From positions 558,001 through 622,000 of the forward strand of contig NZ_CP159218.1 in the NCBI RefSeq assembly GCF_040438885.1: 64,000 nt of DNA, in the 5' to 3' direction. The DNA comes from Nakamurella sp. A5-74 (GTDB lineage Bacteria; Actinomycetota; Actinomycetes; Mycobacteriales; Nakamurellaceae). A program made the translations under genes and the position numbers. Each line of letters starts with the position of its first letter. The first letter of the stretch is position 1. The notes beneath the pieces are model-generated. The model worked only from the letters and a program-made list of their open reading frames with translations, was not told the DNA's origin and did not search any database. Positions 1-64,000 of the stretch are shown piece by piece.

Positions 1-1752
1 CGGCTCCGGCGCGACCGGCAGGTACCTGTCCTGCGGGCCGTCGAAGACGGTCGACAGTCGGCCCAGCTGGCGGGGCCAGCTGTCGGCGTGCAGGACGTGG
101 ACCCGGTGCGAGCCGATGTCCGCGGTCAGTGCCTCGGCCAACACGTCGGGATGCGGGTGGGCCAGCGTGGTGGCGGCCGAATCGAAGGTCCCACCGCCGG
201 TGTGCAGCTCGCCCAGCACGGGCGTGAACTCGCCGGCGAGCAACGCATCCAGCCCGTTCGCGGCGATCTGCAGATCGGGCGAATGGATGTGGGCAGCGCG
301 CCACCGCAGCGGTAGCCGGGGGAAGAGCCTGTCCATCTCCGGCGCGAGGTCGGCGCTGGACAGCTCGATCGAGCCGGTCAGCCCGTCCTGTGGCTCCGCC
401 CCTGCGGTGCCCAGCAACTCCGCCCACCGGCCGGCGAACTCGTCCGTCTGGGACGCGACCAGGTTGTGCTCACCCCAGAGCAGACCCTGGGCCAGGAACA
501 GCAGGTCGGACAACGGCATCGGACGACCGTCACCCATCTCGTCGACCAGGTCCCCGAACGCCGCGGTGAAGGTCGCCTCCAGATGGGCGCACCACCAGTG
601 GGCAGCCTGCAGGAGCAGGCCCATCGGCGCCGCGATCCGCTCGACCAGCGCTGGACCGAAGCGGACGGCCAGGTCACGTGCGGTGTCCTCGTAGGCGAGC
701 TTGCGGCCGGCATAGGTCTCGCCAGGGCGTCGCTCCGTCACCTCCGAGACCTGTTGCCGGAACACCTCTTTCAGTGCGTTGTCCGCGGCGAGCACCGCGG
801 TCGGGTCGCCGGCGGCGGCGGCCAGGGCGGCCCGGGCGGTGTCCAGCGCGTCGAAGCGATGCAGTGCGGCTGCGCGGGCTGGTTCCGGCAGGGCCTGCAG
901 ATCGGCCAGCAGACGGTCGGCCACGTCGTGCACGTGACGGACGTCGAAACCGACGCTGAGCAGGCCGCGTTCGGTGAGCCGGCGCAGGGTGAGATCGGCG
1001 TCACCCGCCGTTCGGGCGGCGCCCGCGGCGACCGCGTCGACGACGAGAGCGCTCCGGGCGCGGCCGTCGGCGGCCTGCAGCAGCCACTGCTCCTGGGAGC
1101 TGAGCTGCAGCGGCTTGCCGGTGGCAGCACGCGCGGTGGCGGGTGAACCGGCTACCGGCGGGGTGAGGATCACGGACGACGGGATCCGCACCGGCAGATG
1201 TGGAGCCACCGCCGGGTCGGCGGCGATGGCTGAGGCCAACGCGTCCAGTGCCCAGTCCTCCAGCTTCGTCCAGCGGCGCGCGAGCAACCCGGAACCCGGT
1301 CGAGCCTGCACGGTCGGGCCGTCGTCGTCGATCCGGGCCCAGGTGGCGGGGCCGAAGAAGCCGATGCTCTCGTTCTTGCTGCAATACCGCTGCCAGTACC
1401 GGCCGACCGTCCGTACTCCCTGGTAGTAGCGGGAGTTCCGTGGCCCGTCCGGAACCACCCGTCCCAGGGCGTGGAAGACGTTCGGGTTCTGCCAGGCGAT
1501 GGCTTCGCGCAGCAGCGGATCGGTGGCGATCCGCTCGACGGTCGGCAGCTGCCGGTGCAGCGCCTCCTCGGCCAGCGCCTTCAGCTGCTGCGGTGTCGCT
1601 GCGGCCGCCAGCGCTGAGTCAACGGCCGCCGCCGCCGGAGCATCCTGGAGCTGCTGCAACCCCTCGACCGGGAAGCCGGCGCTGCGGATGATCACGTCGC
1701 GCCAGATCTCCCAGCCGGTCGAGCCGAGTGCGACGGTGTGCGGCGAGGTCAT
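1..1752 (-). CDS. LanB-like (lantibiotic dehydratase N-terminal type) protein, partial, runs off left edge
   Basis: An uninterrupted minus-strand reading frame of 584 codons starts at ATG 1752 and is still open at base 1. The product begins MTSPHTVALGSTGWEIWRDV. Around residues 108-140 it has the run RYYQGVRTVGRYWQRY followed by KNESIGFFGP, which I align with the TPFGLFxG segment of LanB glutamylation domains. Later hydrophobic/acidic helical segments also fit that fold. LanB proteins transfer an activated amino acid from aminoacyl-tRNA to a peptide side chain or C-terminus. The C-terminal part lies outside the window, so presence of an elimination domain cannot be judged. The start codon overlaps the stop of the upstream thioesterase-PPTase gene (ATGA), so it belongs to the same operon as the NRPS and ketosynthase genes. 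The family call is fairly secure. The exact reaction (dehydration versus peptide aminoacylation) is unknown. Confidence 0.72.
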   Translation of the reverse strand, partial: MTSPHTVALGSTGWEIWRDVIIRSAGFPVEGLQQLQDAPAAAAVDSALAAAATPQQLKALAEEALHRQLPTVERIATDPLLREAIAWQNPNVFHALGRVVPDGPRNSRYYQGVRTVGRYWQRYCSKNESIGFFGPATWARIDDDGPTVQARPGSGLLARRWTKLEDWALDALASAIAADPAVAPHLPVRIPSSVILTPPVAGSPATARAATGKPLQLSSQEQWLLQAADGRARSALVVDAVAAGAARTAGDADLTLRRLTERGLLSVGFDVRHVHDVADRLLADLQALPEPARAAALHRFDALDTARAALAAAAGDPTAVLAADNALKEVFRQQVSEVTERRPGETYAGRKLAYEDTARDLAVRFGPALVERIAAPMGLLLQAAHWWCAHLEATFTAAFGDLVDEMGDGRPMPLSDLLFLAQGLLWGEHNLVASQTDEFAGRWAELLGTAGAEPQDGLTGSIELSSADLAPEMDRLFPRLPLRWRAAHIHSPDLQIAANGLDALLAGEFTPVLGELHTGGGTFDSAATTLAHPHPDVLAEALTADIGSHRVHVLHADSWPRQLGRLSTVFDGPQDRYLPVAPEP

Positions 1753-3266
1753 CGGCGTTCTCCTGTTCGTTCGTCGGCTGACGCGGCCCACTCGTCGGCA
1801 GACCAGTCGTGGAACATGTGCTCGGTCGCCAGTGCGCCAGGACCCGTCCGGAGCTGCACCACGACCACCTCAGGAGCCGGAACCCGCAGTCCTGCAGGGA
1901 CACTCGTGACCTGCAGGACGGCCGGCTGTCGATGGTCGTCGGCGCCGATGATGCCGGCGTGCTGGTCCTGTTGTTGCAGGCCCAACGAGGTGGGCTCGAC
2001 GGTCAGTCCTTGACCGGTGCACTTCAGCACGGCCTCCTTGGCGGTCCAGGCGCGCAGCAGCTCGCGGCTGCGCCACTGCTCGGGGACGTCGGCCAACCTG
2101 ATCAACTCATCGGGGTGCAGGATCGACGCGGCCAGCTGCGTCGTGTCCGGCAGCGAGTGCTCGGTCTCGTGGTCGACGCCCAGTGGCGTGGCCGCCACGG
2201 CGAGCAGCAGCCGACCGTCGCGGTGACTCCAGCTCACCTGCGGCCCATCGTGAAGCTCCGGCTTGCCGTTGACGCCGGTCGGGAAGGGCGCCCGTGAATA
2301 CCGGGATCCGAAGCGGGACAACACCTCGCGGGCGATGCCGCGTCGTGCGGTGAACCGGCGGGAGTCCCGTTGGTCGACGAATCGCGCCGCTCGGTCGTGT
2401 TCCTCGGGGGCGAGCTGATCGGCGAGACCGGCCAGCTCCCGGTCGTCGATCGTGTCCAGATCGGCGAGTACCAGGTGCACCTCTCCGGGTCGGACGGCGC
2501 TCGCGGGTGCGACGGTGTCGGCTGCCTCGGCGCGCAGCAGACCCCCGAGCAGCCCGAACTGCTCGTGCAGGAAGAAGTGGCCTCCCGGCATGGTCCTGAG
2601 CCGGAACCCGGGCGCGCTGTGACGTGCCCAGCCGATGCCTGTCCACGGTAGGCACACCCCGTCGCGGCGCCCGCACACCGCCGTGACCGGGACCGGCAGC
2701 GCAGGGCCGGGTTCCCAGCGGTAATCGTCGATCCAGGTGAAGTCGGCGCGGATCGCCGGCAGCAGCAACTCGATCAGCTCCGCTGAGTCGAGCACCTCCT
2801 GCGGCATCCCGCCCAGCCGCGCCAGCCGGGTGATCATCTCCTCGTCGCTGCGGCGGGACAGGTCCTTGAGATCACCGTCCAGGCGCAGGTCGGGGGGCGG
2901 GCTGCCGCCGATCACCAGGCGTCGCGGCAGCGGTCCGCCGGTGGCGGCCAGCGAGCGTACGGTCTCGTAGCCCAGCCGGGCTCCCATCGAATGGCCGTAG
3001 ATGAGGTAGTCGCCGGTGACGGTCTCGCTGATGGCGGCGGCCAGGGCGGCGGGATCGATCACCGGCTCCTCCGCCCAGCGGCTCTCCCGCCCGGGTAGCT
3101 GGACGGGGCGGATGTCGACCTGCGGAGCGAAGGCCTCGGCCCAGCCGCGGAATGCGCTGGCGCCGCCGCCTGCGTAGGGCAGGCAGAGCACCGGAACAGC
3201 ATCGGCGGCGAGGGCCGGGGTGCGCACCGGACGGGCGAACCAGGTGGTGGCCGTTCCTGCGGTCAT
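1749..3266 (-). CDS. Type II thioesterase fused to Sfp-type 4'-phosphopantetheinyl transferase
   Basis: 505 residues from ATG 3266, which overlaps the stop of the ketosynthase gene. Residues about 20-245 form a GrsT-like alpha/beta hydrolase: YAGGGASAFRGW, nucleophile motif GHSMGA with Ser93, and GGHFFL with catalytic His230. Residues about 260-460 form a phosphopantetheinyl transferase: metal-binding GVDHE (D365/E367) and WTAKEAVLKCTGQG (K410, E411, K415). The first domain would remove wrongly loaded acyl groups or release product from carrier proteins. The second would attach phosphopantetheine to the carrier domain encoded two genes upstream. Both activities are commonly separate proteins, so the fusion is notable, and both active sites look complete. 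A longer in-frame extension upstream of 3266 exists but lies inside the ketosynthase gene and is rejected. Confidence 0.9.
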   Translation of the reverse strand: MTAGTATTWFARPVRTPALAADAVPVLCLPYAGGGASAFRGWAEAFAPQVDIRPVQLPGRESRWAEEPVIDPAALAAAISETVTGDYLIYGHSMGARLGYETVRSLAATGGPLPRRLVIGGSPPPDLRLDGDLKDLSRRSDEEMITRLARLGGMPQEVLDSAELIELLLPAIRADFTWIDDYRWEPGPALPVPVTAVCGRRDGVCLPWTGIGWARHSAPGFRLRTMPGGHFFLHEQFGLLGGLLRAEAADTVAPASAVRPGEVHLVLADLDTIDDRELAGLADQLAPEEHDRAARFVDQRDSRRFTARRGIAREVLSRFGSRYSRAPFPTGVNGKPELHDGPQVSWSHRDGRLLLAVAATPLGVDHETEHSLPDTTQLAASILHPDELIRLADVPEQWRSRELLRAWTAKEAVLKCTGQGLTVEPTSLGLQQQDQHAGIIGADDHRQPAVLQVTSVPAGLRVPAPEVVVVQLRTGPGALATEHMFHDWSADEWAASADERTGERR

Positions 3267-5023
3267 GCCGCACCGCCGGCGTCGATCAGTGGCTGCAGGA
3301 CCGAGGTCGGACCGGGGATCCGGATGCGTCGATATGGGTGCGCGGGAAGCGGTACCCGTTGTGGCCCTGCGGATTGCGCGGGCATCGTCGGGAGTGTGTG
3401 ATCGAGCGCCGGCGCCGGGTCGTTCGCCACGGCCCGCAGCTGCGCCACTGCTTCGTCGACCGACCGGGACCACACGACATGGGTGCACGCGTGGACCCGA
3501 CGGCCGGTGAGCAGGGTGCGGGACACAGCAGTCAGAGCGGGTCGGTGGCGCTCCAGGTGCTCCGCGAGCCGGCCGGCGAACAGTCGCAGGTCGGCGGCGG
3601 TCCTGGTGCTGAGCAACAGCGGAACCGGCTCGTCGAGGACCGCCGCCGCCCACTCCTCGTCCGTCGGCAGCGCCGAGGCCTCGATCACCAGATGGACGTT
3701 CGTCCCGCCCACTCCGAAGGAGCTGACTCCCGCCAGCCGGCGGAGGTCCGATGGCCAGGCGGCGTCACCGGCCTGCGCGGTCAGCCCGCTGCCGTCCAGC
3801 TCCAGCAGCGCGCCCGGGGTGCTGAAATGAAGGTTCCCGGGAACGGTTCCGGCCCTTGCGGCCAGGATCGCGAGCTGCAGCGCTGCAATTCCCGACGCCA
3901 CATCCAGGTTGCCCAGGTGCGTCTTGGGGGCCACCAGTGCGGTCCGCGCCGGACGGTCGGCGGACGCCCAGACCCGCCGGAGTGCGCCCACTTCGATCGC
4001 ATCTCCGAGTGGCGTACCGAGGGCATGGCAGAAGACCGCACCGATCTCACCGGGCCCGACCTGGGCCGCGGCCTGTGCCTGGTCGACGGCTGCCTGCTGA
4101 CCGGCGATCCCCGGGGCGGCGAAACCCGCCCTCGCCGCACCGTCATTGGTCATGGCGTAGCCACGGATGACGGCCAGCACCGGGTCGCCGTCGTCCACCG
4201 CGTCCTGGTGGCGCTTGAGCACCACCACACCGGCGCCGCTGGACATCCCGGCCCCGTCGGCGTCCGCCGACAGGGCGCGGCAGCGTCCGTCGGCGGAGGT
4301 GGTTCCCGGCCCGCGTCGCAGGTAGCGGGGACTGGTGAGATGTACGCCGCCGGCGACGGCGACGTCGCACTGCAGATCGATCAGCGCGGTCGCCGCCGTG
4401 CATACCGCGGCCAGCGAACCCGCACAGGTGGCCGCCACTGCCATCGCCGGACCGTCGAGCCCGAGCTTGTACGCCACCCGACTGACCATGTGGTCCGCGC
4501 CGATCCCGGTGGGCAGCAACGTGTCCCAGCTGGCATCGATGAGCCGCAGCAGCGGCAGCAACTCCTCGAGGTGGTGTCGGTTCGGGCCGGCGGCGGCGAA
4601 CACGCCGACGACGACCGCCGGGTCCCGGACTCCGAGGCCGGCGTTCTGCAGTGCGCTCTCGACGATCTCGAGGAAGATCCGGTGCTGCGGATCCATCAGC
4701 GCCAGCTCGGCGAGATCGATCCCGAACTGGTCGGCATCGAAGCAGTCGACGTCCTCCAGTTGCCCCCCTGCGCGCACCAGGTCGCTCCTGGACAGCAGGC
4801 TCACCGGAACTGCCAGTGCCCGCAACGCGGCGTCGTCGAGGTCGCGGATCACGTCGCGGCGGGCGATCACGTTGTCCCACAGGCTGTCCAGATCAGGCGA
4901 TCCCGGATAGCGGCCGGCCATCCCGATCACGGCGATGTCCGTGGCACTGATCTCGGGAGCGTCGACATCTGAGGAAGGACGCTCCGGCCGCTCCTCGTCG
5001 AGAAGGTGCTGCAGCGCGGTCAT
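3263..5023 (-). CDS. Stand-alone ketosynthase (polyketide type) lacking AT domain, altered active site
   Basis: 586 residues from ATG 5023, overlapping the NRPS stop (ATGA). Residues about 28-455 are a beta-ketoacyl synthase: IAVIGMAGRYPGSPDLDSLW at the start, MDPQHRIFLE, nucleophile Cys200 in ATCAGSL, first His333 in CHALGTPLGDAIE, and GVSSFGVGGTNVHLV. The KTNxGH loop reads KTHLGN (H369, N372), so the second catalytic His is replaced by Asn and the adjacent Asn by His. After the KS there is a piece of KS-AT linker (PLLLSTRTAADLR) and a post-AT-like tail (VPLPAHPYRR), but the acyltransferase domain between them is missing. The KS may accept the aminoacyl or peptidyl thioester from the NRPS and either extend it using an AT in trans or simply pass it on. 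A KS0-like, non-elongating role is plausible. Confidence 0.88.
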   Translation of the reverse strand: MTALQHLLDEERPERPSSDVDAPEISATDIAVIGMAGRYPGSPDLDSLWDNVIARRDVIRDLDDAALRALAVPVSLLSRSDLVRAGGQLEDVDCFDADQFGIDLAELALMDPQHRIFLEIVESALQNAGLGVRDPAVVVGVFAAAGPNRHHLEELLPLLRLIDASWDTLLPTGIGADHMVSRVAYKLGLDGPAMAVAATCAGSLAAVCTAATALIDLQCDVAVAGGVHLTSPRYLRRGPGTTSADGRCRALSADADGAGMSSGAGVVVLKRHQDAVDDGDPVLAVIRGYAMTNDGAARAGFAAPGIAGQQAAVDQAQAAAQVGPGEIGAVFCHALGTPLGDAIEVGALRRVWASADRPARTALVAPKTHLGNLDVASGIAALQLAILAARAGTVPGNLHFSTPGALLELDGSGLTAQAGDAAWPSDLRRLAGVSSFGVGGTNVHLVIEASALPTDEEWAAAVLDEPVPLLLSTRTAADLRLFAGRLAEHLERHRPALTAVSRTLLTGRRVHACTHVVWSRSVDEAVAQLRAVANDPAPALDHTLPTMPAQSAGPQRVPLPAHPYRRIRIPGPTSVLQPLIDAGGAA

Positions 5024-7017
5024 CGGCCGCCCCTGGGTGGTACCCGCGCGGCACGACGTCCGGCGCGCGGAGCGGCCGGGCGTGTCGCCGCGCGCGTGGC
5101 CGGTGGTGTGGCGCCGGCGGAACCGGCAGCCACGCTCGCATCCGGGCCCAGGGTTCCGCTGGGCCGGTCGAGATGTCCGGCGATGGCCGTCACCGAGCCG
5201 AGACCGAACAGCTCCACCAGCTGGATCTCCCCCCAACTGCTGAGGGCGGCGTGGATTCGGACCAGGTCCAGGGAGTGGGCCCCGGACTCCAACAGCGGCA
5301 ACCGCGGATCGATACTCGTCGCCTCGATGCCGAGCACGTCGGCCACCGTGCGGCGCACTCGATCCAGGAGGGTATCCGCCGACCGATCGGCCGGGGTCGG
5401 GTCGACCGCATCGATGGTCTGCGGCCGTACCCGCTTGCCGGTGTCGGTCACGTCCAGCCGTTCGACGATGTCGAACCGGCTGGGCACCATCGCGGCGGGC
5501 AGCTGGGCGGACAGCCGACGGTGCAGCTCGGCGGTGGAGAGCACCACGGCGGCTCCGACGGTCAGTTGGGCGACGAGGGCCTGGTGCTCGGCGCCCGTGA
5601 TCGACCCGGTACCGGCATCTGCCGGTCCGACGAGCGCTCCGGTCACGCCGGGAACGTCCAGCAGGATCGCCTCCACCTCGGCCGGGTCGATGCGGATACC
5701 CCGCACCTTGATCTGACGGTCCAGCCGTCCGCGGTGATACAGCAGGCCGTCGATCCGCTCGCCGAGATCCCCGGTGCGGAAGGTGCGTCGCCCACCCGGG
5801 GCATCGCCGAAGCGGGCCTCCTCGCTCGCGGGTGCGGCGCTGTCCGGGAGGTAGCCGAGAGCGACGCCGCGACCCGTCACCAGGATCTCCCCCGTTGCGT
5901 CCACCTCGACGGTGAAGCCGGGCAACGGCTGTCCCATCGGCAACGGCGAACCCGGGCCGCCGGCCGGCTCGACGGTGCTGCGGGGTTCCCGGACCCCGTG
6001 CGTGACGAACATCGTGCTGAACGACGCCTCGGTGGATCCGTATCCGCTGGCGATCGTCACAGCGGAGCCGAAGAGTGTGCGGGCCACCTCGACGTCGCGG
6101 CGGACGGCAGCTTCACCGCCCAACAGCACGGTGTGCACCGAGCCGTCGACCCGGTCACCGAGCAGACCGAGCGTCCGCAACACGGTCGGGGCACAGTGGA
6201 ACACCGTCACCCCGTGTCGGATGAGGAAGCCGTCGAGTCCGGTCAGGCCCCGGGTGGCCAGATCGTAGGGAGCGACGGCGGCCCCGTTGAGCAGCGCCGA
6301 CCACAGGTCGACGGCTGCCATGTCGTAGCAGAACGGTGTGAGCAGGGTGAGCACGTCGCTCGGTCGCAGCTGCAGCGCCGTCCGCTGGTTGTCGGCGCAG
6401 ACGAGCACCCCGCGATGCGACTGCTGCACGGCCTTCGGGATCCCGGTCGATCCCGAGGTGAACAACAGGTAGGCGACTGCGTCCGGGTCCGTCGAGGTGG
6501 GGGCGGCATCCGCGCTGCCTGCGTCGGTGGGCTCGTCCGGGCGGGTGCCGGCGTGGGCGTCGATGTCGATCACCAGCGGCACCGCTGCCGACCGCACCTT
6601 GTCGGCCGTCACCGCGGTGACCAGCACCGCGAGCGGGCGGGCAGCGCGGCAGCAGGAGTCGATGCGTGCACTCGGCCATCGAGGATCCAGCACCAGGTAG
6701 CTGAATCCGGCCCGCAGGACCGAGAGGATGGCGATGACGCTCGCCTCGCCGTGCGGGGCCAACACCGCGACCACGCGCTGCTGCGCAGTGTCCGGTGGGA
6801 CCGGCACCTCGAGCTGGAGGATCCGAGCCAGTCCGGCCGCCTGCTCGTCGAGCCGCCCACGGGTGAGGGTGCCGCTGTCGGAGACGACCGCCGGGGCGTC
6901 GCGGTCGGCGTCGACCAGCGCCGACCACCGGCTGATCACCGTGCAGGGGTGCGCCGTCGACTCGCAGCCGACCAGTGGTCGGTGCTCCTCGGGCAGGCGT
7001 GAAGCGTCCGGCGACAT
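5020..7017 (-). CDS. NRPS module: adenylation domain plus carrier domain (A-T)
   Basis: 665 residues. I place the start at ATG 7017 because AGGAG lies seven bases upstream; a longer start at 7143 has no visible site. Adenylation core motifs occur in order: LLFTSGSTGIPKAVQQ (A3, about residues 184-199), FCYDMAAVDLW (A4), GYGSTEASF (A5), RTGDLG (A7), GRLDRQIKVRGIRIDPAEVE (A8) and DTGKRVR (A10, Lys). A carrier domain follows with GAHSLDL, phosphopantetheine Ser near residue 582, then an Ala/Pro/Arg-rich tail that may be a docking linker. There is no condensation domain. The protein activates an amino acid as AMP ester and loads it on its own carrier, probably as the first unit of a line whose next station is the coupled ketosynthase. 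Asp at the first pocket position fits an alpha-amino acid substrate. Confidence 0.92.
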   Translation of the reverse strand: MSPDASRLPEEHRPLVGCESTAHPCTVISRWSALVDADRDAPAVVSDSGTLTRGRLDEQAAGLARILQLEVPVPPDTAQQRVVAVLAPHGEASVIAILSVLRAGFSYLVLDPRWPSARIDSCCRAARPLAVLVTAVTADKVRSAAVPLVIDIDAHAGTRPDEPTDAGSADAAPTSTDPDAVAYLLFTSGSTGIPKAVQQSHRGVLVCADNQRTALQLRPSDVLTLLTPFCYDMAAVDLWSALLNGAAVAPYDLATRGLTGLDGFLIRHGVTVFHCAPTVLRTLGLLGDRVDGSVHTVLLGGEAAVRRDVEVARTLFGSAVTIASGYGSTEASFSTMFVTHGVREPRSTVEPAGGPGSPLPMGQPLPGFTVEVDATGEILVTGRGVALGYLPDSAAPASEEARFGDAPGGRRTFRTGDLGERIDGLLYHRGRLDRQIKVRGIRIDPAEVEAILLDVPGVTGALVGPADAGTGSITGAEHQALVAQLTVGAAVVLSTAELHRRLSAQLPAAMVPSRFDIVERLDVTDTGKRVRPQTIDAVDPTPADRSADTLLDRVRRTVADVLGIEATSIDPRLPLLESGAHSLDLVRIHAALSSWGEIQLVELFGLGSVTAIAGHLDRPSGTLGPDASVAAGSAGATPPATRAATRPAAPRAGRRAARVPPRGGR

Positions 7018-7107
7018 GGGTGAGCTCCTGGCGTTCGCCGATCGGGGGTGGAGATCGGAGCGCGCCGACACGGGTTCGTCCGCCGACACACCACCGTGTC
7101 CGACAGT

Positions 7108-7206
7108 TCGCACCAACGGGGGACGGGGCGGAGTGTGTGACACTTCGCACCATCACTGACTGCGACAGGTTAGGTGAGTGTTGCGGGTGTGTCATCAGTT
7201 CGCAGG
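7108..7206. promoter_or_regulatory. Three TTCGCA-containing repeats in divergent promoter region
   Basis: TTCGCACCA occurs at 7108-7116 and 7144-7152, and TTCGCAGGA at 7199-7207. Each is preceded by a similar GTGTN2-4ACA/ATCA segment. They lie between the NRPS operon (minus) and the peptidase gene (plus), as expected for operator half-sites or regulator-binding repeats. Spacing is 36 and 55 bp, so they are not phased alike. Function is inferred only. Confidence 0.35.
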
Positions 7207-7319
7207 AAAATATCCTGCGGTCAAGCAGTGCGGACGTAGGTTGTTGACAAATCATCTACTTCCGGTCGGCGGCAGAGACCCGCTGGTGACACGCGTTCTC
7301 GGGCGAGCGGATCACGGGG

Positions 7320-8534
7320 GTGCGGAACGTGCGGATTCATCGGCTGGTCCCGGCGGCGGTGGCGCTGCTCATGGTCATCACGAGTTGCAGCACGGATCAA
7401 CCGAGCGCGAACGACGCAGCGAAGGGGGTGTCGTCGCCGGGCGGGCCGGCGGAGAAGCCCCCGGCACCCGTACCGAGCCGCCCGGCGGTTACGTCGATGA
7501 GCGGCTCGGAGAGCGGCGGTGCACCGAGCAGCAGTGCGCCGAACAGTAGTGCGCCGAGCAGCAGTGCGCCGAGCAGCAGTGCGAACAGCGGTCCGTCGAG
7601 CACCGGCTCTGCTGTATCCGGCGCCGGCCCCTCCGCATCCGTGCCGATCGCGCTGCAGTCCGACGGGGCGGAGCTGGTCGCCGAGGTGGATCGCGGACGG
7701 TTGATGGCACACATCGAGACCATTGCTGTCGGACCCAGGGCGAACGTGGAGAACCATGCAGCGGCACTGGCAGCGGCGAACCATGCCGACCGGGCGTTCA
7801 CCGAGGCCGGTCTGCGGCCGAGTCGCACCGACGTGTCCGCTGTCGGGGTGACCCTGCCGGTCGTCTGGGTCGAGATCCCCGGGTCGGGCTGCCCCGCACC
7901 GGCCGCCACCCCCACTTATGTTCTGACGGCCCACTACGACACCGTGCCCGGAAGTCCCGGCGCCGACGACGACGCCAGCGGGGTCGCCGCGGTCCTGGAG
8001 ATCGCCCGGATCCTGGCGGGCCGTCCGCTGCGTGCGTCAGTGGTGCTCGCCGTGGTCCCGTTCGAGGAGCTGGGCGAGCAGTATCCGGGCGCCGCTGCCC
8101 TGGCCGAGCTGTTGGTGCAGGATCCGGGCCGCTCGGTGCAGGGGATGGTCAGCGCCGAGATGCTCGGCTATGCCACCCAACAGCGCGACAGTCAGGGCCT
8201 GCCGGGCGATTACCTGAACCTGTTGGCCTACGAAGGATCCGACGAGCTGGTGGCGGACTTCAGGTCAGCGGCCGCGCAGTGGGTCCCACACTTCGAGGTG
8301 CAGGCAGCGACGTTTCCGGCGGACACTGCGTTCATCAACCGTTCCGACAACGCGGCGTTCCAGGAACGGGGCGTTCCGTCGGCCTTCGCGAGCGACGGAG
8401 CGGATTTCCGGACGCCGTACTACCACTCGGAGCAGGACGTCCCGGCGGACATCTCGCAGGAGTTCCTCGTCGACTCCGCGCGCGTCCTGTTGGCCTGGCT
8501 CGTGCTGAGCGCGATGCGCGAGCCGACCTGCTGA
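7320..8534 (+). CDS. Secreted lipoprotein peptidase, M28 family
   Basis: 404 residues from GTG 7320; GTG 7329 is an alternative. The N-terminus is a lipoprotein signal (basic MRNVRIHR, hydrophobic core, lipobox VITSC), so the mature protein is probably anchored outside the membrane. A Ser/Ala/Pro-rich linker (about residues 35-105) follows, built partly from a 15-bp DNA repeat. The catalytic domain has co-catalytic zinc-peptidase motifs: LTAHYDTVPGSPGADDDASG (His and bridging Asp), VPFEELGEQ (general base and metal-ligand Glu), SAEMLG and YYHSEQD (last His ligand). Family members are aminopeptidases or carboxypeptidases that release single residues. It is transcribed divergently from the NRPS operon, so a link to product processing is possible but unproven. 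Confidence 0.9.
   Translation: MRNVRIHRLVPAAVALLMVITSCSTDQPSANDAAKGVSSPGGPAEKPPAPVPSRPAVTSMSGSESGGAPSSSAPNSSAPSSSAPSSSANSGPSSTGSAVSGAGPSASVPIALQSDGAELVAEVDRGRLMAHIETIAVGPRANVENHAAALAAANHADRAFTEAGLRPSRTDVSAVGVTLPVVWVEIPGSGCPAPAATPTYVLTAHYDTVPGSPGADDDASGVAAVLEIARILAGRPLRASVVLAVVPFEELGEQYPGAAALAELLVQDPGRSVQGMVSAEMLGYATQQRDSQGLPGDYLNLLAYEGSDELVADFRSAAAQWVPHFEVQAATFPADTAFINRSDNAAFQERGVPSAFASDGADFRTPYYHSEQDVPADISQEFLVDSARVLLAWLVLSAMREPTC
7521..7580 (+). repeat. 15-bp tandem repeat, four copies, coding
   Basis: Four in-frame 15-bp units (GCGCCGAGCAGCAGT and close variants) at 7521-7535, 7536-7550, 7551-7565 and 7566-7580 encode APSSS/APNSS in the linker of the M28 lipoprotein. Copy number could vary by slippage. 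Confidence 0.85.
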
Positions 8535-8849
8535 ACGTCAGCGACACCGGCTCCCGTCGCTCGCGGGCGTCGGGGCGGGGTGTCGATTGCTCGGCAGGAG
8601 ACAGCGCCCGGCAGGCCTCAACAACATCAAACAAATCTACCCAACGAGCTGTGACCTACGTCTTCTGAATCGATTTACTTTCACGATTCTGAGACGGGTC
8701 ACACGTGGCGCTTCGATGGCTTTGCGCAGGTGAGCGGTTAGCGTCGGTGTCCAATCCCCACTCTCGGCAATCTCACAAGATCGAACAGGATTCCGAGACA
8801 TCGTCGATGACTTCGTCGACGAGAACAGCACCTCGACTCAGGAGAACAC
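8535..8849. other. Intergenic region upstream of pckG
   Basis: A 315-bp gap with no supported gene. It holds an inverted repeat at 8664-8692 (listed separately) and a CAGGAG-type ribosome binding site just before the pckG ATG. No clear promoter hexamers could be assigned by eye. Confidence 0.6.
8664..8692. promoter_or_regulatory. Inverted repeat upstream of pckG, possible operator
   Basis: TCTGAATCG (8664-8672) and CGATTCTGA (8684-8692) are inverted copies matching at 8 of 9 positions with an 11-bp AT-rich spacer. It lies about 160 bp upstream of the pckG start in otherwise GC-rich DNA. It is a candidate binding site for a carbon-source regulator. Confidence 0.4.
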
Positions 8850-10736
8850 ATGACGGCATTGGCAGACCGGCCCACCGTGCGCCACCAGGATCGATCGACC
8901 ACCGCGACCGGATCGTCGTCGGCGGCCCAGCGATCCGACGTCGGCTATGACCCGGATCTGCTCGCCTGGGTCAGGGAGGTCGCCGAGCTCACCGAACCGA
9001 CCAGGATCTCGTTCGTCGACGGCAGCGACGCGGAATGGACGCGGATCACCGACGCCCTGGTGGAGGCCGGCACGTTCACCCGCCTGGAGAAGAAGCCGAA
9101 TTCCTTCCACGTGGTCTCGAGCCCGTCGGACGTCGCCAGGGTGGAGGACCGCACCTTCATCTGCTCGGTGAAGGAGAAGGACGCCGGCCCGACCAACAAC
9201 TGGATGGCTCCTGCCGAGATGAAGGCAACCATGACGGAGCTGTACCGCGGCAGCATGCGCGGCCGCACGATGTACGTGGTCCCGTTCTGCATGGGGCCCT
9301 ACGATGCCCCGGCGCCGATGCTGGGCGTCGAGATCACCGACTCGGAGTACGTCGTCGCCTCGATGCGGGTGATGACCCGAACGGGCACCCGAGCGCTCGA
9401 GTTGATCAACAACGGTGCTCGCTGGATCAAGGCACTGCACTCGGTCGGTGCCCCGCTCGAGCCGGGTCAGCAGGACGTGGCCTGGCCGTGCAACGACACC
9501 AAGTACATCTCGCACTTCCCCGAGGAACGGACGATCTGGTCGTTCGGCTCGGGCTACGGCGGAAATGCGTTGCTGGGCAAGAAGTGTTACTCGCTGCGGA
9601 TCGCCTCGGCGATGGCGCGCGACGAGGGTTGGCTGGCCGAGCACATGCTCATCCTCAAGCTGACCTCACCGCAGGACCAGGTGCACTACATCGCCGCGGC
9701 CTTCCCCAGCGCCTGCGGCAAGACCAACCTCGCGATGCTCGAACCGACGGTCGCCGGCTGGAAGGTGGAGACGTTGGGGGACGACATCGCCTGGATGACC
9801 TTCGGCGCCGACGGCCGGCTGTACGCGGTCAACCCGGAGTACGGCCTGTTCGGGGTCGCACCGGGCACCGGCTGGAAGACCAACCCCAACGCGATGCGCG
9901 CCATCGAGCAGGGCAACTCGGTGTTCACCAATGTGGCCCTGACCGACGACGGCGACGTGTGGTGGGAGGGGATGACGGACGAGCCACCCGCCCACCTGAC
10001 GGACTGGCAGGGTCGTGACTGGACGCCGGACAGCGAAACCCCTGCAGCCCATCCGAACTCACGATTCTGCACACCGATCACCCAGGTGCCGATCATCGCC
10101 GACGAGTACTTCCGGCCGACCGGGGTGCCCATCTCGGCGATCTTCTTCGGTGGTCGGCGGGAGACCACGGTCCCGTTGGTGACGGAGGCCCGCGATTGGC
10201 TGAGCGGCGTGTTCCTGGGCGCGACCCTGTCCAGCGAGACCACGGCCGCTGCAACGGGTCAGGTCGGTGTCGTGCGCCGCGACCCGATGGCGATGCTGCC
10301 CTTCATCGGGTACGACGCCGGCGACTACCTGAACCACTGGCTCACGATCGGCGCCAGCACCGACGCCTCGAAGTTGCCGAAGGTGTTCTATGTCAACTGG
10401 TTCCGACGCGACGCAGACGGCGGATTCCTGTGGCCGGGATTCGGTGAGAACTCACGGGTCCTGAAGTGGGCGATCGAACGGCTCGAGGGCACGGCCGACG
10501 CGGTGGAGACCCCGATCGGGAACATCCCGACACCGGAGTCGCTCGACCTGGACGGGCTGGGGATGTCCCCGGAGCAGATCACCGCGGCGCTGGCTGTCTC
10601 TCGCGAGGAATGGCGTGCCGAGGTGCCCCTGATCCAGGAGTGGTTCGCCAAGCTGGGCGACACGGTGCCATCGGCGCTGCACGAGGAGTTGGCAGGCTTG
10701 CAGCAGCGGCTGGGAATGCTCGGCACCGACAGCTGA
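8850..10736 (+). CDS. pckG: Phosphoenolpyruvate carboxykinase (GTP)
   Basis: 628 residues, slightly longer than the roughly 610 usual for the family because of about 20 extra N-terminal residues. It converts oxaloacetate and GTP to phosphoenolpyruvate, GDP and CO2 in the cytoplasm, the first committed step of gluconeogenesis. Visible motifs are [18 protein letters not shown] (substrate-binding region, about 134-150), [13 protein letters not shown] (P-loop with the reactive Cys, about 285-297), GDDIAWM (metal site, about 310-316) and [14 protein letters not shown] (guanine/Ω-lid region). ATG 8850 is preceded by CAGGAG. It stands alone between convergent neighbours and probably has its own promoter in the preceding 315 bp. 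Confidence 0.97.
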
Positions 10737-10778
10737 TCGATGCTCCCGGCCGGTGTCGACACCCCGGACCGGTCGGGA

Positions 10779-11615
10779 TCAACGGAGTTGCTGCGCCCCG
10801 ATGACGGAGAGCAGCGCGAGCTTGTCGAAGCTCTCCGTGCCCGGGGTCGCGGTGAACACGAGCAGACCCTGGTCCTGGTCGACGTCGTAGAGGGTCTGAC
10901 AGAACACCTCGATGATGCCGACCTCGGGATGCACGATGCGCTTGTGCTTCGAGTGCGGCCGGGCGACCTGGTGCTCCGCCCAGACTGCGCGGAACTCAGC
11001 ACTGCGCAGCTCCAGGTCGGCAACGACCTCCGCGGCCAGCGAGTCCGGGCCGTCGCGGGTGTGGGCGGCCCGCAGCTCGGCGGTGAAGGCGCGACCGATA
11101 CCGTCCCGGTCCTCCTCGGGGTAGCGGCGTGAAGCCTGCGGATCGGTCCACCAGCGATGCGTGACACACCGTGAAAGTCCTTGGTGTGCCGTCTCGTCGC
11201 CCAGCAGTGCAACGCACGGCGGCGTCTGCAGGAGGGTCTCGCCGGTACTGCCGACGACCATCGCCGGAATGTCGGCGAGGCGGTCGACGATCCGCAGGAG
11301 TCCGGCCTCGACGTGGTTCCCGCGCCGGGAGCGGCTGGGGACGGCGTACCCGCCGAGCCGGAACAGGTGGTCACGCTCGGCGGTCGACAATCGCAGCCCG
11401 CGTGCGAGGGAGGCGAGCATCTGCTCGGACGGGTGGGGTCCGCGCTGTTGCTCGATCCGCCCGTAGTAGTCGGCCGAGATGTCGGCCAGAACGGCCACCT
11501 CCTCGCGGCGCAGGCCACCGGTGCGGCGACGCGAGCCGCGGGGCAGGCCGACATCCTGGGGTTGCAGCGCCTCACGGCGGGTGCGGAGGAAATCAGCGAG
11601 TTGGGCTCGGTCCAT
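10779..11615 (-). CDS. XRE-family regulator with MmyB-like ligand-binding domain
   Basis: 278 residues from ATG 11615, chosen over ATG 11624 because AGGA sits eight bases before it. Residues about 1-80 are a helix-turn-helix: LRREEVAVLADISADYYGRIEQQRG with the conserved GGLRREEVA typical of this actinobacterial family. The rest is an MmyB-like domain (MVVGSTGETLLQTP, LRAAHTRDGPDSLAAEVVADL, HSKHKRIVHPEVG, FTATPGTESFDKLALL), a PAS-like fold thought to bind fatty acyl-type ligands. The gene lies 42 bp downstream of the SDR gene on the same strand. Such regulators commonly control an adjacent SDR gene, so it probably regulates that gene and itself. Confidence 0.9.
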   Translation of the reverse strand: MDRAQLADFLRTRREALQPQDVGLPRGSRRRTGGLRREEVAVLADISADYYGRIEQQRGPHPSEQMLASLARGLRLSTAERDHLFRLGGYAVPSRSRRGNHVEAGLLRIVDRLADIPAMVVGSTGETLLQTPPCVALLGDETAHQGLSRCVTHRWWTDPQASRRYPEEDRDGIGRAFTAELRAAHTRDGPDSLAAEVVADLELRSAEFRAVWAEHQVARPHSKHKRIVHPEVGIIEVFCQTLYDVDQDQGLLVFTATPGTESFDKLALLSVIGAQQLR

Positions 11616-11657
11616 ACGATCCATCCTGACGTGCCGGGGCCGGTGGGGGGAGGTGTG

Positions 11658-12437
11658 TCAGAGGTTCATGCCGCCGGAGGCCTCGACCCGTTGGCCGGTC
11701 ACCCAACCCATGGCGGGTGAGGCGAGTGCGGCCACCGCGGTTCCGATGTCGTCGGGCACGCCCACGTGACCCATCGCGGTGACGGCGCCGATGTGTTCCC
11801 GGACGGTCCGGTCGTCGCGCAACGAACCACCGCCGAAATCGGTGCCGGTGGCGCCCGGTGCGATGGTGTTGACGGTGATCCGACGCGGACCGAGTTCCTT
11901 CGCGAGGTAACGGGTGTACACCTCGACGGCACCTTTCACCGAGGCATAGACGGAGTAGCCGAAGTCGCCGGTGAAACGGGCCAGGCCGGTGGAGGTGTTG
12001 ATGATCCGGCCGCCGTCGGCGAGTAGCGGCGCGAGCTCCTGGGTGAGCAGCACGACACCGGTGAAGTGGACTGCGACGAGATCTGCGACCGTCGCGGCCT
12101 CAGTGCCGCCCAGTGGGGTCAGCCGGGCGAAGCCCGCGTTGTTGACTAGAACGTCGATGTTGTCGCGCCCCCACCTGGTGCGCACGGTCTCGTGGAGGGT
12201 CGCGGCGAACTCGGCAAAGGTGTCGGGTTCCGTCGTGTCGAGTTGCAGTGCAACGGCTTCACGGCCGAGTGCGACCACTTCAGCGATGACGCCGGTGGCC
12301 TGCTGCTCGCCCGAACGGTAGGTGAGTACGACGTCCGTGCCACTCGCGGCGAGGGCGAGTACCGAGCTGCGACCGAGGCCGCGGTTGCCGCCTGTGACGA
12401 GAGCGATCCGGTGGAAGTCATGTGTCTGTGTGGGCAT
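11658..12437 (-). CDS. Short-chain dehydrogenase/reductase (SDR)
   Basis: 259 residues from ATG 12437 (MPTQTHDFHRIALVTGG). This is a classical SDR with cofactor motif TGGNRGLG, DVLVNNAG (NNAG), catalytic Ser in INTSTG, YxxxK as YSVYASVK, and PGATGTDF after the active site. Loss of an acidic residue after beta-2 (LTYRSGE with Arg) favours NADPH over NADH. The substrate is unknown. The C-terminal WVTGQRVEASGGMNL is typical of FabG-like family members. It is paired with the downstream XRE/MmyB regulator, a frequent actinobacterial arrangement. Upstream in-frame extension to 12812 overlaps the divergent promoter region and is rejected. Confidence 0.92.
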   Translation of the reverse strand: MPTQTHDFHRIALVTGGNRGLGRSSVLALAASGTDVVLTYRSGEQQATGVIAEVVALGREAVALQLDTTEPDTFAEFAATLHETVRTRWGRDNIDVLVNNAGFARLTPLGGTEAATVADLVAVHFTGVVLLTQELAPLLADGGRIINTSTGLARFTGDFGYSVYASVKGAVEVYTRYLAKELGPRRITVNTIAPGATGTDFGGGSLRDDRTVREHIGAVTAMGHVGVPDDIGTAVAALASPAMGWVTGQRVEASGGMNL

Positions 12438-12582
12438 GGACCGAGCCTGCCCCGCAGAGCCCGCTCGATGAAGGTCCGACTCAACCGGGGACGGATCGTC
12501 CCCGGCTGACGGCGCCACCCGCCACGCCGTCCCGAACCGGAGGTCTTGAGGGGAGCGGCTCGTCCCACCGGTAAGGTTTACG

Positions 12583-12590
12583 GTGTACAC
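12583..12590. promoter_or_regulatory. GTGTACAC palindrome upstream of GAF-ANTAR gene
   Basis: A perfect 8-bp palindrome about 40 bp before the chosen GTG start, directly after GGTTTACG. It may be an operator or part of the promoter. It is short, so chance is possible. Confidence 0.25.
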
Positions 12591-12630
12591 ATCGGTGCCG
12601 GTGGTCAGGTCGAATGGAGGAGCCGTGTCG

Positions 12631-13344
12631 GTGGAGCTGGGCCGGGACAGGTTGACGGACACATTGCTCAGTCGTGCTCGCGAGGTCCGAGTGGACGATG
12701 TGGAGGGGTCGTTGGCGGCGGCCACGACCGCGATCGTGGAGATGGGTGTGGCCGACTCCGTGAGCATCACCGAGCGCATCGGGAAGCACGAATTCCGCAC
12801 CCGGGCCGCCACCGACGAGCGGGCGAAAGCGGCAGACCGACTGCAGTACGAGCTCGGTGAGGGACCTTGCGTGGAGGCCGCCTACGACGATGACGGGGTG
12901 ATTCGCTCCAACGATGTCGTCAGTGGGTCGCGTTGGCCGCGGTGGGGTCCGGCAGTCGCGGGCGAGGGCGTCCGGGCAGTCATCAGCATCCAGCTCTACC
13001 ACCACGATCAGACCATGGGTGCGCTGAACCTCTTCTTCGGCGACCGGCAGGACTTCACGACCGAGGATGTGGAGGTTGCGCGGTTGGCGGCGGTCCCGAT
13101 CTCCATCGAACTGGCCCACGGTCGGCAGGACGAGAACCTGTGGAAGGCGATCACTGCGCGGCATCGGATCGGTCTGGCGCAGGGCATCCTGATGGAGAGG
13201 TTCAAGGTGGCCGAGCCCCAGGCGTTCGGCGTGCTCCGCAGGGTGTCGCAGCAGACCAACACCAAGCTGCAGTTGGTCGCGGAACGTCTGATCCGCGAAG
13301 GGGAATTGCCGATGGCGGCCGACGGGGCGGAGCTGGACGAGTAG
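12631..13344 (+). CDS. GAF-ANTAR RNA-binding antiterminator protein
   Basis: 237 residues from GTG 12631, which has GGAGGAG eight bases upstream. Other in-frame GTG codons at 12625 and 12583 are less well placed. Residues about 15-155 form a GAF sensor domain (YELGEGPCVEAAYDDDGVIRSNDV, WPRWGPAV, GVRAVISIQLYHHDQTMGALNLFF). Residues about 165-225 form an ANTAR domain (AITARHRIGLAQGILMERFKVAEPQAFGVLRRVSQ with conserved Ala and Gly). ANTAR proteins bind paired hairpins in nascent RNA to prevent termination. The target is unknown, but the downstream stress cassette (13658-16543) is the obvious candidate. It has no visible histidine-kinase partner. Confidence 0.93.
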   Translation: MELGRDRLTDTLLSRAREVRVDDVEGSLAAATTAIVEMGVADSVSITERIGKHEFRTRAATDERAKAADRLQYELGEGPCVEAAYDDDGVIRSNDVVSGSRWPRWGPAVAGEGVRAVISIQLYHHDQTMGALNLFFGDRQDFTTEDVEVARLAAVPISIELAHGRQDENLWKAITARHRIGLAQGILMERFKVAEPQAFGVLRRVSQQTNTKLQLVAERLIREGELPMAADGAELDE

Positions 13345-13657
13345 GACGCAGCGTGGCGGGCGCCCCCGGGATCTGCTGCGGGTTGCTCAGCCGTTCGCAC
13401 CCTTTCGCAGCGGGAACCGGCGAGCAACAGGCTGCGCGACAGGCTCCGGCCGCCGACGAGCTGGGCAGTGTACCCAGACCAACCGTCGCACCTCAGCTGA
13501 CGTCGGACACCCGGCGCGGAGGATGCGGGAGCGACTGGCTCGGCGTTCGGGTGACGCGGAGGCGTTCGTCGAGTTGTGGGTTTACCTCCTGAAGCTGGCG
13601 GGGACGAAGGGTGTGCCAAGCAGTACTCCCACCGACCACCGAGGTTCGAGGAGCGAC
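13345..13657. other. Intergenic region before the stress cassette
   Basis: No gene supported in 313 bp. It contains a sigma-B/F-like promoter candidate (13579-13605) and a GAGGAG ribosome binding site just before the next GTG start. Confidence 0.55.
13579..13605 (+). promoter_or_regulatory. Possible sigma-B/sigma-F type promoter
   Basis: GGTTT (13579-13583), a 16-bp spacer, then GGGGAC (13600-13605) resembles the GGTTT-N16-GGGTA general-stress promoter of actinobacteria. The -10 element is imperfect. The site is 53 bp before the first stress-cassette gene. Confidence 0.4.
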
Positions 13658-13855
13658 GTGAACATCCCCAAGGATCAGATCCTGCCAGTCCTCACAGACC
13701 GGGGATCCGCGGATCAGGCCGACCGGGCCGCCGGTGAACTCCCTGACCGGGTCGGCACGGACCGCGACGCCGGATTGCTCGGCAAGTTCGGGATCAACCC
13801 TCAGGAGCTGCTCGGCAAGCTGGGTGGCCTCGGCGGGCTCGGAAAGCTTCTCTGA
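13658..13855 (+). CDS. Small conserved actinobacterial protein, function unknown
   Basis: 65 residues from GTG 13658 with GAGGAG seven bases upstream. The sequence is VNIPKDQILPVLTDRGSADQ at the start, an acidic middle (ELPDRVGTDRD) and a Gly/Leu-rich end (LLGKFGINPQELLGKLGGLGG). I recall similar short proteins of the form NIPKxQI...QADxAxxELPxxVDTDxDxxLLxKFGI in many actinobacteria, with no assigned function. The placement at the head of the cassette and the stress-type promoter suggest stress-induced expression. A longer in-frame start at 13523 would absorb the promoter candidate and has no ribosome binding site. Confidence 0.75.
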   Translation: MNIPKDQILPVLTDRGSADQADRAAGELPDRVGTDRDAGLLGKFGINPQELLGKLGGLGGLGKLL

Positions 13856-13949
13856 CCCCGCAGGACCCACTCCTCACATCAGTCGCAGGCCAAACAAACG
13901 CGCCGTGCCACACCCACCGCACCGCACTTCCCGCTTCCAAGGAGCACTC

Positions 13950-14741
13950 ATGACCAACGCCCAGAGCCCCGAAGACTTCCTGAACCGCACCGCGGTCGGA
14001 CCCGATGGCGACAAGATCGGTTCGGTCGGCCAGGTCTACCTCAACGACGAGACCGGCCGGGCCGATTGGGTCACCGTGAACACCGGAATGTTCGGCACCA
14101 AGGAGAACTTCGTGCCGCTGCAGGGATCCCGTCTGGACGGCGACAACCTGGTGCTGCCGTTCGGCAAGGACGTCGTGAAGGATTCGCCGGACATCGGGGA
14201 TGCCAGCCATCTCGATGCGGATGAGCAGGGCTCGCTGCACAACTACTACCAGCAGCATCTCGGCGCCGGAAGTGACACCCGGAACATGGACCTGGATGCG
14301 CAGAACGCCCACGGCACCGAGGGTTACGACACGTCCGGTCCCACCACGGACGAGGCGATGACCCGGTCCGAGGAGCAACTCGCGGTCGGAACCGAGCAGG
14401 TCGAGGCCGGCCGTGCCCGGCTGCGCAAGTACGTCGTCACCGAGCAGCAGACGACCACCGTCCCGGTGTCGCACGAAGAGGTCCGGATCGAGCGCGAGCC
14501 CATCACGGACGCCAACGTCGGCAACGCCGTCGACGGACCGACGATCTCGGAGGAGGAGCACGAGGTCGTCCTGCACGCCGAGCGGCCGGTCGTGACCACC
14601 GAGGCAGTGCCGGTCGAACGGGTGCGCCTGGGCACCGAGACCGTCACCGAGCAGGAGCAGGTCTCCGGCGAGGTCCGCAAGGAACAGATCGAGGTCGACG
14701 ACCCGAGCACCGTCACCGATCGGGACGCCGACAACCGCTGA
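13950..14741 (+). CDS. PRC-barrel and DUF2382 domain stress protein
   Basis: 263 residues from ATG 13950 with AAGGAG upstream. Residues about 8-80 are a PRC-barrel (RTAVGPDGDKIGSVGQVYLNDETGRADWVTV, FVPLQGSRL, VVKDSPDI). Residues about 125-250 are a DUF2382 domain made of charged beta repeats (LRKYVVTEQQTTTVPVSHEEVRIEREPI, EEHEVVLHAERPVVTTEAVPVERVRLGTETVTEQEQVSGEVRKEQIEV). The protein is strongly acidic. Members of this combination are found in desiccation- and radiation-tolerant actinobacteria and are thought to bind RNA or act in general stress response, but biochemical function is not established. It is the first large gene of a five-gene cassette. Confidence 0.9.
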   Translation: MTNAQSPEDFLNRTAVGPDGDKIGSVGQVYLNDETGRADWVTVNTGMFGTKENFVPLQGSRLDGDNLVLPFGKDVVKDSPDIGDASHLDADEQGSLHNYYQQHLGAGSDTRNMDLDAQNAHGTEGYDTSGPTTDEAMTRSEEQLAVGTEQVEAGRARLRKYVVTEQQTTTVPVSHEEVRIEREPITDANVGNAVDGPTISEEEHEVVLHAERPVVTTEAVPVERVRLGTETVTEQEQVSGEVRKEQIEVDDPSTVTDRDADNR

Positions 14742-14781
14742 GCGGCTCACCGACCTCCACCCTCACGGAAGAAGAACATTC

Positions 14782-15546
14782 ATGACTGATCAGCCGTTCA
14801 CGCCCACCCCGACCACGTTCGGAACCGAAGTGCCGCACGGGGTTCCGTCGGCACCCCCCGTGCCGCAGGTCAAGAATTCAGCACCGTATGACGCCGGATC
14901 GACGACGGAGGTCGCGAAGTCGCAGGCCGCAGATGTCGCCGGCGGAGCCAAGGACGCCGCCCAGCAGGTCGCCGGTACTGCCAAGGAGCAGGTCGGGCAG
15001 GTCGCGCAGGAGGCCAAGACCCAGGTCAAGCAGGTTGTCGGGCAAGCCCGGTCCGAGTTGTCCGACCAGGCGCAGGTGCAGCAGACCAAGGCGGCCGGCG
15101 GCCTGCGGTCCCTCGGCGAGCAACTCACCGCCATGGCCAAGGGCTCCGACCAGCCCGGTGTCGCCACCGATGTTGCGCATCAGGCCGCTGACCGCGTCCA
15201 TCAGCTGGCCGGGTGGTTGGAGGATCGTGACCCCCAGGGAGTGCTCGACGACGTGCGCGCCTTTGCCCGCCGCAAGCCGGGCGTCTTCCTGGTCGCGGCT
15301 CTGGGCGCGGGTGTGCTGGCCGGCCGCCTCGGTCGCGGTCTGTCCGCGAGTTCGGACGCGTCGTCGGATGCCTCCGCACCGGCGGTCGCACCGGGCCGTT
15401 CCGACAGTCCGGCGCAACTCGGCGCGATGACGACTCCGGCCGTGGCCCCGTCGTCTCCCGGTGAGCTCGCCGATCGTCTCGGGGCATCGGACTTCAGCGA
15501 CACTTCGTTGCGAGGTCGGGGGAACCTGCCCGGGGTGGACGGATGA
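14782..15546 (+). CDS. Ala/Gln/Lys-rich LEA-like protein with one membrane segment
   Basis: 254 residues, ATG 14782. The N-terminal 30 residues are Pro/Thr-rich. Residues about 40-145 are amphipathic with repeated AKEQVGQVAQEAKTQVKQV-type patterns resembling late-embryogenesis-abundant and apolipoprotein-like helices. GVFLVAALGAGVLAGRLGRGL (about 170-190) is one membrane or hairpin segment preceded by RRKP. The tail is Ser/Ala/Pro-rich. It probably coats or tethers to the inner membrane during stress. Its stop overlaps the next start (ATGA), so it is translated with the holin-X gene. Similar proteins are usually annotated as hypothetical. Confidence 0.72.
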   Translation: MTDQPFTPTPTTFGTEVPHGVPSAPPVPQVKNSAPYDAGSTTEVAKSQAADVAGGAKDAAQQVAGTAKEQVGQVAQEAKTQVKQVVGQARSELSDQAQVQQTKAAGGLRSLGEQLTAMAKGSDQPGVATDVAHQAADRVHQLAGWLEDRDPQGVLDDVRAFARRKPGVFLVAALGAGVLAGRLGRGLSASSDASSDASAPAVAPGRSDSPAQLGAMTTPAVAPSSPGELADRLGASDFSDTSLRGRGNLPGVDG

Positions 15547-15962
15547 GCCACCCCGTTCCCCCGTCGCAGACGACAGATCCTCGACCACTCGGCGAGCTGA
15601 TCGGGGAGATCACCGAGGACCTGTCCACCCTGGTGCGCCAGGAGATCGAACTCGCCAAGGCCGAGGCAAAGGAATCGGCAGCGAAGGCCGGTAAGGGTGC
15701 AGGCATGTTCGGCGGTGCCGGTTTCGCCGGCCATTTCGTGCTGTTGTTCCTGTCCATTTCCCTGTGGTGGGGCCTCGGCCACGCCACCGGTCTCGCCTGG
15801 TCTGCGCTGATCGTCGCCGTCATCTGGGCGATCATCGCGGTCGTACTGGTGATGTTGGGCCGCAAGGAGTTCCAGTCCATCCGCGGTTTGCCCCGCACTG
15901 CCGAAACCGTCCAGAAGATCCCGAACGCCGTCAAGGGTCACGAAGAGGAGAACCGACGATGA
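15543..15962 (+). CDS. Actinobacterial holin-X / phage holin superfamily III-like membrane protein
   Basis: 139 residues. LGELIGEITEDLSTLVRQEIELAKAEAKESAAKAGKGAG is the characteristic amphipathic N-terminal helix. It is followed by two membrane segments (GFAGHFVLLFLSISLWWGL and SALIVAVIWAIIAVVLVMLG) and a charged tail. Despite the family name, no phage genes are near; in actinobacterial chromosomes this family usually accompanies DUF3618 proteins, as here. The start overlaps the preceding stop and its stop overlaps the DUF3618 start, so three proteins are coupled. Likely role is membrane protection or shaping under stress; not demonstrated. Confidence 0.9.
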   Translation: MSHPVPPSQTTDPRPLGELIGEITEDLSTLVRQEIELAKAEAKESAAKAGKGAGMFGGAGFAGHFVLLFLSISLWWGLGHATGLAWSALIVAVIWAIIAVVLVMLGRKEFQSIRGLPRTAETVQKIPNAVKGHEEENRR

Positions 15963-16543
15963 CCACACCTGATGAGATCCGTGCGCAGATCGCGCGGACC
16001 CGTTCCGAGTTGTCCAACGATGTCGACGAGCTGGGGGACAAGGTCAGCCCCGGCCAGATCGCCAAGCGTCAGGTCGGGCGGATCCGAGGATCCGCCACCA
16101 ACGTTCGCAACCACATCATGGGGGCCGCCGATTCCGGTAGCTCCTCTGCAGGCAGCGCCCTGTCATCGGCGCAGGATGCGGTGACGGGTGCCCCTGGCCA
16201 GGTGAAGGAGCAGACCCGCGGGAACCCGATGGCTGCCGGCGCGATCGCGTTCGGTCTCGGCGTGCTGGTCTCCTCGCTGTTCCCGGCGTCGAAGCCCGAG
16301 GCGCAGGCCGCAGCTGCGGTCAAGGAGCAGGCGCAACCGTTGGTGGATCAGGTCACCGATGCGGCCAAGGATGCGGCGGGCAACTTGCAGGAGCCCGCCC
16401 AGCAGGCTGTTGAGTCGATCAAGTCCACCGCCGGCGAGGCAGTGGATGCGGTCAAGAACGAGGGTGCTTCCGCCGCGGACGATGTCAGGAGCCAGGCTCA
16501 GGACGCCAAGGACACCGTGCAGCAGCACTCGTCCGACAGCTGA
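15959..16543 (+). CDS. DUF3618 family membrane-associated protein
   Basis: 194 residues from ATG 15959 (ATGA overlap with holin-X). The N-terminal signature PDEIRAQIARTRSELSNDVDELGDKVSP is diagnostic of DUF3618. A single membrane segment (MAAGAIAFGLGVLVSSLFP, about 90-110) follows, then an LEA-like tail of Ala/Lys/Asp heptads (DQVTDAAKDAAGNLQEPAQ and similar). It resembles the LEA-like gene two positions upstream in composition, suggesting the cassette supplies several helical membrane-surface proteins. A strong terminator follows 30 bp after the stop. Confidence 0.9.
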   Translation: MTTPDEIRAQIARTRSELSNDVDELGDKVSPGQIAKRQVGRIRGSATNVRNHIMGAADSGSSSAGSALSSAQDAVTGAPGQVKEQTRGNPMAAGAIAFGLGVLVSSLFPASKPEAQAAAAVKEQAQPLVDQVTDAAKDAAGNLQEPAQQAVESIKSTAGEAVDAVKNEGASAADDVRSQAQDAKDTVQQHSSDS

Positions 16544-16573
16544 ACGATTCGTAGCACCACCCGCCACTGCAGT

Positions 16574-16612
16574 CGAAGGCCGGGTGGGCCCTCCGGGTCC
16601 ACCCGGCCTTCG
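16574..16612 (+). terminator. Terminator of stress cassette
   Basis: CGAAGGCCGGGTGG (16574-16587) pairs perfectly with CCACCCGGCCTTCG (16599-16612) around an 11-base loop. It lies 30 bp past the DUF3618 stop. No U-run follows, as is common in actinobacteria. Confidence 0.85.
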
Positions 16613-16929
16613 CACTGCCGCGAAGGAGCAGTCATCATGCCGGATCGAGCCCCACAAGGACCGCGGCGAGCGTGCCGATGCCCAGGCCATCCGCCGGTCC
16701 GGGGCCGCCGAGGCCTGAACACACGTCGGAGCACGCCACGACGGCTGTCGCCTCACGGATGACCGTTCCACCGCCGCCGCCGGCGGCCGCCCGTACGGGT
16801 GAACGAGTGCCCGTCTGCGACACCCGCACGGGTGATGGATCGACAAAAGGTGGCGGTGGGGGACCGGGTCGTCGATGGTAGGTGTCCAGCGCTGCTCCAG
16901 TCGCGCGGTGGAGAGCTTCGAGGTGTCCG
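16613..16929. other. Intergenic region before the diguanylate cyclase/phosphodiesterase gene
   Basis: About 317 bp without a convincing gene. A 41-codon frame at 16637-16762 (plus) has a GAAGGAG site but encodes an Arg/Pro-rich peptide of no recognisable type. An in-frame upstream GTG (16882) for the next gene is also here. Confidence 0.5.
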
Positions 16930-18930
16930 ATGCGTCCTGGCGTTGATCCGTCTTCGGTGCCGCCTGTCCGCAGGCACACTCCGCCGCCCCACAACGGGGG
17001 CCCGGGCTGTGATGGCATGCCCGGTGCCATCACGAAGCTCATGGACCTGATCGTGTCCGGTGCTGCGCTGACCGAGGTTCTGGACACCCTTGCCCGCACG
17101 GTGGAGAAGGCGTCGCCCGGCACGGTGTGTTCCATCCTGCTGCTGGACGAGGACCGGTTGCTGCACGGGGCCGCGCCCAGCCTTCCCCTGTCGTTCTGGC
17201 AACCGATCGACGGAGCGACCATCGGGCCGTCGGTGGGCTCGTGCGGTACTGCGGCATACACCCGTGAGACGGTCATCGTGACGGACATCGCCTCCGACCC
17301 GCTGTGGGACGATTTCCGTGAGCTGGCACTCTCGGCGGGTTTCCGTGCGTGCTGGTCGGTGCCGATCATCGATGGCTCACAACGCGTTCTGGGGACGTTC
17401 GCCCTGTACTACCGGGAGGTTCGAGCACCCAGTCAGGACGATCTGGGGCAGATGACCCGCTGGGTGAACATGGCGGAGGTGGCCATCTCCCGGGTTCGGT
17501 TCGTGGCCGCGCTGCGCGGCGCCGCGGCGCAGGATGCGCTCACCGGGCTGATGAATCGCACCGAGGCCCTCCGGGTGCTCACCGATCTGACCCGGACGGC
17601 CACCGCCGGGACAGCAGTGCTGTTCGTGGACCTCGACCAGTTCAAGTTCGTCAACGACACGCTCGGACATGCCGCGGGTGACCAGTACCTCACCGAGGTG
17701 GCACGCCGACTGACCGCGTGCGCGCGCGACACAGACGCAGTCGCCAGGATCGGCGGCGACGAGTTCCTCCTCATCTGTCCGGATGTCACATCACCGGAGC
17801 ACGCCCAGCGGTTCGCCCACGAGATCGTCGAGGTGCTGCGGCAGTCACTGCCCGTCCAGGGAACCACCGTGTCCTTATCGGTGAGCGTCGGCATCGAAAT
17901 GCACCTGCCTGGGACGCTTCTGCGTGCCGAAGACCTGATCGCCAACGCCGACCTGGCGATGTATGCCGCGAAGCGATCCGGACGCAACTCGGTGGCTGTC
18001 TACGATGCCCGGCTGCGCGCGGAAGCCGCTGACCGGATGAGCCTGGAAGCAGACCTGAGCGGTGCGCTGACCCGCGGAGAACTGTTCTGCGCCTATCAAC
18101 CGGTCGTGGACATGTCGGACGGCCGGCTGATCGGTGTGGAGACCCTCGCACGCTGGACGTCCGACGCCCGCGGTGACGTGCCGCCGACGACGTTCATCGC
18201 TGCGGCCGAGGACAACGGACAGATCGGAGCGGTCGGCGAGTTCGTGCTGCGGACCGCGTGTGCGCAGATGGCGCAGTGGCGTGCCACTGACCCGGCCTGG
18301 GCGGACGTCGCGCTGGCGGTGAACGTGTCCCCTCGCCAGCTCGCAGACCCCGCATTCCTCACCCTCGTCCGGCAGGTCCTCGACGAGACCGACGTCCCGG
18401 TCCACCAGCTCTGGCTCGAGATCACCGAAGGCGCCGTCGTTCCCAACCCCAGCACGGCCCGCACCACTGTCACCCAGCTGCGGGAGTGGGGGGTCCACAT
18501 CGCCATCGACGACTTCGGTACCGGCTTCTCGTCGCTGGCGCAGCTGAGGGATCTGCCGGCAGATGTGCTGAAGATCGACCGGTCCTTCGTCACCGACCTC
18601 GGGCACGACCCGGCGGCGGCCGGCATCATCCAGGCCATTCTCACCCTCGCCCGTACCCTGCACCTCGAGGTCACCGCCGAAGGCATCGAGACCGACGGGG
18701 AGCGTCAGATCCTGATGGCACTCGGCTGCCGCTACGGCCAGGGCTTCCTCTGGTCCCACCCTTTGCGACCCGAGCAGCTCGACCGCCGAGCCGGAAGTAG
18801 CTGGCAGCCTGCTACCTCCACCCGGGCGAGCCGGCCGCAGCCCGAGCGCCCTGCGCCTCTGCCATCGAGTGCGATCACACCCCGTCGACCACACCCGCGG
18901 CAGGCCGGCTGTCCGGTGCCGGGTGGGTGA
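16930..18930 (+). CDS. GAF-GGDEF-EAL cyclic-di-GMP turnover protein
   Basis: 666 residues from ATG 16930 (CGAGG seven bases upstream); GTG 16882 is a possible earlier start. Residues about 30-190 are a GAF sensor (GTVCSILLLDEDRLLHGAAP, GSCGTAAYTRETVIVTDI, ACWSVPI). Residues about 195-360 are a diguanylate cyclase with intact RIGGDEFLLI. Residues about 380-620 are a phosphodiesterase with ETL in place of EAL, DDFGTGFSSL, LKIDRSF and TAEGIET, so metal-binding residues look complete. There is no transmembrane segment or signal peptide, so it senses a cytoplasmic cue. It probably makes or degrades cyclic-di-GMP depending on the GAF ligand. The 3' end overlaps the convergent GGDEF gene by 56 bp. 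Confidence 0.93.
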   Translation: MRPGVDPSSVPPVRRHTPPPHNGGPGCDGMPGAITKLMDLIVSGAALTEVLDTLARTVEKASPGTVCSILLLDEDRLLHGAAPSLPLSFWQPIDGATIGPSVGSCGTAAYTRETVIVTDIASDPLWDDFRELALSAGFRACWSVPIIDGSQRVLGTFALYYREVRAPSQDDLGQMTRWVNMAEVAISRVRFVAALRGAAAQDALTGLMNRTEALRVLTDLTRTATAGTAVLFVDLDQFKFVNDTLGHAAGDQYLTEVARRLTACARDTDAVARIGGDEFLLICPDVTSPEHAQRFAHEIVEVLRQSLPVQGTTVSLSVSVGIEMHLPGTLLRAEDLIANADLAMYAAKRSGRNSVAVYDARLRAEAADRMSLEADLSGALTRGELFCAYQPVVDMSDGRLIGVETLARWTSDARGDVPPTTFIAAAEDNGQIGAVGEFVLRTACAQMAQWRATDPAWADVALAVNVSPRQLADPAFLTLVRQVLDETDVPVHQLWLEITEGAVVPNPSTARTTVTQLREWGVHIAIDDFGTGFSSLAQLRDLPADVLKIDRSFVTDLGHDPAAAGIIQAILTLARTLHLEVTAEGIETDGERQILMALGCRYGQGFLWSHPLRPEQLDRRAGSSWQPATSTRASRPQPERPAPLPSSAITPRRPHPRQAGCPVPGG

Positions 18931-19924
18931 CGTCCCGCGGCCCGATGTCGCCGCCGGCGCGGTTGCGGCCGGCGGACTTCATCTCGTACAGCGTGGCGTC
19001 CGCGCGAGCGAGTGCATCATCGACGCTCTCGCCGGGGACCACCCTGGACACTCCGGCGGTGAAGGACACCCGGGGTCGGATCTCGAGGACCTCCCGGCGC
19101 AGTGATCGATCGAAGGACGTCACCGCCTGCGGGGTCGGGTGGGCCAGCACGACCAGCAGTTCTTCGCCGCCGTACCGGATCGCCACGTCGTGCGGCCCCA
19201 GGCACCGCAACAGCATCCGGCCGAACTCCTTGAGCACCTGGTCCCCGGCCGCGTGCCCGTGGGTGTCGTTGATGGACTTGAAATGGTCGACGTCGATCAA
19301 CACCAGCACGTCGCCGTCGGCGACGTCGCGCAGTACCTCGGGCAGGACCCGGCGGCTCGCGAGCCGGGTCAGCGGGTCGAGGTCGACCTCTCGGTGCAGG
19401 CGCCGCATCTCGCGACGGAGGTTGTTGGTCTGGTAGGCGGTCGCCTCCGCGATGACGATCCACAGGATCAGCGCGACCGGCAGCCAGAGGCGCACGATCG
19501 TCGCGCCTGTCTCGGTGACCAACGTCAGCCAGGCGGGCACGCTGACGGGCAGCAACCACAAGGAGCGCCAGCGAGCCTGGGTGAGACCCGCGAACAGGAA
19601 GGCGAGAATCGGCAGCCCTGCGAAGTTGGTGGCCAGCGGCCCGATGGCCAGGCCGCAGGCGGCCAGGCCACCCAACCAGACGGCGGGCACCACGAGGATG
19701 GCGACCCGTGGCACTCGTTGCCATGGGATGCCGAAGTAGACGATGGCCTGCAGGAGGCAGGCGCCCAGGCAGATGGGAAGAAGTGGTAGGGCGGCAACGC
19801 CGTTCCACACCGACAGCACCCCCACGAAGACGATGGCCGCGATTCCCGCCAGCGTCCCGAGCACCACCATCGGTCGCCGACGTCGGTGATCGGCCGCGAT
19901 CCGGTTGAGTCGCAAGAACAGCAC
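18875..19924 (-). CDS. Membrane-bound GGDEF diguanylate cyclase
   Basis: 349 residues from GTG 19924 with GAGGAGA upstream. Five or six hydrophobic helices span residues about 20-165 (MVVLGTLAGIAAIVFVGVL, LPICLGACLLQAIVYF, VAILVVPAVWLGGLAACGLAIG and others). A cytoplasmic GGDEF domain follows from about residue 185: DPLTRLASRR, LIDVDHFKSINDTHGHAAGDQ and active-site YGGEELLV (GGEEL variant, expected to be active). No inhibitory RxxD is obvious. The membrane part is not a recognised sensor family. It is convergent with and overlaps the GAF-GGDEF-EAL gene, so transcription of one strand may affect the other. Confidence 0.92.
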   Translation of the reverse strand: MLFLRLNRIAADHRRRRPMVVLGTLAGIAAIVFVGVLSVWNGVAALPLLPICLGACLLQAIVYFGIPWQRVPRVAILVVPAVWLGGLAACGLAIGPLATNFAGLPILAFLFAGLTQARWRSLWLLPVSVPAWLTLVTETGATIVRLWLPVALILWIVIAEATAYQTNNLRREMRRLHREVDLDPLTRLASRRVLPEVLRDVADGDVLVLIDVDHFKSINDTHGHAAGDQVLKEFGRMLLRCLGPHDVAIRYGGEELLVVLAHPTPQAVTSFDRSLRREVLEIRPRVSFTAGVSRVVPGESVDDALARADATLYEMKSAGRNRAGGDIGPRDVTHPAPDSRPAAGVVDGV

Positions 19925-20000
19925 GTCTCTCCTCGATCGTCATCCCCGTACCAAATCAATGTATCCGCCCCGGCCACCGGCCGACCGGATCCTGGTCCGC

Positions 20001-20024
20001 CGGCTCGCCGGCTCGCCGGCTCGC
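20001..20024. repeat. Three perfect 8-bp tandem repeats
   Basis: CGGCTCGC repeated three times without mismatch in the gap between the CDF gene end (20072) and the GGDEF gene start (19924). It is too short to assign a role and is probably slippage-derived. Confidence 0.7.
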
Positions 20025-20071
20025 CCGCCGCACTGCGCCGCTGCCCTCAGGCACGAGTACTGGCCGATCGT

Positions 20072-21046
20072 TCAGGGCGTGAGCGATTCCTCGTCGGGGG
20101 CGGACAGCGAGAGCACAGCACCGACGACCGCGGGTGATGCCTGCATCCTCGCCTCGAGGTCCCGCAGGATCACCGCCACGTGGTGCTCCACCTGGTCGCC
20201 GGCGATGTCGACGTCGCCGACCACGTTGATCATCCGTGGGCCGACGATCTCGAGCCGCAGGTAGGTGACCCGATCCACCTGGGGCAGCGCGAGCAGCGCT
20301 CGGATCACCGCGGACCGGGTGCTCGCATCGGCCTCTTCACCCACCAGGAACCGGCGGTTGCGGTTGATCAGGACGACCGCGACGACCGCCAGCAGCACGC
20401 CGACCAGGATCGAACCGATCGCATCCGGCACCGGTGAGCCGGTCAGCTGGTGGGCGCCGAGAGCGGCCGCCGCGATCAGCAGACCGATCAGCGCCGCCGC
20501 GTCCTCGAAGACGACCGCGCGCAGCGTCGGGTCCGAGGTGCGCAGGACGTGGTCGATGAGGTCGCGCTCGAGCGTCGCCGCTTCCTTGCGGGCCTGTCTG
20601 ATCCCCTGCAGGAAGGAGAAGCCCTCGAACACGAAGGCCAGCGCGAGTACCAGGTAGCCGACCAGGAACTCACTGGAGGCCTCTGGGCTGACGAGCTCCT
20701 GGATACCGTGGGTGATCGAGACGGCCGCACCGGCGACGAACAGCCCGAGCGCTGCGAAGAGCGACCAGACATAGGACTCCCGACCGAAGCCGAGCGGATG
20801 GGTTCTATCGGGTTCTCGCGATGAACGTCGGTTCGCGATCAGCAGGAAGATCTCGTTGCCGGCGTCCGCCCAGGAGTGTGCGGCCTCGGCAACCAGCGAC
20901 GCCGAGGCCGTGATGAGGGCCGCGAAGGTCTTGGCGATCGCGATCGCCAGGTTCGCGACAAAGGCGATCACGACGGTGGTGGTGCTCTCGGAACCACCCT
21001 CGGACCGACCGGTGGGGATGTTCTCGAGCGGGGCGGCCTCGGGCAT
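20072..21046 (-). CDS. Cation diffusion facilitator (CDF) family transporter
   Basis: 324 residues from ATG 21046; GTG 21049 directly before it is an alternative. Six membrane segments in the usual CDF order: TVVIAFVANLAIAIAKTFAALI, LVAEAAHSWADAGNEIFLLIA with the HSWAD metal site, SLFAALGLFVAGAAVSI, and a second site VVFEDAAALIGLLIAAAAL. In this second motif the usual His-x3-Asp reads FEDAA, as in the YdfM/FieF-distant CDF subgroup. A cytoplasmic domain from about residue 245 completes it. It exports divalent cations by proton exchange; substrate unknown. It is divergent from clpP and shares that regulatory region. Confidence 0.9.
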   Translation of the reverse strand: MPEAAPLENIPTGRSEGGSESTTTVVIAFVANLAIAIAKTFAALITASASLVAEAAHSWADAGNEIFLLIANRRSSREPDRTHPLGFGRESYVWSLFAALGLFVAGAAVSITHGIQELVSPEASSEFLVGYLVLALAFVFEGFSFLQGIRQARKEAATLERDLIDHVLRTSDPTLRAVVFEDAAALIGLLIAAAALGAHQLTGSPVPDAIGSILVGVLLAVVAVVLINRNRRFLVGEEADASTRSAVIRALLALPQVDRVTYLRLEIVGPRMINVVGDVDIAGDQVEHHVAVILRDLEARMQASPAVVGAVLSLSAPDEESLTP

Positions 21047-21115
21047 CACCCCATCATCCACCGATGATCCCGAGCAACTGCCGGCGGGCAGGCCCGCCGC
21101 GCAGCTCGGGGATTC

Positions 21116-21151
21116 TTCGCTGCTGACAGCAGATCTTCTGCCGGCAGCGAA
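21116..21151. promoter_or_regulatory. Nested palindromes in clpP/CDF divergent promoter, probable regulator site
   Basis: Within 36 bp there are four inverted repeats: TTCGCTGC (21116-21123) with GCAGCGAA (21144-21151); CTGCT-GAC-AGCAG (21120-21132); GCAGA-TCT-TCTGC (21129-21141); and CTGCCGGCAG (21138-21147). The TTCTGCC half-site resembles what I recall for PopR binding at streptomycete clpP3P4. It lies 30-65 bp before the clpP start, where an activator would act. The adjacent XRE regulator at 22404-22790 is the likely ligand. Confidence 0.6.
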
Positions 21152-21181
21152 GGGTGCGGCCGATGGTGGACGCGAGGCAGC

Positions 21182-21796
21182 GTGGGAGGAATGACGACAC
21201 CGACCCAGGCCGAGAGCCTGTCCGAGACACTGGCCAACCGACTGCAGAACCAACGCATCATCCAGCTCGACCGGGAGGTGGATGATCCGCTGGCGAGTCG
21301 GATCTGTGCCCAGCTGCTGCTGCTGGCCGAGGAGGACCCCCGGCGCGACATCCTGCTCCTGGTCAACTCTCCTGGCGGCTCCGTGACCGCCGGCCTGGCG
21401 ATCTACGACACGATCGTCGCGATCCGGCCGGACGTGGCAACGGTGGCGATGGGACTGGCGGCCAGCATGGGTCAGGTCCTGCTCGCGGGCGGGACCCGTG
21501 GCAAGCGATTTGCATTGCCGCACAGCATGATCCTGATGCATCAGGGCTCTGCCGGCGTGCAGGGAACCGCGATCGACGTCGAGATCCAGGCCCGCAGCCT
21601 GGAGCACACGAAGCAGGTGATGAACGAGCTGAACGCCTCCTTCACCGGTCAGTCGGTCGAGACGATCGAGGCGGACTCCGACCGCGACCGCTGGTTCACC
21701 GCGGAACAGGCACGGGACTACGGGTTCGTCGACTCGGTCGTCTCCTCGCTCGCGGAGATCCGGCCCGCAGGCCGCAACTCGGGGCTGGGATACTGA
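21182..21796 (+). CDS. clpP: ATP-dependent Clp protease proteolytic subunit, first of a pair
   Basis: 204 residues from GTG 21182 (GAGG four bases upstream); ATG 21191 in the same frame would remove three residues. The serine-peptidase triad is present: [14 protein letters not shown] (Ser), [13 protein letters not shown] (His) and [20 protein letters not shown] (Asp). [18 protein letters not shown] is the oxyanion/substrate strand. ClpP assembles as heptamer rings that degrade proteins delivered by ClpX or ClpC. The gene overlaps the second clpP by one base, the paired layout of actinobacteria. No clpX or trigger factor is adjacent, and a ClgR/PopR-like regulator follows. This argues for a conditional pair comparable to streptomycete clpP3P4 rather than the housekeeping pair. 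Confidence 0.95.
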
Positions 21797-22431
21797 TGGG
21801 GCACTTCACGATCCCGGACGTCATCGAGCGGACGCCGAACGGTGAACGCGCGATGGACGTCTACTCGCGGCTGCTGTCGGACCGGGTGATCTACCTGGGC
21901 ACCGAGATCGACGACGACGTGGCCAACGTGGCGGTCGCGCAACTGGTCCACCTGGATTCGGACTCCGCGGACCTGGAGATCTGCCTGTACCTCAACTCGC
22001 CGGGTGGCTCGATGTCGGCGGCAATGGCCATCTACGACACCATGCAGTTCGTCCATGCTCCCGTGGCGACGATCTGCGTCGGACAGGCTGCCTCGGCCGC
22101 AGCGGTCCTGTTGGCCGGCGGCTCGGTCGGTAGGCGGGCGATCCTCGCGCATGCCAGGGTGTTGTTGCACCAACCGTCCATCGGCGGTCGCGGCACGATC
22201 AGTGATCTGGCGCTGCACACCCAGGAGGTGCTGAGGGTGCGGGAGCAGATGAACGAGGTGCTCTCGTTGCACACCGGGCGGTCGACGGATCAGTTGCTCG
22301 CAGACACCGAGCGCGACAAGGTGTTCACCGCCGAGCAGGCAGTCGCCTACGGTCTCGCGGACCGCATCGTCGTGCCGCACAAGCTGCAGAGCGGTGGCCC
22401 GGCTCAGACGGCCAGCAGTACCGGTCCGTGA
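21796..22431 (+). CDS. clpP: ATP-dependent Clp protease proteolytic subunit, second of a pair
   Basis: 211 residues, starting at ATG 21796 that shares the A of the previous TGA. Catalytic residues are retained: Ser in [15 protein letters not shown], His in [10 protein letters not shown], Asp in [20 protein letters not shown]. It has the [14 protein letters not shown]-terminal region typical of Clp[10 protein letters not shown] in place of AASMGAFLL is a small departure at the active-site helix that distinguishes it from the partner. The two probably form a mixed tetradecamer. Its 3' end overlaps the convergent regulator gene by 28 bp. Confidence 0.95.
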
Positions 22432-22790
22432 CGGTCGCCGGCGGAACGGATGCTCGTCAGACCGAGCTGAAGAATACTGTGCCGCAATAACTCTGCCAGG
22501 TCCAGCTGCAGGGCTCCGCAGATGGATGCCAGCATCTCGGACGACGGGTCCTTCAGACCGCGCTCGACCTCGGAGAGGTACTGCGGGCTGATGCCGGCCC
22601 GCTGTGCCACCTCACCCAGGGTACGACCGAGCTCGGTGCGTCGGGCGCGCAGCCGCGCGCCGGCGAGTTCGCGCCACAGCGGGTCGATGGCGGGGGACTC
22701 GGCGGCAGGACCCGGTCTGCGGAACTCCAGGACCCGTCCACCCTCTTCGCGGTCGGCGCTACGGGTCGGTGACGGCTCCGGTCGGTCCAT
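22404..22790 (-). CDS. XRE-family regulator, ClgR/PopR-like
   Basis: 128 residues. An unstructured N-terminal 40 residues precede a helix-turn-helix: [57 protein letters not shown]. The [20 protein letters not shown] pattern is that of ClgR and PopR, activators of clp genes in actinobacteria. PopR is encoded beside clpP3P4 in Streptomyces and is itself degraded by ClpP through its C-terminal residues. This protein ends GPVLLAV, a hydrophobic/Ala-containing tail that could be a degron (inference). It is convergent with and overlaps clpP by 28 bp, and candidate palindromes occur before clpP. Confidence 0.85.
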
Positions 22791-22887
22791 GTCCCGACCC
22801 TAGAACCTTCCCACGCCGCGCCCGGAGGTTGTTCGCCCTCGGCTGACCTGACGCGCTGGGCCCGTCGGGTGGTCCCGGCAGCAGGGT

Positions 22888-23601
22888 TCAGCTGTCGGCG
22901 GGTGCGGCCGGCGCCGCATCCTTCCGCAGCAACTTCCGCAGCAGGATCACCCCGACGAACACCAGCGCCGCGGGCAGCGCGGTCGTCAGCAGGGAGCTCA
23001 GCCGGCCGTCGCCGGAGCGGTGTGCGGCGGATCGGTCGCCGGTGACCCGTCGGACGTACTGCCCGCTGTCGTCGCCCCTGTGCAGGGCCTGCTCGCGGCG
23101 GGCCGCGGCGATGGTGTCGGGGTTCTCGACGTCCACCAGTTCGGCGCCGCCGGTACCGCGGCCGACCAACTTGGTCGACACCGCGTCGGCGAACTGTCCG
23201 ATGTGCCGGTTGCCGATCTCCACCATCAGCGGGCGGCCGAACTGCGCCGGGCGACCGGTGAGCGACAGAGTGGTGACGACATCGACCTGGGTCATGTTGG
23301 GGGACAGGGGCTTCGCGACGGCAGTCACCATGACAGTGCCGGTGCTGCCCGGCCCTTCGGTGCCGGTCGCCTCGAGTGTCGCGGTGTGCGCCGCCGCGTT
23401 CTTCTCGACGAACCTGGCTGTGCCCTTGTAGGTCAAGCGGAGCGGGCCGGCCTTGAACTTGAGCGAGCCGGTGAAGGTGTCGCCTTCGACCTTCTCCAGG
23501 TGGGCGCCCGGGAAACATTCGGCCACGATCCCGACGTCGGTGAGTGTTGCCCAGGCCTGGTCGACCCCCACCGGCAGGTCGAAGCGATGCTCCAGTTCCA
23601 C
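22888..23601 (-). CDS. CoxG-like SRPBCC protein with C-terminal membrane anchor
   Basis: 237 residues from GTG 23601 (GAGAGG upstream). Residues 1-150 form a CoxG/SRPBCC fold: MELEHRFDLPVGVDQAWATLTDVGIVAECFPGAHLEKVEGDTF, LTYKGTARF, DVVTTLSLTGRPAQFGR and MVEIGNRHIGQFADAVSTKLV. CoxG anchors carbon monoxide dehydrogenase or similar molybdenum enzymes to the membrane. Here a linker rich in Arg and Asp leads to LLTTALPAALVFVGVILLRKLL, a C-terminal membrane segment, so it is membrane-tethered by itself. No CO dehydrogenase subunits are nearby, so the partner is unknown. Confidence 0.85.
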   Translation of the reverse strand: MELEHRFDLPVGVDQAWATLTDVGIVAECFPGAHLEKVEGDTFTGSLKFKAGPLRLTYKGTARFVEKNAAAHTATLEATGTEGPGSTGTVMVTAVAKPLSPNMTQVDVVTTLSLTGRPAQFGRPLMVEIGNRHIGQFADAVSTKLVGRGTGGAELVDVENPDTIAAARREQALHRGDDSGQYVRRVTGDRSAAHRSGDGRLSSLLTTALPAALVFVGVILLRKLLRKDAAPAAPADS

Positions 23602-23789
23602 GGTCCAGCCTCTCGTCGATGACCCAGTACTTCCGCAGTGGTGCTGCTACCTGCGCCGCTCCCATCGTAGTGGGCCGTCCCCGACCTCGGACCTGTCCTC
23701 GCGGGCGGGCCGCGCTGCCCAGGGCGGGGCGGTGCACAGCGACGCGCGACGAGCACTGCACCGGCTCCTCGACGAATCACTCGCATGCC

Positions 23790-23805
23790 TTGACATTCAT
23801 ATGAA
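23790..23805 (+). promoter_or_regulatory. Promoter with ArsR-type operator
   Basis: TTGACA at 23790-23795 is a consensus -35 element. The adjoining TTCATATGAA (23796-23805) is a perfect 10-bp palindrome of the kind bound by ArsR repressors. It lies 21-36 bp before the arsR-type start, so bound repressor would block RNA polymerase. Confidence 0.55.
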
Positions 23806-23825
23806 CGCGCAGTCATCATCGATGG

Positions 23826-24146
23826 ATGGACGGATTCGCGGTGATCGCGGAACCGAGCAGACGGCGGATCGTGGACCAGCTGCGCGTCGGGGCCAGGGAT
23901 GTCGCAGGTCTGGTCGACACCCTGGGTCTGTCCCAGTCCTTGGTGTCCAAGCACCTCAGGGTGTTGCGCGAGGCCGGTGTCGTCACGGTCGAGGTCGCAG
24001 GAAGACGCCGGGTGTACCGCTTGAGTGACGAGCCACTGCCGGATGTGCTGGCCTGGGTCGAGCCCTACCACCGCAGGTGGTCGCAGGCATTCGACTCCTT
24101 GGCCGACGCGCTGGACGCCGACCGCCGACAACGGGAGAAGCCCTGA
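23826..24146 (+). CDS. ArsR-family transcriptional repressor
   Basis: 106 residues. The winged helix is clear: IAEPSRRRIVDQLRVGARDVAGLVDTLGLSQSLVSKHLRVLREAGVVTVEVAGRRRVYRLSDEPL. No cysteine pair or His/Asp metal-binding set is visible, so it is the non-metal subgroup typically found beside SRPBCC (AHSA1) and PhnB/VOC genes, as here. It probably represses its own operon through the palindrome just upstream. Its stop shares a base with the next start (TGATG). Confidence 0.9.
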   Translation: MDGFAVIAEPSRRRIVDQLRVGARDVAGLVDTLGLSQSLVSKHLRVLREAGVVTVEVAGRRRVYRLSDEPLPDVLAWVEPYHRRWSQAFDSLADALDADRRQREKP

Positions 24147-24697
24147 TGAGCAACGACTTCGACATCCGGTTGTTGACGGCCGAACGTATCGCCGCTGCGC
24201 CGACGGACGCGGAACTCAGCGAGCACGACGGCACCTGGGTGCTCACGGTCCGGCGGGTGCTGGCCCATCCGCCGTCCGAGGTCTGGCCCATGCTCACCGA
24301 TCCGGCGCAGCTGGTGCGATGGTCGCCGATCGTGCCGGATCGCGTGCTGGACTCGGCGGGACCAGCCTTGTCACGGGAGTCGCCGGACACCGAGCCGGTG
24401 GATGTCGAGGTGCTGCAGTGTCGCGTTCCGGACGAGCTCGTCCACCGCTGGGGATCCAACGTCCTGCGGTGGAGGCTGCGTGCGGTGCCCGACGGCACCC
24501 ACCTCACGCTGGAGCAGTCCTTCGGTGACCGCACCGAGGCCCCGCTCTACGGTGCCGGCTGGCAGGTCTGCCTCGGTGTGCTGGGCCTGCTGGACGACGG
24601 TGTCGACGCGCCACGGGTGGTCGGCCCGGAGTCCCTCCAGTACGGCTGGGAGCGCGTGCGGGATCAGTACGCCTCCCTGTTCACACCTCAACCCTGA
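24146..24697 (+). CDS. SRPBCC (AHSA1-like) domain protein
   Basis: 183 residues, start ATG 24146 overlapping the ArsR stop. The ligand-binding START-like fold is recognisable: WVLTVRRVLAHPPSEVWPMLTDPAQLVRWSPIVPDR, LRWRLRAVPDGTHLTLEQSF and GWQVCLGVLGLLDDG. It begins with about 35 extra residues before the domain. The family binds hydrophobic small molecules; the specific ligand is unknown. Together with ArsR and the downstream VOC-type gene it forms the common three-gene ArsR-AHSA1-PhnB cassette. Confidence 0.88.
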   Translation: MSNDFDIRLLTAERIAAAPTDAELSEHDGTWVLTVRRVLAHPPSEVWPMLTDPAQLVRWSPIVPDRVLDSAGPALSRESPDTEPVDVEVLQCRVPDELVHRWGSNVLRWRLRAVPDGTHLTLEQSFGDRTEAPLYGAGWQVCLGVLGLLDDGVDAPRVVGPESLQYGWERVRDQYASLFTPQP

Positions 24698-24711
24698 CCC
24701 GAGAGGACACC

Positions 24712-25102
24712 ATGTCGAAGCCGGTGCCGTTCCTGACCTTCCAACGGACACAGCGCCGAGAGCGCGATGCACTTCTACGTCGAGAAGTTCGACGACAGTG
24801 AGGTGCTGTTCATCCACCGTCGTCCCGAGGGCTCGCCCGGGGCCGGGACCGTCATGCTGGCGGAGTTCTCCATCGGCGGAGCCCACATCCGGTGCAGCGA
24901 CAGCTTTGTCGAGCACGAGTGGGACTTCACGCCGGCGACGTCCATGTGGCTGGACTGCGCGACGGAGGAGGAGCAGCAACGGCTGTTCACCGGACTGAGC
25001 CAGGACGGCCGGGTGCTCATGCCGCTCGACGACTACGGTTTCGGACCCTTCGGCTGGGTGGACGACCGGTTCGGCATCTCCTGGCAGCTGGCCATCGGCT
25101 GA
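24712..25102 (+). pseudogene. PhnB-like VOC family protein, frameshifted near its start
   Basis: ATG 24712 has GAGAGGA upstream and gives MSKPVPFLTFQ, then the frame diverges. The continuing homologous sequence (AESAMHFYVEKFDDSEVLF... to WQLAIG at 25102) lies in another frame. Removing one C around 24742-24746 joins them as TFQGHSAESAMHFYVEKF, the normal start of PhnB-like (3-demethylubiquinone-9 methyltransferase type) VOC proteins. The rest is intact, including WLDCATEEEQQRLFTGLSQDG and FGPFGWVDDRFGISWQL. Reinitiation at ATG 24767 would give a 111-residue protein lacking the first beta strand. It is either a recent frameshift or a sequencing error; surrounding codon use is normal, favouring a recent event. 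Confidence 0.8.
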
Positions 25103-25169
25103 CCGGCGGGCCGCACGTTCCGTGCGGGTTCATGCCCGGGGGACGCGGCCGTCCTGGGATGCTGCTCCG

Positions 25170-26099
25170 ATGTACCTGCTGCCGCACCTGGGCCCCGACG
25201 ACGTCGCCGCCGTGCCGTGGCCGGTGGTGGTCGAGGCGATCGCTCGCGCGGCTGTCACCGACCGCGCAGGAGGCCCGGCACGGAGTGCCGTCCCGCTGGC
25301 GCGGGGCGAGTTCCTGCTGATGCCGGCCGAGTCGCCGGACGCCGTCGGGATCAAGGTCCTGACGATCGCGCCGGACAACCCGGCGCTCGGTGCCCCTCGG
25401 ATCCAGGGTGTGTACCTGGTCTTCGACCAGCACACCCTCACCCCGCGGGCACTGATCGACGGTCCGGCACTGACCGAGCTGCGCACCGCCGCCGTCTCGA
25501 CCCATGGCATCCTGCAGCTGGCACCACCGGATCGGACACCGGGCGCGTTGGTGGTCTTCGGATCCGGGCCGCAGGCGATCGCCCACGCACGGGCGCTCGA
25601 CGCCGTCCGTCCGCCCACCGGAACGACGCTGATCGCCAGGGACGCAACAGGTCTGGCACGAGCGGCTGCTCAGCTCGTCGACCTCCAAGGACCGGTCCTC
25701 GGGATCGTCGCCGACCGGAGCGCGGCGGTGGCGGAGGCGGTCCATGGGGCCGAAGTGGTGGTGTGTGCGACCACGGCGAGGACTCCGCTCTTCGACGGTT
25801 CCTGGCTCGCCGACGATGCGCTGGTCGTCGCGGTCGGTTCCCACGAGCCCGTCTCTCGGGAGCTCGACGCAGCGGTGTTCGCTCGCGCCGCCGTGGTGCT
25901 GGTCGAGGATGTGCCCACCGCACTTCGGGAGGCCGGCGACGTGATCCTGGCGGTGCAGGAGGGCGTGCTGGATCCGGGATCGTTGCTCCCGCTCGGCGCC
26001 CGGATCCCGGCCGGAATCGCCGGACCGCGGGTGTTCAAGAGCGTCGGGATGGCCTGGGAAGACCTGGCCATCGCCGGAGCGGTGTTGGCGAGGCGCTGA
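25170..26099 (+). CDS. Ornithine cyclodeaminase / mu-crystallin family protein
   Basis: 309 residues from ATG 25170; an in-frame GTG 25122 has no better site. Family pattern: RSAVPLARGEFLLMPAESPDAVGIKVLTI, GVYLVFDQHTLTPRALIDGPALTELRTAAVS, nucleotide-binding GSGPQAIAHARAL, CATTARTPLFDG, VGSHEPVSRELD and VFKSVGMAWEDLAIA. Members reduce imines or deaminate ornithine, alanine and related amino acids using NAD(P)H. It lies 182 bp ahead of hyuA1 on the same strand and probably acts on the amino acid or imine released by the hydantoinase-type enzymes. Substrate cannot be read from sequence. Confidence 0.9.
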   Translation: MYLLPHLGPDDVAAVPWPVVVEAIARAAVTDRAGGPARSAVPLARGEFLLMPAESPDAVGIKVLTIAPDNPALGAPRIQGVYLVFDQHTLTPRALIDGPALTELRTAAVSTHGILQLAPPDRTPGALVVFGSGPQAIAHARALDAVRPPTGTTLIARDATGLARAAAQLVDLQGPVLGIVADRSAAVAEAVHGAEVVVCATTARTPLFDGSWLADDALVVAVGSHEPVSRELDAAVFARAAVVLVEDVPTALREAGDVILAVQEGVLDPGSLLPLGARIPAGIAGPRVFKSVGMAWEDLAIAGAVLARR

Positions 26100-26115
26100 C
26101 CACCGCTCGGTGGTC
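26098..26115 (+). terminator. Short hairpin over the cyclodeaminase-like stop codon
   Basis: GACCACCG and CGGTGGTC are perfect 8-bp inverted repeats with a two-base centre, beginning within the stop codon. It may be a weak terminator or mRNA-stabilising stem before hyuA1. Confidence 0.3.
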
Positions 26116-26281
26116 GAGCTCGGTGGTCGTCCGCAGTGCCGTCGCCGCCGGTGACCTGCCCCGTCGGGCTCGCACGGGGCTACCGGCACCGGCGCGTGGT
26201 GATCGTGTGGGCGTCGCGCACAGCCGCCGTTGCGGGGGCGTTCCTACGCTGCCGTCATCGTTCACCACCAGGGGAGATTCG

Positions 26282-28327
26282 ATGACGAGCATCCGCGTAT
26301 CCATGGACATCGGCGGCACCTTCACCGACGTCGTGACCTATGACGAACAGACCGGCGCGTTCAGCGCGGGCAAGGCGTCCACCACACCGGGAAACCTGAG
26401 CGATGGCGTGCTGACCGGACTGGGATCGGTGGTCGACAGCCCGGCCGACATCGGCTTCCTGGTCCACGGAACCACCCAGGGGCTCAACGCCTTCCTGGAG
26501 CGACGCGGGGTCCCGGTGCTGCTGTTGGCCACCGACGGCGTGCAGGACAGCTACCACATCGCGCGGGGCCCGCGGACCCGGCTCTACGACCTGCACTACC
26601 GGAAACCGGAGCCGCTCGTCCCTCGTCGGGACGTGGTGGGGATCGGGGGCCGGATGACCTCCGACGGCACCGAACTCAGCTCCCTGGACGAGCAGGCGGT
26701 CCGCGCCGCGGCACACACCGCCGCTGCAGGTGGGCACGGCGCGATCGCGGTCGCGTTCCTGTTCAGCTACGCCAACCCGAGCCATGAGCTGCGGGCCCGC
26801 GAGATCCTGCTGGAGGAACTGGGCGAGGACTTCACCGTCTCGCTCTCCCACGAGGCCGCGAAGGAATGGCGCGAGTACGAGCGGACGTCCTCAGCGGTCG
26901 TGGAGGCCTACACCGGTCCGATCGTCCGCCGCTATCTGCTGGACCTCGAGCAGCGTCTGACGGATCAGGGCCTGCACGTGCCGCTGCACGTCATGCAGTC
27001 CAGTGGCGGCATCCTCACCGCCGAGTCGGCACGACGACGACCGTTGCAGACGCTGCTGTCCGGACCGGTCGGCGGCGCCATCGCCTGCGCCGAGCTGTCG
27101 GCCGTCTCTTCGCGTCCGAACCTGATCGGCATCGACATGGGCGGCACCTCGTTCGACGTCTCGCTGATCGTCGACGGCGAACCGGACGTCACCGCCGAGG
27201 CGCACCTGGAGGGCTTGCCGATGCTGATGAGCGTCGTCAACATCCACACCGTCGGTGCCGGCGGTGGATCGGTCGCCTGGGCGGAAGCCGGTGGGCTCCG
27301 GGTCGGCCCGCGGTCGGCGGGTGCCCGGCCCGGTCCGGCCTGCTACGGCCGCGGCGGCACCGAACCGACGGTCACCGATGCCAACCTGGTACTCGGCAGG
27401 ATCGATCCGGAAGGCTTCGCCGGCGGTCAGCTGACGCTCGACGTCGACGCCGCCAGGACCGCCGTGGCGGGACTGGGATCCGCGTTCGGGCTCAGCGACG
27501 TCGCGATGGCCGAAGGCATCTGCGATGTCGCGAATTCGAAGATGGCGCAGGCGATCCGGACGATCACCGTCTCCCGCGGAATCGAGCCCAGGGACTCGAG
27601 CATGGTCGCCTTCGGCGGCGCCGGCCCGATGCACGCGGTGTTCCTCGCCGCCGAACTGGGCATCACCGAGACGATCGTTCCGCGGTTCCCCGGCGCGTTC
27701 TCCGCCTGGGGGATGCTGCAGACCCGCATCCGCAAGGACCTGACCGAGCCGTACTTCCGGCCCGAGGCCGACCTGGACGCTGCCGACATGGCGGCACATC
27801 TGCGCCGGATGGAGGACGACGCCGCAACCACCCTGGCAGGCGAGGGTGTGCAGCCCGAGCACCGGACGGTGTCACACGCCGTCGACATCCGGTACGCCGA
27901 GCAGGAGTACACCCTGACGGTGCCGCTGGAGAGCGCGGACGAATCCTCCGGCGAGAGGTTCCTCGCCGACGTGGCGGAGCGGTTCGCGAAGATGCACGAG
28001 AGTCGTTACGGCCACGCCAATCTCGGTGCCCCCATCGAGCTGGTCACCCTGCGCACCACCGGCTGGGGAGACCTGGGCAAGCCCGCTCCGCAGGCCTGGC
28101 CCGTGGCGTCCTCACCGGACTTCGCGCATGCGGTGCGCCCCGTCGTGTTCGCCGGCGAGCAGCACGACACGGTGATCGTGCACCGCGATGTTCTGTTCAG
28201 CGGTCACCGGCTGAGCGGACCCGCGGTGATCGTCGAGGCAACCGCGACCACCGTCATCCCACCGGGCTACGACATCACCGTCGACGCCATCGGTTCCTTG
28301 ATCGTCCGCGCACAGAGCGAGGTGTGA
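26282..28327 (+). CDS. hyuA: Hydantoinase/oxoprolinase subunit A (copy 1)
   Basis: 681 residues from ATG 26282 with GGGGAG upstream. It carries the N-terminal ATP-binding VSMDIGGTFTDVVTYD, the central GIDMGGTSFDVSLI, VNIHTVGAGGGSVAW, RPGPACYGRGGTEPTVTDANLVLG and MVAFGGAGPMHA, all diagnostic of the ATP-dependent HyuA/5-oxoprolinase family. With HyuB it opens cyclic amides (hydantoins, oxoproline) or carboxylates ketones such as acetone and acetophenone. hyuB1 follows after one base, so the two form the enzyme. Substrate is not predictable from motifs alone; the neighbourhood favours cyclic ureide/imide chemistry. Confidence 0.94.
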   Translation: MTSIRVSMDIGGTFTDVVTYDEQTGAFSAGKASTTPGNLSDGVLTGLGSVVDSPADIGFLVHGTTQGLNAFLERRGVPVLLLATDGVQDSYHIARGPRTRLYDLHYRKPEPLVPRRDVVGIGGRMTSDGTELSSLDEQAVRAAAHTAAAGGHGAIAVAFLFSYANPSHELRAREILLEELGEDFTVSLSHEAAKEWREYERTSSAVVEAYTGPIVRRYLLDLEQRLTDQGLHVPLHVMQSSGGILTAESARRRPLQTLLSGPVGGAIACAELSAVSSRPNLIGIDMGGTSFDVSLIVDGEPDVTAEAHLEGLPMLMSVVNIHTVGAGGGSVAWAEAGGLRVGPRSAGARPGPACYGRGGTEPTVTDANLVLGRIDPEGFAGGQLTLDVDAARTAVAGLGSAFGLSDVAMAEGICDVANSKMAQAIRTITVSRGIEPRDSSMVAFGGAGPMHAVFLAAELGITETIVPRFPGAFSAWGMLQTRIRKDLTEPYFRPEADLDAADMAAHLRRMEDDAATTLAGEGVQPEHRTVSHAVDIRYAEQEYTLTVPLESADESSGERFLADVAERFAKMHESRYGHANLGAPIELVTLRTTGWGDLGKPAPQAWPVASSPDFAHAVRPVVFAGEQHDTVIVHRDVLFSGHRLSGPAVIVEATATTVIPPGYDITVDAIGSLIVRAQSEV

Positions 28328-28328
28328 G

Positions 28329-30020
28329 ATGTCCGTAGCTGCAGCCACTTCCATCGATCCGGTGACGGTCGAGATCATCCGCAACGCATTGAACGCAGCA
28401 GCGGAGGACATGAACGCCACGCTGATCCGGTCTGCGTACACCCCGATCATCTACGAGGCGGGTGACTGCGTCGTCGCTCTGCTGGACGCCGACCACCAGG
28501 TGCTCGGCCAGTCGGCCGGCCTGCCCATCTTCCTGGGCAACCTGGAGACCTGCACCCGGGCGACCGAGGAGCGGTTCGGCCGGGAGGTCTGGGAACCGGG
28601 GGACGTCTGGATCCTCAACGACTCCTACCTGGGCGGTACCCATCTCAACGATGTGACGATCTTCGGGCCGGTCTTCGTCGGCGAGTTGCTGGTGGGGTTC
28701 ACCGCCTCGCGGGCGCACTGGATCGATGTCGGGTCCAAGGATCCCGGCGGCTCGATGGACTCAGTCAACATCTTCCAGGAAGGCCTGCGGCTCGGGGCGA
28801 TGAAGCTCGTGGAGGGCGGTCGGCACGTCCGGTCGGTGATGGACACCATCGCCTACAACGTGCGCTTCCCCTACCCGACGAGCGGTGACATGCACGCGAT
28901 GATCGCGTGCATCACAATGGGGGAGAAGCGGTTGCAGGAATTGGTCGCACGTTTCGGCCTCGACGTCCTCGAGGCAGCGCGGGACGAGATCTTCCGCCAG
29001 ACAGAGCAACTCGAACGCGCGGTGATCAGCGCGATACCGGACGGGGTCTATCGCGCGGAGGGAGTGCTCGACAACGACGGCATCGACCTCGACACGCCGA
29101 TCCCGATCCGGCTGACCGTCACCGTCGCAGCAGACACCATCGACTTCGACGTCACCGAGTCGGCCGACCAGGCGGTCGGACCGGTCAACTGCGGTGCAGC
29201 ACAGGCGGTCTCGGCTCTGCGGGTCGGTTACAAGCTGCTGGTCAGCCCCGATCTGCCGGGCAACGGTGGCTCGTTCCGCACGATGAGCACCCAGGTCCGG
29301 TCGGGATCGGTGCTCGGTGCGGTCGCTCCGGCCGCGTGCCAGTGGTACTTCTCGCACCTGGGACTGCTCATCGACATGGTCGCCAAGGCCCTCGCGCCGG
29401 CGATGCCCGACCGGGTGGCGGGAGCCAGCCACGGGGACTCGATGATCATCCTGACCTCCGGCAACGATCCGCGGACGAAGCGCGACTTCGTCAGCCTCGA
29501 GGCCACCGTCGGCGGATGGGGAGCGTGGGACGGATCGGACGGGGAGAGTGCGCTGATCAACAACGTGAACGGATCCCTCAAGGACATTCCGATCGAGGTC
29601 TACGAGACCCGGTACCCGTGGCGGATCACGAACTATCGGATCCGTCCCGACTCCGGCGGCCCGGGTCGTTGGCGGGGTGGCAACGGCGTGCAGCGGGAGT
29701 ACGAGGCGCTCACCGACTGCACGGTGTCGCTGTGGTTCGAGCGGTCCCGTCAGCCTGCCTGGGGTCTGTTCGGCGGGGGCGACGCCATCGGCCCCGACGT
29801 GGTGATCAACCCGGGCCGCGCCGACGAACGCCGGGTGCTCAAGGCCAACGGTCTGCGACTGCGGGCCGGCGACGTGGTGCGCTGCGCCGCAGGTGGTGGT
29901 GGCGGCTACGGGGATGCGACCGAGCGGCCGGCGGCCGCGGTGCTCGACGACGTCCGCGACCGGTACCTGTCCGCCGAATTCGCCCAGGCCCAGTACGGGA
30001 TCACCCTGCCTATCGCATGA
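28329..30020 (+). CDS. hyuB: Hydantoinase/oxoprolinase subunit B (copy 1)
   Basis: 563 residues. The family opening DPVTVEIIRNALNAAAEDMNATLIRSAYTPIIYEAGDCVVALLD is present, then QSAGLPIFLGNL, GDVWILNDSYLGGTHLNDV, SRAHWIDVG and PGSMDS-type metal/active-site loops, SQVRSGS region, and the glycine-rich AAGGGGGYGD near the end. It is the usual length for a stand-alone B subunit. It is translated directly after hyuA1. Its last 11 bp overlap the convergent PucR gene. The GGTHLNDV and YRIRPDSGGPGRWRGG motifs show it is a true HyuB rather than an acetone carboxylase beta chain. Confidence 0.94.
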   Translation: MSVAAATSIDPVTVEIIRNALNAAAEDMNATLIRSAYTPIIYEAGDCVVALLDADHQVLGQSAGLPIFLGNLETCTRATEERFGREVWEPGDVWILNDSYLGGTHLNDVTIFGPVFVGELLVGFTASRAHWIDVGSKDPGGSMDSVNIFQEGLRLGAMKLVEGGRHVRSVMDTIAYNVRFPYPTSGDMHAMIACITMGEKRLQELVARFGLDVLEAARDEIFRQTEQLERAVISAIPDGVYRAEGVLDNDGIDLDTPIPIRLTVTVAADTIDFDVTESADQAVGPVNCGAAQAVSALRVGYKLLVSPDLPGNGGSFRTMSTQVRSGSVLGAVAPAACQWYFSHLGLLIDMVAKALAPAMPDRVAGASHGDSMIILTSGNDPRTKRDFVSLEATVGGWGAWDGSDGESALINNVNGSLKDIPIEVYETRYPWRITNYRIRPDSGGPGRWRGGNGVQREYEALTDCTVSLWFERSRQPAWGLFGGGDAIGPDVVINPGRADERRVLKANGLRLRAGDVVRCAAGGGGGYGDATERPAAAVLDDVRDRYLSAEFAQAQYGITLPIA

Positions 30021-31596
30021 GTTCCCGACGTCCCGGCGGGGTGCGGTCCGGTTCCATCGCTGCGTGCCCCCAGGCGGTGTCGAGCGCGAAACACAGCGTG
30101 TGGACGGCCAGTCGGACCTGCGGTTGATCGAAGGTGAGTCCGAGTTCGCGTGCCCGGGCGAGGCGGGCCAGAACGGTGTTGCGGTGCACCCCGAGGGTTC
30201 CGGCGGCCACGCTCAGCGAGCCGCCGTTGTCCAGGACCGCGAGGACCGTCGAGATGAGCGCGCGTCGATCCTTCGCGGCCAGCAGGTCGGTCAGGCACAG
30301 CTGTGCAACGCCCTCCAAGGAATGGATCGGGAGCCAGCCGAGCGCGGCGCGTACCCCGATCTGGTCGAACCATTCGATGGAGCCTGCGGCCAGGGTGGTG
30401 GCGACCCTGGCGGTGAGTCGGGCCTCCTCACGTGAGCGCACCAACCCGCGGGCGCCGGGATGTGCGCCTCCGATCCCGGCGACGAGGCCGTGCCGGGATA
30501 GCAGGTCGCTGAGTGAGCGGGCCGCGCGGCGCATCGCAGCGGGGCGATCGGTGCTGCCGGTGCTCCACGAGACCCAGCCGTCTTCGTCAGGGGCGAGCGG
30601 CCAGTTCGGCAGGACTGTGTGCCACAGCGAGTGGACCAGCTGGGTCATCTCGTCCTGCTCACCGTCCGCCGGCGGCGCGGTGGGGGTGCTGCGGGTCAGC
30701 CAGATCGCCCGGTTGATGCCGTCGAGCTGCCAGCCCAGTTCGCCGGGCCAGGACGCGGGCTCTGTGAGTCCGGTGGCCAGTGGCAGATCCAGGACGGCGG
30801 GTGCAGCTGCCGCTTCGCGCAGCATCCGGAACGAGACGCGCTCCAACTCGACCCGGCCGGCCTGCTGCAGGCGACCCTGCGCCCAGGCCGCCAGGATCGG
30901 GGTCCGGCCCAGGGCCAGCAACGACTCGACCGTCCCACTGTCGCCGGCACCGGCGGGGATCCGCGTCACGAGTTCGGCGAAGAGATGTCCCGTTGCGGTG
31001 GTCACCGGGACCTTGACGAGTTGCGTGCCGGGCTTGTCGGCCACGGCAGCGGCCCGTCCGGCGAGCAGGGTGCTGCCGGCGACCAGGGCCACCGGGAGCG
31101 GGTCGAGCTCACGCGCCAGTACCGCGATGATGCCCCGGATCGCGGTCTGGTCGGCCAACTGTTCGGCGCAGCGCGCGATCCTCAGTGCTCTGGCCGAACC
31201 GGGAGCGCTGACCTGCGCGGCCAGCGCCAGGGCCAGGTCCACCGGGTCGCGCTCGGCGACCAGCAGCGTGATGTCGAGACGCTCGGCGAGCAGCGAGCCG
31301 GAAGCGCTCAGCGACCGGCTGGAGATCACCACCCCCGCCGCTGCGCGCTCCCAGGCGAGGTGCAACGAGGTGGCCAGCGACCATCCACCGCTGTCCGCTT
31401 CGTCGCTGAGCACCACCAGGGTGTGCGGGGGTACTCGCCGCAGACGGGCGAAGGAGTTGGCCAGGTCGACACCCTGGACGGGTTGGTCCGTTGCACTGCG
31501 GTGCGCGACCTCGACCTTGGCGAGTGGGTCCAGCCGCAGCAATTCGGACATCGTCAGCGGGACGGTCGGCGCGGAGAACGCTGCGGGCGGTGTCAT
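30010..31596 (-). CDS. PucR-family transcriptional regulator
   Basis: 528 residues from ATG 31596 with GAGGAAGG upstream. The N-terminal part (TMSELLRLDPLAKVEVAHRSATDQPVQGVDLAN, about 15-130) is the PucR ligand-binding domain. The C-terminal part carries the PucR helix-turn-helix: ALISTVLAVLDNGGSLSVAAGTLGVHRNTVLARLARARELGL (about 450-495). PucR-type proteins control purine, allantoin, hydantoin and amino-acid catabolism. It is the last gene of the minus-strand run of transporter, HyuA-like and DUF917 genes, so it is very likely the pathway-specific regulator. Ligand is unknown, perhaps the imported compound. Confidence 0.92.
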   Translation of the reverse strand: MTPPAAFSAPTVPLTMSELLRLDPLAKVEVAHRSATDQPVQGVDLANSFARLRRVPPHTLVVLSDEADSGGWSLATSLHLAWERAAAGVVISSRSLSASGSLLAERLDITLLVAERDPVDLALALAAQVSAPGSARALRIARCAEQLADQTAIRGIIAVLARELDPLPVALVAGSTLLAGRAAAVADKPGTQLVKVPVTTATGHLFAELVTRIPAGAGDSGTVESLLALGRTPILAAWAQGRLQQAGRVELERVSFRMLREAAAAPAVLDLPLATGLTEPASWPGELGWQLDGINRAIWLTRSTPTAPPADGEQDEMTQLVHSLWHTVLPNWPLAPDEDGWVSWSTGSTDRPAAMRRAARSLSDLLSRHGLVAGIGGAHPGARGLVRSREEARLTARVATTLAAGSIEWFDQIGVRAALGWLPIHSLEGVAQLCLTDLLAAKDRRALISTVLAVLDNGGSLSVAAGTLGVHRNTVLARLARARELGLTFDQPQVRLAVHTLCFALDTAWGHAAMEPDRTPPGRRELMR

Positions 31597-31606
31597 GGAG
31601 CCTTCC

Positions 31607-32704
31607 TCAGCGACGACGGGGATGGTCGAGGGGGATGTGGTGGACGCTCGGACCGACCAGGGCGAGACCCTCAGGGCTGTACCAGACCGCATCGGCAGGG
31701 GTGACCAGGACGTCGAGCAGGTCTCCGTTCTCCAGACTGTCCAACGCGGCCATCCTGCCCGAGCGCACATCGAACAGGGAGATCAGATCCGGAGCAGCGG
31801 CCGTGAGGACACCGTCGACGAACGCGGCAACGATCTCGCTGCGCAGTTCCAGCCGCAGGATCGCTCCGCCCACCTCGTCGAGCACCGCGCTGGTGGGGTG
31901 TGTCGGCACCGACAGGTCCGCCGGACGGGTGAGGTGTTCCAGGTCGACGATCCGGCCGCGGGCGATCCGGCGGGTCGCATTCACCGCGGAGAGTCGGTTG
32001 ACGAGCAGGTCCGTCGACATCGGTTCGAGCAGCAGCCGGCCGACCTCCAGCAGTCGCGACACGTTGCCCCGGGAGGCGCCGCGGGCGGTGTCCCCGATGG
32101 ACGCGGGATACGCCGCAAATGCCGCCCACCCGCCCAGAACGTCCAAGGCGCTGCGGGACAACACATCTGCTCGCTCCGAGTTCGGCGAGGTGAGCGTGAA
32201 CGTCTCGCCGGCCGCGCCGGTGAGGACCGCCGGCGACACCGAGAGGCCGGCCAGGAACATGGTCGTCTGGTTGATCTGGGCGAAGGCTCGCCCCATCCCG
32301 TCGCAGTCCAGCAGAGGGAGGCCCAGCTGCGCGGCGGCGATCACCGGGAACAGTGCACTGACCGTCGCCGCGGCCAACGGGTACACAGCGGCCAACGGCC
32401 GATCGATGGTGCGCTCCAGGGTGCGGACGGCAGTGACGAACTCGTCACCGGCGGGCGGCAGGTCGGCCAGCGCGGCGCCCGAACCGAGGATGCACAACGC
32501 CGCGCACCAGCTCGTCGCCGGCATCGACTCCGGCTTCAGCAGCGGAAGCGGACCGGTCTCCCCGAGCAGCCCGGTGAGCCAGTCGATCAACGTGACCCTG
32601 GTGGTGTCGCCCACCGACGGTGAGTAGAAGTTCGCACCGGCGTAGAGCGCAGCGACGTCAGCAGCCGTGATCTGGGCTCCCGAAGCGGGACGGGACGGAG
32701 GCAC
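31607..32704 (-). CDS. DUF917 protein (S-methyl-thiohydantoin desulfurase type)
   Basis: 365 residues. Family signatures are ITAADVAALYAGANFYSPSV...LLKPESMPATSWCAALCILGSG and LPLLDCDGMGRAFAQINQTTMFLAG (D-x-DGMGRA). The C-terminal half holds GRIVDLEHLTRPADLS and VLVTPADAVWYSP. As I recall, DUF917 was renamed after a metal-dependent enzyme that removes the sulfur substituent from S-methyl thiohydantoin in S-methyl-ergothioneine breakdown. It is two bases from the HyuA-like gene and ten from PucR, so all are co-transcribed. A role in processing a thiohydantoin or related heterocycle before ring opening is a reasonable inference. Confidence 0.85.
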   Translation of the reverse strand: MPPSRPASGAQITAADVAALYAGANFYSPSVGDTTRVTLIDWLTGLLGETGPLPLLKPESMPATSWCAALCILGSGAALADLPPAGDEFVTAVRTLERTIDRPLAAVYPLAAATVSALFPVIAAAQLGLPLLDCDGMGRAFAQINQTTMFLAGLSVSPAVLTGAAGETFTLTSPNSERADVLSRSALDVLGGWAAFAAYPASIGDTARGASRGNVSRLLEVGRLLLEPMSTDLLVNRLSAVNATRRIARGRIVDLEHLTRPADLSVPTHPTSAVLDEVGGAILRLELRSEIVAAFVDGVLTAAAPDLISLFDVRSGRMAALDSLENGDLLDVLVTPADAVWYSPEGLALVGPSVHHIPLDHPRRR

Positions 32705-32706
32705 CG

Positions 32707-34053
32707 TCAGCCTGCCCTGACACGGTCAGCGGTGTCCGGTACGAGCCGGCGACCCGGACTCGGTGAACCCGTTGCGCGGGCGGTGATCCGCACCGTTCCC
32801 GCGGGGGTGAACGGCATGGCGATGGCAGACATCTCAACCACCCGTGCCGAACCCGGCGCGGCACCGTTCGCGGTCGCCAACGTGATCACCCTGGTCCGCA
32901 CGTCCTCGCGCAGGGTCGTCAGCTGCTCCGCGGTCGTGATGTAGGCGACCTCATCGACCCAGGCGGACGGGGCGCTGACGGCAGAACCCAGCCCGGCCAA
33001 CAGATTCCGGTGCAGCGTCGGCTCCACGACTGCCTCGGTCGCGGCCTCGTCCCGGTCCGGATGGTCGGTGGGCCACGGGTGCGCGAAGACGGTCGACAAC
33101 TCCGCCTGCGGGATGACGAGGTCCCAGCCCATGGGACCGTCCAGCGAGGCCCAGGCGTCCGTCCCGACCACGACCAGCCGATCGCGCACCTCACCCTCCA
33201 GCTGTCCTGAGTGGGTGTGGATCCGGACCCGGCACGCATCGAGGCCGGCGTCCGCGGCGGCCCCCAGCAGTGTCGTCGACAACTCGGAGGACAGCAGGAT
33301 CACCGGATGGTTCCGGGCCCACGACAGGGTCGAGAGGCCGCCATCGCTGCGAGCCACATGCGTCGTGCTGCCGGGGAAGATTCGCGCCGCAGCACTTTCC
33401 CACGCACCGAGCAGTCGATCAACTGGCTCGAACAGGGCGGCATCGTGGACGGCTGTCGACTCACGGGCGACGAAACCCTGGCCACCGAGATCGCCGGCGA
33501 GGATGATCCTGGCCGAGCCGCACCGGGCCTGGAGGATGTCGGCGGCCTGCCGCTCCTGGTGCGGATGGGCTGTCGAACCGCTGCCCACCACGGCGATGGA
33601 ATCAATACCCAACGCGGCGACCTGGCGGGCCACCTCCTGCACCCCGGCCACGTCGAGAGCGCTGACCGGCCGTCCGAACAGGTCACAACCGCCCTGCACG
33701 CTGAACCGGTTGCGCACCAGTCGTTCCACCCTGGGCCGGGGATTGCGACCCAGGCTCGGATCGCTGGCCGGGCGGGGGACGATCCGCACCACGGCGACGC
33801 CGGCGTCCGTCGACCCGTCGGACAGCAGCGCGGTCAGCAACCCGCCGATGGTCAGGGTGACCTCCACCGGATCGCTCGGGGAATGGTCTGCGGTCTCCGC
33901 CAACGCCGCCAGGATCTCGGAAGGATCAGTGTCCGGGTCGAAGACCCGGTGCGCCACGATGCTGCGATCCCGGACAGTGACCCCGCAGACCTCCTCGCCG
34001 TCCAGGACGATCGCCAGGACGGTGCGGGAGTGGTGAACGGGCGCTTCCGACAC
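32707..34053 (-). CDS. Shortened, divergent hydantoinase A-like protein
   Basis: 448 residues, against nearly 700 for a complete HyuA. The start VLAIVLDGEEVCGVTVRDRSIVAHRVFD aligns with the N-terminal ATPase lobe, but DIGGTFTD is absent. VAALGIDSIAVVGSGSTAHPHQERQAADIL parallels the HyuA region VAVAFLFSYANPxHE. The second DMGGTS motif is degenerate, with only GDLGGQGF. It sits between the permease gene (10-bp gap) and DUF917 (two-base gap). Short hydantoinase-like partners next to DUF917 occur in other bacteria, as I recall. It may be a non-ATPase partner subunit of DUF917 rather than a working hydantoinase. There is no frameshift, so it is not decay. Confidence 0.7.
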   Translation of the reverse strand: MSEAPVHHSRTVLAIVLDGEEVCGVTVRDRSIVAHRVFDPDTDPSEILAALAETADHSPSDPVEVTLTIGGLLTALLSDGSTDAGVAVVRIVPRPASDPSLGRNPRPRVERLVRNRFSVQGGCDLFGRPVSALDVAGVQEVARQVAALGIDSIAVVGSGSTAHPHQERQAADILQARCGSARIILAGDLGGQGFVARESTAVHDAALFEPVDRLLGAWESAAARIFPGSTTHVARSDGGLSTLSWARNHPVILLSSELSTTLLGAAADAGLDACRVRIHTHSGQLEGEVRDRLVVVGTDAWASLDGPMGWDLVIPQAELSTVFAHPWPTDHPDRDEAATEAVVEPTLHRNLLAGLGSAVSAPSAWVDEVAYITTAEQLTTLREDVRTRVITLATANGAAPGSARVVEMSAIAMPFTPAGTVRITARATGSPSPGRRLVPDTADRVRAG

Positions 34054-34063
34054 GCACGTGACG

Positions 34064-35083
34064 CTATCGCGCGCGGCGCCGGAGGAACTGATCGACCGTC
34101 ACCGCCAACAGGATCAGCAGGCCCTGCACCACCTGCTGGTAGGTCGTGTCCCAACCGAGCAGGTTGAAGCCGTTGCCGATCAGGGTCAGCAGCAGTGCGC
34201 CGACGACGCCGCGCCAGATCGCGCCCTCACCACCCAGGATGGACGTCCCGCCGATCACGGCGGCGGCGATCGCGGACAGTTCGATCCCGGAGGCCATGCT
34301 GGACTGCGCCGATCCGGCGCGGGAGGCGAGGATGAGGCCGGCCAACGCCGAGCAGACGCCACTGATCATGTACGCGGCGATCCGTATCTGGCCGACCCGG
34401 ATCCCGGACAACCTCGCTGCCTCGTCGTTGCCGCCCACCGCATAGACCCGACGGCCGAAGGTGGTGGCGGACAGCAGGACCCACAGCAGCGCGGTGACCA
34501 CCAGGAAGACGACGGTCGCGGAGGTCAGTCCGAACAGCGACGGCCAGGTGAACATCGCGAAGTCGTCGGCCTCGCCCGCGAGCGGGTACGCGATCGCACC
34601 TGCGGTCACCACCACGGCCAGCCCGCGGTAGATGATGCTGGTCGCCAGCGTCGCGATGAAGGAGTTGACCCCGCTGCGCACCACGATGGTGCCGGTCAGC
34701 AGTCCGAGCAGGGCGCCGGCCACCACCGAGGCGGCGAAACCGACCGGCACACTGGTCGCTGCGCCGACCTGCACTCCGACGATCGCCGAGACGGCCAGGC
34801 TGGCGCTGGCGGTGAGATCGAAGACCCCGGCGATGATGCAGATCGTCGCCCCGGCGGCGAGCAGCCCGACCACCGAGCACTGGTCGAGCAGGTTGACCAG
34901 GTTCGACGTCGTCAGGAAGGTGTCGGTACTGAACGACAACGCGACGACGATGGCGACCAGGGCGACGACGATGCCGTAGTCGCGCACCCTCACCCCGCCG
35001 GTCCGGCGCCCCGGGCCCACCCGTCGGCCCCCTCCTTCTCCGGTGGTCGACGGACCAGCCGGTTCAGCCACTGTCGAGCTCAT
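34064..35083 (-). CDS. Ribose-type ABC transporter permease
   Basis: 339 residues, ATG 35083 overlapping the ATPase stop. It has eight to ten membrane helices starting YGIVVALVAIVVALSF and the family core GLLTGTIVVRSGVNSFIATLATSIIYRGLAVVVTAG, then FGRRVYAVGGNDEAARLSGI (EAA-like loop contacting the ATPase), ISGVCSALAGLILASRAGSAQSSMASGIELSAIAAAVIGGTSILGG. This matches the RbsC/BPD_transp_2 family that imports sugars, nucleosides, autoinducer-2 and some ureides. It forms a homodimeric channel with the upstream ATPase. Genomic placement suggests the imported compound is a heterocycle rather than ribose. Confidence 0.94.
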   Translation of the reverse strand: MSSTVAEPAGPSTTGEGGGRRVGPGRRTGGVRVRDYGIVVALVAIVVALSFSTDTFLTTSNLVNLLDQCSVVGLLAAGATICIIAGVFDLTASASLAVSAIVGVQVGAATSVPVGFAASVVAGALLGLLTGTIVVRSGVNSFIATLATSIIYRGLAVVVTAGAIAYPLAGEADDFAMFTWPSLFGLTSATVVFLVVTALLWVLLSATTFGRRVYAVGGNDEAARLSGIRVGQIRIAAYMISGVCSALAGLILASRAGSAQSSMASGIELSAIAAAVIGGTSILGGEGAIWRGVVGALLLTLIGNGFNLLGWDTTYQQVVQGLLILLAVTVDQFLRRRAR

Positions 35084-36705
35084 CGGGTGTCTCCTTCGTC
35101 GTCAGCGGCTTCGGGATGGTGCCGGGTGGCCGGAACGATGTCCGGTGCGGGGGGTGGCTCGGCGTCGCCGAAGGCGGCGGCGATCACGGTCTCTCGCGGA
35201 GTCCCCCTGGGGTACTCGCCGACCGGGATGCCGCCGCGCAGCACGATCGACCGGTGCGACAGCTCGAGCAGCTCCTCGATCTCGGAGGACACGACCACGA
35301 CCGCCATGCCCCGGGCGGCGAGATCGACGATCATCCGGTGGATCTGGGCCTTGGCCGCGACGTCGACCCCGCGGGTCGGTTCGTCGATCAACAGGATGGT
35401 CGGCTCCCGGAGCAACCACTTCGCGAACAACGCCTTCTGCTGGTTGCCGCCGGAGAGGGTGTTCATCGGGGAATCGGCTCGGGCGGCTCGGACGTCCACT
35501 TCCGACGTCGCGGCCGCCACCCGGCCCCGCTCGGTGCGGCGGTCGACCAGAGGGCCTCGCCGACGGGACGACAGCGAGGCGAGGGCGACGTTCTCCCGGA
35601 CCGATCGCATCATCACAAGCCCCTGTTCCTTCCGGGACTCGGGAACGAGGGCGATGCCGGCGCGCATCGCCTTCCGCGGGGTCATCGTCGGGATCGGCAC
35701 ACCGTCGACCTCGATCGTGCCGTCCTGCAACGGATCTGCCCCGAACAACAGACGCAGTGTCTCGCTCCGGCCGGAGCCGACCAGTCCTGCGATGCCCAGG
35801 ATCTCCCCGGCGCGGACCTCCAGATCGACGCCGGAGACCGGCCCGCCGCCCAGACCGCTGGCTCGCAACCGGACCGGCGCGTCGTCGCGTACCGGCTCCG
35901 GTCGCGGGTACAGCACGTCGATCTGTCGACCCACCATGTGCGTCACCAGCTCGCGGGCGGTGAAGGTCTGCGCTCCGGCGGTGACGACCAGCTTGCCGTC
36001 CCGCAGGACGGTGATGCCATCGGAGACCTTCAGCACCTCGTCCAGGAAGTGCGAGACCAGCAGCACCGTGGTGCCGCCGGCCGCCAGTCGCTCGATGAGG
36101 TCGAGCAGGTTGGCCTTCTCTCCCTCGGTGAGGACGGCGGTCGGTTCGTCCATCGCGATCACCGAGGCGCCACGGGCCAGCGCGCGCAGGATCTCGACCT
36201 GCTGACCGGCGCCGATCGACAACCGGTCGACGCGTGCTGTCGGGTCGATGTCAAAACCGGTGTAGGCCAACAATTCCGCGAAGACGGACCGGTCGTCCGC
36301 CGTCCGGACCAGACCGCCCCGGTGGCCCCACCGCCCAAGGAAGACGTTCTCCAGGACCGTGCGCGCAGGGACCAGGGCGCCCTCCTGCGAGATGAGGCTG
36401 ACGCCGTGGGCGATGGCATCGCGCGGGCTACCGATGGTGGTGAGCTCGCCGTCGAACGCCACGGATCCGGTGTCCGATCGGATGGCACCGCCGAGGATCT
36501 TGAGCAGGGTGCTCTTCCCGGCGCCGTTCTCCCCGACCAGGCTGTGGACGGTCCCCGGAGCGATGTCGACGTCGATGTCCCGCAGGACCGGGACGCCGCC
36601 GTAGGACTTGCCGACACCGCGGACGGTGATCTGTGGAGCGCGGCGGGTACCGACGCCGCGGTCACCGGGGCTGCTGCGCTCCTGGCGATGCGATGGTGCA
36701 CTCAC
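35080..36705 (-). CDS. Ribose-type ABC transporter ATPase (two nucleotide-binding domains)
   Basis: 541 residues from ATG 36705. First domain: Walker A GENGAGKSTLLKILGG, signature RLSIGAGQQVEILRALARG, Walker B VIAMDEPTAVLTEGE, switch VSHFLDEV. Second domain: degenerate Walker A GLVGSGRSETLRLLFG, signature LSGGNQQKALFAKWLLREP, Walker B ILLIDEPTRGVDVAAK. This tandem layout with an altered second P-loop is normal for RbsA/MglA/XylG proteins. It energises import through the overlapping permease. A 14-bp stem lies between this gene and the binding-protein gene upstream, which may adjust relative expression. Confidence 0.95.
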   Translation of the reverse strand: MSAPSHRQERSSPGDRGVGTRRAPQITVRGVGKSYGGVPVLRDIDVDIAPGTVHSLVGENGAGKSTLLKILGGAIRSDTGSVAFDGELTTIGSPRDAIAHGVSLISQEGALVPARTVLENVFLGRWGHRGGLVRTADDRSVFAELLAYTGFDIDPTARVDRLSIGAGQQVEILRALARGASVIAMDEPTAVLTEGEKANLLDLIERLAAGGTTVLLVSHFLDEVLKVSDGITVLRDGKLVVTAGAQTFTARELVTHMVGRQIDVLYPRPEPVRDDAPVRLRASGLGGGPVSGVDLEVRAGEILGIAGLVGSGRSETLRLLFGADPLQDGTIEVDGVPIPTMTPRKAMRAGIALVPESRKEQGLVMMRSVRENVALASLSSRRRGPLVDRRTERGRVAAATSEVDVRAARADSPMNTLSGGNQQKALFAKWLLREPTILLIDEPTRGVDVAAKAQIHRMIVDLAARGMAVVVVSSEIEELLELSHRSIVLRGGIPVGEYPRGTPRETVIAAAFGDAEPPPAPDIVPATRHHPEAADDEGDTR

Positions 36706-36725
36706 GGCTGTCGTCCTTCCTCAGG

Positions 36726-36759
36726 CGGAACGCAGCACCGGGGGTGGTGCTGCGTTCCG
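36726..36759 (-). terminator. Intra-operon stem-loop between binding-protein and ATPase genes
   Basis: CGGAACGCAGCACC (36726-36739) pairs with GGTGCTGCGTTCCG (36746-36759) over a six-base loop. In the minus direction it follows the binding-protein gene. It is placed to attenuate readthrough or protect the 3' end, as in other binding-protein-dependent operons. Confidence 0.65.
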
Positions 36760-36803
36760 TCGTCGGTCGTTTCCGTCGTCGGTCGCTGGGTTTTGTGGCG
36801 TGA

Positions 36804-37973
36804 TCAGTCGGAGTAGTCGGCAGTCTGGCCGGCGATCTTGTCAGCCGTCAGCAGCGCCTGGTAGGGCGTCAGATCGCGGGCGTCGGTGGCGGTCGGAACG
36901 GTCTCCCCGCGCGCAGCCTTCAGGCCGAGCTCGGTGGCCGTCTTCCCCTCGGTCTTCTCCGGGATGTTGTAGGTACCGAACCACTTACCCGACTTGATGC
37001 CGTCGAAGGCCTGGGTGGAGCCACCGTTGCCGACGAACAGGATGTTCTTGTCACCGGCCAGGGCGGCCGCCCCGGCGATGGCCTGCGACGAACCGATCAC
37101 GACGTTCACGTCGGGATTGGCCTGTAGGACGTTCTGGAACGCGGTACGACCCGCATCGGCCGTGTAACCGCCGACGACGCTGGCGACCAGGTCGGCGCCA
37201 CCCGCCTTGAGCCCGTCCTCGACCGCCTGGGTGCGAGCCGCGTCCAGCGGATAGTTCGCGAAGCCCTGCAGGTAGGCCACCTTGCACGGATCGACGGCGA
37301 GCTTCTTGCAGGCGCCGAGACCCAGTTCGGCCAGGCCGGCGCCGTTGTTGGTCGGAGTGTCGACGATGCTGATGACGCCGTCCACCTGCGGCTCGATGGT
37401 GTCGAACTTGCCGCCGATGGGGGTGAACTCGACGACGACCTTGATCCCGGCCGCGAGTGCCTGCTTGACCGCAGGGGTGATGGCGGTGCCGTCGTTGGCC
37501 TGGATCACGACGACGTCGTACCGCTTGGACGTCACCGCGTCCTGCAGCTGGTTGACCTGGGTCGGCCCGTCGAAGTTCGAGTCGATGAAGGTGGCGGTGG
37601 CGTTGTTGGCGGCCGCGGCCTCCTGCACTCCGGCCCACGCGGCCTGGGCGAACGAGTTGGCCTTGGCGAAGCCGAAGAAGCCGACCGACAGGGTCTTGCC
37701 GGTGCTGCCACCGCCGCTGCTGCCGGAGGTGCTGGACAGTGCACTGCTGGTGGCGGAGGAGGCGGCCGACGTCGTACCGGTGTCGGAACTCGTGTCGGTG
37801 CCGGAACTCGTGCCGGGGTCGGAACTCGCGCCGGCCGAGCTGCTGGATCCGGCTGCGGGGGTGGCCACCGGGGTGGTGCTACTGCTGGTACTGGCGGGCT
37901 TGCTGCAGCCGGCCAGGACGAGTGCGGTCGCGGCGAGTACGGCCGTGCCGGTGATCTTCAGGGATCGCTTCAT
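36804..37973 (-). CDS. Sugar-type ABC transporter substrate-binding lipoprotein
   Basis: 389 residues from ATG 37973 (AGGAG upstream). A lipoprotein signal MKRSLKITGTAVLAATALVLAGC is followed by a long Ser/Thr/Pro/Gly linker (about 25-90). The periplasmic-binding protein fold (peripla_BP_4 type) begins KTLSVGFFGFAKANSFAQAAWAGVQEAAAANNATATFID and includes VVVIQANDGTAITPAVKQALAAGIKVVVEFTPI, NVVIGSSQAIAGAAAL and GTYNIPEKTEGKTATELGLKAARGE. It captures solute outside the membrane for the RbsC/RbsA-type transporter. It is the second gene of the minus-strand run. The ligand is unidentified. Confidence 0.93.
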   Translation of the reverse strand: MKRSLKITGTAVLAATALVLAGCSKPASTSSSTTPVATPAAGSSSSAGASSDPGTSSGTDTSSDTGTTSAASSATSSALSSTSGSSGGGSTGKTLSVGFFGFAKANSFAQAAWAGVQEAAAANNATATFIDSNFDGPTQVNQLQDAVTSKRYDVVVIQANDGTAITPAVKQALAAGIKVVVEFTPIGGKFDTIEPQVDGVISIVDTPTNNGAGLAELGLGACKKLAVDPCKVAYLQGFANYPLDAARTQAVEDGLKAGGADLVASVVGGYTADAGRTAFQNVLQANPDVNVVIGSSQAIAGAAALAGDKNILFVGNGGSTQAFDGIKSGKWFGTYNIPEKTEGKTATELGLKAARGETVPTATDARDLTPYQALLTADKIAGQTADYSD

Positions 37974-38038
37974 CGGGGGATGCTCCTGGGGCGGGATGGC
38001 GGGGGCGGGGGACTGGTGTCGGAACGGCGGGCGGAGGT

Positions 38039-38374
38039 TCAGGATCCGTCGAGGGCGGGGGTCGGCGGATCGACGGGCTCGAGCAGACTGCCGACGATCT
38101 TCTCGTCCGGCTCCAGATCGAGTAGGGCGGCGAGACCGGCAGATGTCTTGTCGCGGAACGGGTCTGTCACCCAACGGTGGTAGGCGTCCGCGTCGTCCCA
38201 GTCGGCGATGACGAGGTGAGTGGTGCGGTTGGTGTCCACCGACCGCCACAGGGTGGCGCCCAGACAGCCGGGGAACGAACGTGAGATCTCGAGGACCCGA
38301 TGGTCGCGGTAGAAGTCCTCGAGTGCAGCGCGGCAGTCGTCCTTGGCCCTGAGGGCGAGGACGCTTCGGATCAT
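38039..38374 (-). CDS. Antibiotic biosynthesis monooxygenase (ABM)-type small protein
   Basis: 111 residues: MIRSVLALRAKDDCRAALEDFYRDHRVLEISRSFPGCLGATLWRSVDTNRTTHLVIADWDDADAYHRWVTDP. The ferredoxin-like ABM fold is recognisable from the beta strand, FPGCxGATLWRS and VIADWDDADAYHRWV. Such proteins are cofactor-free oxygenases or dimeric small-molecule-binding proteins. It is first in the minus-strand run, 65 bp before the binding-protein gene. Its function in the pathway is unknown; it could oxidise or sense the substrate. Confidence 0.75.
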   Translation of the reverse strand: MIRSVLALRAKDDCRAALEDFYRDHRVLEISRSFPGCLGATLWRSVDTNRTTHLVIADWDDADAYHRWVTDPFRDKTSAGLAALLDLEPDEKIVGSLLEPVDPPTPALDGS

Positions 38375-38505
38375 CTGCTCTCCTCCTGTACGCCGGCGCC
38401 ACGCCCGGATTCAGGTCGCGGCGGTTGATGGTCCAGGTGACCGCTCAGGAACGGGCGGTGCACCGGGGATTGCAGGAATCGTGATCGCTGCCCGAACCGA
38501 GTCGG

Positions 38506-38520
38506 TGTGCTGGGCGCACA
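38506..38520. promoter_or_regulatory. TGTGC-N5-GCACA inverted repeat
   Basis: Five-base perfect arms around a five-base centre, 132 bp upstream of the ABM gene start and within the divergent gap. Related words (GTGCT, GAACCGA) recur just downstream. A candidate operator. Confidence 0.35.
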
Positions 38521-38865
38521 TCGCCCACTCGAACCGATGTGCTCACTCGTGGTGGTGTTGCATGCTCGTTACAACTTCGGAGCTCCGCCGCAGGTCAGGG
38601 GCCTCGATGCGGATCACTCGGATTCAGAGCAGTGACGCGGGTCAGCTCCGCGGCCCAGTGCCGGGCGTAGCTGTCCGTGGGTGGGCGCGGCTGTCCACGC
38701 AGGTCGTGGGGGGCCCTGCGGCGCCGCGCGAACGCCGACTCTCGTCCGTTGACAGCGTCCGGCCGCTGTGTCACGGTGGCCGCACTCCCGGTCGGATCCT
38801 GCAGCCGTGGCGGTCTGTCGATCATCCGGTCCGACGACGGGGGTTCCCGTCTCGCACCGATCCGC

Positions 38866-38892
38866 GGAAACCCTGACCCAGTCAGGCTTTCC
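38866..38892 (+). promoter_or_regulatory. Hairpin in the hyuA2 leader
   Basis: GGAAA-C-CCTGAC and GTCAGG-C-TTTCC form an 11-bp stem with one C-C mismatch and a three-base loop, 110 bp before the hyuA2 start. No U-run follows. It may be a protein-binding repeat or an mRNA leader element. Confidence 0.45.
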
Positions 38893-39001
38893 GGGATGGG
38901 CTATCAGTGTGTTCCCGATCTCCCTCGACGCCCGGTCCGGCTTGCGCACATCGCTCGGCCGCAGCCGTACAGGCCTTTCTCCCACCCACCAGAGGACCAT
39001 G

Positions 39002-41083
39002 ATGACTTCTCCCTCCGAGCAGACAGGCGCACCCGGCCCGGTGTCCGCAGCGAACACCCGGGTCGCGATCGACGTCGGCGGCACCTTCACCGATGTCGTC
39101 GAGTTGGATCCGGAGACCGGACTGCTCCGCTTCGACAAGGTGCCGACGACCCCGAGTGAACCCACCCGCGGCGTCCTGGACGCGTTCGCAACCGTCGCCT
39201 CCGGTGTCGGACGAGTCGGCATGTTCACCCACGGCACCACCCTCGGTCTGAACGCGCTGCTCACCAGGACAGGGGCCAGGACCGCCGTCGTGGGAACGAA
39301 GGGCTTCCGGGACGTCTACCTGCTGGGCCGCACCGACCGGCGGACCAACTACGACATCAAGTACCGCCCGCCGACCCCGTTGCTGCAGCGCTACGACACC
39401 TTCGAGGTCGATGAGCGCTCGCTGTTCGACGGATCCGTGCACCGTGCCCTGGACGTGGCGGACGCGGAGCGGGTCGCCGCGGAGATCGCCGAGCGCGGGT
39501 ACGACTCCGTCGCGGTGGCGTTCCTGCACTCCTACGCCAACCCCGAACACGAACTGCAGATGCGGGAGGTGCTCGCCAGGGTCGCGCCCGAGGTCGTCAT
39601 CACACTTTCGCACGAACTCTCCCGCGAGTACCGCGAGTACGAGCGGACGTCCACCGCGGTGCTGGACGCCTACGTCAAGCCCATCGTTCGCCGATACCTG
39701 GAGCAGCTGGAGAACGACCTCGCGGCAACAGGTTTCACCGGGCGGTTCCTGATGACGCGCTCGGGCGGCGGGTCGATGACCGCAACGACCGCCCGGGAAC
39801 AACCGGTCAGTCTGATCCTGTCCGGGCCCGCGGGCGGGGTGATCGGTGCGGCCGCTCTGTCGAAGGTGATCGGCGTCCCCAACCTGATCACCATCGACAT
39901 GGGCGGCACCAGCCTGGATGCCTCCCTGGTGCTCGACGGGGAGCCGGTGCTGTACCAGGGAGCCGAGTTCGAGGGGATGCCGATCAACACCCCGTCGCTG
40001 TACATCCACACCATCGGCGCCGGCGGCGGTTCGCTGGTGCACCTCGATGGGGCCGGCGCTCTGCTCGTGGGACCGGCGAGTGCGGGAGCCATGCCGGGTC
40101 CCGCCGCCTACGGCCGCGGCGGGACCCAGGCGACCTTCACCGACGCGGCGCTGGCCATCGGCTATCTCGGTACCGGAACGCCCTTGGGCGGCACCTTGGT
40201 GCTGGATGCGGACAAGGCCCGCGCCGCACTGGCCCCCACCGCCGAGACGCTCGGCATGAGCGTGAACGCCCTGGCCCGCGGAGTCGTGCAGATCTCGACC
40301 ACCAAGATCATGGGAGCCGTCCGAGCGATCACCGTCGAGGTGGGGCGCGATCCGCAGGACTTCGCGCTGCTGTCCTTCGGCGGCGGTGGCGGTCTGGTGG
40401 CGGTCGACGTCGCCCACGAGCTGGGCATCCCGACCGTGATCGTCCCACCTGGCCAGGGAGCATTCTCCGCGTTCGGCATGCTCATGGCGGACGTGCAGCA
40501 CGACCTCGCCAGGACGTCTGTCGTGCTGCTCGCCGAGCTCGATCTCGCAGCGGCCGAGCAGCTGTACGAGCAGATGACGCAGGAGGCGACCGCGCAGCTG
40601 ACCGCGGAAGGGTTCGGCGCCGACCGGCGTACCTACCTGCGCAGCATCGACGTGCGGTACTCCGGCCAGGAGCACTCGGTGACCCTGCAGCTGCCGGCCG
40701 GCCCGGTCGATCTGCGGGAGCTCGTCGAACGCGAGTTCGCCGAGCTGCACGAGCGGCAGTACGGGCACCGGATGACCGACCCGATCGAGGTCACCACGCT
40801 CCGGCTGCGGGCCGGCGGCACCGTCGATGCGCCGGAGTTGCCGACGCTCCCGCAGCGCGAATCGGGCGAGGTCGCCACCGACGGCGTCCGTGCCGTCCAC
40901 GTGTCCGAGACCGAACCCGCGGTCGACTACCGGCTCTTCACCCGGGAGACGTTGCTCGCCGGCGACGAGATCACCGGCCCAGCAGTGATTTCCGAGCACA
41001 CCGCCACCACGGTCCTGCACCGCGGTGACCACCTGATCGTCGGCCCGCACGGTGAGCTCGTCATCACCGTCGGTACCCGCTGA
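39002..41083 (+). CDS. hyuA: Hydantoinase/oxoprolinase subunit A (copy 2)
   Basis: 693 residues from ATG 39002 (AGAGG six bases upstream); ATG 38999 immediately before it is the alternative. Motifs: RVAIDVGGTFTDVVELD, FTHGTTLGLNALLTR, VAVAFLHSYANPEHELQMREVL, ELSREYREYERTSTAVLDAYVKP, TIDMGGTSLDASLV, IHTIGAGGGSLVHLD and LLSFGGGGGLVAVDVA. It is clearly homologous to copy 1 but with many substitutions, so it is an old paralogue or separately acquired enzyme. It heads the six-gene plus-strand run and is followed after 19 bp by hyuB2. Confidence 0.94.
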   Translation: MTSPSEQTGAPGPVSAANTRVAIDVGGTFTDVVELDPETGLLRFDKVPTTPSEPTRGVLDAFATVASGVGRVGMFTHGTTLGLNALLTRTGARTAVVGTKGFRDVYLLGRTDRRTNYDIKYRPPTPLLQRYDTFEVDERSLFDGSVHRALDVADAERVAAEIAERGYDSVAVAFLHSYANPEHELQMREVLARVAPEVVITLSHELSREYREYERTSTAVLDAYVKPIVRRYLEQLENDLAATGFTGRFLMTRSGGGSMTATTAREQPVSLILSGPAGGVIGAAALSKVIGVPNLITIDMGGTSLDASLVLDGEPVLYQGAEFEGMPINTPSLYIHTIGAGGGSLVHLDGAGALLVGPASAGAMPGPAAYGRGGTQATFTDAALAIGYLGTGTPLGGTLVLDADKARAALAPTAETLGMSVNALARGVVQISTTKIMGAVRAITVEVGRDPQDFALLSFGGGGGLVAVDVAHELGIPTVIVPPGQGAFSAFGMLMADVQHDLARTSVVLLAELDLAAAEQLYEQMTQEATAQLTAEGFGADRRTYLRSIDVRYSGQEHSVTLQLPAGPVDLRELVEREFAELHERQYGHRMTDPIEVTTLRLRAGGTVDAPELPTLPQRESGEVATDGVRAVHVSETEPAVDYRLFTRETLLAGDEITGPAVISEHTATTVLHRGDHLIVGPHGELVITVGTR

Positions 41084-41102
41084 ACACCCGAAGGAGAGCC
41101 CT

Positions 41103-42878
41103 GTGAGCATCGAGACAGTCGACAAATCGGTCCCCGATTCGATCACCACCGAGATCATCAGACACGGTCTGCTGGCTGCCGCCGAGGAGATGGCGCGCAA
41201 CCTGTGCCGCACCGCGTACAACACCGTCGTCTACGAGATCCACGACTACGGCATCGGGATCCATGACGCAGCAGGCGATGTGGTCGCCGATGCGCCGGGC
41301 ATTGCCGTCTTCACCCGCGGCAACGACCACGGCATCAAACGGGCGGTGGAGTTCCTCGGCAAGGAGGCGATGGGTGCCGGCGATGTGTTCCTGCTCAACT
41401 TCCCGTACTGGTCGTCGGCGCACACCCTCGACCCGTTGGTGTTCGCCCCGATCCATTTCGAGGGGGAGTTGATCGGCTACACCTCGTGCCGCATCCACGT
41501 CCTGGACCTCAAGCAGAAGGACCCCGGTTACGTGCTGGATTCCACCGACATGTCGCAGGAGGGCCTGTTCTTTCCCGCCAGCCGGCTCTACCGGGGCGGG
41601 GAGTCGTGCGACGACCTCTGGAACATCATCCGGTTCAACTCCCGGCTTCCGGAACGGACGATCGGCGACATCCAGGCGCAGGTCTCGGCCTGCGTCTCCG
41701 GGATCCGGCGGACCCAGGAGATCGCCGAGAAGTACGGCGCCGCAACGCTCACCACGGCGATGCGGACGATCAACGACCACGGCGAGGCCCTCGCGCGGCT
41801 GGCCCTGGCGAAGCTGCCCAAGGGCACCTGGACGGCCTTCGACTTCGTCGACTCAGACGGTATCGAGCTCGATCGGTTGATCAGGATGAACGTCACCGTC
41901 ACGGTGTCGGACGACGGGATGGTCATCGACTGGACCGGGAGCGAACGGGATGTCCGTGGCCCGATCAACCTGCCGGTCGGGCAGACGGAAGCGTTCTGCA
42001 GCTTGATCTTCAAGGCGATGACGACCCCGGACACCCCGGTGGTGGCCGGCAACTTCCGGCCGCTGACCGTCATCACCGAAGTGGGCTCGGTGATGCATGC
42101 GATTCCGCCGATGCCGACCTTCACCCTGTGGACGGCGCTGATCGGCGGCGAGGTGGTGCTCAAAGCCCTGGCACAGGGTATGCCGGAGCTGGTTCCTGCG
42201 TGCTCCGGCGGCGACGTCTGCTCGATGATGGGTCTGGGTATCAACCCGCGGACCGGGGACCACTGGCTGGAGGCCACCAACGAGGCGGTCGGGTTCGGTG
42301 GTCACGCCGGCGGTGATGGTGCGGACGGCATCATGCACCTGAGCGAGCCGGGGTGCCGGAACAACCCGGTCGAGGTGCTGGAGACGAAGTCGCCGATGTT
42401 CATCGAGTCGTACGGTTATCGGCCGGACACCGGCGGCGCCGGCGAGTTCCGCGGAGGTGTCGGGGTGGGTAGGACGTACCGCTTCACCGCTCCGTCGACG
42501 GGTATCTGCCTGGTGTACAAGACGAAGACCAAGCCGTGGCCGATCGACGGCGGGCTGCCGGGCGACAACAACCACGTGATCCTCAACCCCGGAACCGACC
42601 GGGAGACCGTCACCGGTGGCAGCTACAACATCCTGGACACCGGTGACGTGCTGGTGAACAACACCGGCGGTGGTGGGGGATACGGCGATCCGTTGCTCCG
42701 GCCGACGACCAAGGTGCTGCAGGACCTGCGCAACGGGTTCATCGGGATCGAGGCGGCGGCCCGGGACTACGGTGTTGTCTGCGACGGGCGCACCCTGCTC
42801 GTCGACGAGGAAGCGACAGCACAGATGCGAGCCGAGCGGCTGGCGGCTGGTGCCCGATCGGGGGAGACGCACACGTGA
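41103..42878 (+). CDS. hyuB: Hydantoinase/oxoprolinase subunit B (copy 2)
   Basis: 591 residues from GTG 41103 with AAGGAGAG upstream. Opening DSITTEIIRHGLLAAAEEMARNLCRTAYNTVVYEIHDYGIGIHD, then GDVFLLNFPYWSSAHTLDPLVF where copy 1 has NDSYLGGTHLNDV, so the metal-site loop is altered. VVAGNFRPL, SGGDVCSMMG, GHAGGDGADGIMHLSEPG and VNNTGGGGGYGDPLLRPT match the HyuB C-terminal half. The changed loop argues that copies 1 and 2 act on different substrates. Its stop overlaps the GTG of the amidohydrolase gene. Confidence 0.92.
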   Translation: MSIETVDKSVPDSITTEIIRHGLLAAAEEMARNLCRTAYNTVVYEIHDYGIGIHDAAGDVVADAPGIAVFTRGNDHGIKRAVEFLGKEAMGAGDVFLLNFPYWSSAHTLDPLVFAPIHFEGELIGYTSCRIHVLDLKQKDPGYVLDSTDMSQEGLFFPASRLYRGGESCDDLWNIIRFNSRLPERTIGDIQAQVSACVSGIRRTQEIAEKYGAATLTTAMRTINDHGEALARLALAKLPKGTWTAFDFVDSDGIELDRLIRMNVTVTVSDDGMVIDWTGSERDVRGPINLPVGQTEAFCSLIFKAMTTPDTPVVAGNFRPLTVITEVGSVMHAIPPMPTFTLWTALIGGEVVLKALAQGMPELVPACSGGDVCSMMGLGINPRTGDHWLEATNEAVGFGGHAGGDGADGIMHLSEPGCRNNPVEVLETKSPMFIESYGYRPDTGGAGEFRGGVGVGRTYRFTAPSTGICLVYKTKTKPWPIDGGLPGDNNHVILNPGTDRETVTGGSYNILDTGDVLVNNTGGGGGYGDPLLRPTTKVLQDLRNGFIGIEAAARDYGVVCDGRTLLVDEEATAQMRAERLAAGARSGETHT

Positions 42879-44095
42879 GCACCGAACCGGATGCCCTGAC
42901 CATCACCGACGTCCAGGTGCTGGATGCCGACGGCGGTCTGCGACCGGGGCCGGTGCACCTGTCGGGCGGACGGATCGTCGGGGTCGGTCCGGACGCCGGG
43001 TCGCCGGCGGGTGAGGTACGGCAGCTCGACGGTCGCGGCGGCACGGTGATCCCCGGTCTGATCGACGCCCACTTCCATGCCTACGGCGCCCATCTGGACA
43101 TGTTCCGGGGCGAGTCGCGACCACTGTCGTGGGTGGCGATCGCGGGTGCCAGGCGACTTGGCCGGGCGCTGCGACGGGGCTTCACCACGGTGCGCGACGT
43201 CGCCGGCGGGGATGCGGGTCTGGCCGGCGCCATCGTCGACGGCCTGCTCGACTCCCCGCGGTACCTGTGGACCGGCCCCGCGCTCAGCCAGACCGGTGGC
43301 CACGGGGACCCCCGCCCAGGCGACCTCGACTGTTGCGTCGGACACCACCACGGCAGCGAGGTGGTGGACGGGGTCGATGCACTGCGGGTCGCCGTGCGCG
43401 ACCGGTTCCGGCGTGGCGCCCACGCGATCAAGATCATGACCTCGGGTGGCGTCATCTCGTTGACCGACCCCATCCGTATCCCGCAGTACTCGCCGGAGGA
43501 GGTGCGGGCTGTCACCGAGGAGGCCGCCCGGCGCGGGAGTTATGTTGCGGCACACGCTTATTCACCGGAAGCGATCGTGCACTCGGTGACCAACGGAGTG
43601 CGCAGCATCGAGCACGGCAACCTGCTGGACGCCCCCACCGCCGCCCTGATGGCAGAACACGGCGCGTTCCTGGTGCCGACCCTGGCGACCTACGACGCGA
43701 TGGGCCGGCGCGGCGCGGAGATCGGCCTGAACCCGATCGCGCGCGCCAAGAACGCCGAGGTGCTGGACGCCGGTCGGCACGCCATCGAGCTCGCGGTCGA
43801 CGCAGGGGTTTCCGTCGGATTCGGCACCGATCTGATGGGCGAGCTGGAGGAGGAGCAGCTGCAGGGCGTCCGCGCCCAGGTCGAGGTGCTCGGCCTCATC
43901 GAGGCGCTGCGCTCGATGACCCTGACCAATGCAGCGCTGATCGGGCGGGACGACCTGGGTCGGGTGGAGCAGGGCGCGGTGGCAGACCTGCTGTTGCTGC
44001 CCGGCGATCCGACGGCCGATCCCTCGCTGCTGTGGGCGGGTCCCCGCACTGTCATCCAGGGCGGCCTCGTCGTCGGTGACCCCGTCACGCGATGA
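42875..44095 (+). CDS. Imidazolonepropionase-like metal-dependent amidohydrolase
   Basis: 406 residues, GTG 42875 overlapping the hyuB2 stop. Amidohydrolase superfamily residues are in order: DAHFHAYG (HxH), HAIKIMTSGG (bridging Lys), YVAAHAYSPEAI and SIEHGNLLD (two His), and FGTDLMGEL (Asp). The N-terminal VIPGLIDAH and C-terminal GAVADLLLLPGDPTAD are the flanking beta-sandwich. This subgroup includes imidazolonepropionases and Xaa-Arg/Xaa-Pro dipeptidases with a binuclear metal site. Here it probably hydrolyses an amide or ring product of the HyuAB2 reaction. Cytoplasmic, no signal peptide. Confidence 0.92.
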   Translation: MSTEPDALTITDVQVLDADGGLRPGPVHLSGGRIVGVGPDAGSPAGEVRQLDGRGGTVIPGLIDAHFHAYGAHLDMFRGESRPLSWVAIAGARRLGRALRRGFTTVRDVAGGDAGLAGAIVDGLLDSPRYLWTGPALSQTGGHGDPRPGDLDCCVGHHHGSEVVDGVDALRVAVRDRFRRGAHAIKIMTSGGVISLTDPIRIPQYSPEEVRAVTEEAARRGSYVAAHAYSPEAIVHSVTNGVRSIEHGNLLDAPTAALMAEHGAFLVPTLATYDAMGRRGAEIGLNPIARAKNAEVLDAGRHAIELAVDAGVSVGFGTDLMGELEEEQLQGVRAQVEVLGLIEALRSMTLTNAALIGRDDLGRVEQGAVADLLLLPGDPTADPSLLWAGPRTVIQGGLVVGDPVTR

Positions 44096-44589
44096 CCCAG
44101 CGGCTGCTGCTGATTGCCGACACCCACCTGCCGAAGCGCGCTCTTCACCTACCCGCGGCCGTGTGGGAGGAGGTCGACCGGGTCGACGTCGTCGTCCACG
44201 CCGGCGACTGGGTCGAACCTGCGCTGCTCGATGAGTTGGAGGCCCGCGCTCCGCGGGTGATCGGCTGCTGGGGCAACAACGACGGCGCCGAACTGCGGGA
44301 AAGGCTGCCCGAGCGCGTGGACGTGACTCTTGAAGGTATTCGCTTCACTGTCGTGCACGAGACCGGGCAGTCGACCGGACGTGACGAACGCATGGCCCGG
44401 CTGTATCCGGACACCGACGTGTTGGTGTTCGGGCACAGCCACATCCCCTGGGACACCATGGCGTCGACCGGGTTGCGGTTGCTCAACCCCGGATCGCCCA
44501 CCGATCGTCGTCGTCAGCCGCACTTCACCTACCTGACGGCGACGGTGTCGGACGGCTCGCTCGAGCTGGTGGAGCTGCACCGGCTGTGA
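44092..44589 (+). CDS. YfcE/MJ0936-type metallophosphoesterase
   Basis: 165 residues, ATG 44092 overlapping the preceding stop. The four metal-site blocks are complete: LLIADTHLPK (D-x-H), VVHAGDWVE (GD), IGCWGNNDGAE (GNND) and LVFGHSHIPWD (GHSH). Family enzymes are small broad-specificity phosphodiesterases. The role in a hydantoin-type operon is not obvious; it could remove a phosphorylated intermediate formed by the ATP-dependent HyuA reaction. Tight coupling to the amidohydrolase gene makes chance association unlikely. Confidence 0.9.
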   Translation: MTQRLLLIADTHLPKRALHLPAAVWEEVDRVDVVVHAGDWVEPALLDELEARAPRVIGCWGNNDGAELRERLPERVDVTLEGIRFTVVHETGQSTGRDERMARLYPDTDVLVFGHSHIPWDTMASTGLRLLNPGSPTDRRRQPHFTYLTATVSDGSLELVELHRL

Positions 44590-44696
44590 CCTTATCGGGG
44601 CGCCCCGCTCGGGCCGCCCCGGCCCGCGGACCCGCTGAACCGGGACACTCCGACACACTGGACACCGTTCACCACCGTCATTCCCAGGGAGCAGAC

Positions 44697-45581
44697 ATGG
44701 CCGCCACCGAGATCGCGCTGTCCGCGATCGTCCTGCCAGATCGCGATCCGATCTCCGACTTCCTCGCCGATGTTCTGGAGGCCGAGGCCGCCGGGGTCAG
44801 AACGGTGTGGACCTACGACCATCTGTCGTGGCCGATGCTCCGCGAGAACCCCTGGTACGGCTGCATTCCGCTGCTCGCGGCGGCCGCGGCAGTGACATCG
44901 ACGGTGCGGCTCGGACCGCAGGTGCTGACGCCCAACTTCCGTCACCCGGTGCCGCTGGCCAAGGAGCTCATGACGCTCGACCGGCTGTCCGGTGGGCGTC
45001 TCGACATCGGGATCGGCGCCGGGACCGAAGGACCGGATGCCGGAGTGCTCGGTGAGCCGCCGTACTCCCGGGCCGAACGCACGGCGCGGTACCAGGAGTG
45101 GACTGCGCTGCTGGACGAACTGCTGACCCACGACATCACCACGTCGGACGGCGAGCGGTACCGCGCTGTCGAGGCGCACCAGCTGCCGGGCTGCGTCCAG
45201 CGGCCGCGGGCCCCGTTCACGGTGGCGGGTGCCGGACCGAAGGCGCTGGCCGCGGTCGCCGAGTACGGGCAGGCATGGGTGACCTACGGACCGTACGGTC
45301 CGGACACCGACGAGCAGGCGTGGTTCACCGCGCTGGAACAACAGTCGACGGATCTCACCGCTGCCCTGGAACGGGCCGGACGAGCGCCGGACAGCATCGG
45401 ACGGATCGCCCAGTTCGGCATCGTCACCCGCTGGCCGTTCGAGAGCCCCGCTCGGTACTCCGAGACGATGGACCGGTTGGCGGCCGCCGGGTTCACCGAA
45501 CTGAGCGTGCACTGGCCGCGGCCGGACGGACGGGGCCTGACGCGATCCGAGCTGGACCTGGTACTGGCGACCCACGCGTGA
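44697..45581 (+). CDS. LLM-class (F420-type) flavin-dependent oxidoreductase
   Basis: 294 residues from ATG 44697, preceded by AGGGAG; the frame is open upstream to 44586 but that part reads as non-conserved. TIM-barrel luciferase-like pattern: VRTVWTYDHLSW, PLLAAAAAVTSTVRLGPQVLTPNFRHPVPLAKELMTLDRLSGGRLDIGIGAG, and APFTVAGAGPKALAAVAEYGQAWVTYG. The RHP and DRLSGGRLxxGIGAG blocks are typical of actinobacterial F420- or FMN-dependent members. It could oxidise a sulfur- or nitrogen-containing ring. A 107-bp gap separates it from the phosphoesterase, and its stop overlaps the aminopeptidase GTG. Confidence 0.9.
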   Translation: MAATEIALSAIVLPDRDPISDFLADVLEAEAAGVRTVWTYDHLSWPMLRENPWYGCIPLLAAAAAVTSTVRLGPQVLTPNFRHPVPLAKELMTLDRLSGGRLDIGIGAGTEGPDAGVLGEPPYSRAERTARYQEWTALLDELLTHDITTSDGERYRAVEAHQLPGCVQRPRAPFTVAGAGPKALAAVAEYGQAWVTYGPYGPDTDEQAWFTALEQQSTDLTAALERAGRAPDSIGRIAQFGIVTRWPFESPARYSETMDRLAAAGFTELSVHWPRPDGRGLTRSELDLVLATHA

Positions 45582-46987
45582 ACCCGGACGCACCGACTCC
45601 GGCCAGAGCGCAGCGCGGCGCGGAAAACCGCTGGCAGCAACGGATCGCCGCCACCGCGTCTCGGCTCGCTGCAGGAGACCGACTGTCTCCGACGGCGTCG
45701 CACCGGGGGATCACCACCACGATCAGACCGGTGGACGTGATCGACGCCGATCTGTGGCGTGCGGCGGTCCCCGCCGGTGGCACGGCGATCGATCCGTCCG
45801 ACCCGGCGGTTCTTCTGGCAGCGCTCGGTCCGGACGCCGAGAGTGCCTGGCAGGCGGGTCTTTCTGCGGGTGCGGCGGTGCCGGAGCACGGGCCCGTCCG
45901 GGTGGAGACGCCGCAGGGTGTTGCCGCGGACGCGGTGGGTACGTTCGTGTCCGGTGTGGTGGCGGGAGCCCGCGGACGCGGTGGGCTGCTGCTGGACGGG
46001 GACGCCCCGGCCGGAGCGATTGCGATCGGCAATGCGGTCGATCTGGCGAAGCTGCTCACCGACGCTCCCGCAAACGTCTTGGGTCCGGTTGATTTCGCGG
46101 CTCTGGCAACCGATCTCGCCGGTCAGGTGGGCCTGGAGTGCACGGTGCACGATGTCGACTCGCTGGAACAGCTCGGCTGCGGCGGCATCCTGGGGATCGG
46201 CGCCGGCTCGGACCGCCCGCCGCGGCTGGTCGACCTGCGCTACCGACCGGCTCAACCCATCGGCCGAATCACGCTCGCGGGCAAGGGCGTGGTGTTCGAC
46301 TCCGGCGGGTTGTCGGCGAAGTCCCCGGCCGCGATGATGGACATGCGCAGCGACAAGGCGGGCGCAGCCGTGGTGCTCGCGGTGCTGGCGGTACTGCCGT
46401 CCCTCGGGCTGCCGATCGAAGTCCGCGGTCTGCTGCCGCTCGTGGAGAACGTGCCGGGGCCGCACTCGATCCGACCCGGAGACGTCGTCACCGCTGCCGA
46501 CGGGACGGAGATCCAGGTGATGGACACCGATTTCGAAGGGCGGGTGATCCTGGCAGATGCGCTCGCGCTGGCCGTTCGGGAACGTCCGGACCTCGTCGTC
46601 GACCTGGCGACCCTGACCTACCAGGTGGTGATCGGGCTTGGCCCGGAGATTGCCGGCGTGATCGGTCGTGATGCCGCGTTGACCGCGGAGTGGGTGGCGG
46701 CCGGGGCCGCAGCCGGGGAGGCATGGTGGCCGCTGCCCTACGCCACTCGGTACGAACAGCAGATGCGCACCCCCAGCGGAGTCCGGAACCACCCGATGAC
46801 GGACTCAGGACGCGCCATCACCGCAGCACTGTTCCTGGGTGCGTTCGTCCCGCAGGATCAGCCGTGGCTGCACGCCGACATCGCCGGACCGACCTGGCGG
46901 GGTGACGCGAGCGCCGAGGGCGCAACAGGTTTCGCGGTCCGCACGGTGATCGAGCTGGTCACCCGCCGCACTCGATCGAACGGTTGA
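45578..46987 (+). CDS. pepA: Leucyl aminopeptidase, M17 family
   Basis: 469 residues, GTG 45578 overlapping the oxidoreductase stop. The catalytic C-terminal domain has LAGKGVVFDSGGLSAKSPAAMMDMRSDKAGAA (Lys and Asp ligands), PLVENVPGPHSIRPGDVV and MDTDFEGRVILADALA, where family consensus is NTDAEGRLVLADAL; Asp, Glu and Arg are kept. The N-terminal 150 residues are the diverged macro-like domain. It forms hexamers that remove N-terminal residues from peptides in the cytoplasm. As the last gene of the island it probably finishes a dipeptide-like product. Short tandem repeats lie just past its stop. Confidence 0.93.
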   Translation: MNPDAPTPARAQRGAENRWQQRIAATASRLAAGDRLSPTASHRGITTTIRPVDVIDADLWRAAVPAGGTAIDPSDPAVLLAALGPDAESAWQAGLSAGAAVPEHGPVRVETPQGVAADAVGTFVSGVVAGARGRGGLLLDGDAPAGAIAIGNAVDLAKLLTDAPANVLGPVDFAALATDLAGQVGLECTVHDVDSLEQLGCGGILGIGAGSDRPPRLVDLRYRPAQPIGRITLAGKGVVFDSGGLSAKSPAAMMDMRSDKAGAAVVLAVLAVLPSLGLPIEVRGLLPLVENVPGPHSIRPGDVVTAADGTEIQVMDTDFEGRVILADALALAVRERPDLVVDLATLTYQVVIGLGPEIAGVIGRDAALTAEWVAAGAAAGEAWWPLPYATRYEQQMRTPSGVRNHPMTDSGRAITAALFLGAFVPQDQPWLHADIAGPTWRGDASAEGATGFAVRTVIELVTRRTRSNG

Positions 46988-47062
46988 CCGACGTTCGCTC
47001 ACCTGCAGCACGGTCGCTCGCCGTCGATCGTGAGCATCGGGGCCGAACATGAGCGGCGGGCG

Positions 47063-47158
47063 GGGAACGACCGTCAGGCCTGCGAACGTCGTCCGGGAAA
47101 CGACCGTCAGGTCCGCGAACGTGGCCCGGAAACGACCGTCAGGTCCGCGAAGGGCGCG
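47063..47158. repeat. Three tandem 32-33 bp repeats
   Basis: Three imperfect copies at 47063-47094, 47095-47127 and 47128-47158 share GGGAAACGACCGTCAGG, then TCCGCGAACGT. They fill most of the gap between pepA and the convergent methyltransferase gene. They are contiguous without unique spacers. Confidence 0.85.
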
Positions 47159-47162
47159 GGGC

Positions 47163-47975
47163 TCAGGCGGGGCGGTGGCCCACCAGGAAGATCCGGCGGA
47201 AGGCGAACACCGTACGCTGACCATCGCCCGAACCTGTTGCAGGGTAGGCGTTTCGTAGGCGGTCGCCGAGTTCGGACAGGAACGGCTCGTGCAGATCTGG
47301 AGGCAGCGCGGTGAGCACCGGACGCAGTGCGGTGCCGCGGACCCAGCCCAGCACCGGGCCGTCGCCGGTCAGCACCTGCTGGTAGGTGGTCTCCCAGACG
47401 TCAGGCAGCAGTCCCGCATCGACGAGCAGGGCCGTGTACTGCGCGGGCGTCAGCACCGGATCTGGGCGCAGTTGCAGGCCGCCGGTTGCTTCCTGCCAAC
47501 GGGTTTCGGCGACCTGGTCGCGGATCGCGCGATGTGACGGCGAGTCGAAGTTACCCGGAACCTGGACGGCCAGCCAGCCGTCGCGGGGGAGCTGCTCCGC
47601 GATCGCCTGCAGCAGCGGAGCGTGGTCGGGGACCCATTGGTACGCCGCGTTGGAGACCACCACCCGAGTGCTCCGCGGCGGGAGGTACGTCGTGAGATCC
47701 GCGGACGAGAACGAAAGTCGCTCGTGTGCTCGGGTTGCGGCCTGTTGCAACATGTCAGGGGAGTTGTCCACGCCCAGCACCCTGGCCGCCGGCCACCGGT
47801 GCGCGAGGGTGGCGGTCAGCTCCCCGCTGCCGCAGCCGAGATCGACGACCTCGTCAGGATCCTCGACGAGGACGCGTCCCAGCAGATCGAAGAACGGTCG
47901 CGATCGGTGGCCGGCGAAGGCTGCGTAGGTGGTGGGGTCCCAGCGTGCCGGTGTCGGTTGACTGCCTGAGTACAT
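47163..47975 (-). CDS. tam: Trans-aconitate 2-methyltransferase-like SAM methyltransferase
   Basis: 270 residues from ATG 47975. Starts RWDPTTYAAFAGHRSRPFFDLLGRV, matching the Tam opening WxxxxYxxFxxxRxxPxxDLLxRV. The SAM site is VVDLGCGSGELTATLAHRWPAARVLGVDNSPDML, followed by SNAAYQWVPDH and VQVPGNFDSPSH(R) as in Tam. C-terminal ETTYQQVLTGDGPVLGWVRGTALRPVL also fits. Tam methylates trans-aconitate, an inhibitor of aconitase. No citrate-cycle genes are adjacent. The gene is bracketed by different tandem repeats, at 47063-47158 and 48043-48110. Confidence 0.88.
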   Translation of the reverse strand: MYSGSQPTPARWDPTTYAAFAGHRSRPFFDLLGRVLVEDPDEVVDLGCGSGELTATLAHRWPAARVLGVDNSPDMLQQAATRAHERLSFSSADLTTYLPPRSTRVVVSNAAYQWVPDHAPLLQAIAEQLPRDGWLAVQVPGNFDSPSHRAIRDQVAETRWQEATGGLQLRPDPVLTPAQYTALLVDAGLLPDVWETTYQQVLTGDGPVLGWVRGTALRPVLTALPPDLHEPFLSELGDRLRNAYPATGSGDGQRTVFAFRRIFLVGHRPA

Positions 47976-48369
47976 CGTTGTCCCTTGTCGTCGTCGACTG
48001 TTCGACCCGAGTTTACCAAGACGTACGTACGGTTTGCAGGGCCGAACGGGTCTCGACTCCTGCGTCGCTCGACCGGCGAACGGGTCTCGACTCCTGCGTC
48101 GCTCGACCGACGAAAGAACGGGGGGTCCGACCATCGGGCCTCGGACGGTCGGGACCGTGATGCTCGGTGATGCGATGTTCGGATCCCGTCGGTGTCGGAC
48201 CGGCGCACGGCTGTGTCACGATGTGAGATGGACAGGGCGTCCGCAGCTGGACCGCTCCCCGATGTCGGCACCACCCCCGCCGGCTTCCGTCCATCCGTCA
48301 CCGGCGACGAACACCGGCCCGAGGCGTCCGGTGACCCCGGCCGGCCCAGGGTCAGATGAGGAGAAGTGC
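47976..48369. other. Intergenic region between tam and the 2-oxoacid dehydrogenase operon
   Basis: A 394-bp divergent gap. It contains the 34-bp tandem repeat at 48043-48110. The remaining 260 bp show no convincing gene; GAGGAGAA lies just before the E1 alpha ATG. Confidence 0.6.
48043..48110. repeat. Two near-identical 34-bp tandem repeats
   Basis: Copies at 48043-48076 and 48077-48110 differ only at the last base and include GGGTCTCGACTCCTGCGTCG then CTCGACC. GGTCTCGAC...CTCGACC words recur as dispersed intergenic repeats in several actinobacteria, as I recall. Confidence 0.9.
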
Positions 48370-49599
48370 ATGGCTCCCGAGCAATGGACACCGTCCCCGC
48401 AGGCGCCGACGGCGCCCGAGGGTGTGGGTGCTGCCACCAGCCCCAGTCCCGCCGAGGTCGCCCGCGGACTCCGCGCGACCGGTGAGGGCGCCGACACGAT
48501 CCAGTTGCTGTCCCCGGAGGGTGAGCTCACCTCTCATCCGGATTTCCCGCTCGAGGTGAACGGCGAGCTGCTGCGCGATCTGTACCGCGACATGGTGCTG
48601 ATTCGGCGCTTCGATCGTGAGGGCAACTCCCTCCAGCGACAGGGCCAGCTGTCCATCTGGGTGCCGCTGCTCGGGCAGGAGGCCGCCCAGATCGGCGCCG
48701 GCCGTGGCATGCGCCCGCAGGACATGGCCTTCCCCAGCTATCGCGAGCACGGCATCGCGTGGTGCCGGGGCGTCGATCCGACCGAGTTGCTCGGCATCTT
48801 CCGCGGCACCAACCACTCCGGCTGGAACCCGATCGAGAAGCGGTTCCACACCTACACCATCGTCATCGGCAACCAGGCGCTGAACGCGGCCGGCTATGCC
48901 ATGGGCCAGAGCTTCGACGGCAAGGTCGGCGGGGGTCCGGAGTCCGACTCGGAGGCGACCATCGTCTTCTTCGGTGACGGCGCCACCGCCCAGGGCGACA
49001 TCCACGAGGCCATGGTCTTCGCGACCGCCTACGACTCGCCGGTCGTCTTCTACTGCCAGAACAACCAGTGGGCGATCTCCGAGCCGATCGAGAAGATGGC
49101 CCGGCTGCCGCTGTACCGCCGGGCCGCCGGTTACGGCATGCCCGGCTTCCGGGTCGACGGAAACGACGTGCTCGCCTGTCTGGCCGTCACCCGCTGGGCG
49201 ATGGACGAGTGCCGCTCGGGCAACGGACCGGTGATGATCGAGGCCTTCACCTACCGGATGGATGCCCACACCACCTCCGACGACCCGAACCGGTACCGGC
49301 TGGCCGACACCACCGAGGCGTGGAAGCTGCTGGACCCGATCGAGCGGGTGCGGGTGCACCTGGTTCGCGAGGGCCTGGCCGACCAAGGCTTCTTCGACGA
49401 CATCCAGGCAGAGGCCGATGCCCTCGCCGAACGTTTCCGGGCATTCGCCGTCGCGATGGAGCCGCCCGGCCCGGAGACGATGTTCAGCGGGGTCTACACC
49501 GCCCCGCACGCCCAGACCGAACGCCAGAAGGCCGAATTCCTCGAGTACCTCGAGGGCTTCGATGCGGAAAGCGCCCACGCCGCAGGAGGCGGTCACTGA
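48370..49599 (+). CDS. 2-oxoacid dehydrogenase E1 component, alpha subunit
   Basis: 409 residues from ATG 48370 with GAGGAGAA upstream. After a 60-residue acidic/Pro-rich leader it has LYRDMVLIRRFDREGNSLQRQGQLSIWVPLLGQEAAQIGAG, SYREHGIAWCRGV, and the thiamine diphosphate motif FFGDGATAQGDIHEAMVFATAYDSPVVFYCQNNQWAIS. With E1 beta it decarboxylates pyruvate or a branched-chain 2-oxoacid and passes the acyl group to E2 lipoate. The YRMDAHTTSDDPNRYR region resembles branched-chain and acetoin-type E1 alpha chains more than E1p homodimers. Substrate is not certain. Start overlaps none of its upstream neighbours, so the operon promoter lies in the preceding gap. Confidence 0.94.
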   Translation: MAPEQWTPSPQAPTAPEGVGAATSPSPAEVARGLRATGEGADTIQLLSPEGELTSHPDFPLEVNGELLRDLYRDMVLIRRFDREGNSLQRQGQLSIWVPLLGQEAAQIGAGRGMRPQDMAFPSYREHGIAWCRGVDPTELLGIFRGTNHSGWNPIEKRFHTYTIVIGNQALNAAGYAMGQSFDGKVGGGPESDSEATIVFFGDGATAQGDIHEAMVFATAYDSPVVFYCQNNQWAISEPIEKMARLPLYRRAAGYGMPGFRVDGNDVLACLAVTRWAMDECRSGNGPVMIEAFTYRMDAHTTSDDPNRYRLADTTEAWKLLDPIERVRVHLVREGLADQGFFDDIQAEADALAERFRAFAVAMEPPGPETMFSGVYTAPHAQTERQKAEFLEYLEGFDAESAHAAGGGH

Positions 49600-50597
49600 T
49601 GAGCACTGCAACCACGAGCCAGTCCGTCACCCTGGCGAAGGCCCTCAACATGGGCCTGCGCGCCGCGATGGAGGCCGACGACAAAGTGCTGGTGATGGGG
49701 GAGGACGTCGGCAAGCTCGGCGGCGTGTTCCGCATCACCGACGCCCTGCAGAAGGACTTCGGTGAGCACCGGGTGCTCGACACCCCGCTGGCCGAGTCCG
49801 GCATCATCGGCACCGCCGTCGGCCTGGCGCTGCGCGGCTACCGGCCGGTCTGTGAGATCCAGTTCGACGGGTTCGTCTTCCCCGGCTTCGACCAGATCAT
49901 CTCGCAGGTCGCCAAGCTGACTTACCGCTCACGTGGGGCGTACCAGATGCCGCTGACGATCCGGATCCCGTACGGCGGCGGGATCGGTGCGGTCGAGCAC
50001 CACGCGGAGTCGCCGGAGGCCTTCTTCTGTCACATCGCCGGGCTGCGGGTGGTGGCCTGCGCCAACCCGGCGGACGCCTACTGGATGATCCAGGAAGCCA
50101 TCGCCTGCCCCGACCCGGTCGTCTTCTTCGAACCGAAGCGTCGGTACTGGGAGAAGGGTGACCTCGACACCTCGATCGATCCGGGCACCACGTTCTCCTC
50201 AGTGCTCCGCAGTTCGACGGAGAACTCAGCCGTCACCCTGATCGGCTTCGGCGCCACCATGCCGACCGTCTTCGCCGCTGCCGCTGCCGCAGCCGAGGAG
50301 GGCATCGCCTGCGACATCGTCGACCTGCGCTCGCTGTCGCCACTCGACCTCGGGCCGGTACTGGAATCCGTCCAACACACCGGTCGCGCTGTCGTGGTGA
50401 GCGAAGCGCCCGGCGAGGTGTCACTCGCGTCCGAGGTCGCCACCCGGATCACCGAGGAGGCCTTCTACTCGCTGGCCGCCCCGGTCCAACGGGTCACCGG
50501 CTTCGACGTTCCCTATCCGCCGAGCAAGCTCGAGGAGGAGTACCTGCCAGACCTGGACAAGGTGCTCCACGCCGTCGACCGCTCGCTCGCCTACTGA
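49599..50597 (+). CDS. 2-oxoacid dehydrogenase E1 component, beta subunit
   Basis: 332 residues, ATG 49599 sharing a base with the E1 alpha stop (TGATG). Transketolase-like beta chain: ALNMGLRAAMEADDKVLVMGEDVGKLGGVFRIT, DTPLAESGIIGTAVGLALRGYRPVCEIQFDGFVFPGFDQI, RIPYGGGIGAVEHHAESPEAFFCHIAGLRVVACANPADAYWMI and the C-terminal CDIVDLRSLSPLDLGPVLESVQHTGRAVVVSEAPGEVSLASE. All are standard for BkdB/PdhB. It pairs with the alpha chain in an alpha2beta2 tetramer. Confidence 0.95.
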   Translation: MSTATTSQSVTLAKALNMGLRAAMEADDKVLVMGEDVGKLGGVFRITDALQKDFGEHRVLDTPLAESGIIGTAVGLALRGYRPVCEIQFDGFVFPGFDQIISQVAKLTYRSRGAYQMPLTIRIPYGGGIGAVEHHAESPEAFFCHIAGLRVVACANPADAYWMIQEAIACPDPVVFFEPKRRYWEKGDLDTSIDPGTTFSSVLRSSTENSAVTLIGFGATMPTVFAAAAAAAEEGIACDIVDLRSLSPLDLGPVLESVQHTGRAVVVSEAPGEVSLASEVATRITEEAFYSLAAPVQRVTGFDVPYPPSKLEEEYLPDLDKVLHAVDRSLAY

Positions 50598-50641
50598 CCG
50601 CTGCTCCGGCGCGCGTCCCACATCTCGAGGAACCGGACACC

Positions 50642-52126
50642 ATGACTACTGCCACGAACACGCGGGTGCGAACCTTCCCGCTCCCGGATGTCGGGGAAGG
50701 TCTCACCGAGGCCGAGATCCTGGAGTGGAAGGTCGCTCTGGGTGACGACGTGGTCGTCAACCAGATCATCGTCGAGATCGAGACCGCGAAGGCGGCGGTC
50801 GAGTTGCCCTGCCCGTGGAAGGGCAGGGTCATCGCGCTGCTCGCCGAACCCGGCGTGACGATCGCGGTCGGCAGCCCGATCATCTCGATCGACACCGATC
50901 CAGGAGCCGGCGCGTTGCCAGGTGATGATCCGGCGCCCGCGCCGGGCGCGCCCGCGGCTGCCGCCGACGAGGAGGTCGGATCGAAGATCGGGGAGGTCTC
51001 GGCAGACGGCCGGATCGCGACCCTGGTCGGTTACATCCCGGCCGCCGGCTCCGGCGCCAGGCGCCCCCGCAAGGGCGCTGCACCGGCGGGTCCCGCACCG
51101 ACGGCGGCCGCCCATCTCGCAGCCGGCGGCGAGGCGGGGATCGCCGCCAGTGCGGTCCGGACCGCCGCGGCCCACGCCGAGACCACCGGTGCTGCCGCCA
51201 CCGCCACGCCTGTTCCGTCGAACGGCGTCAGGTCCGCTGCCGCACTGGCCACTCCGCCGGTGCGCAAGCTCGCCAAGCAGCTGGGCGTCGACCTGAGCAC
51301 CCTGACGCCGACGCGGGCCGACGGGGTGATCGGCCGGGCCGAGGTCGAGGCAGCCGCGGGTGGTGGGACCGTCGCGGAGTCGACCCCGACTCCCGCTCCG
51401 ATCGCACCGCAAGGCGCGGCGAGCGGCGAACGCGAGACGCGGGTTCCGGTCAAGGGTGTGCGCAGGATGACCGCGCAGGCCATGGTCTCCAGTGCCTTCA
51501 CGGCCCCCCATGTCACCGAGTTCCTCACCGTCGACGTCACCCCGATGATGGAGCTGCGGGAGCGGCTGCGCGCTCGACGGGACTTCGCCGGCATCAAGCT
51601 GACCCCGTTGACGTTCACCGCCAAGGCGGTCTGCCTGGCATCGCTGCGCACGCCGGAGATCAACTCGGTGTGGGACGAGGCCGCCCAGGAGATCGTGGTC
51701 AAGCACTACGTGAATCTCGGTATCGCGGCAGCGACCCCCAGAGGCCTGGTGGTGCCGAACATCAAGGACGCCCATCGGCTGTCGCTGGTCGAGCTCGCCG
51801 GTGCGCTGGGTGAGCTGACCGACGTGGCGCGCCAGGGGAAGACGTCACCGGCGTCGATGGCCGGCGGCACCGTGACGATCACCAACGTCGGGGTGTTCGG
51901 CGTCGACACCGGGACGCCGATCATCAACCCCGGCGAGTCGGCGATCCTGGCGCTCGGCTCGATCAAGGACATGCCCTGGGTCGTCGACGGACAGATCGTG
52001 GTTCGCAAGGTGTGCCAGCTGGCGCTGTCGTTCGACCATCGGGTGATCGACGGGAAGCAGGGCAGCGAGTTCCTGGCGGCGGTCGGCGCGCTCCTGGCCG
52101 ATCCCGGTGTCGCCCTCACCTACTGA
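50642..52126 (+). CDS. Dihydrolipoamide acyltransferase (E2)
   Basis: 494 residues, ATG 50642. Residues about 8-85 are a single lipoyl domain (LPDVGEGLTEAEILEWKV, lipoate Lys in VEIETAKAAVELPCPW). An Ala/Pro linker follows. Residues about 200-240 are the peripheral subunit-binding domain (TPPVRKLAKQLGVDLSTLTPTRADGVIGRAEVE). The C-terminal catalytic domain starts VKGVRRMTAQAMVSSAFTAPHVTEFLTVDVTPMMELR and ends with SFDHRVIDGKQGSEFL (His and Asp). E3 (dihydrolipoamide dehydrogenase) is not encoded here, so it must be supplied from elsewhere. A strong terminator lies 23 bp after the stop. Confidence 0.95.
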   Translation: MTTATNTRVRTFPLPDVGEGLTEAEILEWKVALGDDVVVNQIIVEIETAKAAVELPCPWKGRVIALLAEPGVTIAVGSPIISIDTDPGAGALPGDDPAPAPGAPAAAADEEVGSKIGEVSADGRIATLVGYIPAAGSGARRPRKGAAPAGPAPTAAAHLAAGGEAGIAASAVRTAAAHAETTGAAATATPVPSNGVRSAAALATPPVRKLAKQLGVDLSTLTPTRADGVIGRAEVEAAAGGGTVAESTPTPAPIAPQGAASGERETRVPVKGVRRMTAQAMVSSAFTAPHVTEFLTVDVTPMMELRERLRARRDFAGIKLTPLTFTAKAVCLASLRTPEINSVWDEAAQEIVVKHYVNLGIAAATPRGLVVPNIKDAHRLSLVELAGALGELTDVARQGKTSPASMAGGTVTITNVGVFGVDTGTPIINPGESAILALGSIKDMPWVVDGQIVVRKVCQLALSFDHRVIDGKQGSEFLAAVGALLADPGVALTY

Positions 52127-52148
52127 CGATCGGAGCCTCGGGTCCGAG

Positions 52149-52178
52149 AGCCCGTCGGACCTGTTGGTCCGACGGGCT
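52149..52178 (+). terminator. Terminator of the 2-oxoacid dehydrogenase operon
   Basis: AGCCCGTCGGACC (52149-52161) pairs perfectly with GGTCCGACGGGCT (52166-52178) around TGTT, 23 bp after the E2 stop. TCGTCG follows instead of a U-run. Confidence 0.92.
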
Positions 52179-52419
52179 TCGTCGTGCCGGGAGCCAGAGT
52201 CGACCAACACCCAGCGGCTGAACTTTCCCGGCTGATCGCCAGCGAGTCACGCTGCCAGTACCGGCTGATCGTCGGCACGTGAGCTGATTCACCGGCGGAT
52301 CGTCGGCATCATGGGAATGCCGTTGGTAGAGTCGTGGTTGTACACGATGTCCAGCCGATCGACCTGGCTCCACGAGGGAGCCACCGGCTCGGCATCGTCC
52401 CCGAGAAGGAATGACAGCA
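52179..52419. other. Promoter region of the 47-residue protein
   Basis: A 241-bp gap. It includes repeated GGCTGATCG/CGGCTGATCG words (52231, 52261) and a GTTGTAC-type sequence, but no promoter I can assign with confidence. AGAAGGA precedes the small gene. Confidence 0.4.
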
Positions 52420-52563
52420 ATGAGCCGCCTCAGCAAGGCCATCCGCGACCACCGCGTCTCCAACCGCAACCGGCAGGAGCTCGACCGAGCACTGCAGGTC
52501 GCGACGCCGGCGATGCGCAACGAGCTGCTGGTTCTCGCTCAGCGTCAGGGCATCACCCGCTGA
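52420..52563 (+). CDS. Small basic protein of 47 residues, function unknown
   Basis: ATG 52420 with AAGGA nine bases upstream; in-frame ATG 52411 overlaps that site. The product starts MSRLSKAIRDHRVSNRNRQE and ends NELLVLAQRQGITR. It is basic, predicted helical, with no signal or membrane segment. The coding signal is good (GC-rich third positions), there is a proper ribosome binding site, and two hairpins follow. The high charge and helix content could suit nucleic-acid or ribosome binding, but this is a guess. It is isolated between terminators, so it forms its own transcription unit. Confidence 0.7.
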   Translation: MSRLSKAIRDHRVSNRNRQELDRALQVATPAMRNELLVLAQRQGITR

Positions 52564-52592
52564 CGCGGGTTTTCCAGCAGAATCCACGCCGT

Positions 52593-52616
52593 GCCCGCGC
52601 GAGAAATCTCGCGGGC
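52593..52616 (+). terminator. Hairpin after the 47-residue gene
   Basis: GCCC-GC-GCGAGA / TCTCGC-GGGC: a six-base stem GCGAGA-AA-TCTCGC extended by GCCC/GGGC with a two-base bulge, 30 bp after the stop. Confidence 0.6.
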
Positions 52617-52656
52617 CGGCGTAACACTCCTTGTCGGTTGTCCGATAAGAGATACG

Positions 52657-52700
52657 AACCCGGCGATCCAGAAGCCCCCGACCTACTGGATCGTCGGGTT
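52657..52700 (+). terminator. Long hairpin followed by TCTTC
   Basis: AACCCGGCGATCCAG (52657-52671) pairs with CTGGATCGTCGGGTT (52686-52700), 15 bp with one G-U, loop of 14. An alternative shorter stem CCCGAC/GTCGGG (52677-52682 with 52693-52698) competes with it. It is either a second terminator for the small gene or a structured 3' RNA. Confidence 0.75.
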
Positions 52701-52899
52701 TCTTCATGTCCGTGATTCGACGGCGCCCCGGTGACGTTGCGCCGTACCCCACGACCTGATCGCCGCCGGGCTGACGGGGCGGCGGTGGTTCCGGCGGTCC
52801 CGCCTCGCCGGAACTGCGGACACTGTTCGACCGGGCGTTCGGCGGCTGACGCGACCGTCGCGAGTGCGGCGCAGGGATCGACGGGGCTAGCCTGCCAGG

Positions 52900-53217
52900 G
52901 TGTCCGATCATCCCCGCTCCATCCAGATGCTCCACGACCGTGTGATGATCCGACCGGGCTCGGCCGGCGAACGCACCACCCGGGCCGGGATCCTGATCCC
53001 GGCCACCGCAGAGGTCGCCCGCCGTCTGGTGTGGGGCGACGTCGCCGGCGTCGGTCAGCACGTGCGCAGCGTGAAGGTCGGGGATCGGGTGTTGTTCCAC
53101 CCGGACGACCAGCTCGAGGCCGAGGTCGGTGGCGACGTCTACCTGGTCCTACGGGAGCGGGATCTCCACGCGGTCGCGATGCAGGAGCCGACGGGTGGGA
53201 CGGGGCTCTATCTCTGA
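52900..53217 (+). CDS. GroES-family co-chaperonin-like protein
   Basis: 105 residues from GTG 52900. The GroES fold pattern is visible: IQMLHDRVMIRPGSAGERTTRAGILIPATAEVARRLVWGDVAGVGQHVRSVKVGDRVLFHPDDQLEAEVGGDVYLVLRERDLHAV. The mobile loop, normally ERTxxGIxLP with a hydrophobic tripeptide, is ERTTRAGILIP, so GroEL contact is conceivable. No groEL is adjacent. It differs from housekeeping GroES in its C-terminal tail (QEPTGGTGLYL) and looks like the actinobacterial paralogue annotated as GroES family chaperonin. Confidence 0.85.
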   Translation: MSDHPRSIQMLHDRVMIRPGSAGERTTRAGILIPATAEVARRLVWGDVAGVGQHVRSVKVGDRVLFHPDDQLEAEVGGDVYLVLRERDLHAVAMQEPTGGTGLYL

Positions 53218-53273
53218 ACAGACCGGGTCGCTCGCTGGGTAGTACGCCAGGGATCCCGCAGCCCGGGCCGGCC

Positions 53274-54233
53274 TCAGCGCAGGCGGGCCAGCAGATCGTC
53301 GACGGCGCCGAGGTCGGCCAGCACCTCGGCCGCCGGCCGGGACGTCTCGATCATTCCGGCGGCCTGACCGGCGTAGACCGCGGAGAAGCTGGCATCCCCT
53401 GCTTCCTTGGCCGAGCGCAATTGATCGCCCAGTGCAATCACTGCGGGCCCCCCTGCCAACAGATCCTCCTCCCGGCCGGCCCATCGCTTGGTCACCTCGT
53501 TGACCAACGACCGGCCGCCGAACTCCGGCGGCCAGCCCAACCCGAGTCCGATGTCGAAGATGCGTGACCAGATCGTGTCGGTGGTGCGGGCCTCCAACAC
53601 GGCGTGCCGGGACTCGGCCGGGAAGTCGCCCTCGGGACACACGGTGAACGCGGTCCCGACCCAGGCGCCCTCCGCGCCGGCCGCGATCACGGCGGCGACC
53701 CCTCGCCGGCCCGAGATGCCGCCGGCGGCGAGCACCGGGGCATCCACCAGTTCCAGGATCTCCTGCAGCAACGGCAGTGTGGCGACCTCGTTACGTCCGT
53801 GCCCGCCGCCCTCGGCGCCCCGCGCGACGATCACGTCGACCCCGACAGCATCCGCCGCCAGCGCGTCATCGATCGATCCGGCCTGGGTCGCGACCACGAT
53901 CCCCGCATCGTGCAGCGGGGCCACGTACTCGGTGACGTCGCCGAAGCTGACGGACACCAGGTCGGGTCGGGCGGCGAGCACCGCTTCGAGCAGGGCCGCA
54001 TCGTCGTCGACGGCCCAGCCCGTCAACCCGACACCCCAGCTGCGACCCGGCATCTTCGCCAGCTGCATCTGCTCGTGGAGCCACGACACCGACGCCGTCG
54101 TGGGGACGCCGATCATCCCGAGACCGCCGGCTGCCGAGACGGCGGCCGCCAGCCGCCCGCCGGCCACCCCGGCCATCGGGGCACAGGCCACGGGCACGTC
54201 CAGTCGGAACTCGTCGGTGAACCAGGTGCGCAT
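53274..54233 (-). CDS. Nitronate monooxygenase-like FMN enzyme
   Basis: 319 residues from ATG 54233; longer upstream frame belongs to the divergent ROK gene. Opening VPVACAPMAGVAGGRLAAAVSAAGGLGMIG, then GVGLTGWAVDDD, VSVSFGD, IVARGAEGGGHGRNEVATLPLLQEI, PVLAAGGISGRRGVAAVIAAGAEGAWVGTAF. AGGIS and GAxGxxxGTAF bind the FMN phosphate, and RGAEGGGH holds the catalytic His of NMO/enoyl-reductase-II proteins. It oxidises nitroalkanes or, in some relatives, reduces enoyl-ACP. It is divergent from the ROK kinase with a 33-bp gap. Confidence 0.9.
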   Translation of the reverse strand: MRTWFTDEFRLDVPVACAPMAGVAGGRLAAAVSAAGGLGMIGVPTTASVSWLHEQMQLAKMPGRSWGVGLTGWAVDDDAALLEAVLAARPDLVSVSFGDVTEYVAPLHDAGIVVATQAGSIDDALAADAVGVDVIVARGAEGGGHGRNEVATLPLLQEILELVDAPVLAAGGISGRRGVAAVIAAGAEGAWVGTAFTVCPEGDFPAESRHAVLEARTTDTIWSRIFDIGLGLGWPPEFGGRSLVNEVTKRWAGREEDLLAGGPAVIALGDQLRSAKEAGDASFSAVYAGQAAGMIETSRPAAEVLADLGAVDDLLARLR

Positions 54234-54266
54234 CCGTCGATTGTCGCCCCGGTAGGTTGACGTGCT

Positions 54267-55205
54267 GTGAACCACCCCGTGAACTCCGCCATCCACCCCC
54301 GACGCGTCGTGGGCATCGACATCGGCGGCACCAAGATCGCTGCCGGCGTCGTCGCTCCTGACGGATCGATCCTGGACCGTCGCCGGCGGGACACTCCCCG
54401 CACCGGGAGCGGTGCCGACGTGATGCACGCCGTGGTGGCTCTGCTGCAGGACATCATCTCCCAGCACACCGTGGAAGCCATCGGGTTGGGCGTGAAAGGG
54501 GTCGTCGACACCCAGCGTGGTGTGGTCCTGCAGGACGGTGACACCTTGCCGGGGTGGGGCGGTACCGAGGTCGCAGCGCCGGTGTCCGCCGCGTTCGACC
54601 TCCCGGTGTTCGTCGAGAACGACGTACGGGTGACGGCGCTCGCCGAGGCAGTGCTGGGGGCGGGGGCCGGTCACGACCGGCTGCTGGTGGCCTCCGCGGG
54701 AACCGGGGTCGGTGGTGGGTTGGTGGCGGATCGTCGGGTGCTCCACGGACCGCACGGGACCACCGGGGAGATAGCTCACCTCCTGGTACCGGGGCCCGGA
54801 GCGATCCCGTGTGGCTGTGGGCGATTCGATCATCTCGAGTCGATCAGCGCGGGCCCGGCGATCGCCGCCGAGTACGTCCGGCGCACCGGCGGGTCCGAGA
54901 CCCTCACCCTGCACCAGGTCGCGGACGCGCTCGCGGCCGGCGATCTCGTCGCGGCCCGAACGATCAAGGACGCCGCAGAGGTGTTCGGCCGGGCGTTGGC
55001 GGGGTTGGCCACGGCGCTGGACGTCGACGCCGTCGTCATCGGTGGGGGCGTGGCGCAGCTGCACGAGGCGTTCTTCGTCCCGGCCGCTGCCGCCCTGCGC
55101 GAGTCGGTCCTGCAGCCGCTGCGTGAGCTGCCGGTGTTGCCCGCGGCGCTGGGCACGGATGCACCGGTCGTCGGCGCCGCAGCGTTGACCGGTCTCCTGG
55201 GCTGA
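54267..55205 (+). CDS. ROK-family sugar kinase
   Basis: 312 residues from GTG 54267. VVGIDIGGTKIAAGVVAPDG is the ATP phosphate loop, ENDVRVTALAEAVLGAG carries the catalytic Asp, and SAGTGVGGGLVADRRVLHGPHGTTGEIAHLLV is the ROK signature with the zinc His. The zinc motif reads IPCGCGRFDHLESISAGPA, whereas the usual pattern is CxCGxxGCxE, so the third Cys is His (a conservative ligand change). There is no DNA-binding domain, so it is a kinase (glucose, fructose, N-acetylmannosamine or similar) and not a repressor. Substrate unknown. Confidence 0.92.
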   Translation: MNHPVNSAIHPRRVVGIDIGGTKIAAGVVAPDGSILDRRRRDTPRTGSGADVMHAVVALLQDIISQHTVEAIGLGVKGVVDTQRGVVLQDGDTLPGWGGTEVAAPVSAAFDLPVFVENDVRVTALAEAVLGAGAGHDRLLVASAGTGVGGGLVADRRVLHGPHGTTGEIAHLLVPGPGAIPCGCGRFDHLESISAGPAIAAEYVRRTGGSETLTLHQVADALAAGDLVAARTIKDAAEVFGRALAGLATALDVDAVVIGGGVAQLHEAFFVPAAAALRESVLQPLRELPVLPAALGTDAPVVGAAALTGLLG

Positions 55206-55323
55206 ACCGACCTGCGAGCCTGGTCGGCCCTTGGTGGTGGCGACCGCCGCCAGGTCGCTGTCCAGCCGACACGCCTGCCCGAACGGGTGATGTCGCCGCT
55301 CCCGTTTGCTCTAGTCCGAGTGG

Positions 55324-56859
55324 GTGGGTTCTGATGCACGCATGTTCGCACTCGTCCGACGGCCTCATCGTGCCCTGGCTGCCGTCCTGCTGACAGTCCT
55401 CGGGGGATTGCTCGCCCCGGCCGCCGTGCGGGCGGCGCCCGCCGGACCGGTCTCCGCGCAGCTCTCGGCGACGACAGCGGTCCGCATGGCCGCGGCTGCA
55501 CCGCGGGTGCTCGGGGTCAACGCCACCCGGATCGGGACCGACGTGCGGATCTACGGCATCGACACTCGTGGCGCCGCCTACCAGCAGGTGTTGCGGGGTA
55601 CGACGTGGACGGCACGGGCGGCACTCGGCGGCGGGACGATGCGCGCGGCGCCGACGGCGATCTACCGCTCGGCCGGCGGCCGGACGGATCTGTTCGCGGT
55701 GGCCGCCGACGGTCGCCTGCTGCAGAAGACCGGCGGGCCGACGCGCTGGGGTTCGTGGTACTCGGTATCGGTGCGCGGCTTCGCGGGCCCGCTGTCCTCG
55801 CTCATCACCCCCGCAGGCGATGTGCACCTGTTCGGGCCGGACACCGCCGGCCGTGTCGTACACGCGATCCACGACCATCGCACCGGCTGGCGTCAGAGCC
55901 TGCTGATCGGAGATGTGGTGCGCGGCAACGTGAGTGCGGTGTACCAGGCGGCCGGCAACCGGATCGACCTGTTCTCGGTCGATCGGCAGCAACGGATCTC
56001 GCAGCGCACGTCGATGAACGGTCGCTGGGCGGCCTGGCATCCGGTGAGCCCGACCGGGTTCGCCGGTGGGGTCGCGGTGATCCGGGCAGGAACGGACGGC
56101 TGGCGGGTGATCGCCAGGGGTGGGGGCGGGGTCAGTTACCAGACGGTCTTCAGCTCGCGGAAGTGGCGGACGCCGGAACGGTGGGGCGGCACCTCGGTCG
56201 GACACCCGGCCGCGACGGCGTCGGCCTCGGGTGGACGATTCCTCACCGTCGCATCCTCCGGTGTGGTGTCACAGCGCACCGTCGGATCGGCGTGCTGCAC
56301 GTGGTCGGCCCTGCCGTATCCGGCACCACCGGAGCCGACCCCGCCGCCTGCTCCGAAACCGCCCACGACCCGGGTCGAGCTGGCCAAGGCCCTGCTGGCG
56401 CGGTGGGGCGGACGACTCACCGGACTGGGGCCGGTCCGGGACGACCTGGCGAGGACCGCGGCGGGCGGATCCATCCGGAACCCCTGCGGGCAGAACGTGT
56501 ACCTGGACGCCGCCATGTTGCAGGTGGTCTACGCCGCGTCCGGCAGGTACCGGGTGTTCGTCAACAACATGGTGTCCGGCCGAGGCTGCGATTCCGGCTA
56601 TCACCCCCGCGGGATGGCCGTTGACTTCAACACGGTGATCGACCCGGCCACCGGGCGGTCCACCAACTGGCACACCGGATCGACTTCGGACAACCAGGGC
56701 CTCGATCGCGAGTTCCTCACCTACGCCGCCGCCCAGGTGAAGACCGGAGGCGGTGCGGGACAGGCGAATTGCGCAGGCTCGGCAACAGCGCCACTGCCGC
56801 CGCAGATGTTCCGCTTCGCCGATGCCTGCACCCACCAGCACCTGGACAGCCGCCGCTGA
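55324..56859 (+). CDS. Secreted protein: propeller-like repeats plus M15-like C-terminal domain
   Basis: 511 residues from GTG 55324, or 505 from ATG 55342. A signal peptide (RRPHRALAAVLLTVLGGLLAPAAVRAAPA) is cleaved near residue 40. Residues about 60-330 contain six or seven repeats of the form DVRIYGIDTRGAAYQQ / TDLFAVAADGRLLQKT / RIDLFSVDRQQRISQRT, resembling PLL-type or sialidase-like propellers that bind glycans. A Pro-rich hinge PPEPTPPPAPKPP follows. The C-terminal 150 residues include GYHPRGMAVDFNTV (His-x6-Asp) and HQHLD, the zinc-ligand pattern of M15/VanY-like peptidases. It may bind the cell wall and cleave peptidoglycan peptides. No close family member was recognised. Confidence 0.7.
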   Translation: MGSDARMFALVRRPHRALAAVLLTVLGGLLAPAAVRAAPAGPVSAQLSATTAVRMAAAAPRVLGVNATRIGTDVRIYGIDTRGAAYQQVLRGTTWTARAALGGGTMRAAPTAIYRSAGGRTDLFAVAADGRLLQKTGGPTRWGSWYSVSVRGFAGPLSSLITPAGDVHLFGPDTAGRVVHAIHDHRTGWRQSLLIGDVVRGNVSAVYQAAGNRIDLFSVDRQQRISQRTSMNGRWAAWHPVSPTGFAGGVAVIRAGTDGWRVIARGGGGVSYQTVFSSRKWRTPERWGGTSVGHPAATASASGGRFLTVASSGVVSQRTVGSACCTWSALPYPAPPEPTPPPAPKPPTTRVELAKALLARWGGRLTGLGPVRDDLARTAAGGSIRNPCGQNVYLDAAMLQVVYAASGRYRVFVNNMVSGRGCDSGYHPRGMAVDFNTVIDPATGRSTNWHTGSTSDNQGLDREFLTYAAAQVKTGGGAGQANCAGSATAPLPPQMFRFADACTHQHLDSRR

Positions 56860-56894
56860 GGCGTCCCGGCGGGACGGGGACTGTCGGCGACGGA

Positions 56895-57338
56895 TCAGCG
56901 GGGCTGGTCGGTTCTTTCGATGTCGTGGTCCGGGCCGAGCAGTGGCCTGATGACGTCCAGAGCGCGCTGCGACACCACCAGATCACGCCCCGCGACAGTA
57001 CTGAAGTCGTCACGTCCACGAGTGCCGACCACCTTGAACCACTGGAAGTGCGGGATGTCGGTGCTCTTGCCCTTCTCGATCATGAACTCACGGCCCTGCT
57101 CCGAGACGGTGACCTCCGCGGTGTCGGTGGCGAATCCGGTGAGCCCGTTCGCCGTCACCATCTCTACAAACCTGTCGGTCGCCACGTACACCGGATAGGT
57201 GCGCAGCAGTTCACCGCCCATCCACGTTTCGATCTCGTAGTGCAGACGTGTCACCGTCGGTGGTGTGGACGTGGTGTCGAGCTCGGCGTTGTCGCCGAAG
57301 CCGCCGGCGATCTCCGGGTACACCAGGTAGTCGGTCAT
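56895..57338 (-). CDS. Uncharacterised protein
   Basis: 147 residues from ATG 57338 (GGAG five bases upstream; ATG 57341 is directly before it). Sequence is beta-rich and acidic: MTDYLVYPEIAGGFGDNAEL, LHYEIETWMGGELLRTYPVYVATDRFVEMV, GLTGFATDTAEVTVSEQGREFM, PHFQWFKVVGTRGRDDFSTVAGRDLVVSQRALDVI. No signal, membrane helix, or catalytic motif. The overall form (single-domain, acidic, ending in an FSTV...LVVSxRALDVI pattern) resembles some polymorphic-toxin immunity proteins, but no toxin gene is adjacent. It is convergent with the secreted propeller protein (36-bp gap). Confidence 0.7.
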   Translation of the reverse strand: MTDYLVYPEIAGGFGDNAELDTTSTPPTVTRLHYEIETWMGGELLRTYPVYVATDRFVEMVTANGLTGFATDTAEVTVSEQGREFMIEKGKSTDIPHFQWFKVVGTRGRDDFSTVAGRDLVVSQRALDVIRPLLGPDHDIERTDQPR

Positions 57339-57450
57339 CATGTCTCCGCTCGTCGTCGACCGTGCCGCTGTCCGACACCTGCTCCATCATCGGGCCATGC
57401 AGGGTGACGGGCACGACGCGGCTGCTCTCCGCTGATGGCGGTGCGGCGGC

Positions 57451-59313
57451 TCAGAAGGCGGCTTCGGGGACCTGCATGAGGCTGGTGTCTGCGGCCTCGA
57501 CGATCGCCCGACGGGCGGTGATCTCCGGCAACACGTTGCGGGCGAACCAGGACGCGACCGCGACCTTGCCGGTGTAGAAGTCGGCGTCGGCACCTGACGC
57601 CCCGCTGTCGACAGCCGCCTGGGCGATCAGCGCGTGCTTGAGCAGCAGGTAGCCGATCATCAGGTCGCCGACGCTCATCAGCAGTGCCACCGCGTGTTCG
57701 CCGACCTTGTACAGCGAGTTCGCATCCTGCACGGAGGCCATGGTGAAACCGACGAGCGAACCGACGATTGCCTGGACGTCCTCGACGGCCGTCGCCAGCA
57801 ACGAGATCTCGTTCTTGAGTCGGCCGTCCGTCGCCTGCGCCGTCGCCTGCCCGATGAACTCGGTGATCTCGGAGGAGAGCGCACCCAGCGCCACACCGTT
57901 GTCCTTGACGATCTTGCGGAAGAAGAAGTCCTGGGCCTGGATCGCGGTGGTGCCCTCGTAGAGGGTGTCGATCTTGGCGTCCCGGATGTACTGCTCGATC
58001 GGGTAGTCCTGGGTGTACCCGGATCCGCCGTAGACCTGCAGCGACAGTGCGAGGTTCTCGTAGGCGCGCTCCGATCCGACGCCCTTGACGATGGGCAGCA
58101 ACAGATCGTTGACCTTTCGGTCCAGGTCGAGCGACGCCGATGTGTCGGGATCGGATGCGGCCAGGGCGATCCGGTCCTGTCGGTTGGCGGTGTAGCTGTA
58201 CACCGCACGCAACCCTTCGGCATAGGCCTTCTGCCGCATCAGTATCCGCCGGACGTCCGGATGGTGGATGATCGGCACCCGCGGTGCGGTCTTGTCGGTG
58301 TTGCGGGTCAGATCCGCACCCTGGACCCGCTGCTGCGCGTACTCCAGGGCGTTCAGGTAGCCGGTCGACAGGGTGGCGATCGCTTTGGTGCCCACCATCA
58401 TCCGGGCGTACTCGATGATGTGGAACATCTGGGCGATGCCGTGATGGACGTCGCCGACGAGAGTCCCGACCGCCGGTGTTCCGTGCTGTCCGAACGTCAG
58501 TTCGCAGGTGGTGGAGACCTTGAGGCCCATCTTGTGCTCGACGCCGGTGACGAAGGCCCCGTTGCGCTCGCCCAACTCGCCGGTCGCGAGATCGACATGG
58601 AACTTCGGCACCGCGAACAGACTCAGGCCCTTCGTGCCGGGACGGCTCTGCACCCCGTCACCCTCCGGGCGGGCCAGCACGAGGTGCACGATGTTGTCCG
58701 TCATGTCCTGCTCGGCAGAGGTGATGAATCGCTTCACGCCCTCCAGGTGCCAGCTCCCGTCGGCCTGTCGGATTGCCTTGGTGCGACCTGCGCCGACGTC
58801 CGAGCCGGCGTCGGGCTCGGTGAGCACCATCGTGGAGCCCCAGCCGCGGTCGATCATGAACCGGGCCAACATCTTCTGGTCCTCGGTGCCCAGCGTGTGC
58901 AGCACCGTGGCGAAGTTCGGGCCGGCGGCGTACATGAAGGCCGCCGGGTTGGCGCCCAGGATCAACTCGGCGCAGGCCCATCGCAGCGACGGTGGTGCGC
59001 CGTATCCCCCGAGTTCGGAGGGCAGCTCGATGCGCCACCACTCGCCGTCCATCAGGGCCTGGTAGCTCTTCTTGAACGACTCCGGGATCGCGACCGTGTG
59101 GGTCTGCGGGTCGAAGACCGGCGGGTTCCGGTCGGCGTCGGCGAAGGACGCAGCGATCGGACCCTGGACGAAGGTCGACAGCTCGCGGAGCACACCGCGG
59201 GCGGACTCGACGTCCATCTCGGCGAAGGGTCCGACACCGAATCGCTCCGCGGGGTCGACGGCCTCGAACAGGTTGAACTCGAGATCTCGCAGGTTCGGGC
59301 GGTAGTGGCTCAT
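57451..59313 (-). CDS. Acyl-CoA dehydrogenase, FadE5-like
   Basis: 620 residues, ATG 59313, larger than the 380-400 of simple acyl-CoA dehydrogenases because of a C-terminal extension typical of the FadE5 group. Opening [19 protein letters not shown], then substrate/FAD sites [62 protein letters not shown] and catalytic Glu in [22 protein letters not shown]. Residues about 450-600 are the extra helical domain ([53 protein letters not shown]). It oxidises acyl-CoA to enoyl-CoA in beta-oxidation. Two TetR-type operators lie upstream. Confidence 0.95.
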
Positions 59314-59372
59314 CCGGGGGTCCTCTCGGCGACGCGGGTGCTCGGGCCCTGCTGGAGGCGACCCGACTCAAG

Positions 59373-59410
59373 TTACTGACGAGTAGGCCCAGGTTATTAC
59401 TGGTCGGTAA
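59373..59410. promoter_or_regulatory. Two TTAC-N6-GTAA type operators
   Basis: TTACTGACGAGTAG (59373-59386) and TTACTGGTCGGTAA (59397-59410) match each other at 11 of 14 positions and follow the pseudo-palindrome TTACYGRYCRGTAA, the second completely. Such words are typical TetR-family sites near fatty-acid degradation genes. They lie 60-97 bp before the FadE start and 59 bp before the lipoprotein start, so either promoter could be controlled. Confidence 0.6.
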
Positions 59411-59468
59411 CATGCGCAAGCACGCACCCGGGCTGATGTAATCCCTGCAAGGACTTGAGAGGGGATGC

Positions 59469-61331
59469 GTGCGACAACCGTTCGGCGCCCGTGTGCCCCA
59501 CCACTGCTCGGGTCGAAGCCGCCCACACCCACATCGACCGCTGCTCGTCCGCTGGGCCGCGCTGGTGTCCGGGATCGTGCTGCTCGGCGCCTGCACGCAG
59601 GCGCCGGCCGGACCGACGGCGTCGCCGATCACCACACCGACCACCAGTACGACCAACGGAGTGAGCGCAGGCGTCACCGGGGGAACCGACATGCCGAGAA
59701 GTGCCGGCGTCGGACCCTCCGCGCCCACGACGACCGACGCCGGGGTCCCCACCCGGCCGACCGCCACCGGGGTGAGCACCCCGGCTCCGCCCGGTCGGCC
59801 GGCGATCCCGGCGGTGGTCGGTCTGCGCTGGCTCGGCCCCGACCCGGAGCCGGCGGGACCGCAGATCGAGGTGTCGCAGGACATCCGGCGCTGGCAGGGC
59901 CCGGTGTCCGGTGAGTACGCCGTCCGAACGGCTGATGGACGTCGCTGGTTCGGTGCCGACGGGAGTGCCGTCACGTGCCGGGGGGAGCGCACCTGTGTCG
60001 GCTTCGACGCAGCCGGCGTCGTCGCGGTGCTGGACGGTTCGTCGGTCCGCTCCGTCTACGACGCCGCAGGCATCCCGCTGGGGCTCTACACCCCCGACGG
60101 TCGGCGGCGGCCCGGGCAGGAGCAGCCGAGCATCGCCGTCGCACTCGCGGCCACCGGGTTGGACCTGGGTGCCCTCGTCGACGAAGCGGGCCGCCGGGTG
60201 CCCTTCGCCGGCGGGGTCACCGGCGATCCGCACCTCGTCACCGGCGGCGGACGCCGGGTCAGCGTGCAGTACGCGGGCGACTTCGAGGCGCGCAGCGGCG
60301 ATCCGGAGCGCCGGATCCAGCTGCGCTGGGCCGACGTGCCCCATCAGTCCGATGTCACCATCACGACGTCGATCGCGATCGCCACCGGCGGGACCGTGGT
60401 TCAGATCGACGACGACGGGCGGACTCTCATCGGCGGGGAGCCGGTGTTGGGCAGGGCGCAGTTCCAGCAGATACGCATCACCGGCGGGCCGGTGGCGGGT
60501 GTGTGGCCGGTGGGGGACGATGGGTCGTCGTCGGTGGCCCTGGTCTGGTCGGACGGCGCGGCGCTGACCGTGCACACGGACCCGGCCCTGGGGCTGACGG
60601 CGATCCTGACCGCCCCGAGATCGTCGTCGGTGCGTGGCATCTTCGGGACCGGCGACCCGACGAATCCCGATCTCGTCGACCGGCAGGGGATCGCGCTGGA
60701 CAGCGGGTCGGTGCTGGCCGACTGGTCGGTCCCGGCCGGCGACAGCCTGTTCGACATCCCCGGTCCGTCCGTCATCGGCTATCCGACCGACATTCCCGAT
60801 GTCCCCGACCAGTCGGTTCCGTTCGCCACCCGGACCTGCCAGGCGCGAGGGATCTCCGCCGCCCCGGACCTGGCGGCGTGTGTCTTCGACGTGGGGCTCA
60901 CCGGCGATGCGCGCTTCGCCGTCGGGCACGGTCGGCTCGTCTCGGCAGCGCAGGTCGACGTCCCTGCGGTGCTGTCGAACCGGTGGCCGGCGATGCGCGA
61001 CGAGGCACCCGCCTCGGCCTCCCAGCTGCCGACGTTGGTCGACGTCCGGCCGGGCCTCGGTCAACAGCTGGTCTACAGCGTCGCGATGGCCGGGACGGGC
61101 GATCTGACGTTCCGTTTCGTCTCCGGATGTCCCGACCAGGACGGACTGCTGGCCGTCGATCGCCCTGCCATGCGGCTGTTCGATCCCACCGGACACGCTG
61201 TCTCGGCGCGGTTCCCCACCTGTGGGGTGTCGACGGTCGATCAGCTCGCGCCCGGTCGTTATCGCCTGGTGGTTGCCGGTGCACTGATCGGCGAACTCCG
61301 TAGCGTGCGGTTCGACGTCCACGAGGACTGA
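59469..61331 (+). CDS. Lipoprotein with von Willebrand factor type D-like domain
   Basis: 620 residues from GTG 59469 (GAGAGGGG upstream). A long basic n-region precedes a hydrophobic segment and lipobox VLLGAC near residue 42. A Thr/Pro/Ala-rich linker spans about 45-115. Near residue 255 is GVTGDPHLVTGGGRRVSVQYAGDFEA, the GDPHxxTxDG...GxF core of vWD domains, and near 420 is LADWSVPAGDSLFDIPG, the companion block found in bacterial vWD proteins. No CGLC disulfide loop was seen. It is a surface-anchored, probably adhesive or structural protein. No close named homologue is recognised. Confidence 0.75.
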   Translation: MRQPFGARVPHHCSGRSRPHPHRPLLVRWAALVSGIVLLGACTQAPAGPTASPITTPTTSTTNGVSAGVTGGTDMPRSAGVGPSAPTTTDAGVPTRPTATGVSTPAPPGRPAIPAVVGLRWLGPDPEPAGPQIEVSQDIRRWQGPVSGEYAVRTADGRRWFGADGSAVTCRGERTCVGFDAAGVVAVLDGSSVRSVYDAAGIPLGLYTPDGRRRPGQEQPSIAVALAATGLDLGALVDEAGRRVPFAGGVTGDPHLVTGGGRRVSVQYAGDFEARSGDPERRIQLRWADVPHQSDVTITTSIAIATGGTVVQIDDDGRTLIGGEPVLGRAQFQQIRITGGPVAGVWPVGDDGSSSVALVWSDGAALTVHTDPALGLTAILTAPRSSSVRGIFGTGDPTNPDLVDRQGIALDSGSVLADWSVPAGDSLFDIPGPSVIGYPTDIPDVPDQSVPFATRTCQARGISAAPDLAACVFDVGLTGDARFAVGHGRLVSAAQVDVPAVLSNRWPAMRDEAPASASQLPTLVDVRPGLGQQLVYSVAMAGTGDLTFRFVSGCPDQDGLLAVDRPAMRLFDPTGHAVSARFPTCGVSTVDQLAPGRYRLVVAGALIGELRSVRFDVHED

Positions 61332-61344
61332 GTCGATGCGCTAA

Positions 61345-61366
61345 CATCTGATCATGCGTTCAGATG
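61345..61366. promoter_or_regulatory. Inverted repeat overlapping the arsR/smtB start codon
   Basis: CATCTGA (61345-61351) and TCAGATG (61360-61366) are perfect 7-bp arms separated by eight bases, covering the ATG at 61354. This is the size and position expected for a SmtB/CzrA-type operator. A further AGATG follows at 61370. Confidence 0.6.
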
Positions 61367-61752
61367 AGCAGATGATGGGTGGGTGGGACGACCCCGCGGC
61401 CGCTCAGCGTGCCAGGGCTGCCGCGCTCCCGGAGGACGAGTTGGAGCTCGCGGTGACTTTGTTCCGGCTGCTCGGCGATCCGACCCGGGGTCGGTTGCTC
61501 TACGCCCTGCACGCCGCGGGGGAGTTGTGCGTCGGTGATCTCGCCGGCGTCGTCGGGGCTCAGGAATCCGCTGTCTCGCACGCGCTCCGGCTGCTCAGGA
61601 CCGCCGGCGTCGTCGCGGCGCGCCGAGCCGGCAGGTCGATGTACTACCGGCTGGCCGACGAGCACGTCGCCGATCTGCTGGCACTCACCCATCAGCACAT
61701 CGATCACGCAGTGGCCCAGGACGTCCGGAGCAGCGGGCGGGCGGCGGGATGA
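61354..61752 (+). CDS. ArsR/SmtB-family metal-sensing repressor
   Basis: 132 residues from ATG 61354. Winged helix: ELAVTLFRLLGDPTRGRLLYALHAAGELCVGDLAGVVGAQESAVSHALRLLRTAGVVAARRAGRSMYYRLADEH. ELCVGDL carries the alpha-3 position Cys (the ELCVCDL of ArsR/CadC has two). The C-terminal helix DEHVADLLALTHQHIDHAV supplies Asp-x-His and His-x2-His, the alpha-5 zinc site of SmtB/CzrA. It therefore probably senses zinc, cobalt or nickel and derepresses the overlapped exporter gene. An inverted repeat covers its start codon. Confidence 0.9.
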   Translation: MRSDEQMMGGWDDPAAAQRARAAALPEDELELAVTLFRLLGDPTRGRLLYALHAAGELCVGDLAGVVGAQESAVSHALRLLRTAGVVAARRAGRSMYYRLADEHVADLLALTHQHIDHAVAQDVRSSGRAAG

Positions 61753-62654
61753 GCGGCCACCACGACCACGCTGCGCACGCCGGCAGCACCCACCGGTGGC
61801 GATTGCTGACAGCGTTCGTCCTCACCGCGGCCTTCTTCGTCGTCGAACTCGTCGGTGGACTGCTGTCCGGCTCGCTGGCACTGATCAGCGACGCGGGACA
61901 CATGGGGGCCGATGTCATCGCCCTCGGAGCCGCCGTGCTGGCGACCTGGATCGCGGGCCGGCCCGACCGCACCGGTCGGCGGACGTTCGGCTCCTACCGG
62001 GCGGAGGTCTTCGCCTCCGGACTGGCGGTGCTGATCATGATCGGCGTCGGGGTGTTCATCGCGATCGAGGCGATCGACCGGTTGGTCCGGGGATCCGTTG
62101 CTGCGCCCACCCCCACGACGATGATGGTCGTCGGTGTGATCGGGCTGGTGGTGAACCTGGTGTCCCTCGGCCTGCTCCGGGGTGGCGCTGCGGAGAGCCT
62201 GAACGTCAAGGGGGCGTATCTGGAGGTGCTCTCCGATGCTGCGGGGTCGGTCGGGGTGTTGATCGCCGGTGTGCTCGTGGCGACCACCGGCGACGGCTGG
62301 TGGGACAGCCTGCTCGCCCTGCTGGTCGCCGCCTTCGTCGGTGTGCGCGCCGTCATCCTGGGGCGCGAAGTACTGGCCGTGCTCGGCCAACACGCTCCGG
62401 TGGGCATCGATCCGGCTGACGCCGATTCGGCGCTCGCCGAGGTCGCCGGCGTCCGAGAGGTGCACGACCTGCACCTGTGGACCCTGACCTCAGGGATGAA
62501 CGTCGCCACCGCGCACCTGGTGATCGACCCCAGCTGCGATCCGAACGGGGTGCTGCAGGGGGCCAGAACGATGATGCGGCAGCGATTCTCCATCGAGCAC
62601 GCCACCCTGCAGGTGGAGCCCGAGGACGCGGACTGCGGCGATCCGCACTGGTGA
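61749..62654 (+). CDS. CDF-family metal exporter (CzcD-like)
   Basis: 301 residues, ATG 61749 overlapping the repressor stop. His-rich start GHHDHAAHAGSTH, six membrane helices and a cytoplasmic domain. Metal site in helix 2 is LISDAGHMGADVIALG (HxxxD). The helix-5 partner, usually LHVLGD, reads GAYLEVLSDAAGSVGV, so one His is replaced by Glu (ExxxD). RRTFGSYRAEVFAS and GVREVHDLHLWTLTSGMNVATAHLVID are standard CzcD. It exports zinc, cobalt or another divalent ion. The paired SmtB-like repressor controls it. The terminator at 62699-62737 follows. Confidence 0.94.
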   Translation: MSGHHDHAAHAGSTHRWRLLTAFVLTAAFFVVELVGGLLSGSLALISDAGHMGADVIALGAAVLATWIAGRPDRTGRRTFGSYRAEVFASGLAVLIMIGVGVFIAIEAIDRLVRGSVAAPTPTTMMVVGVIGLVVNLVSLGLLRGGAAESLNVKGAYLEVLSDAAGSVGVLIAGVLVATTGDGWWDSLLALLVAAFVGVRAVILGREVLAVLGQHAPVGIDPADADSALAEVAGVREVHDLHLWTLTSGMNVATAHLVIDPSCDPNGVLQGARTMMRQRFSIEHATLQVEPEDADCGDPHW

Positions 62655-62698
62655 CACCGGCGTCCCGGGCGATGCTGGGTCCGGAACGGGGTGGACGC

Positions 62699-62737
62699 AC
62701 CACAGCCCGGCTCCTCCAGGAGGAGCCGGGCTGTGGT
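62699..62737. terminator. Bidirectional terminator between CDF exporter and fasciclin gene
   Basis: A 39-bp perfect palindrome with 19-bp arms (ACCACAGCCCGGCTCCTCC and its complement) about one central A. It serves both convergent genes. Confidence 0.95.
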
Positions 62738-62767
62738 GGTGCCAGCTGATGATCGAACTGCAGGTGA

Positions 62768-63523
62768 TCAGGCAGCCGGCGGGGAGAGAACGGTGTCGAT
62801 CAGGTAGACGGTCGCGTTGGCCGTCTTGACGCCGCCACAGATGACGGTGGAGTCGCCCACCTTGAGGTTGTCACCGGAACCGGTGACCGTGACCTCGCCA
62901 CCCTCGAGGGTCTTGTGGGTGCCGACGATCTGGTCCGGGGACAGCTGACCGGCGATGACGTGGTAGGTCAGGATCTTGGTCAGCAGCTTGTCGTCGGTCT
63001 TCAGCGTGTTGACGGTGGCCGCCGGGAGCTTCTTGAACGCATCATCGACCGGGGCGAAGACGGTGAACTCGCTGCTGTTGAGGGTGTCGACCAGGTCGAC
63101 CTTCGGGTTGAGCTTCCCCGACACGGCAGCCACCAGAGTGGTGAGCAGCGGGTTCCCGGCAGCGGCTGCAGCGAGCTTGGCAGTCGCCATGCCGCCGACC
63201 GAGCCGGCGCCACTCGGGTTGGCCTCTGCGTAGGCAGCACAGCCGGCGCCGACGAGGTTCGCGGCCGGATCGTTCGAGCCGGAAGACATTCCGCCCGAGG
63301 ACTCCATGGGGGAGGACATGCCACCCGAGGATTCCATGGGGGAGGACATGCCACCCGAGGATTCCATGGGGGAGGACATGCCGGTCTCGGAGGCCATGGC
63401 CGAGGTGGTGGCGGCGGCCGCCGGGGTGTTGCCGGCGGTGGTCGCGGTGTCCGAACCGCAGGCTGCGGTGACGAACATGGTGGCGCCGATCGCGGCCGCG
63501 ATGACGATCTTCTTGATCTTCAT
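62768..63523 (-). CDS. Fasciclin-domain surface lipoprotein
   Basis: 251 residues from ATG 63523 (GAGGAG upstream). Signal and lipobox [24 protein letters not shown] linker of three [10 protein letters not shown] repeats (about residues 48-78) follows. The fasciclin (FAS1) domain starts [25 protein letters not shown] and includes [69 protein letters not shown] and [15 protein letters not shown]. It closely resembles mycobacterial MPT70/MPB83-type proteins, which are exported and SigK-controlled. It probably mediates adhesion or sits in the envelope. Confidence 0.95.
63291..63383 (-). repeat. Three 30-bp tandem repeats within the fasciclin gene
   Basis: Units GA(C/T)TCCATGGGGGAGGACAT + GCCACCCGAG at 63301-63330, 63331-63360 and 63361-63383 (partial) with a diverged copy before. 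The first and second differ by one base. They encode [10 protein letters not shown] in the secreted linker. Confidence 0.92.
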
Positions 63524-63958
63524 GATGCTCCTCGTGGGGGTGTCGACGTCGTGTCGAGCTGGTGGGTGGAACTGCTGGTGCACAAAGGGTGTGCGCTGGT
63601 ATGAGGTTCTCGATCCGTCGAGCGGGGATGGACCCCGCCGGCGGGGATCTCCCCTCCCGACACCAGCAGTTCGGCACACCGCGACGCGCGGATGGGTGAA
63701 GCAATGGGAAAAGTCTTGCGGGACGGAATATATGGTGCTGGGGATCGAGCGTTGGTCCGGTGACGCTGCGGTGGCGCCGCACGTGGCCAGGGCGGAAGCA
63801 TTGTCCCGCAACAAGTTCAACGATTGAAACCTTCGGGCAACCCGGTTGACGGTGTGATGTCCATCATGAGCGACGGTGGCCGAATCGTGACCTGACAGTG
63901 CCCGATTGTGGGCAAGTCGGAGAGCCCGTTCGCCGCAGGGAGGGGACCGGACGGAAAC
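63524..63958. other. Region upstream of the fasciclin gene
   Basis: About 435 bp without a supported gene. On the minus strand the AT-rich block around 63725-63735 (TATATTCC) is a possible -10 for the fasciclin gene. No further features were assigned before the right-edge hairpin. Confidence 0.45.
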
Positions 63959-63988
63959 GCCGGGTCCGATCTGGTGATCGGGCCCGGC
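63959..63988. terminator. Hairpin at right edge
   Basis: GCCGGGTCCGATC (63959-63971) pairs with GATCGGGCCCGGC (63976-63988) with one G-T pair and a TGGT loop. It is probably the terminator of a gene beyond the right edge or of a plus-strand unit starting there. Confidence 0.7.
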
Positions 63989-64000
63989 GATGACCAGCGG

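Follow-up and report, generated by a model that had tools for sequence, protein, structure and literature searches.

LanB-like genes occur in about two thousand NRPS/PKS clusters (PMC11212132). Among the literature searched, one LanB-like enzyme of such clusters has a known role, and this role is linked to ureido chain reversal. The enzyme is SnaE of the threopeptin pathway, an NRPS/PKS plus PEARL pathway encoded by the sna cluster of Stackebrandtia nassauensis, in which a ureido-forming C domain supplies SnaE's carboxylate (PMC11212132). Threopeptin is the nearest characterised system found for the locus described here. In PEARL ligases an E-x-R motif is recognised, Glu813/Arg815 of BhaB being assigned to ATP binding in the available part of PMC11962472; no PEARL structure had been solved according to the available part of PMC12945691. 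An assembly line of Micromonospora okii TP-A0468, pks/nrps-3 (A/T-KS/DH, A/T-C/T, KS/AT/KR/DH/ACP, C/A/T, C/Aser/T-Te), is tabulated as an orphan in the accessible part of PMC8698034.

The window analysed here is the whole 64,000-nucleotide stretch at positions 558001-622000 of a 4.75 Mb single-contig genome. A sequence-only reading had described, at its left edge, an A-T, an AT-less KS, a TE-PPTase and a LanB-like gene joined by ATGA and belonging to one coupled hybrid cluster that continues to the left. All four genes are present as described, on the minus strand and with 4-base ATGA overlaps at all three junctions. They are the 5' end of a 13-gene NRPS-PKS operon of about 34 kb, which extends 27 kb left of the window and has nine more genes there. 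Neighbouring genes overlap by 1-4 bases throughout, apart from a single 103-base gap and the last gene, whose start is uncertain. The left flank is biosynthetic rather than made of unrelated housekeeping genes, and the LanB-like frame is complete instead of ending early. The features are listed below in window coordinates (negative numbers lie left of the window); the domains of g1 to x5 come from domain search unless marked as read by eye.

7017 to 5020, minus strand: A0-T0, adenylation-thiolation didomain, first operon gene, 665 aa (PF00501, 176 bits; PF00550, 35 bits)
5023 to 3263, minus strand: KS0, stand-alone ketosynthase, 586 aa (PF00109 and PF02801)
3266 to 1749, minus strand: TE-PPTase fusion, 505 aa (PF00975 at 25-236, ACPS PF01648 at 361-441)
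1752 to -710, minus strand, past the window's left edge: LanB-like gene, 820 aa (PF04738, 87.6 bits, cut-off 28)
-707 to -4591, minus strand: g1, A-T-C-T (T1 by eye)
-4588 to -10419, minus strand: g2, KS-AT-KR-DH-T
-10523 to -12415, minus strand: g3, C-T
-12412 to -18219, minus strand: g4, C-A-T-TE(Cys)-MFS
-18216 to -21452, minus strand: x1, C-remnant-A-T-TE (C-remnant and TE by eye)
-21449 to -22888, minus strand: x2, ASL-like lyase
-22885 to -23883, minus strand: x3, GHMP kinase
-23883 to -26231, minus strand: x4, SbnA-like PLP synthase and ATP-grasp fusion
about -26209 to -27348, minus strand: x5, GntG/Thr aldolase-like
7096 to 7204, minus strand: operator-like repeat TGCGAASTG-N4/5-ACAC, three copies within the gap preceding the operon
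7320 to 8534, plus strand, divergent from the operon: M28 peptidase (PF04389)

The repeat has five exact matches genome-wide, three of them in this gap. The M28 peptidase is possibly a cluster neighbour, as a homolog adjoins the cluster of a second species of the genus (G073). The predicted TE-PPTase fusion is indeed a single protein, fused likewise in G073, with its TE serine in GHSMG; the match of NF042922 to it falls below that model's cut-off. Domain search found neither an AT nor an ACP domain in KS0. The PKS chemistry as a whole is nevertheless not AT-less and calls for no trans-AT, because a cis-AT module, KS-AT-KR-DH-T, lies in the operon and begins 4.6 kb left of the window; a trans-AT cluster was rejected on this ground.

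We propose that the four genes are probably the 5' end of an operon for a small NRPS-PKS product, with A0-T0-KS0 loading the A-less g1 module in trans and the LanB-like protein acting as a PEARL-type ligase. The operon seems to handle amino acids in three ways, by an assembly line, by a detached loading arm and by a ligase that uses transfer RNA. A broader reading, to which we give not quite an even chance, is that the KS is an aminoacyl transferase working from carrier to carrier and A0-T0-KS0 a detached NRPS loading arm feeding an A-less module in trans. The decarboxylation histidine would then be dispensable (Asn in about one third of the family), and the PEARL ligase of the same pathway would lengthen a nonribosomal product at a carboxylate with an origin other than ureido chain reversal, by two or three successive residues in some relatives.

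The ligase assignment agrees with the aminoacyl-tRNA type suggested earlier. Of the two domains, PF04738 alone was found in the LanB-like protein, the elimination domain PF14028 being absent from it and from the operon; the genome carries one PF04738 gene, and a genome search for PF14028 gave no match but says little, as its controls gave none either. The E-x-R motif, assigned by motif and position and not by alignment to BhaB or TglB, reads CELR here and E[LF]R in 125 of 126 distinct proteins including this one (121 by a pattern near the C-terminus and four of the five misses as EFR by eye; the C-terminus of L094 is scrambled). An AF2 model of a relative, L098 (pLDDT 92.7), has the LanB-glutamylation fold and matches MibB, TbtB, GodF, MadB and NisB (Foldseek E 9e-21 to 4e-14; VIA Z 17.8-20.2). 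Much weaker VIA rows to glutathione-synthetase/ATP-grasp proteins (Z 4.2-5.0) are not decisive, and the VIA match list for this model contains no PEARL structure. A PDB sequence search with the ligase returned a single row at chance level, and NCBIfam has no name for the protein. A Tyr-Trp-Gln-Arg stretch might, as a guess from its position, be the tRNA-binding helix.

That the gene is instead vestigial, or a true RiPP dehydratase present in the operon by happenstance, we consider extremely improbable. Its Pfam name points that way, as does the resemblance of residues 185-264 of the L098 model to the N-terminal winged-helix region of RiPP heterocyclases (Z 5.2). The frame, however, is intact within the ATGA chain, the protein lacks PF14028, the same genes flank it in most loci read, where it is present in one to three copies, and a precursor gene could fit nowhere in the chain but the 103-base gap. 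Because of this lack of room, and because threopeptin is closer, lymphostin/ammosamide pathways, proposed earlier as the parallel, are not the best one. The accompanying idea, aminoacylation of a small product by the LanB-like enzyme, would fit PEARL biology.

The main argument for a detached loader is the distribution of A0-KS0. Among 69 distinct clusters with readable A1-C order, 64 are A-T-C-T, four are A-T-C-A-T, as in L100 of Catelliglobosispora koreensis, and one is G885b. A KS0-type KS accompanies 61 of the 64 A-T-C-T clusters, whose C module has no A domain of its own; none was found within 20 kb flanks of the four A-T-C-A-T clusters. In whole genomes of these four, the best-scoring match to the KS0 query is 43 to 48% identical, with a cut-off that missed the divergent KS0 which G073 does have. 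The in-cis A domain of the four falls together with 16 A0, apart from 61 other A domains (SH-aLRT 95.9), a grouping drawn from two quick trees with long branches. Since the four form one clade, this complementarity represents one evolutionary event. As for the three A-T-C-T clusters showing no KS0, L097 and L078 are cut by contig starts and G721/L117 has a 56% homolog on another contig. G885b had been flagged as A-T-C-A-T plus an AT-less KS but was excluded because it lies outside the family (ligase 35%, no match for TE0, neighbouring A 27-30%); if retained, it would count once against the complementarity.

The pocket residues of A0 (read, as for all A domains, by alignment) are DMVHLGGFS and are nearly invariant, D[AML][PTVS]H[LVI]GGF recurring in 72 of 72 rows when repeats of a cluster are counted. 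The KS had rightly been called altered. By alignment its catalytic residues are Cys-His-Asn, with KTHLGN in place of the usual KSNIGH and unusual flanks TCAGSL and CHALGT, a triad which would be more fitting for acyl transfer than for malonyl condensation. Alignment of 67 KS0 (a number that includes the KS of G058, an outgroup on the KS tree and not a true KS0) gives Cys-His-Asn in 21 and Cys-His-His in 45. Asn is present in 19 of 21 stand-alone KS0, and Cys-His-His in 44 of 46 fused to A-T, G058 being among the 44 and L051 and L094, with their KS at a contig end, being excluded from the fusion label. We also considered whether Cys-His-Asn reflects a recent decay linked with detachment from A-T, and rejected this: on the KS tree His/Asn changes twice and detachment occurs three times. 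As the pair test had three pairs and no power, we claim no correlated evolution of the two. The KS0 of this genus sits on a long branch (1.52) and might be decaying. What is new here is that the A-T/KS looks like a detached loader of the second module.

In the collinear alternative, which we hold to be unlikely, synthesis really begins on A0-T0 and KS0 performs the first elongation, joining the A0 amino acid to malonyl supplied by the g2 AT before g1 takes over the chain. The cis-AT is next door, and a Micromonospora cluster with this order is predicted to work in this way in the available part of PMC8698034 (x-pk-x-y-pk-asn-ser). Because 44 of 46 A-T-fused KS0 keep Cys-His-His, these could still condense malonyl. 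On the other side, KS0 lacks both an AT and an ACP, Cys-His-Asn is found in the window's KS0 and 20 others, and clusters whose g1 retains its A domain, one that groups with A0, yielded no KS0. Very unlikely, in our opinion, is a releasing or cyclising role like that of the fungal TAS1 KS, which closes a tetramic acid ring. The triad and the A-T-KS order without AT or ACP do match TAS1 (PMC4640141, as far as available), but no C domain precedes A0-T0, 45 of the 67 KS0 are Cys-His-His and the last module carries its own TE. The loader reading has its own difficulty, since T0 would be a superfluous stop if A0 charged T2 directly.

Quite unlikely is a threopeptin-type pathway, in which the C domain of g1 makes the ureido link and chain reversal frees a carboxylate for the PEARL to extend. 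The gene content does parallel sna (A-T-C-(A)-T, PKS module, TE and PEARL; PMC11212132). The C_urea motif EHHXXHDG, however, is missing from the three C domains here (FHHLVCDG, IHHAVADG and MHHIVTDG) and from all 109 fetched stretches (0/109), and its single whole-genome DNA match lies in a 266-codon frame unlike any C domain. As the scan does detect C_urea in G227b (EHHFVHDG, beside a distant LanB-like gene), we rejected ureido chain reversal. The C-motif pattern scan gave wrong matches in L053 and L079 and no match in several others. The g1 C domain falls in a clade (support 99) separate from the C_urea of G227b. With the LanB-like enzyme kept and the ureido-forming domain missing in the stretches scanned, the published ureido rule does not cover this widespread family.

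The gene set, frames, domains, fold class of a relative, conservation of motifs and cluster, and the complementarity of A0-KS0 with the in-cis A domain are observed; every reaction, substrate and the order of steps we infer as follows. A1-T1 would start or carry the first residue, and the C domain of g1 would join it to a residue on T2, whose own A domain is missing. A0 would activate the T2 residue on T0, and the KS0 cysteine might take this residue and pass it to T2 by acyl transfer, not malonyl condensation. Next, g2 (KS-AT-KR-DH) would extend the chain by a C2 unit to an alpha,beta-unsaturated product. A residue probably coming from x1, likely a 2,3-diamino acid made by x2-x4, would be added by g3. 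Serine would be added by g4, followed by release by the cysteine thioesterase and export through the fused MFS part. The ligase, finally, would act on a free carboxylate, either of an intermediate or of the product once released, phosphorylating it and joining it to an aminoacyl-tRNA.

The substrates are motif readings. We take the pocket DIWQSTADD to stand for a diamino acid and DVWHVSLID for serine. A Thr-kinase/SbnA-like/ASL route to 2,3-diaminobutyrate is known from uridyl-peptide pathways. The available part of PMC8698034 also calls the last module Ser, in line with the reading of DVWHVSLID. The terminal TE of g4 has a Cys nucleophile (GHCGVGG; GHC in 6/6 relatives with a match). Together with the serine-like last module, this cysteine thioesterase hints at a small, reactive product.

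The sequence-only reading did not recognise the gene set, yet all seven core features recur in 49 of 76 named loci fetched, and an orphan is tabulated in the available part of PMC8698034. For these 76 loci the counts are weighted towards close relatives, the scan of named genomes having retained the best 80 of 427. Where one cluster had turned up in two rows, which happened for ten pairs, the rows were merged. Because G073 has the same domain order in all but the last gene, the cluster is not chance. The literature searched yielded no product for related assembly lines, which occur in many actinobacteria. The loader idea gives a testable account of why an AT-less A-T-KS recurs, and the natural split and in-cis versions are a ready-made comparison. 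A KS moving amino acids between carriers would, if true, be of use in assembly-line engineering. The small product merits isolation.

Several known systems share single elements with the operon. The TAS1 KS for tenuazonic acid is, like KS0, AT-less, placed behind A-T and Cys-His-Asn; TAS1 is fungal, carries C-A-T-KS on one protein, and cyclises and releases, whereas KS0 has its own gene and no C precedes A0 (PMC4640141, available part). ObiF and SulM, thioesterases of the beta-lactone/lactam-forming kind, use a Cys nucleophile where the preceding residue bears a beta-hydroxyl or beta-amine (PMC11298585, in part); the TE of g4 shares this nucleophile. The PEARLs TglB, AmmB2 and BhaB are LanB-like with E-x-R for ATP, as here, but extend ribosomal scaffold peptides, of which the operon has none (available parts of PMC11962472 and PMC12945691). 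From the strain and the matching order in the visible part, rather than from locus tags, we infer that pks/nrps-3 of M. okii is our locus L061. It differs from the operon here in its fused A-T-KS, the A domain in its C-A-T module and the two LanB-like genes of L061 (PMC8698034; the word lantibiotic does not appear in the accessible main text). With sna (PMC11212132), the operon shares an NRPS, one PKS module, a stand-alone TE and a LanB-like enzyme in an actinobacterium without a precursor peptide. The C_urea domain and MbtH protein of sna were not found here, MbtH being searched for in the whole genome. A-T-KS, DH-KR, diamino-acid genes and Cys-TE-MFS, in turn, are missing from the sna genes listed and present in our operon, and the A-T-C-A-T of sna corresponds to A-T-C-T plus the detached A0.

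The host genome is a single contig of 4.75 Mb, with the window at 558001-622000, in which we read 30 kb of the left flank, plus a further stretch for reading frames (negative coordinates lie left of window base 1). The sequence-only reading had expected the rest of the cluster beyond the left edge, and nine more same-strand genes indeed follow the complete LanB-like gene there. The flank carries biosynthetic genes rather than housekeeping ones, and the LanB-like frame is intact rather than degenerate. From right to left, the region contains:

7320-8534, diverging from the operon: M28 peptidase
7096-7204, reverse strand: repeat TGCGAASTG-N4/5-ACAC, present three times between the first operon gene and the M28 peptidase gene
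from 7017, reverse strand: A-T protein (A0-T0), the rightmost operon gene
between the A-T and TE-PPTase genes, reverse strand: stand-alone KS (KS0)
1749-3266, reverse strand: TE fused to phosphopantetheinyl transferase (TE-PPTase, with TE0)
across the left window edge to -710, reverse strand: LanB-like gene, 820 aa
-707 to -4591, reverse strand: g1, A-T-C-T
-4588 to -10419, reverse strand: g2, KS-AT-KR-DH-T
-10523 to -12415, reverse strand: g3, C-T
-12412 to -18219 (L004:9781-15588, L004 being the fetched left stretch), reverse strand: g4, C-A-T-TE-MFS in one protein
-18216 to -21452, reverse strand: x1, C-remnant-A-T-TE
-21449 to -22888, reverse strand: x2, ASL-like
-22885 to -23883, reverse strand: x3, GHMP kinase
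-23883 to -26231 (L004:1769-4117), reverse strand: x4, SbnA-like PLP enzyme fused to ATP-grasp ligase
about -26209 to -27348, reverse strand: x5, GntG/threonine aldolase family

The claimed coupling holds for all four window genes, each start codon overlapping the preceding stop by ATGA. Left of the window, junctions overlap by 1-4 bases, except for the 103 bases separating g2 and g3 and for x5, whose start is uncertain; past x5 lies an ABC transporter gene in opposite orientation. The whole genome holds five copies of the repeat, three of them upstream of the operon, and a regulator of the cluster probably acts at these three; the repeat was not found in 56 kb of G073, a congener of the host. 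In G073, a 47% homolog of the M28 peptidase adjoins the same cluster, after an extra ATP-grasp gene. The TE-PPTase fusion is also found in G073; beside clusters of other genera, no phosphopantetheinyl transferase was matched, apart from a single one in the neighbourhood of the distant G705.

PF04738 is the sole Pfam domain found in the LanB-like protein, whose gene is the only one of this type found in the host genome. A structure model made for its relative at locus L098 (36-row alignment, pLDDT 92.7) matches the LanB structures MibB, TbtB, GodF, MadB and NisB. A glutathione-synthetase-like signal is far lower (Z 4.2-5.0) and too weak to stand alone; it is expected if peptide aminoacyl-tRNA ligases (PEARLs) descend from ATP-grasp enzymes, the origin given in PMC11962472. 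The same source places E-x-R at ATP and carboxylate in PEARLs, and 125 of the 126 distinct ligase proteins retain this motif, 121 of them found by pattern matching and 4 recognised as EFR on inspection; a Tyr-Trp-Gln-Arg-like motif, perhaps a CCA-binding helix, is present in all 126. Domain content, LanB-fold match and E-x-R conservation thus make a predicted PEARL-type ligase the best reading. In the L098 model, residues 185-264 form a winged-helix region similar to the RiPP heterocyclase N-terminal domain (Z 5.2 and rmsd 2.4 over 77 residues). This region has been retained although there is no known leader peptide, and it may serve to bind a component of the assembly line.

Ligase relatives occur in 45 of 298 genomes of the host's order (2 of the 17 listed for its own genus), in 96 of 300 genomes of the Micromonospora family (E 1e-100, another family member as query) and in 10 of 394 genomes of a class-wide draw (E 1e-80, the host's own counted). 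A scan of named genomes confirmed 427 relatives, of which the best 80 were kept, making 76 loci. Beside the ligase these carry A1 (65), C of g1 (63), KS-AT of g2 (64), a KS0-type KS (60), TE0 (59) and A0 (57); all seven features stand together in 49, despite contig ends cutting many loci. One LanB-like stretch is present in 35 of them, two in 39 and three in 2, and this copy number may determine the number of residues added. Two Streptosporangium loci (L086, L089) have three successive stretches ahead of g1. Compact Micromonospora versions (L118, L120) comprise LanB-like, KS-AT-KR and C-A-T-TE(Cys)-MFS genes and carry another LanB-like gene on the opposite strand. G073 has the domains of every gene except x5 in the host's order, with A-T-KS in a single frame and both the TE-PPTase and PLP-ATP-grasp fusions; its PLP domain and Cys-TE are 75% identical to the host's, the remaining domains 32-59%.

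No product for this cluster family was seen in the open-access literature searched, and an orphan cluster of the same domain order is already tabulated for Micromonospora okii TP-A0468 (PMC8698034), so we regard the operon as a variant of a known cluster type. For Phytohabitans flavus, a cluster comprising six NRPSs and a single PKS is reported as having no known match (PMC7692728); it may be the A-T-C-A-T version.

In g1, T-C-T runs without an A domain ahead of the second carrier, T2, which we propose A0-T0-KS0 would supply in trans. The order is legible in 69 distinct clusters, one of which, G885b, was set aside as lying outside the family. A-T-C-T occurs in 64 of them, and 61 of the 64 have a KS0-type KS. 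Of the three in which none was seen, two are interrupted by contig starts, and the third has a 56% homolog on a separate contig, its assembly being flagged as 10% contaminated. Four clusters (G710, G660, G667=L100, G735a=L102) read A-T-C-A-T, and no AT-less KS was found in their 20 kb flanks. Their whole genomes gave best-scoring matches to a KS0 query of 45, 48, 46 and 43%, in a search that is not proof of absence, as its cut-off missed G073's own divergent KS0. Compared with 61 other A domains, their in-cis A domain groups with the detached A0 (SH-aLRT 95.9), and a smaller tree agrees. Because the four form one clade, they amount to one natural experiment rather than four.

The A pocket of the last module, in g4, is DVWHVSLID, a serine-like reading. 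Its TE has a Cys nucleophile (GHCGVGG; GHC in 6 of 6 relatives matched) and is fused to an MFS transporter, so that NRPS module, thioesterase and exporter form one protein. Across the relatives compared, few assembly-line domains are as well conserved as this TE. Since the Cys-TEs of obafluorin and sulfazecin biosynthesis form four-membered rings (PMC11298585), a product with a serine beta-lactone is possible by analogy. Going by family names and known pathways, x2-x4 together with x1 appear to provide the A-less g3 with a 2,3-diamino acid. In the ATP-grasp/ASL fusion model NF002563, one half is matched by the ATP-grasp part of x4 and the other by x2, as if such a fusion had come apart and one of its pieces had acquired a new partner.

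In threopeptin, the ligase is described as using a carboxylate freed by a ureido-forming C domain (C_urea) with EHHXXHDG (PMC11212132), whereas the C domains of the host operon carry FHHLVCDG, IHHAVADG and MHHIVTDG. None of the 109 fetched stretches contained EHHXXHDG, the scan recovering, as control, EHHFVHDG beside the distant LanB-like gene of G227b. A clade supported at 99 takes in the C of g1; of its 20 rows, 19 are g1 C domains and one has another label, and the G227b C_urea stands outside it. Judged from these sequences, chain reversal is probably not the source of the ligase's carboxylate here, which would more likely belong to a released acid or to an acidic side chain. Loci L139/L140 (G227 contig 4, Micromonospora family), where the distant LanB-like gene adjoins the C_urea domain, represent a probable threopeptin-like cluster.

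By alignment, the KS0 triad is Cys-His-Asn in the host and in 20 of 66 other KS counted, the rest having Cys-His-His (45) or Cys-Asn-His (one). On the KS tree the Asn state is old, with two changes, and for most species mere degeneration is an unlikely reading of it, as the surrounding KTN-x-GNLDA is largely intact; in the host's genus, KS0 sits on a long branch with eroded flanks. A KS lacking the second His should decarboxylate poorly, yet still accept and pass on acyl groups. Two precedents are the TAS1 KS, which shares the host's Cys-His-Asn triad and is reported to close and release tenuazonic acid (PMC4640141), and the KS of CalA3, which has Cys-His-His and is described as making a C-N bond.
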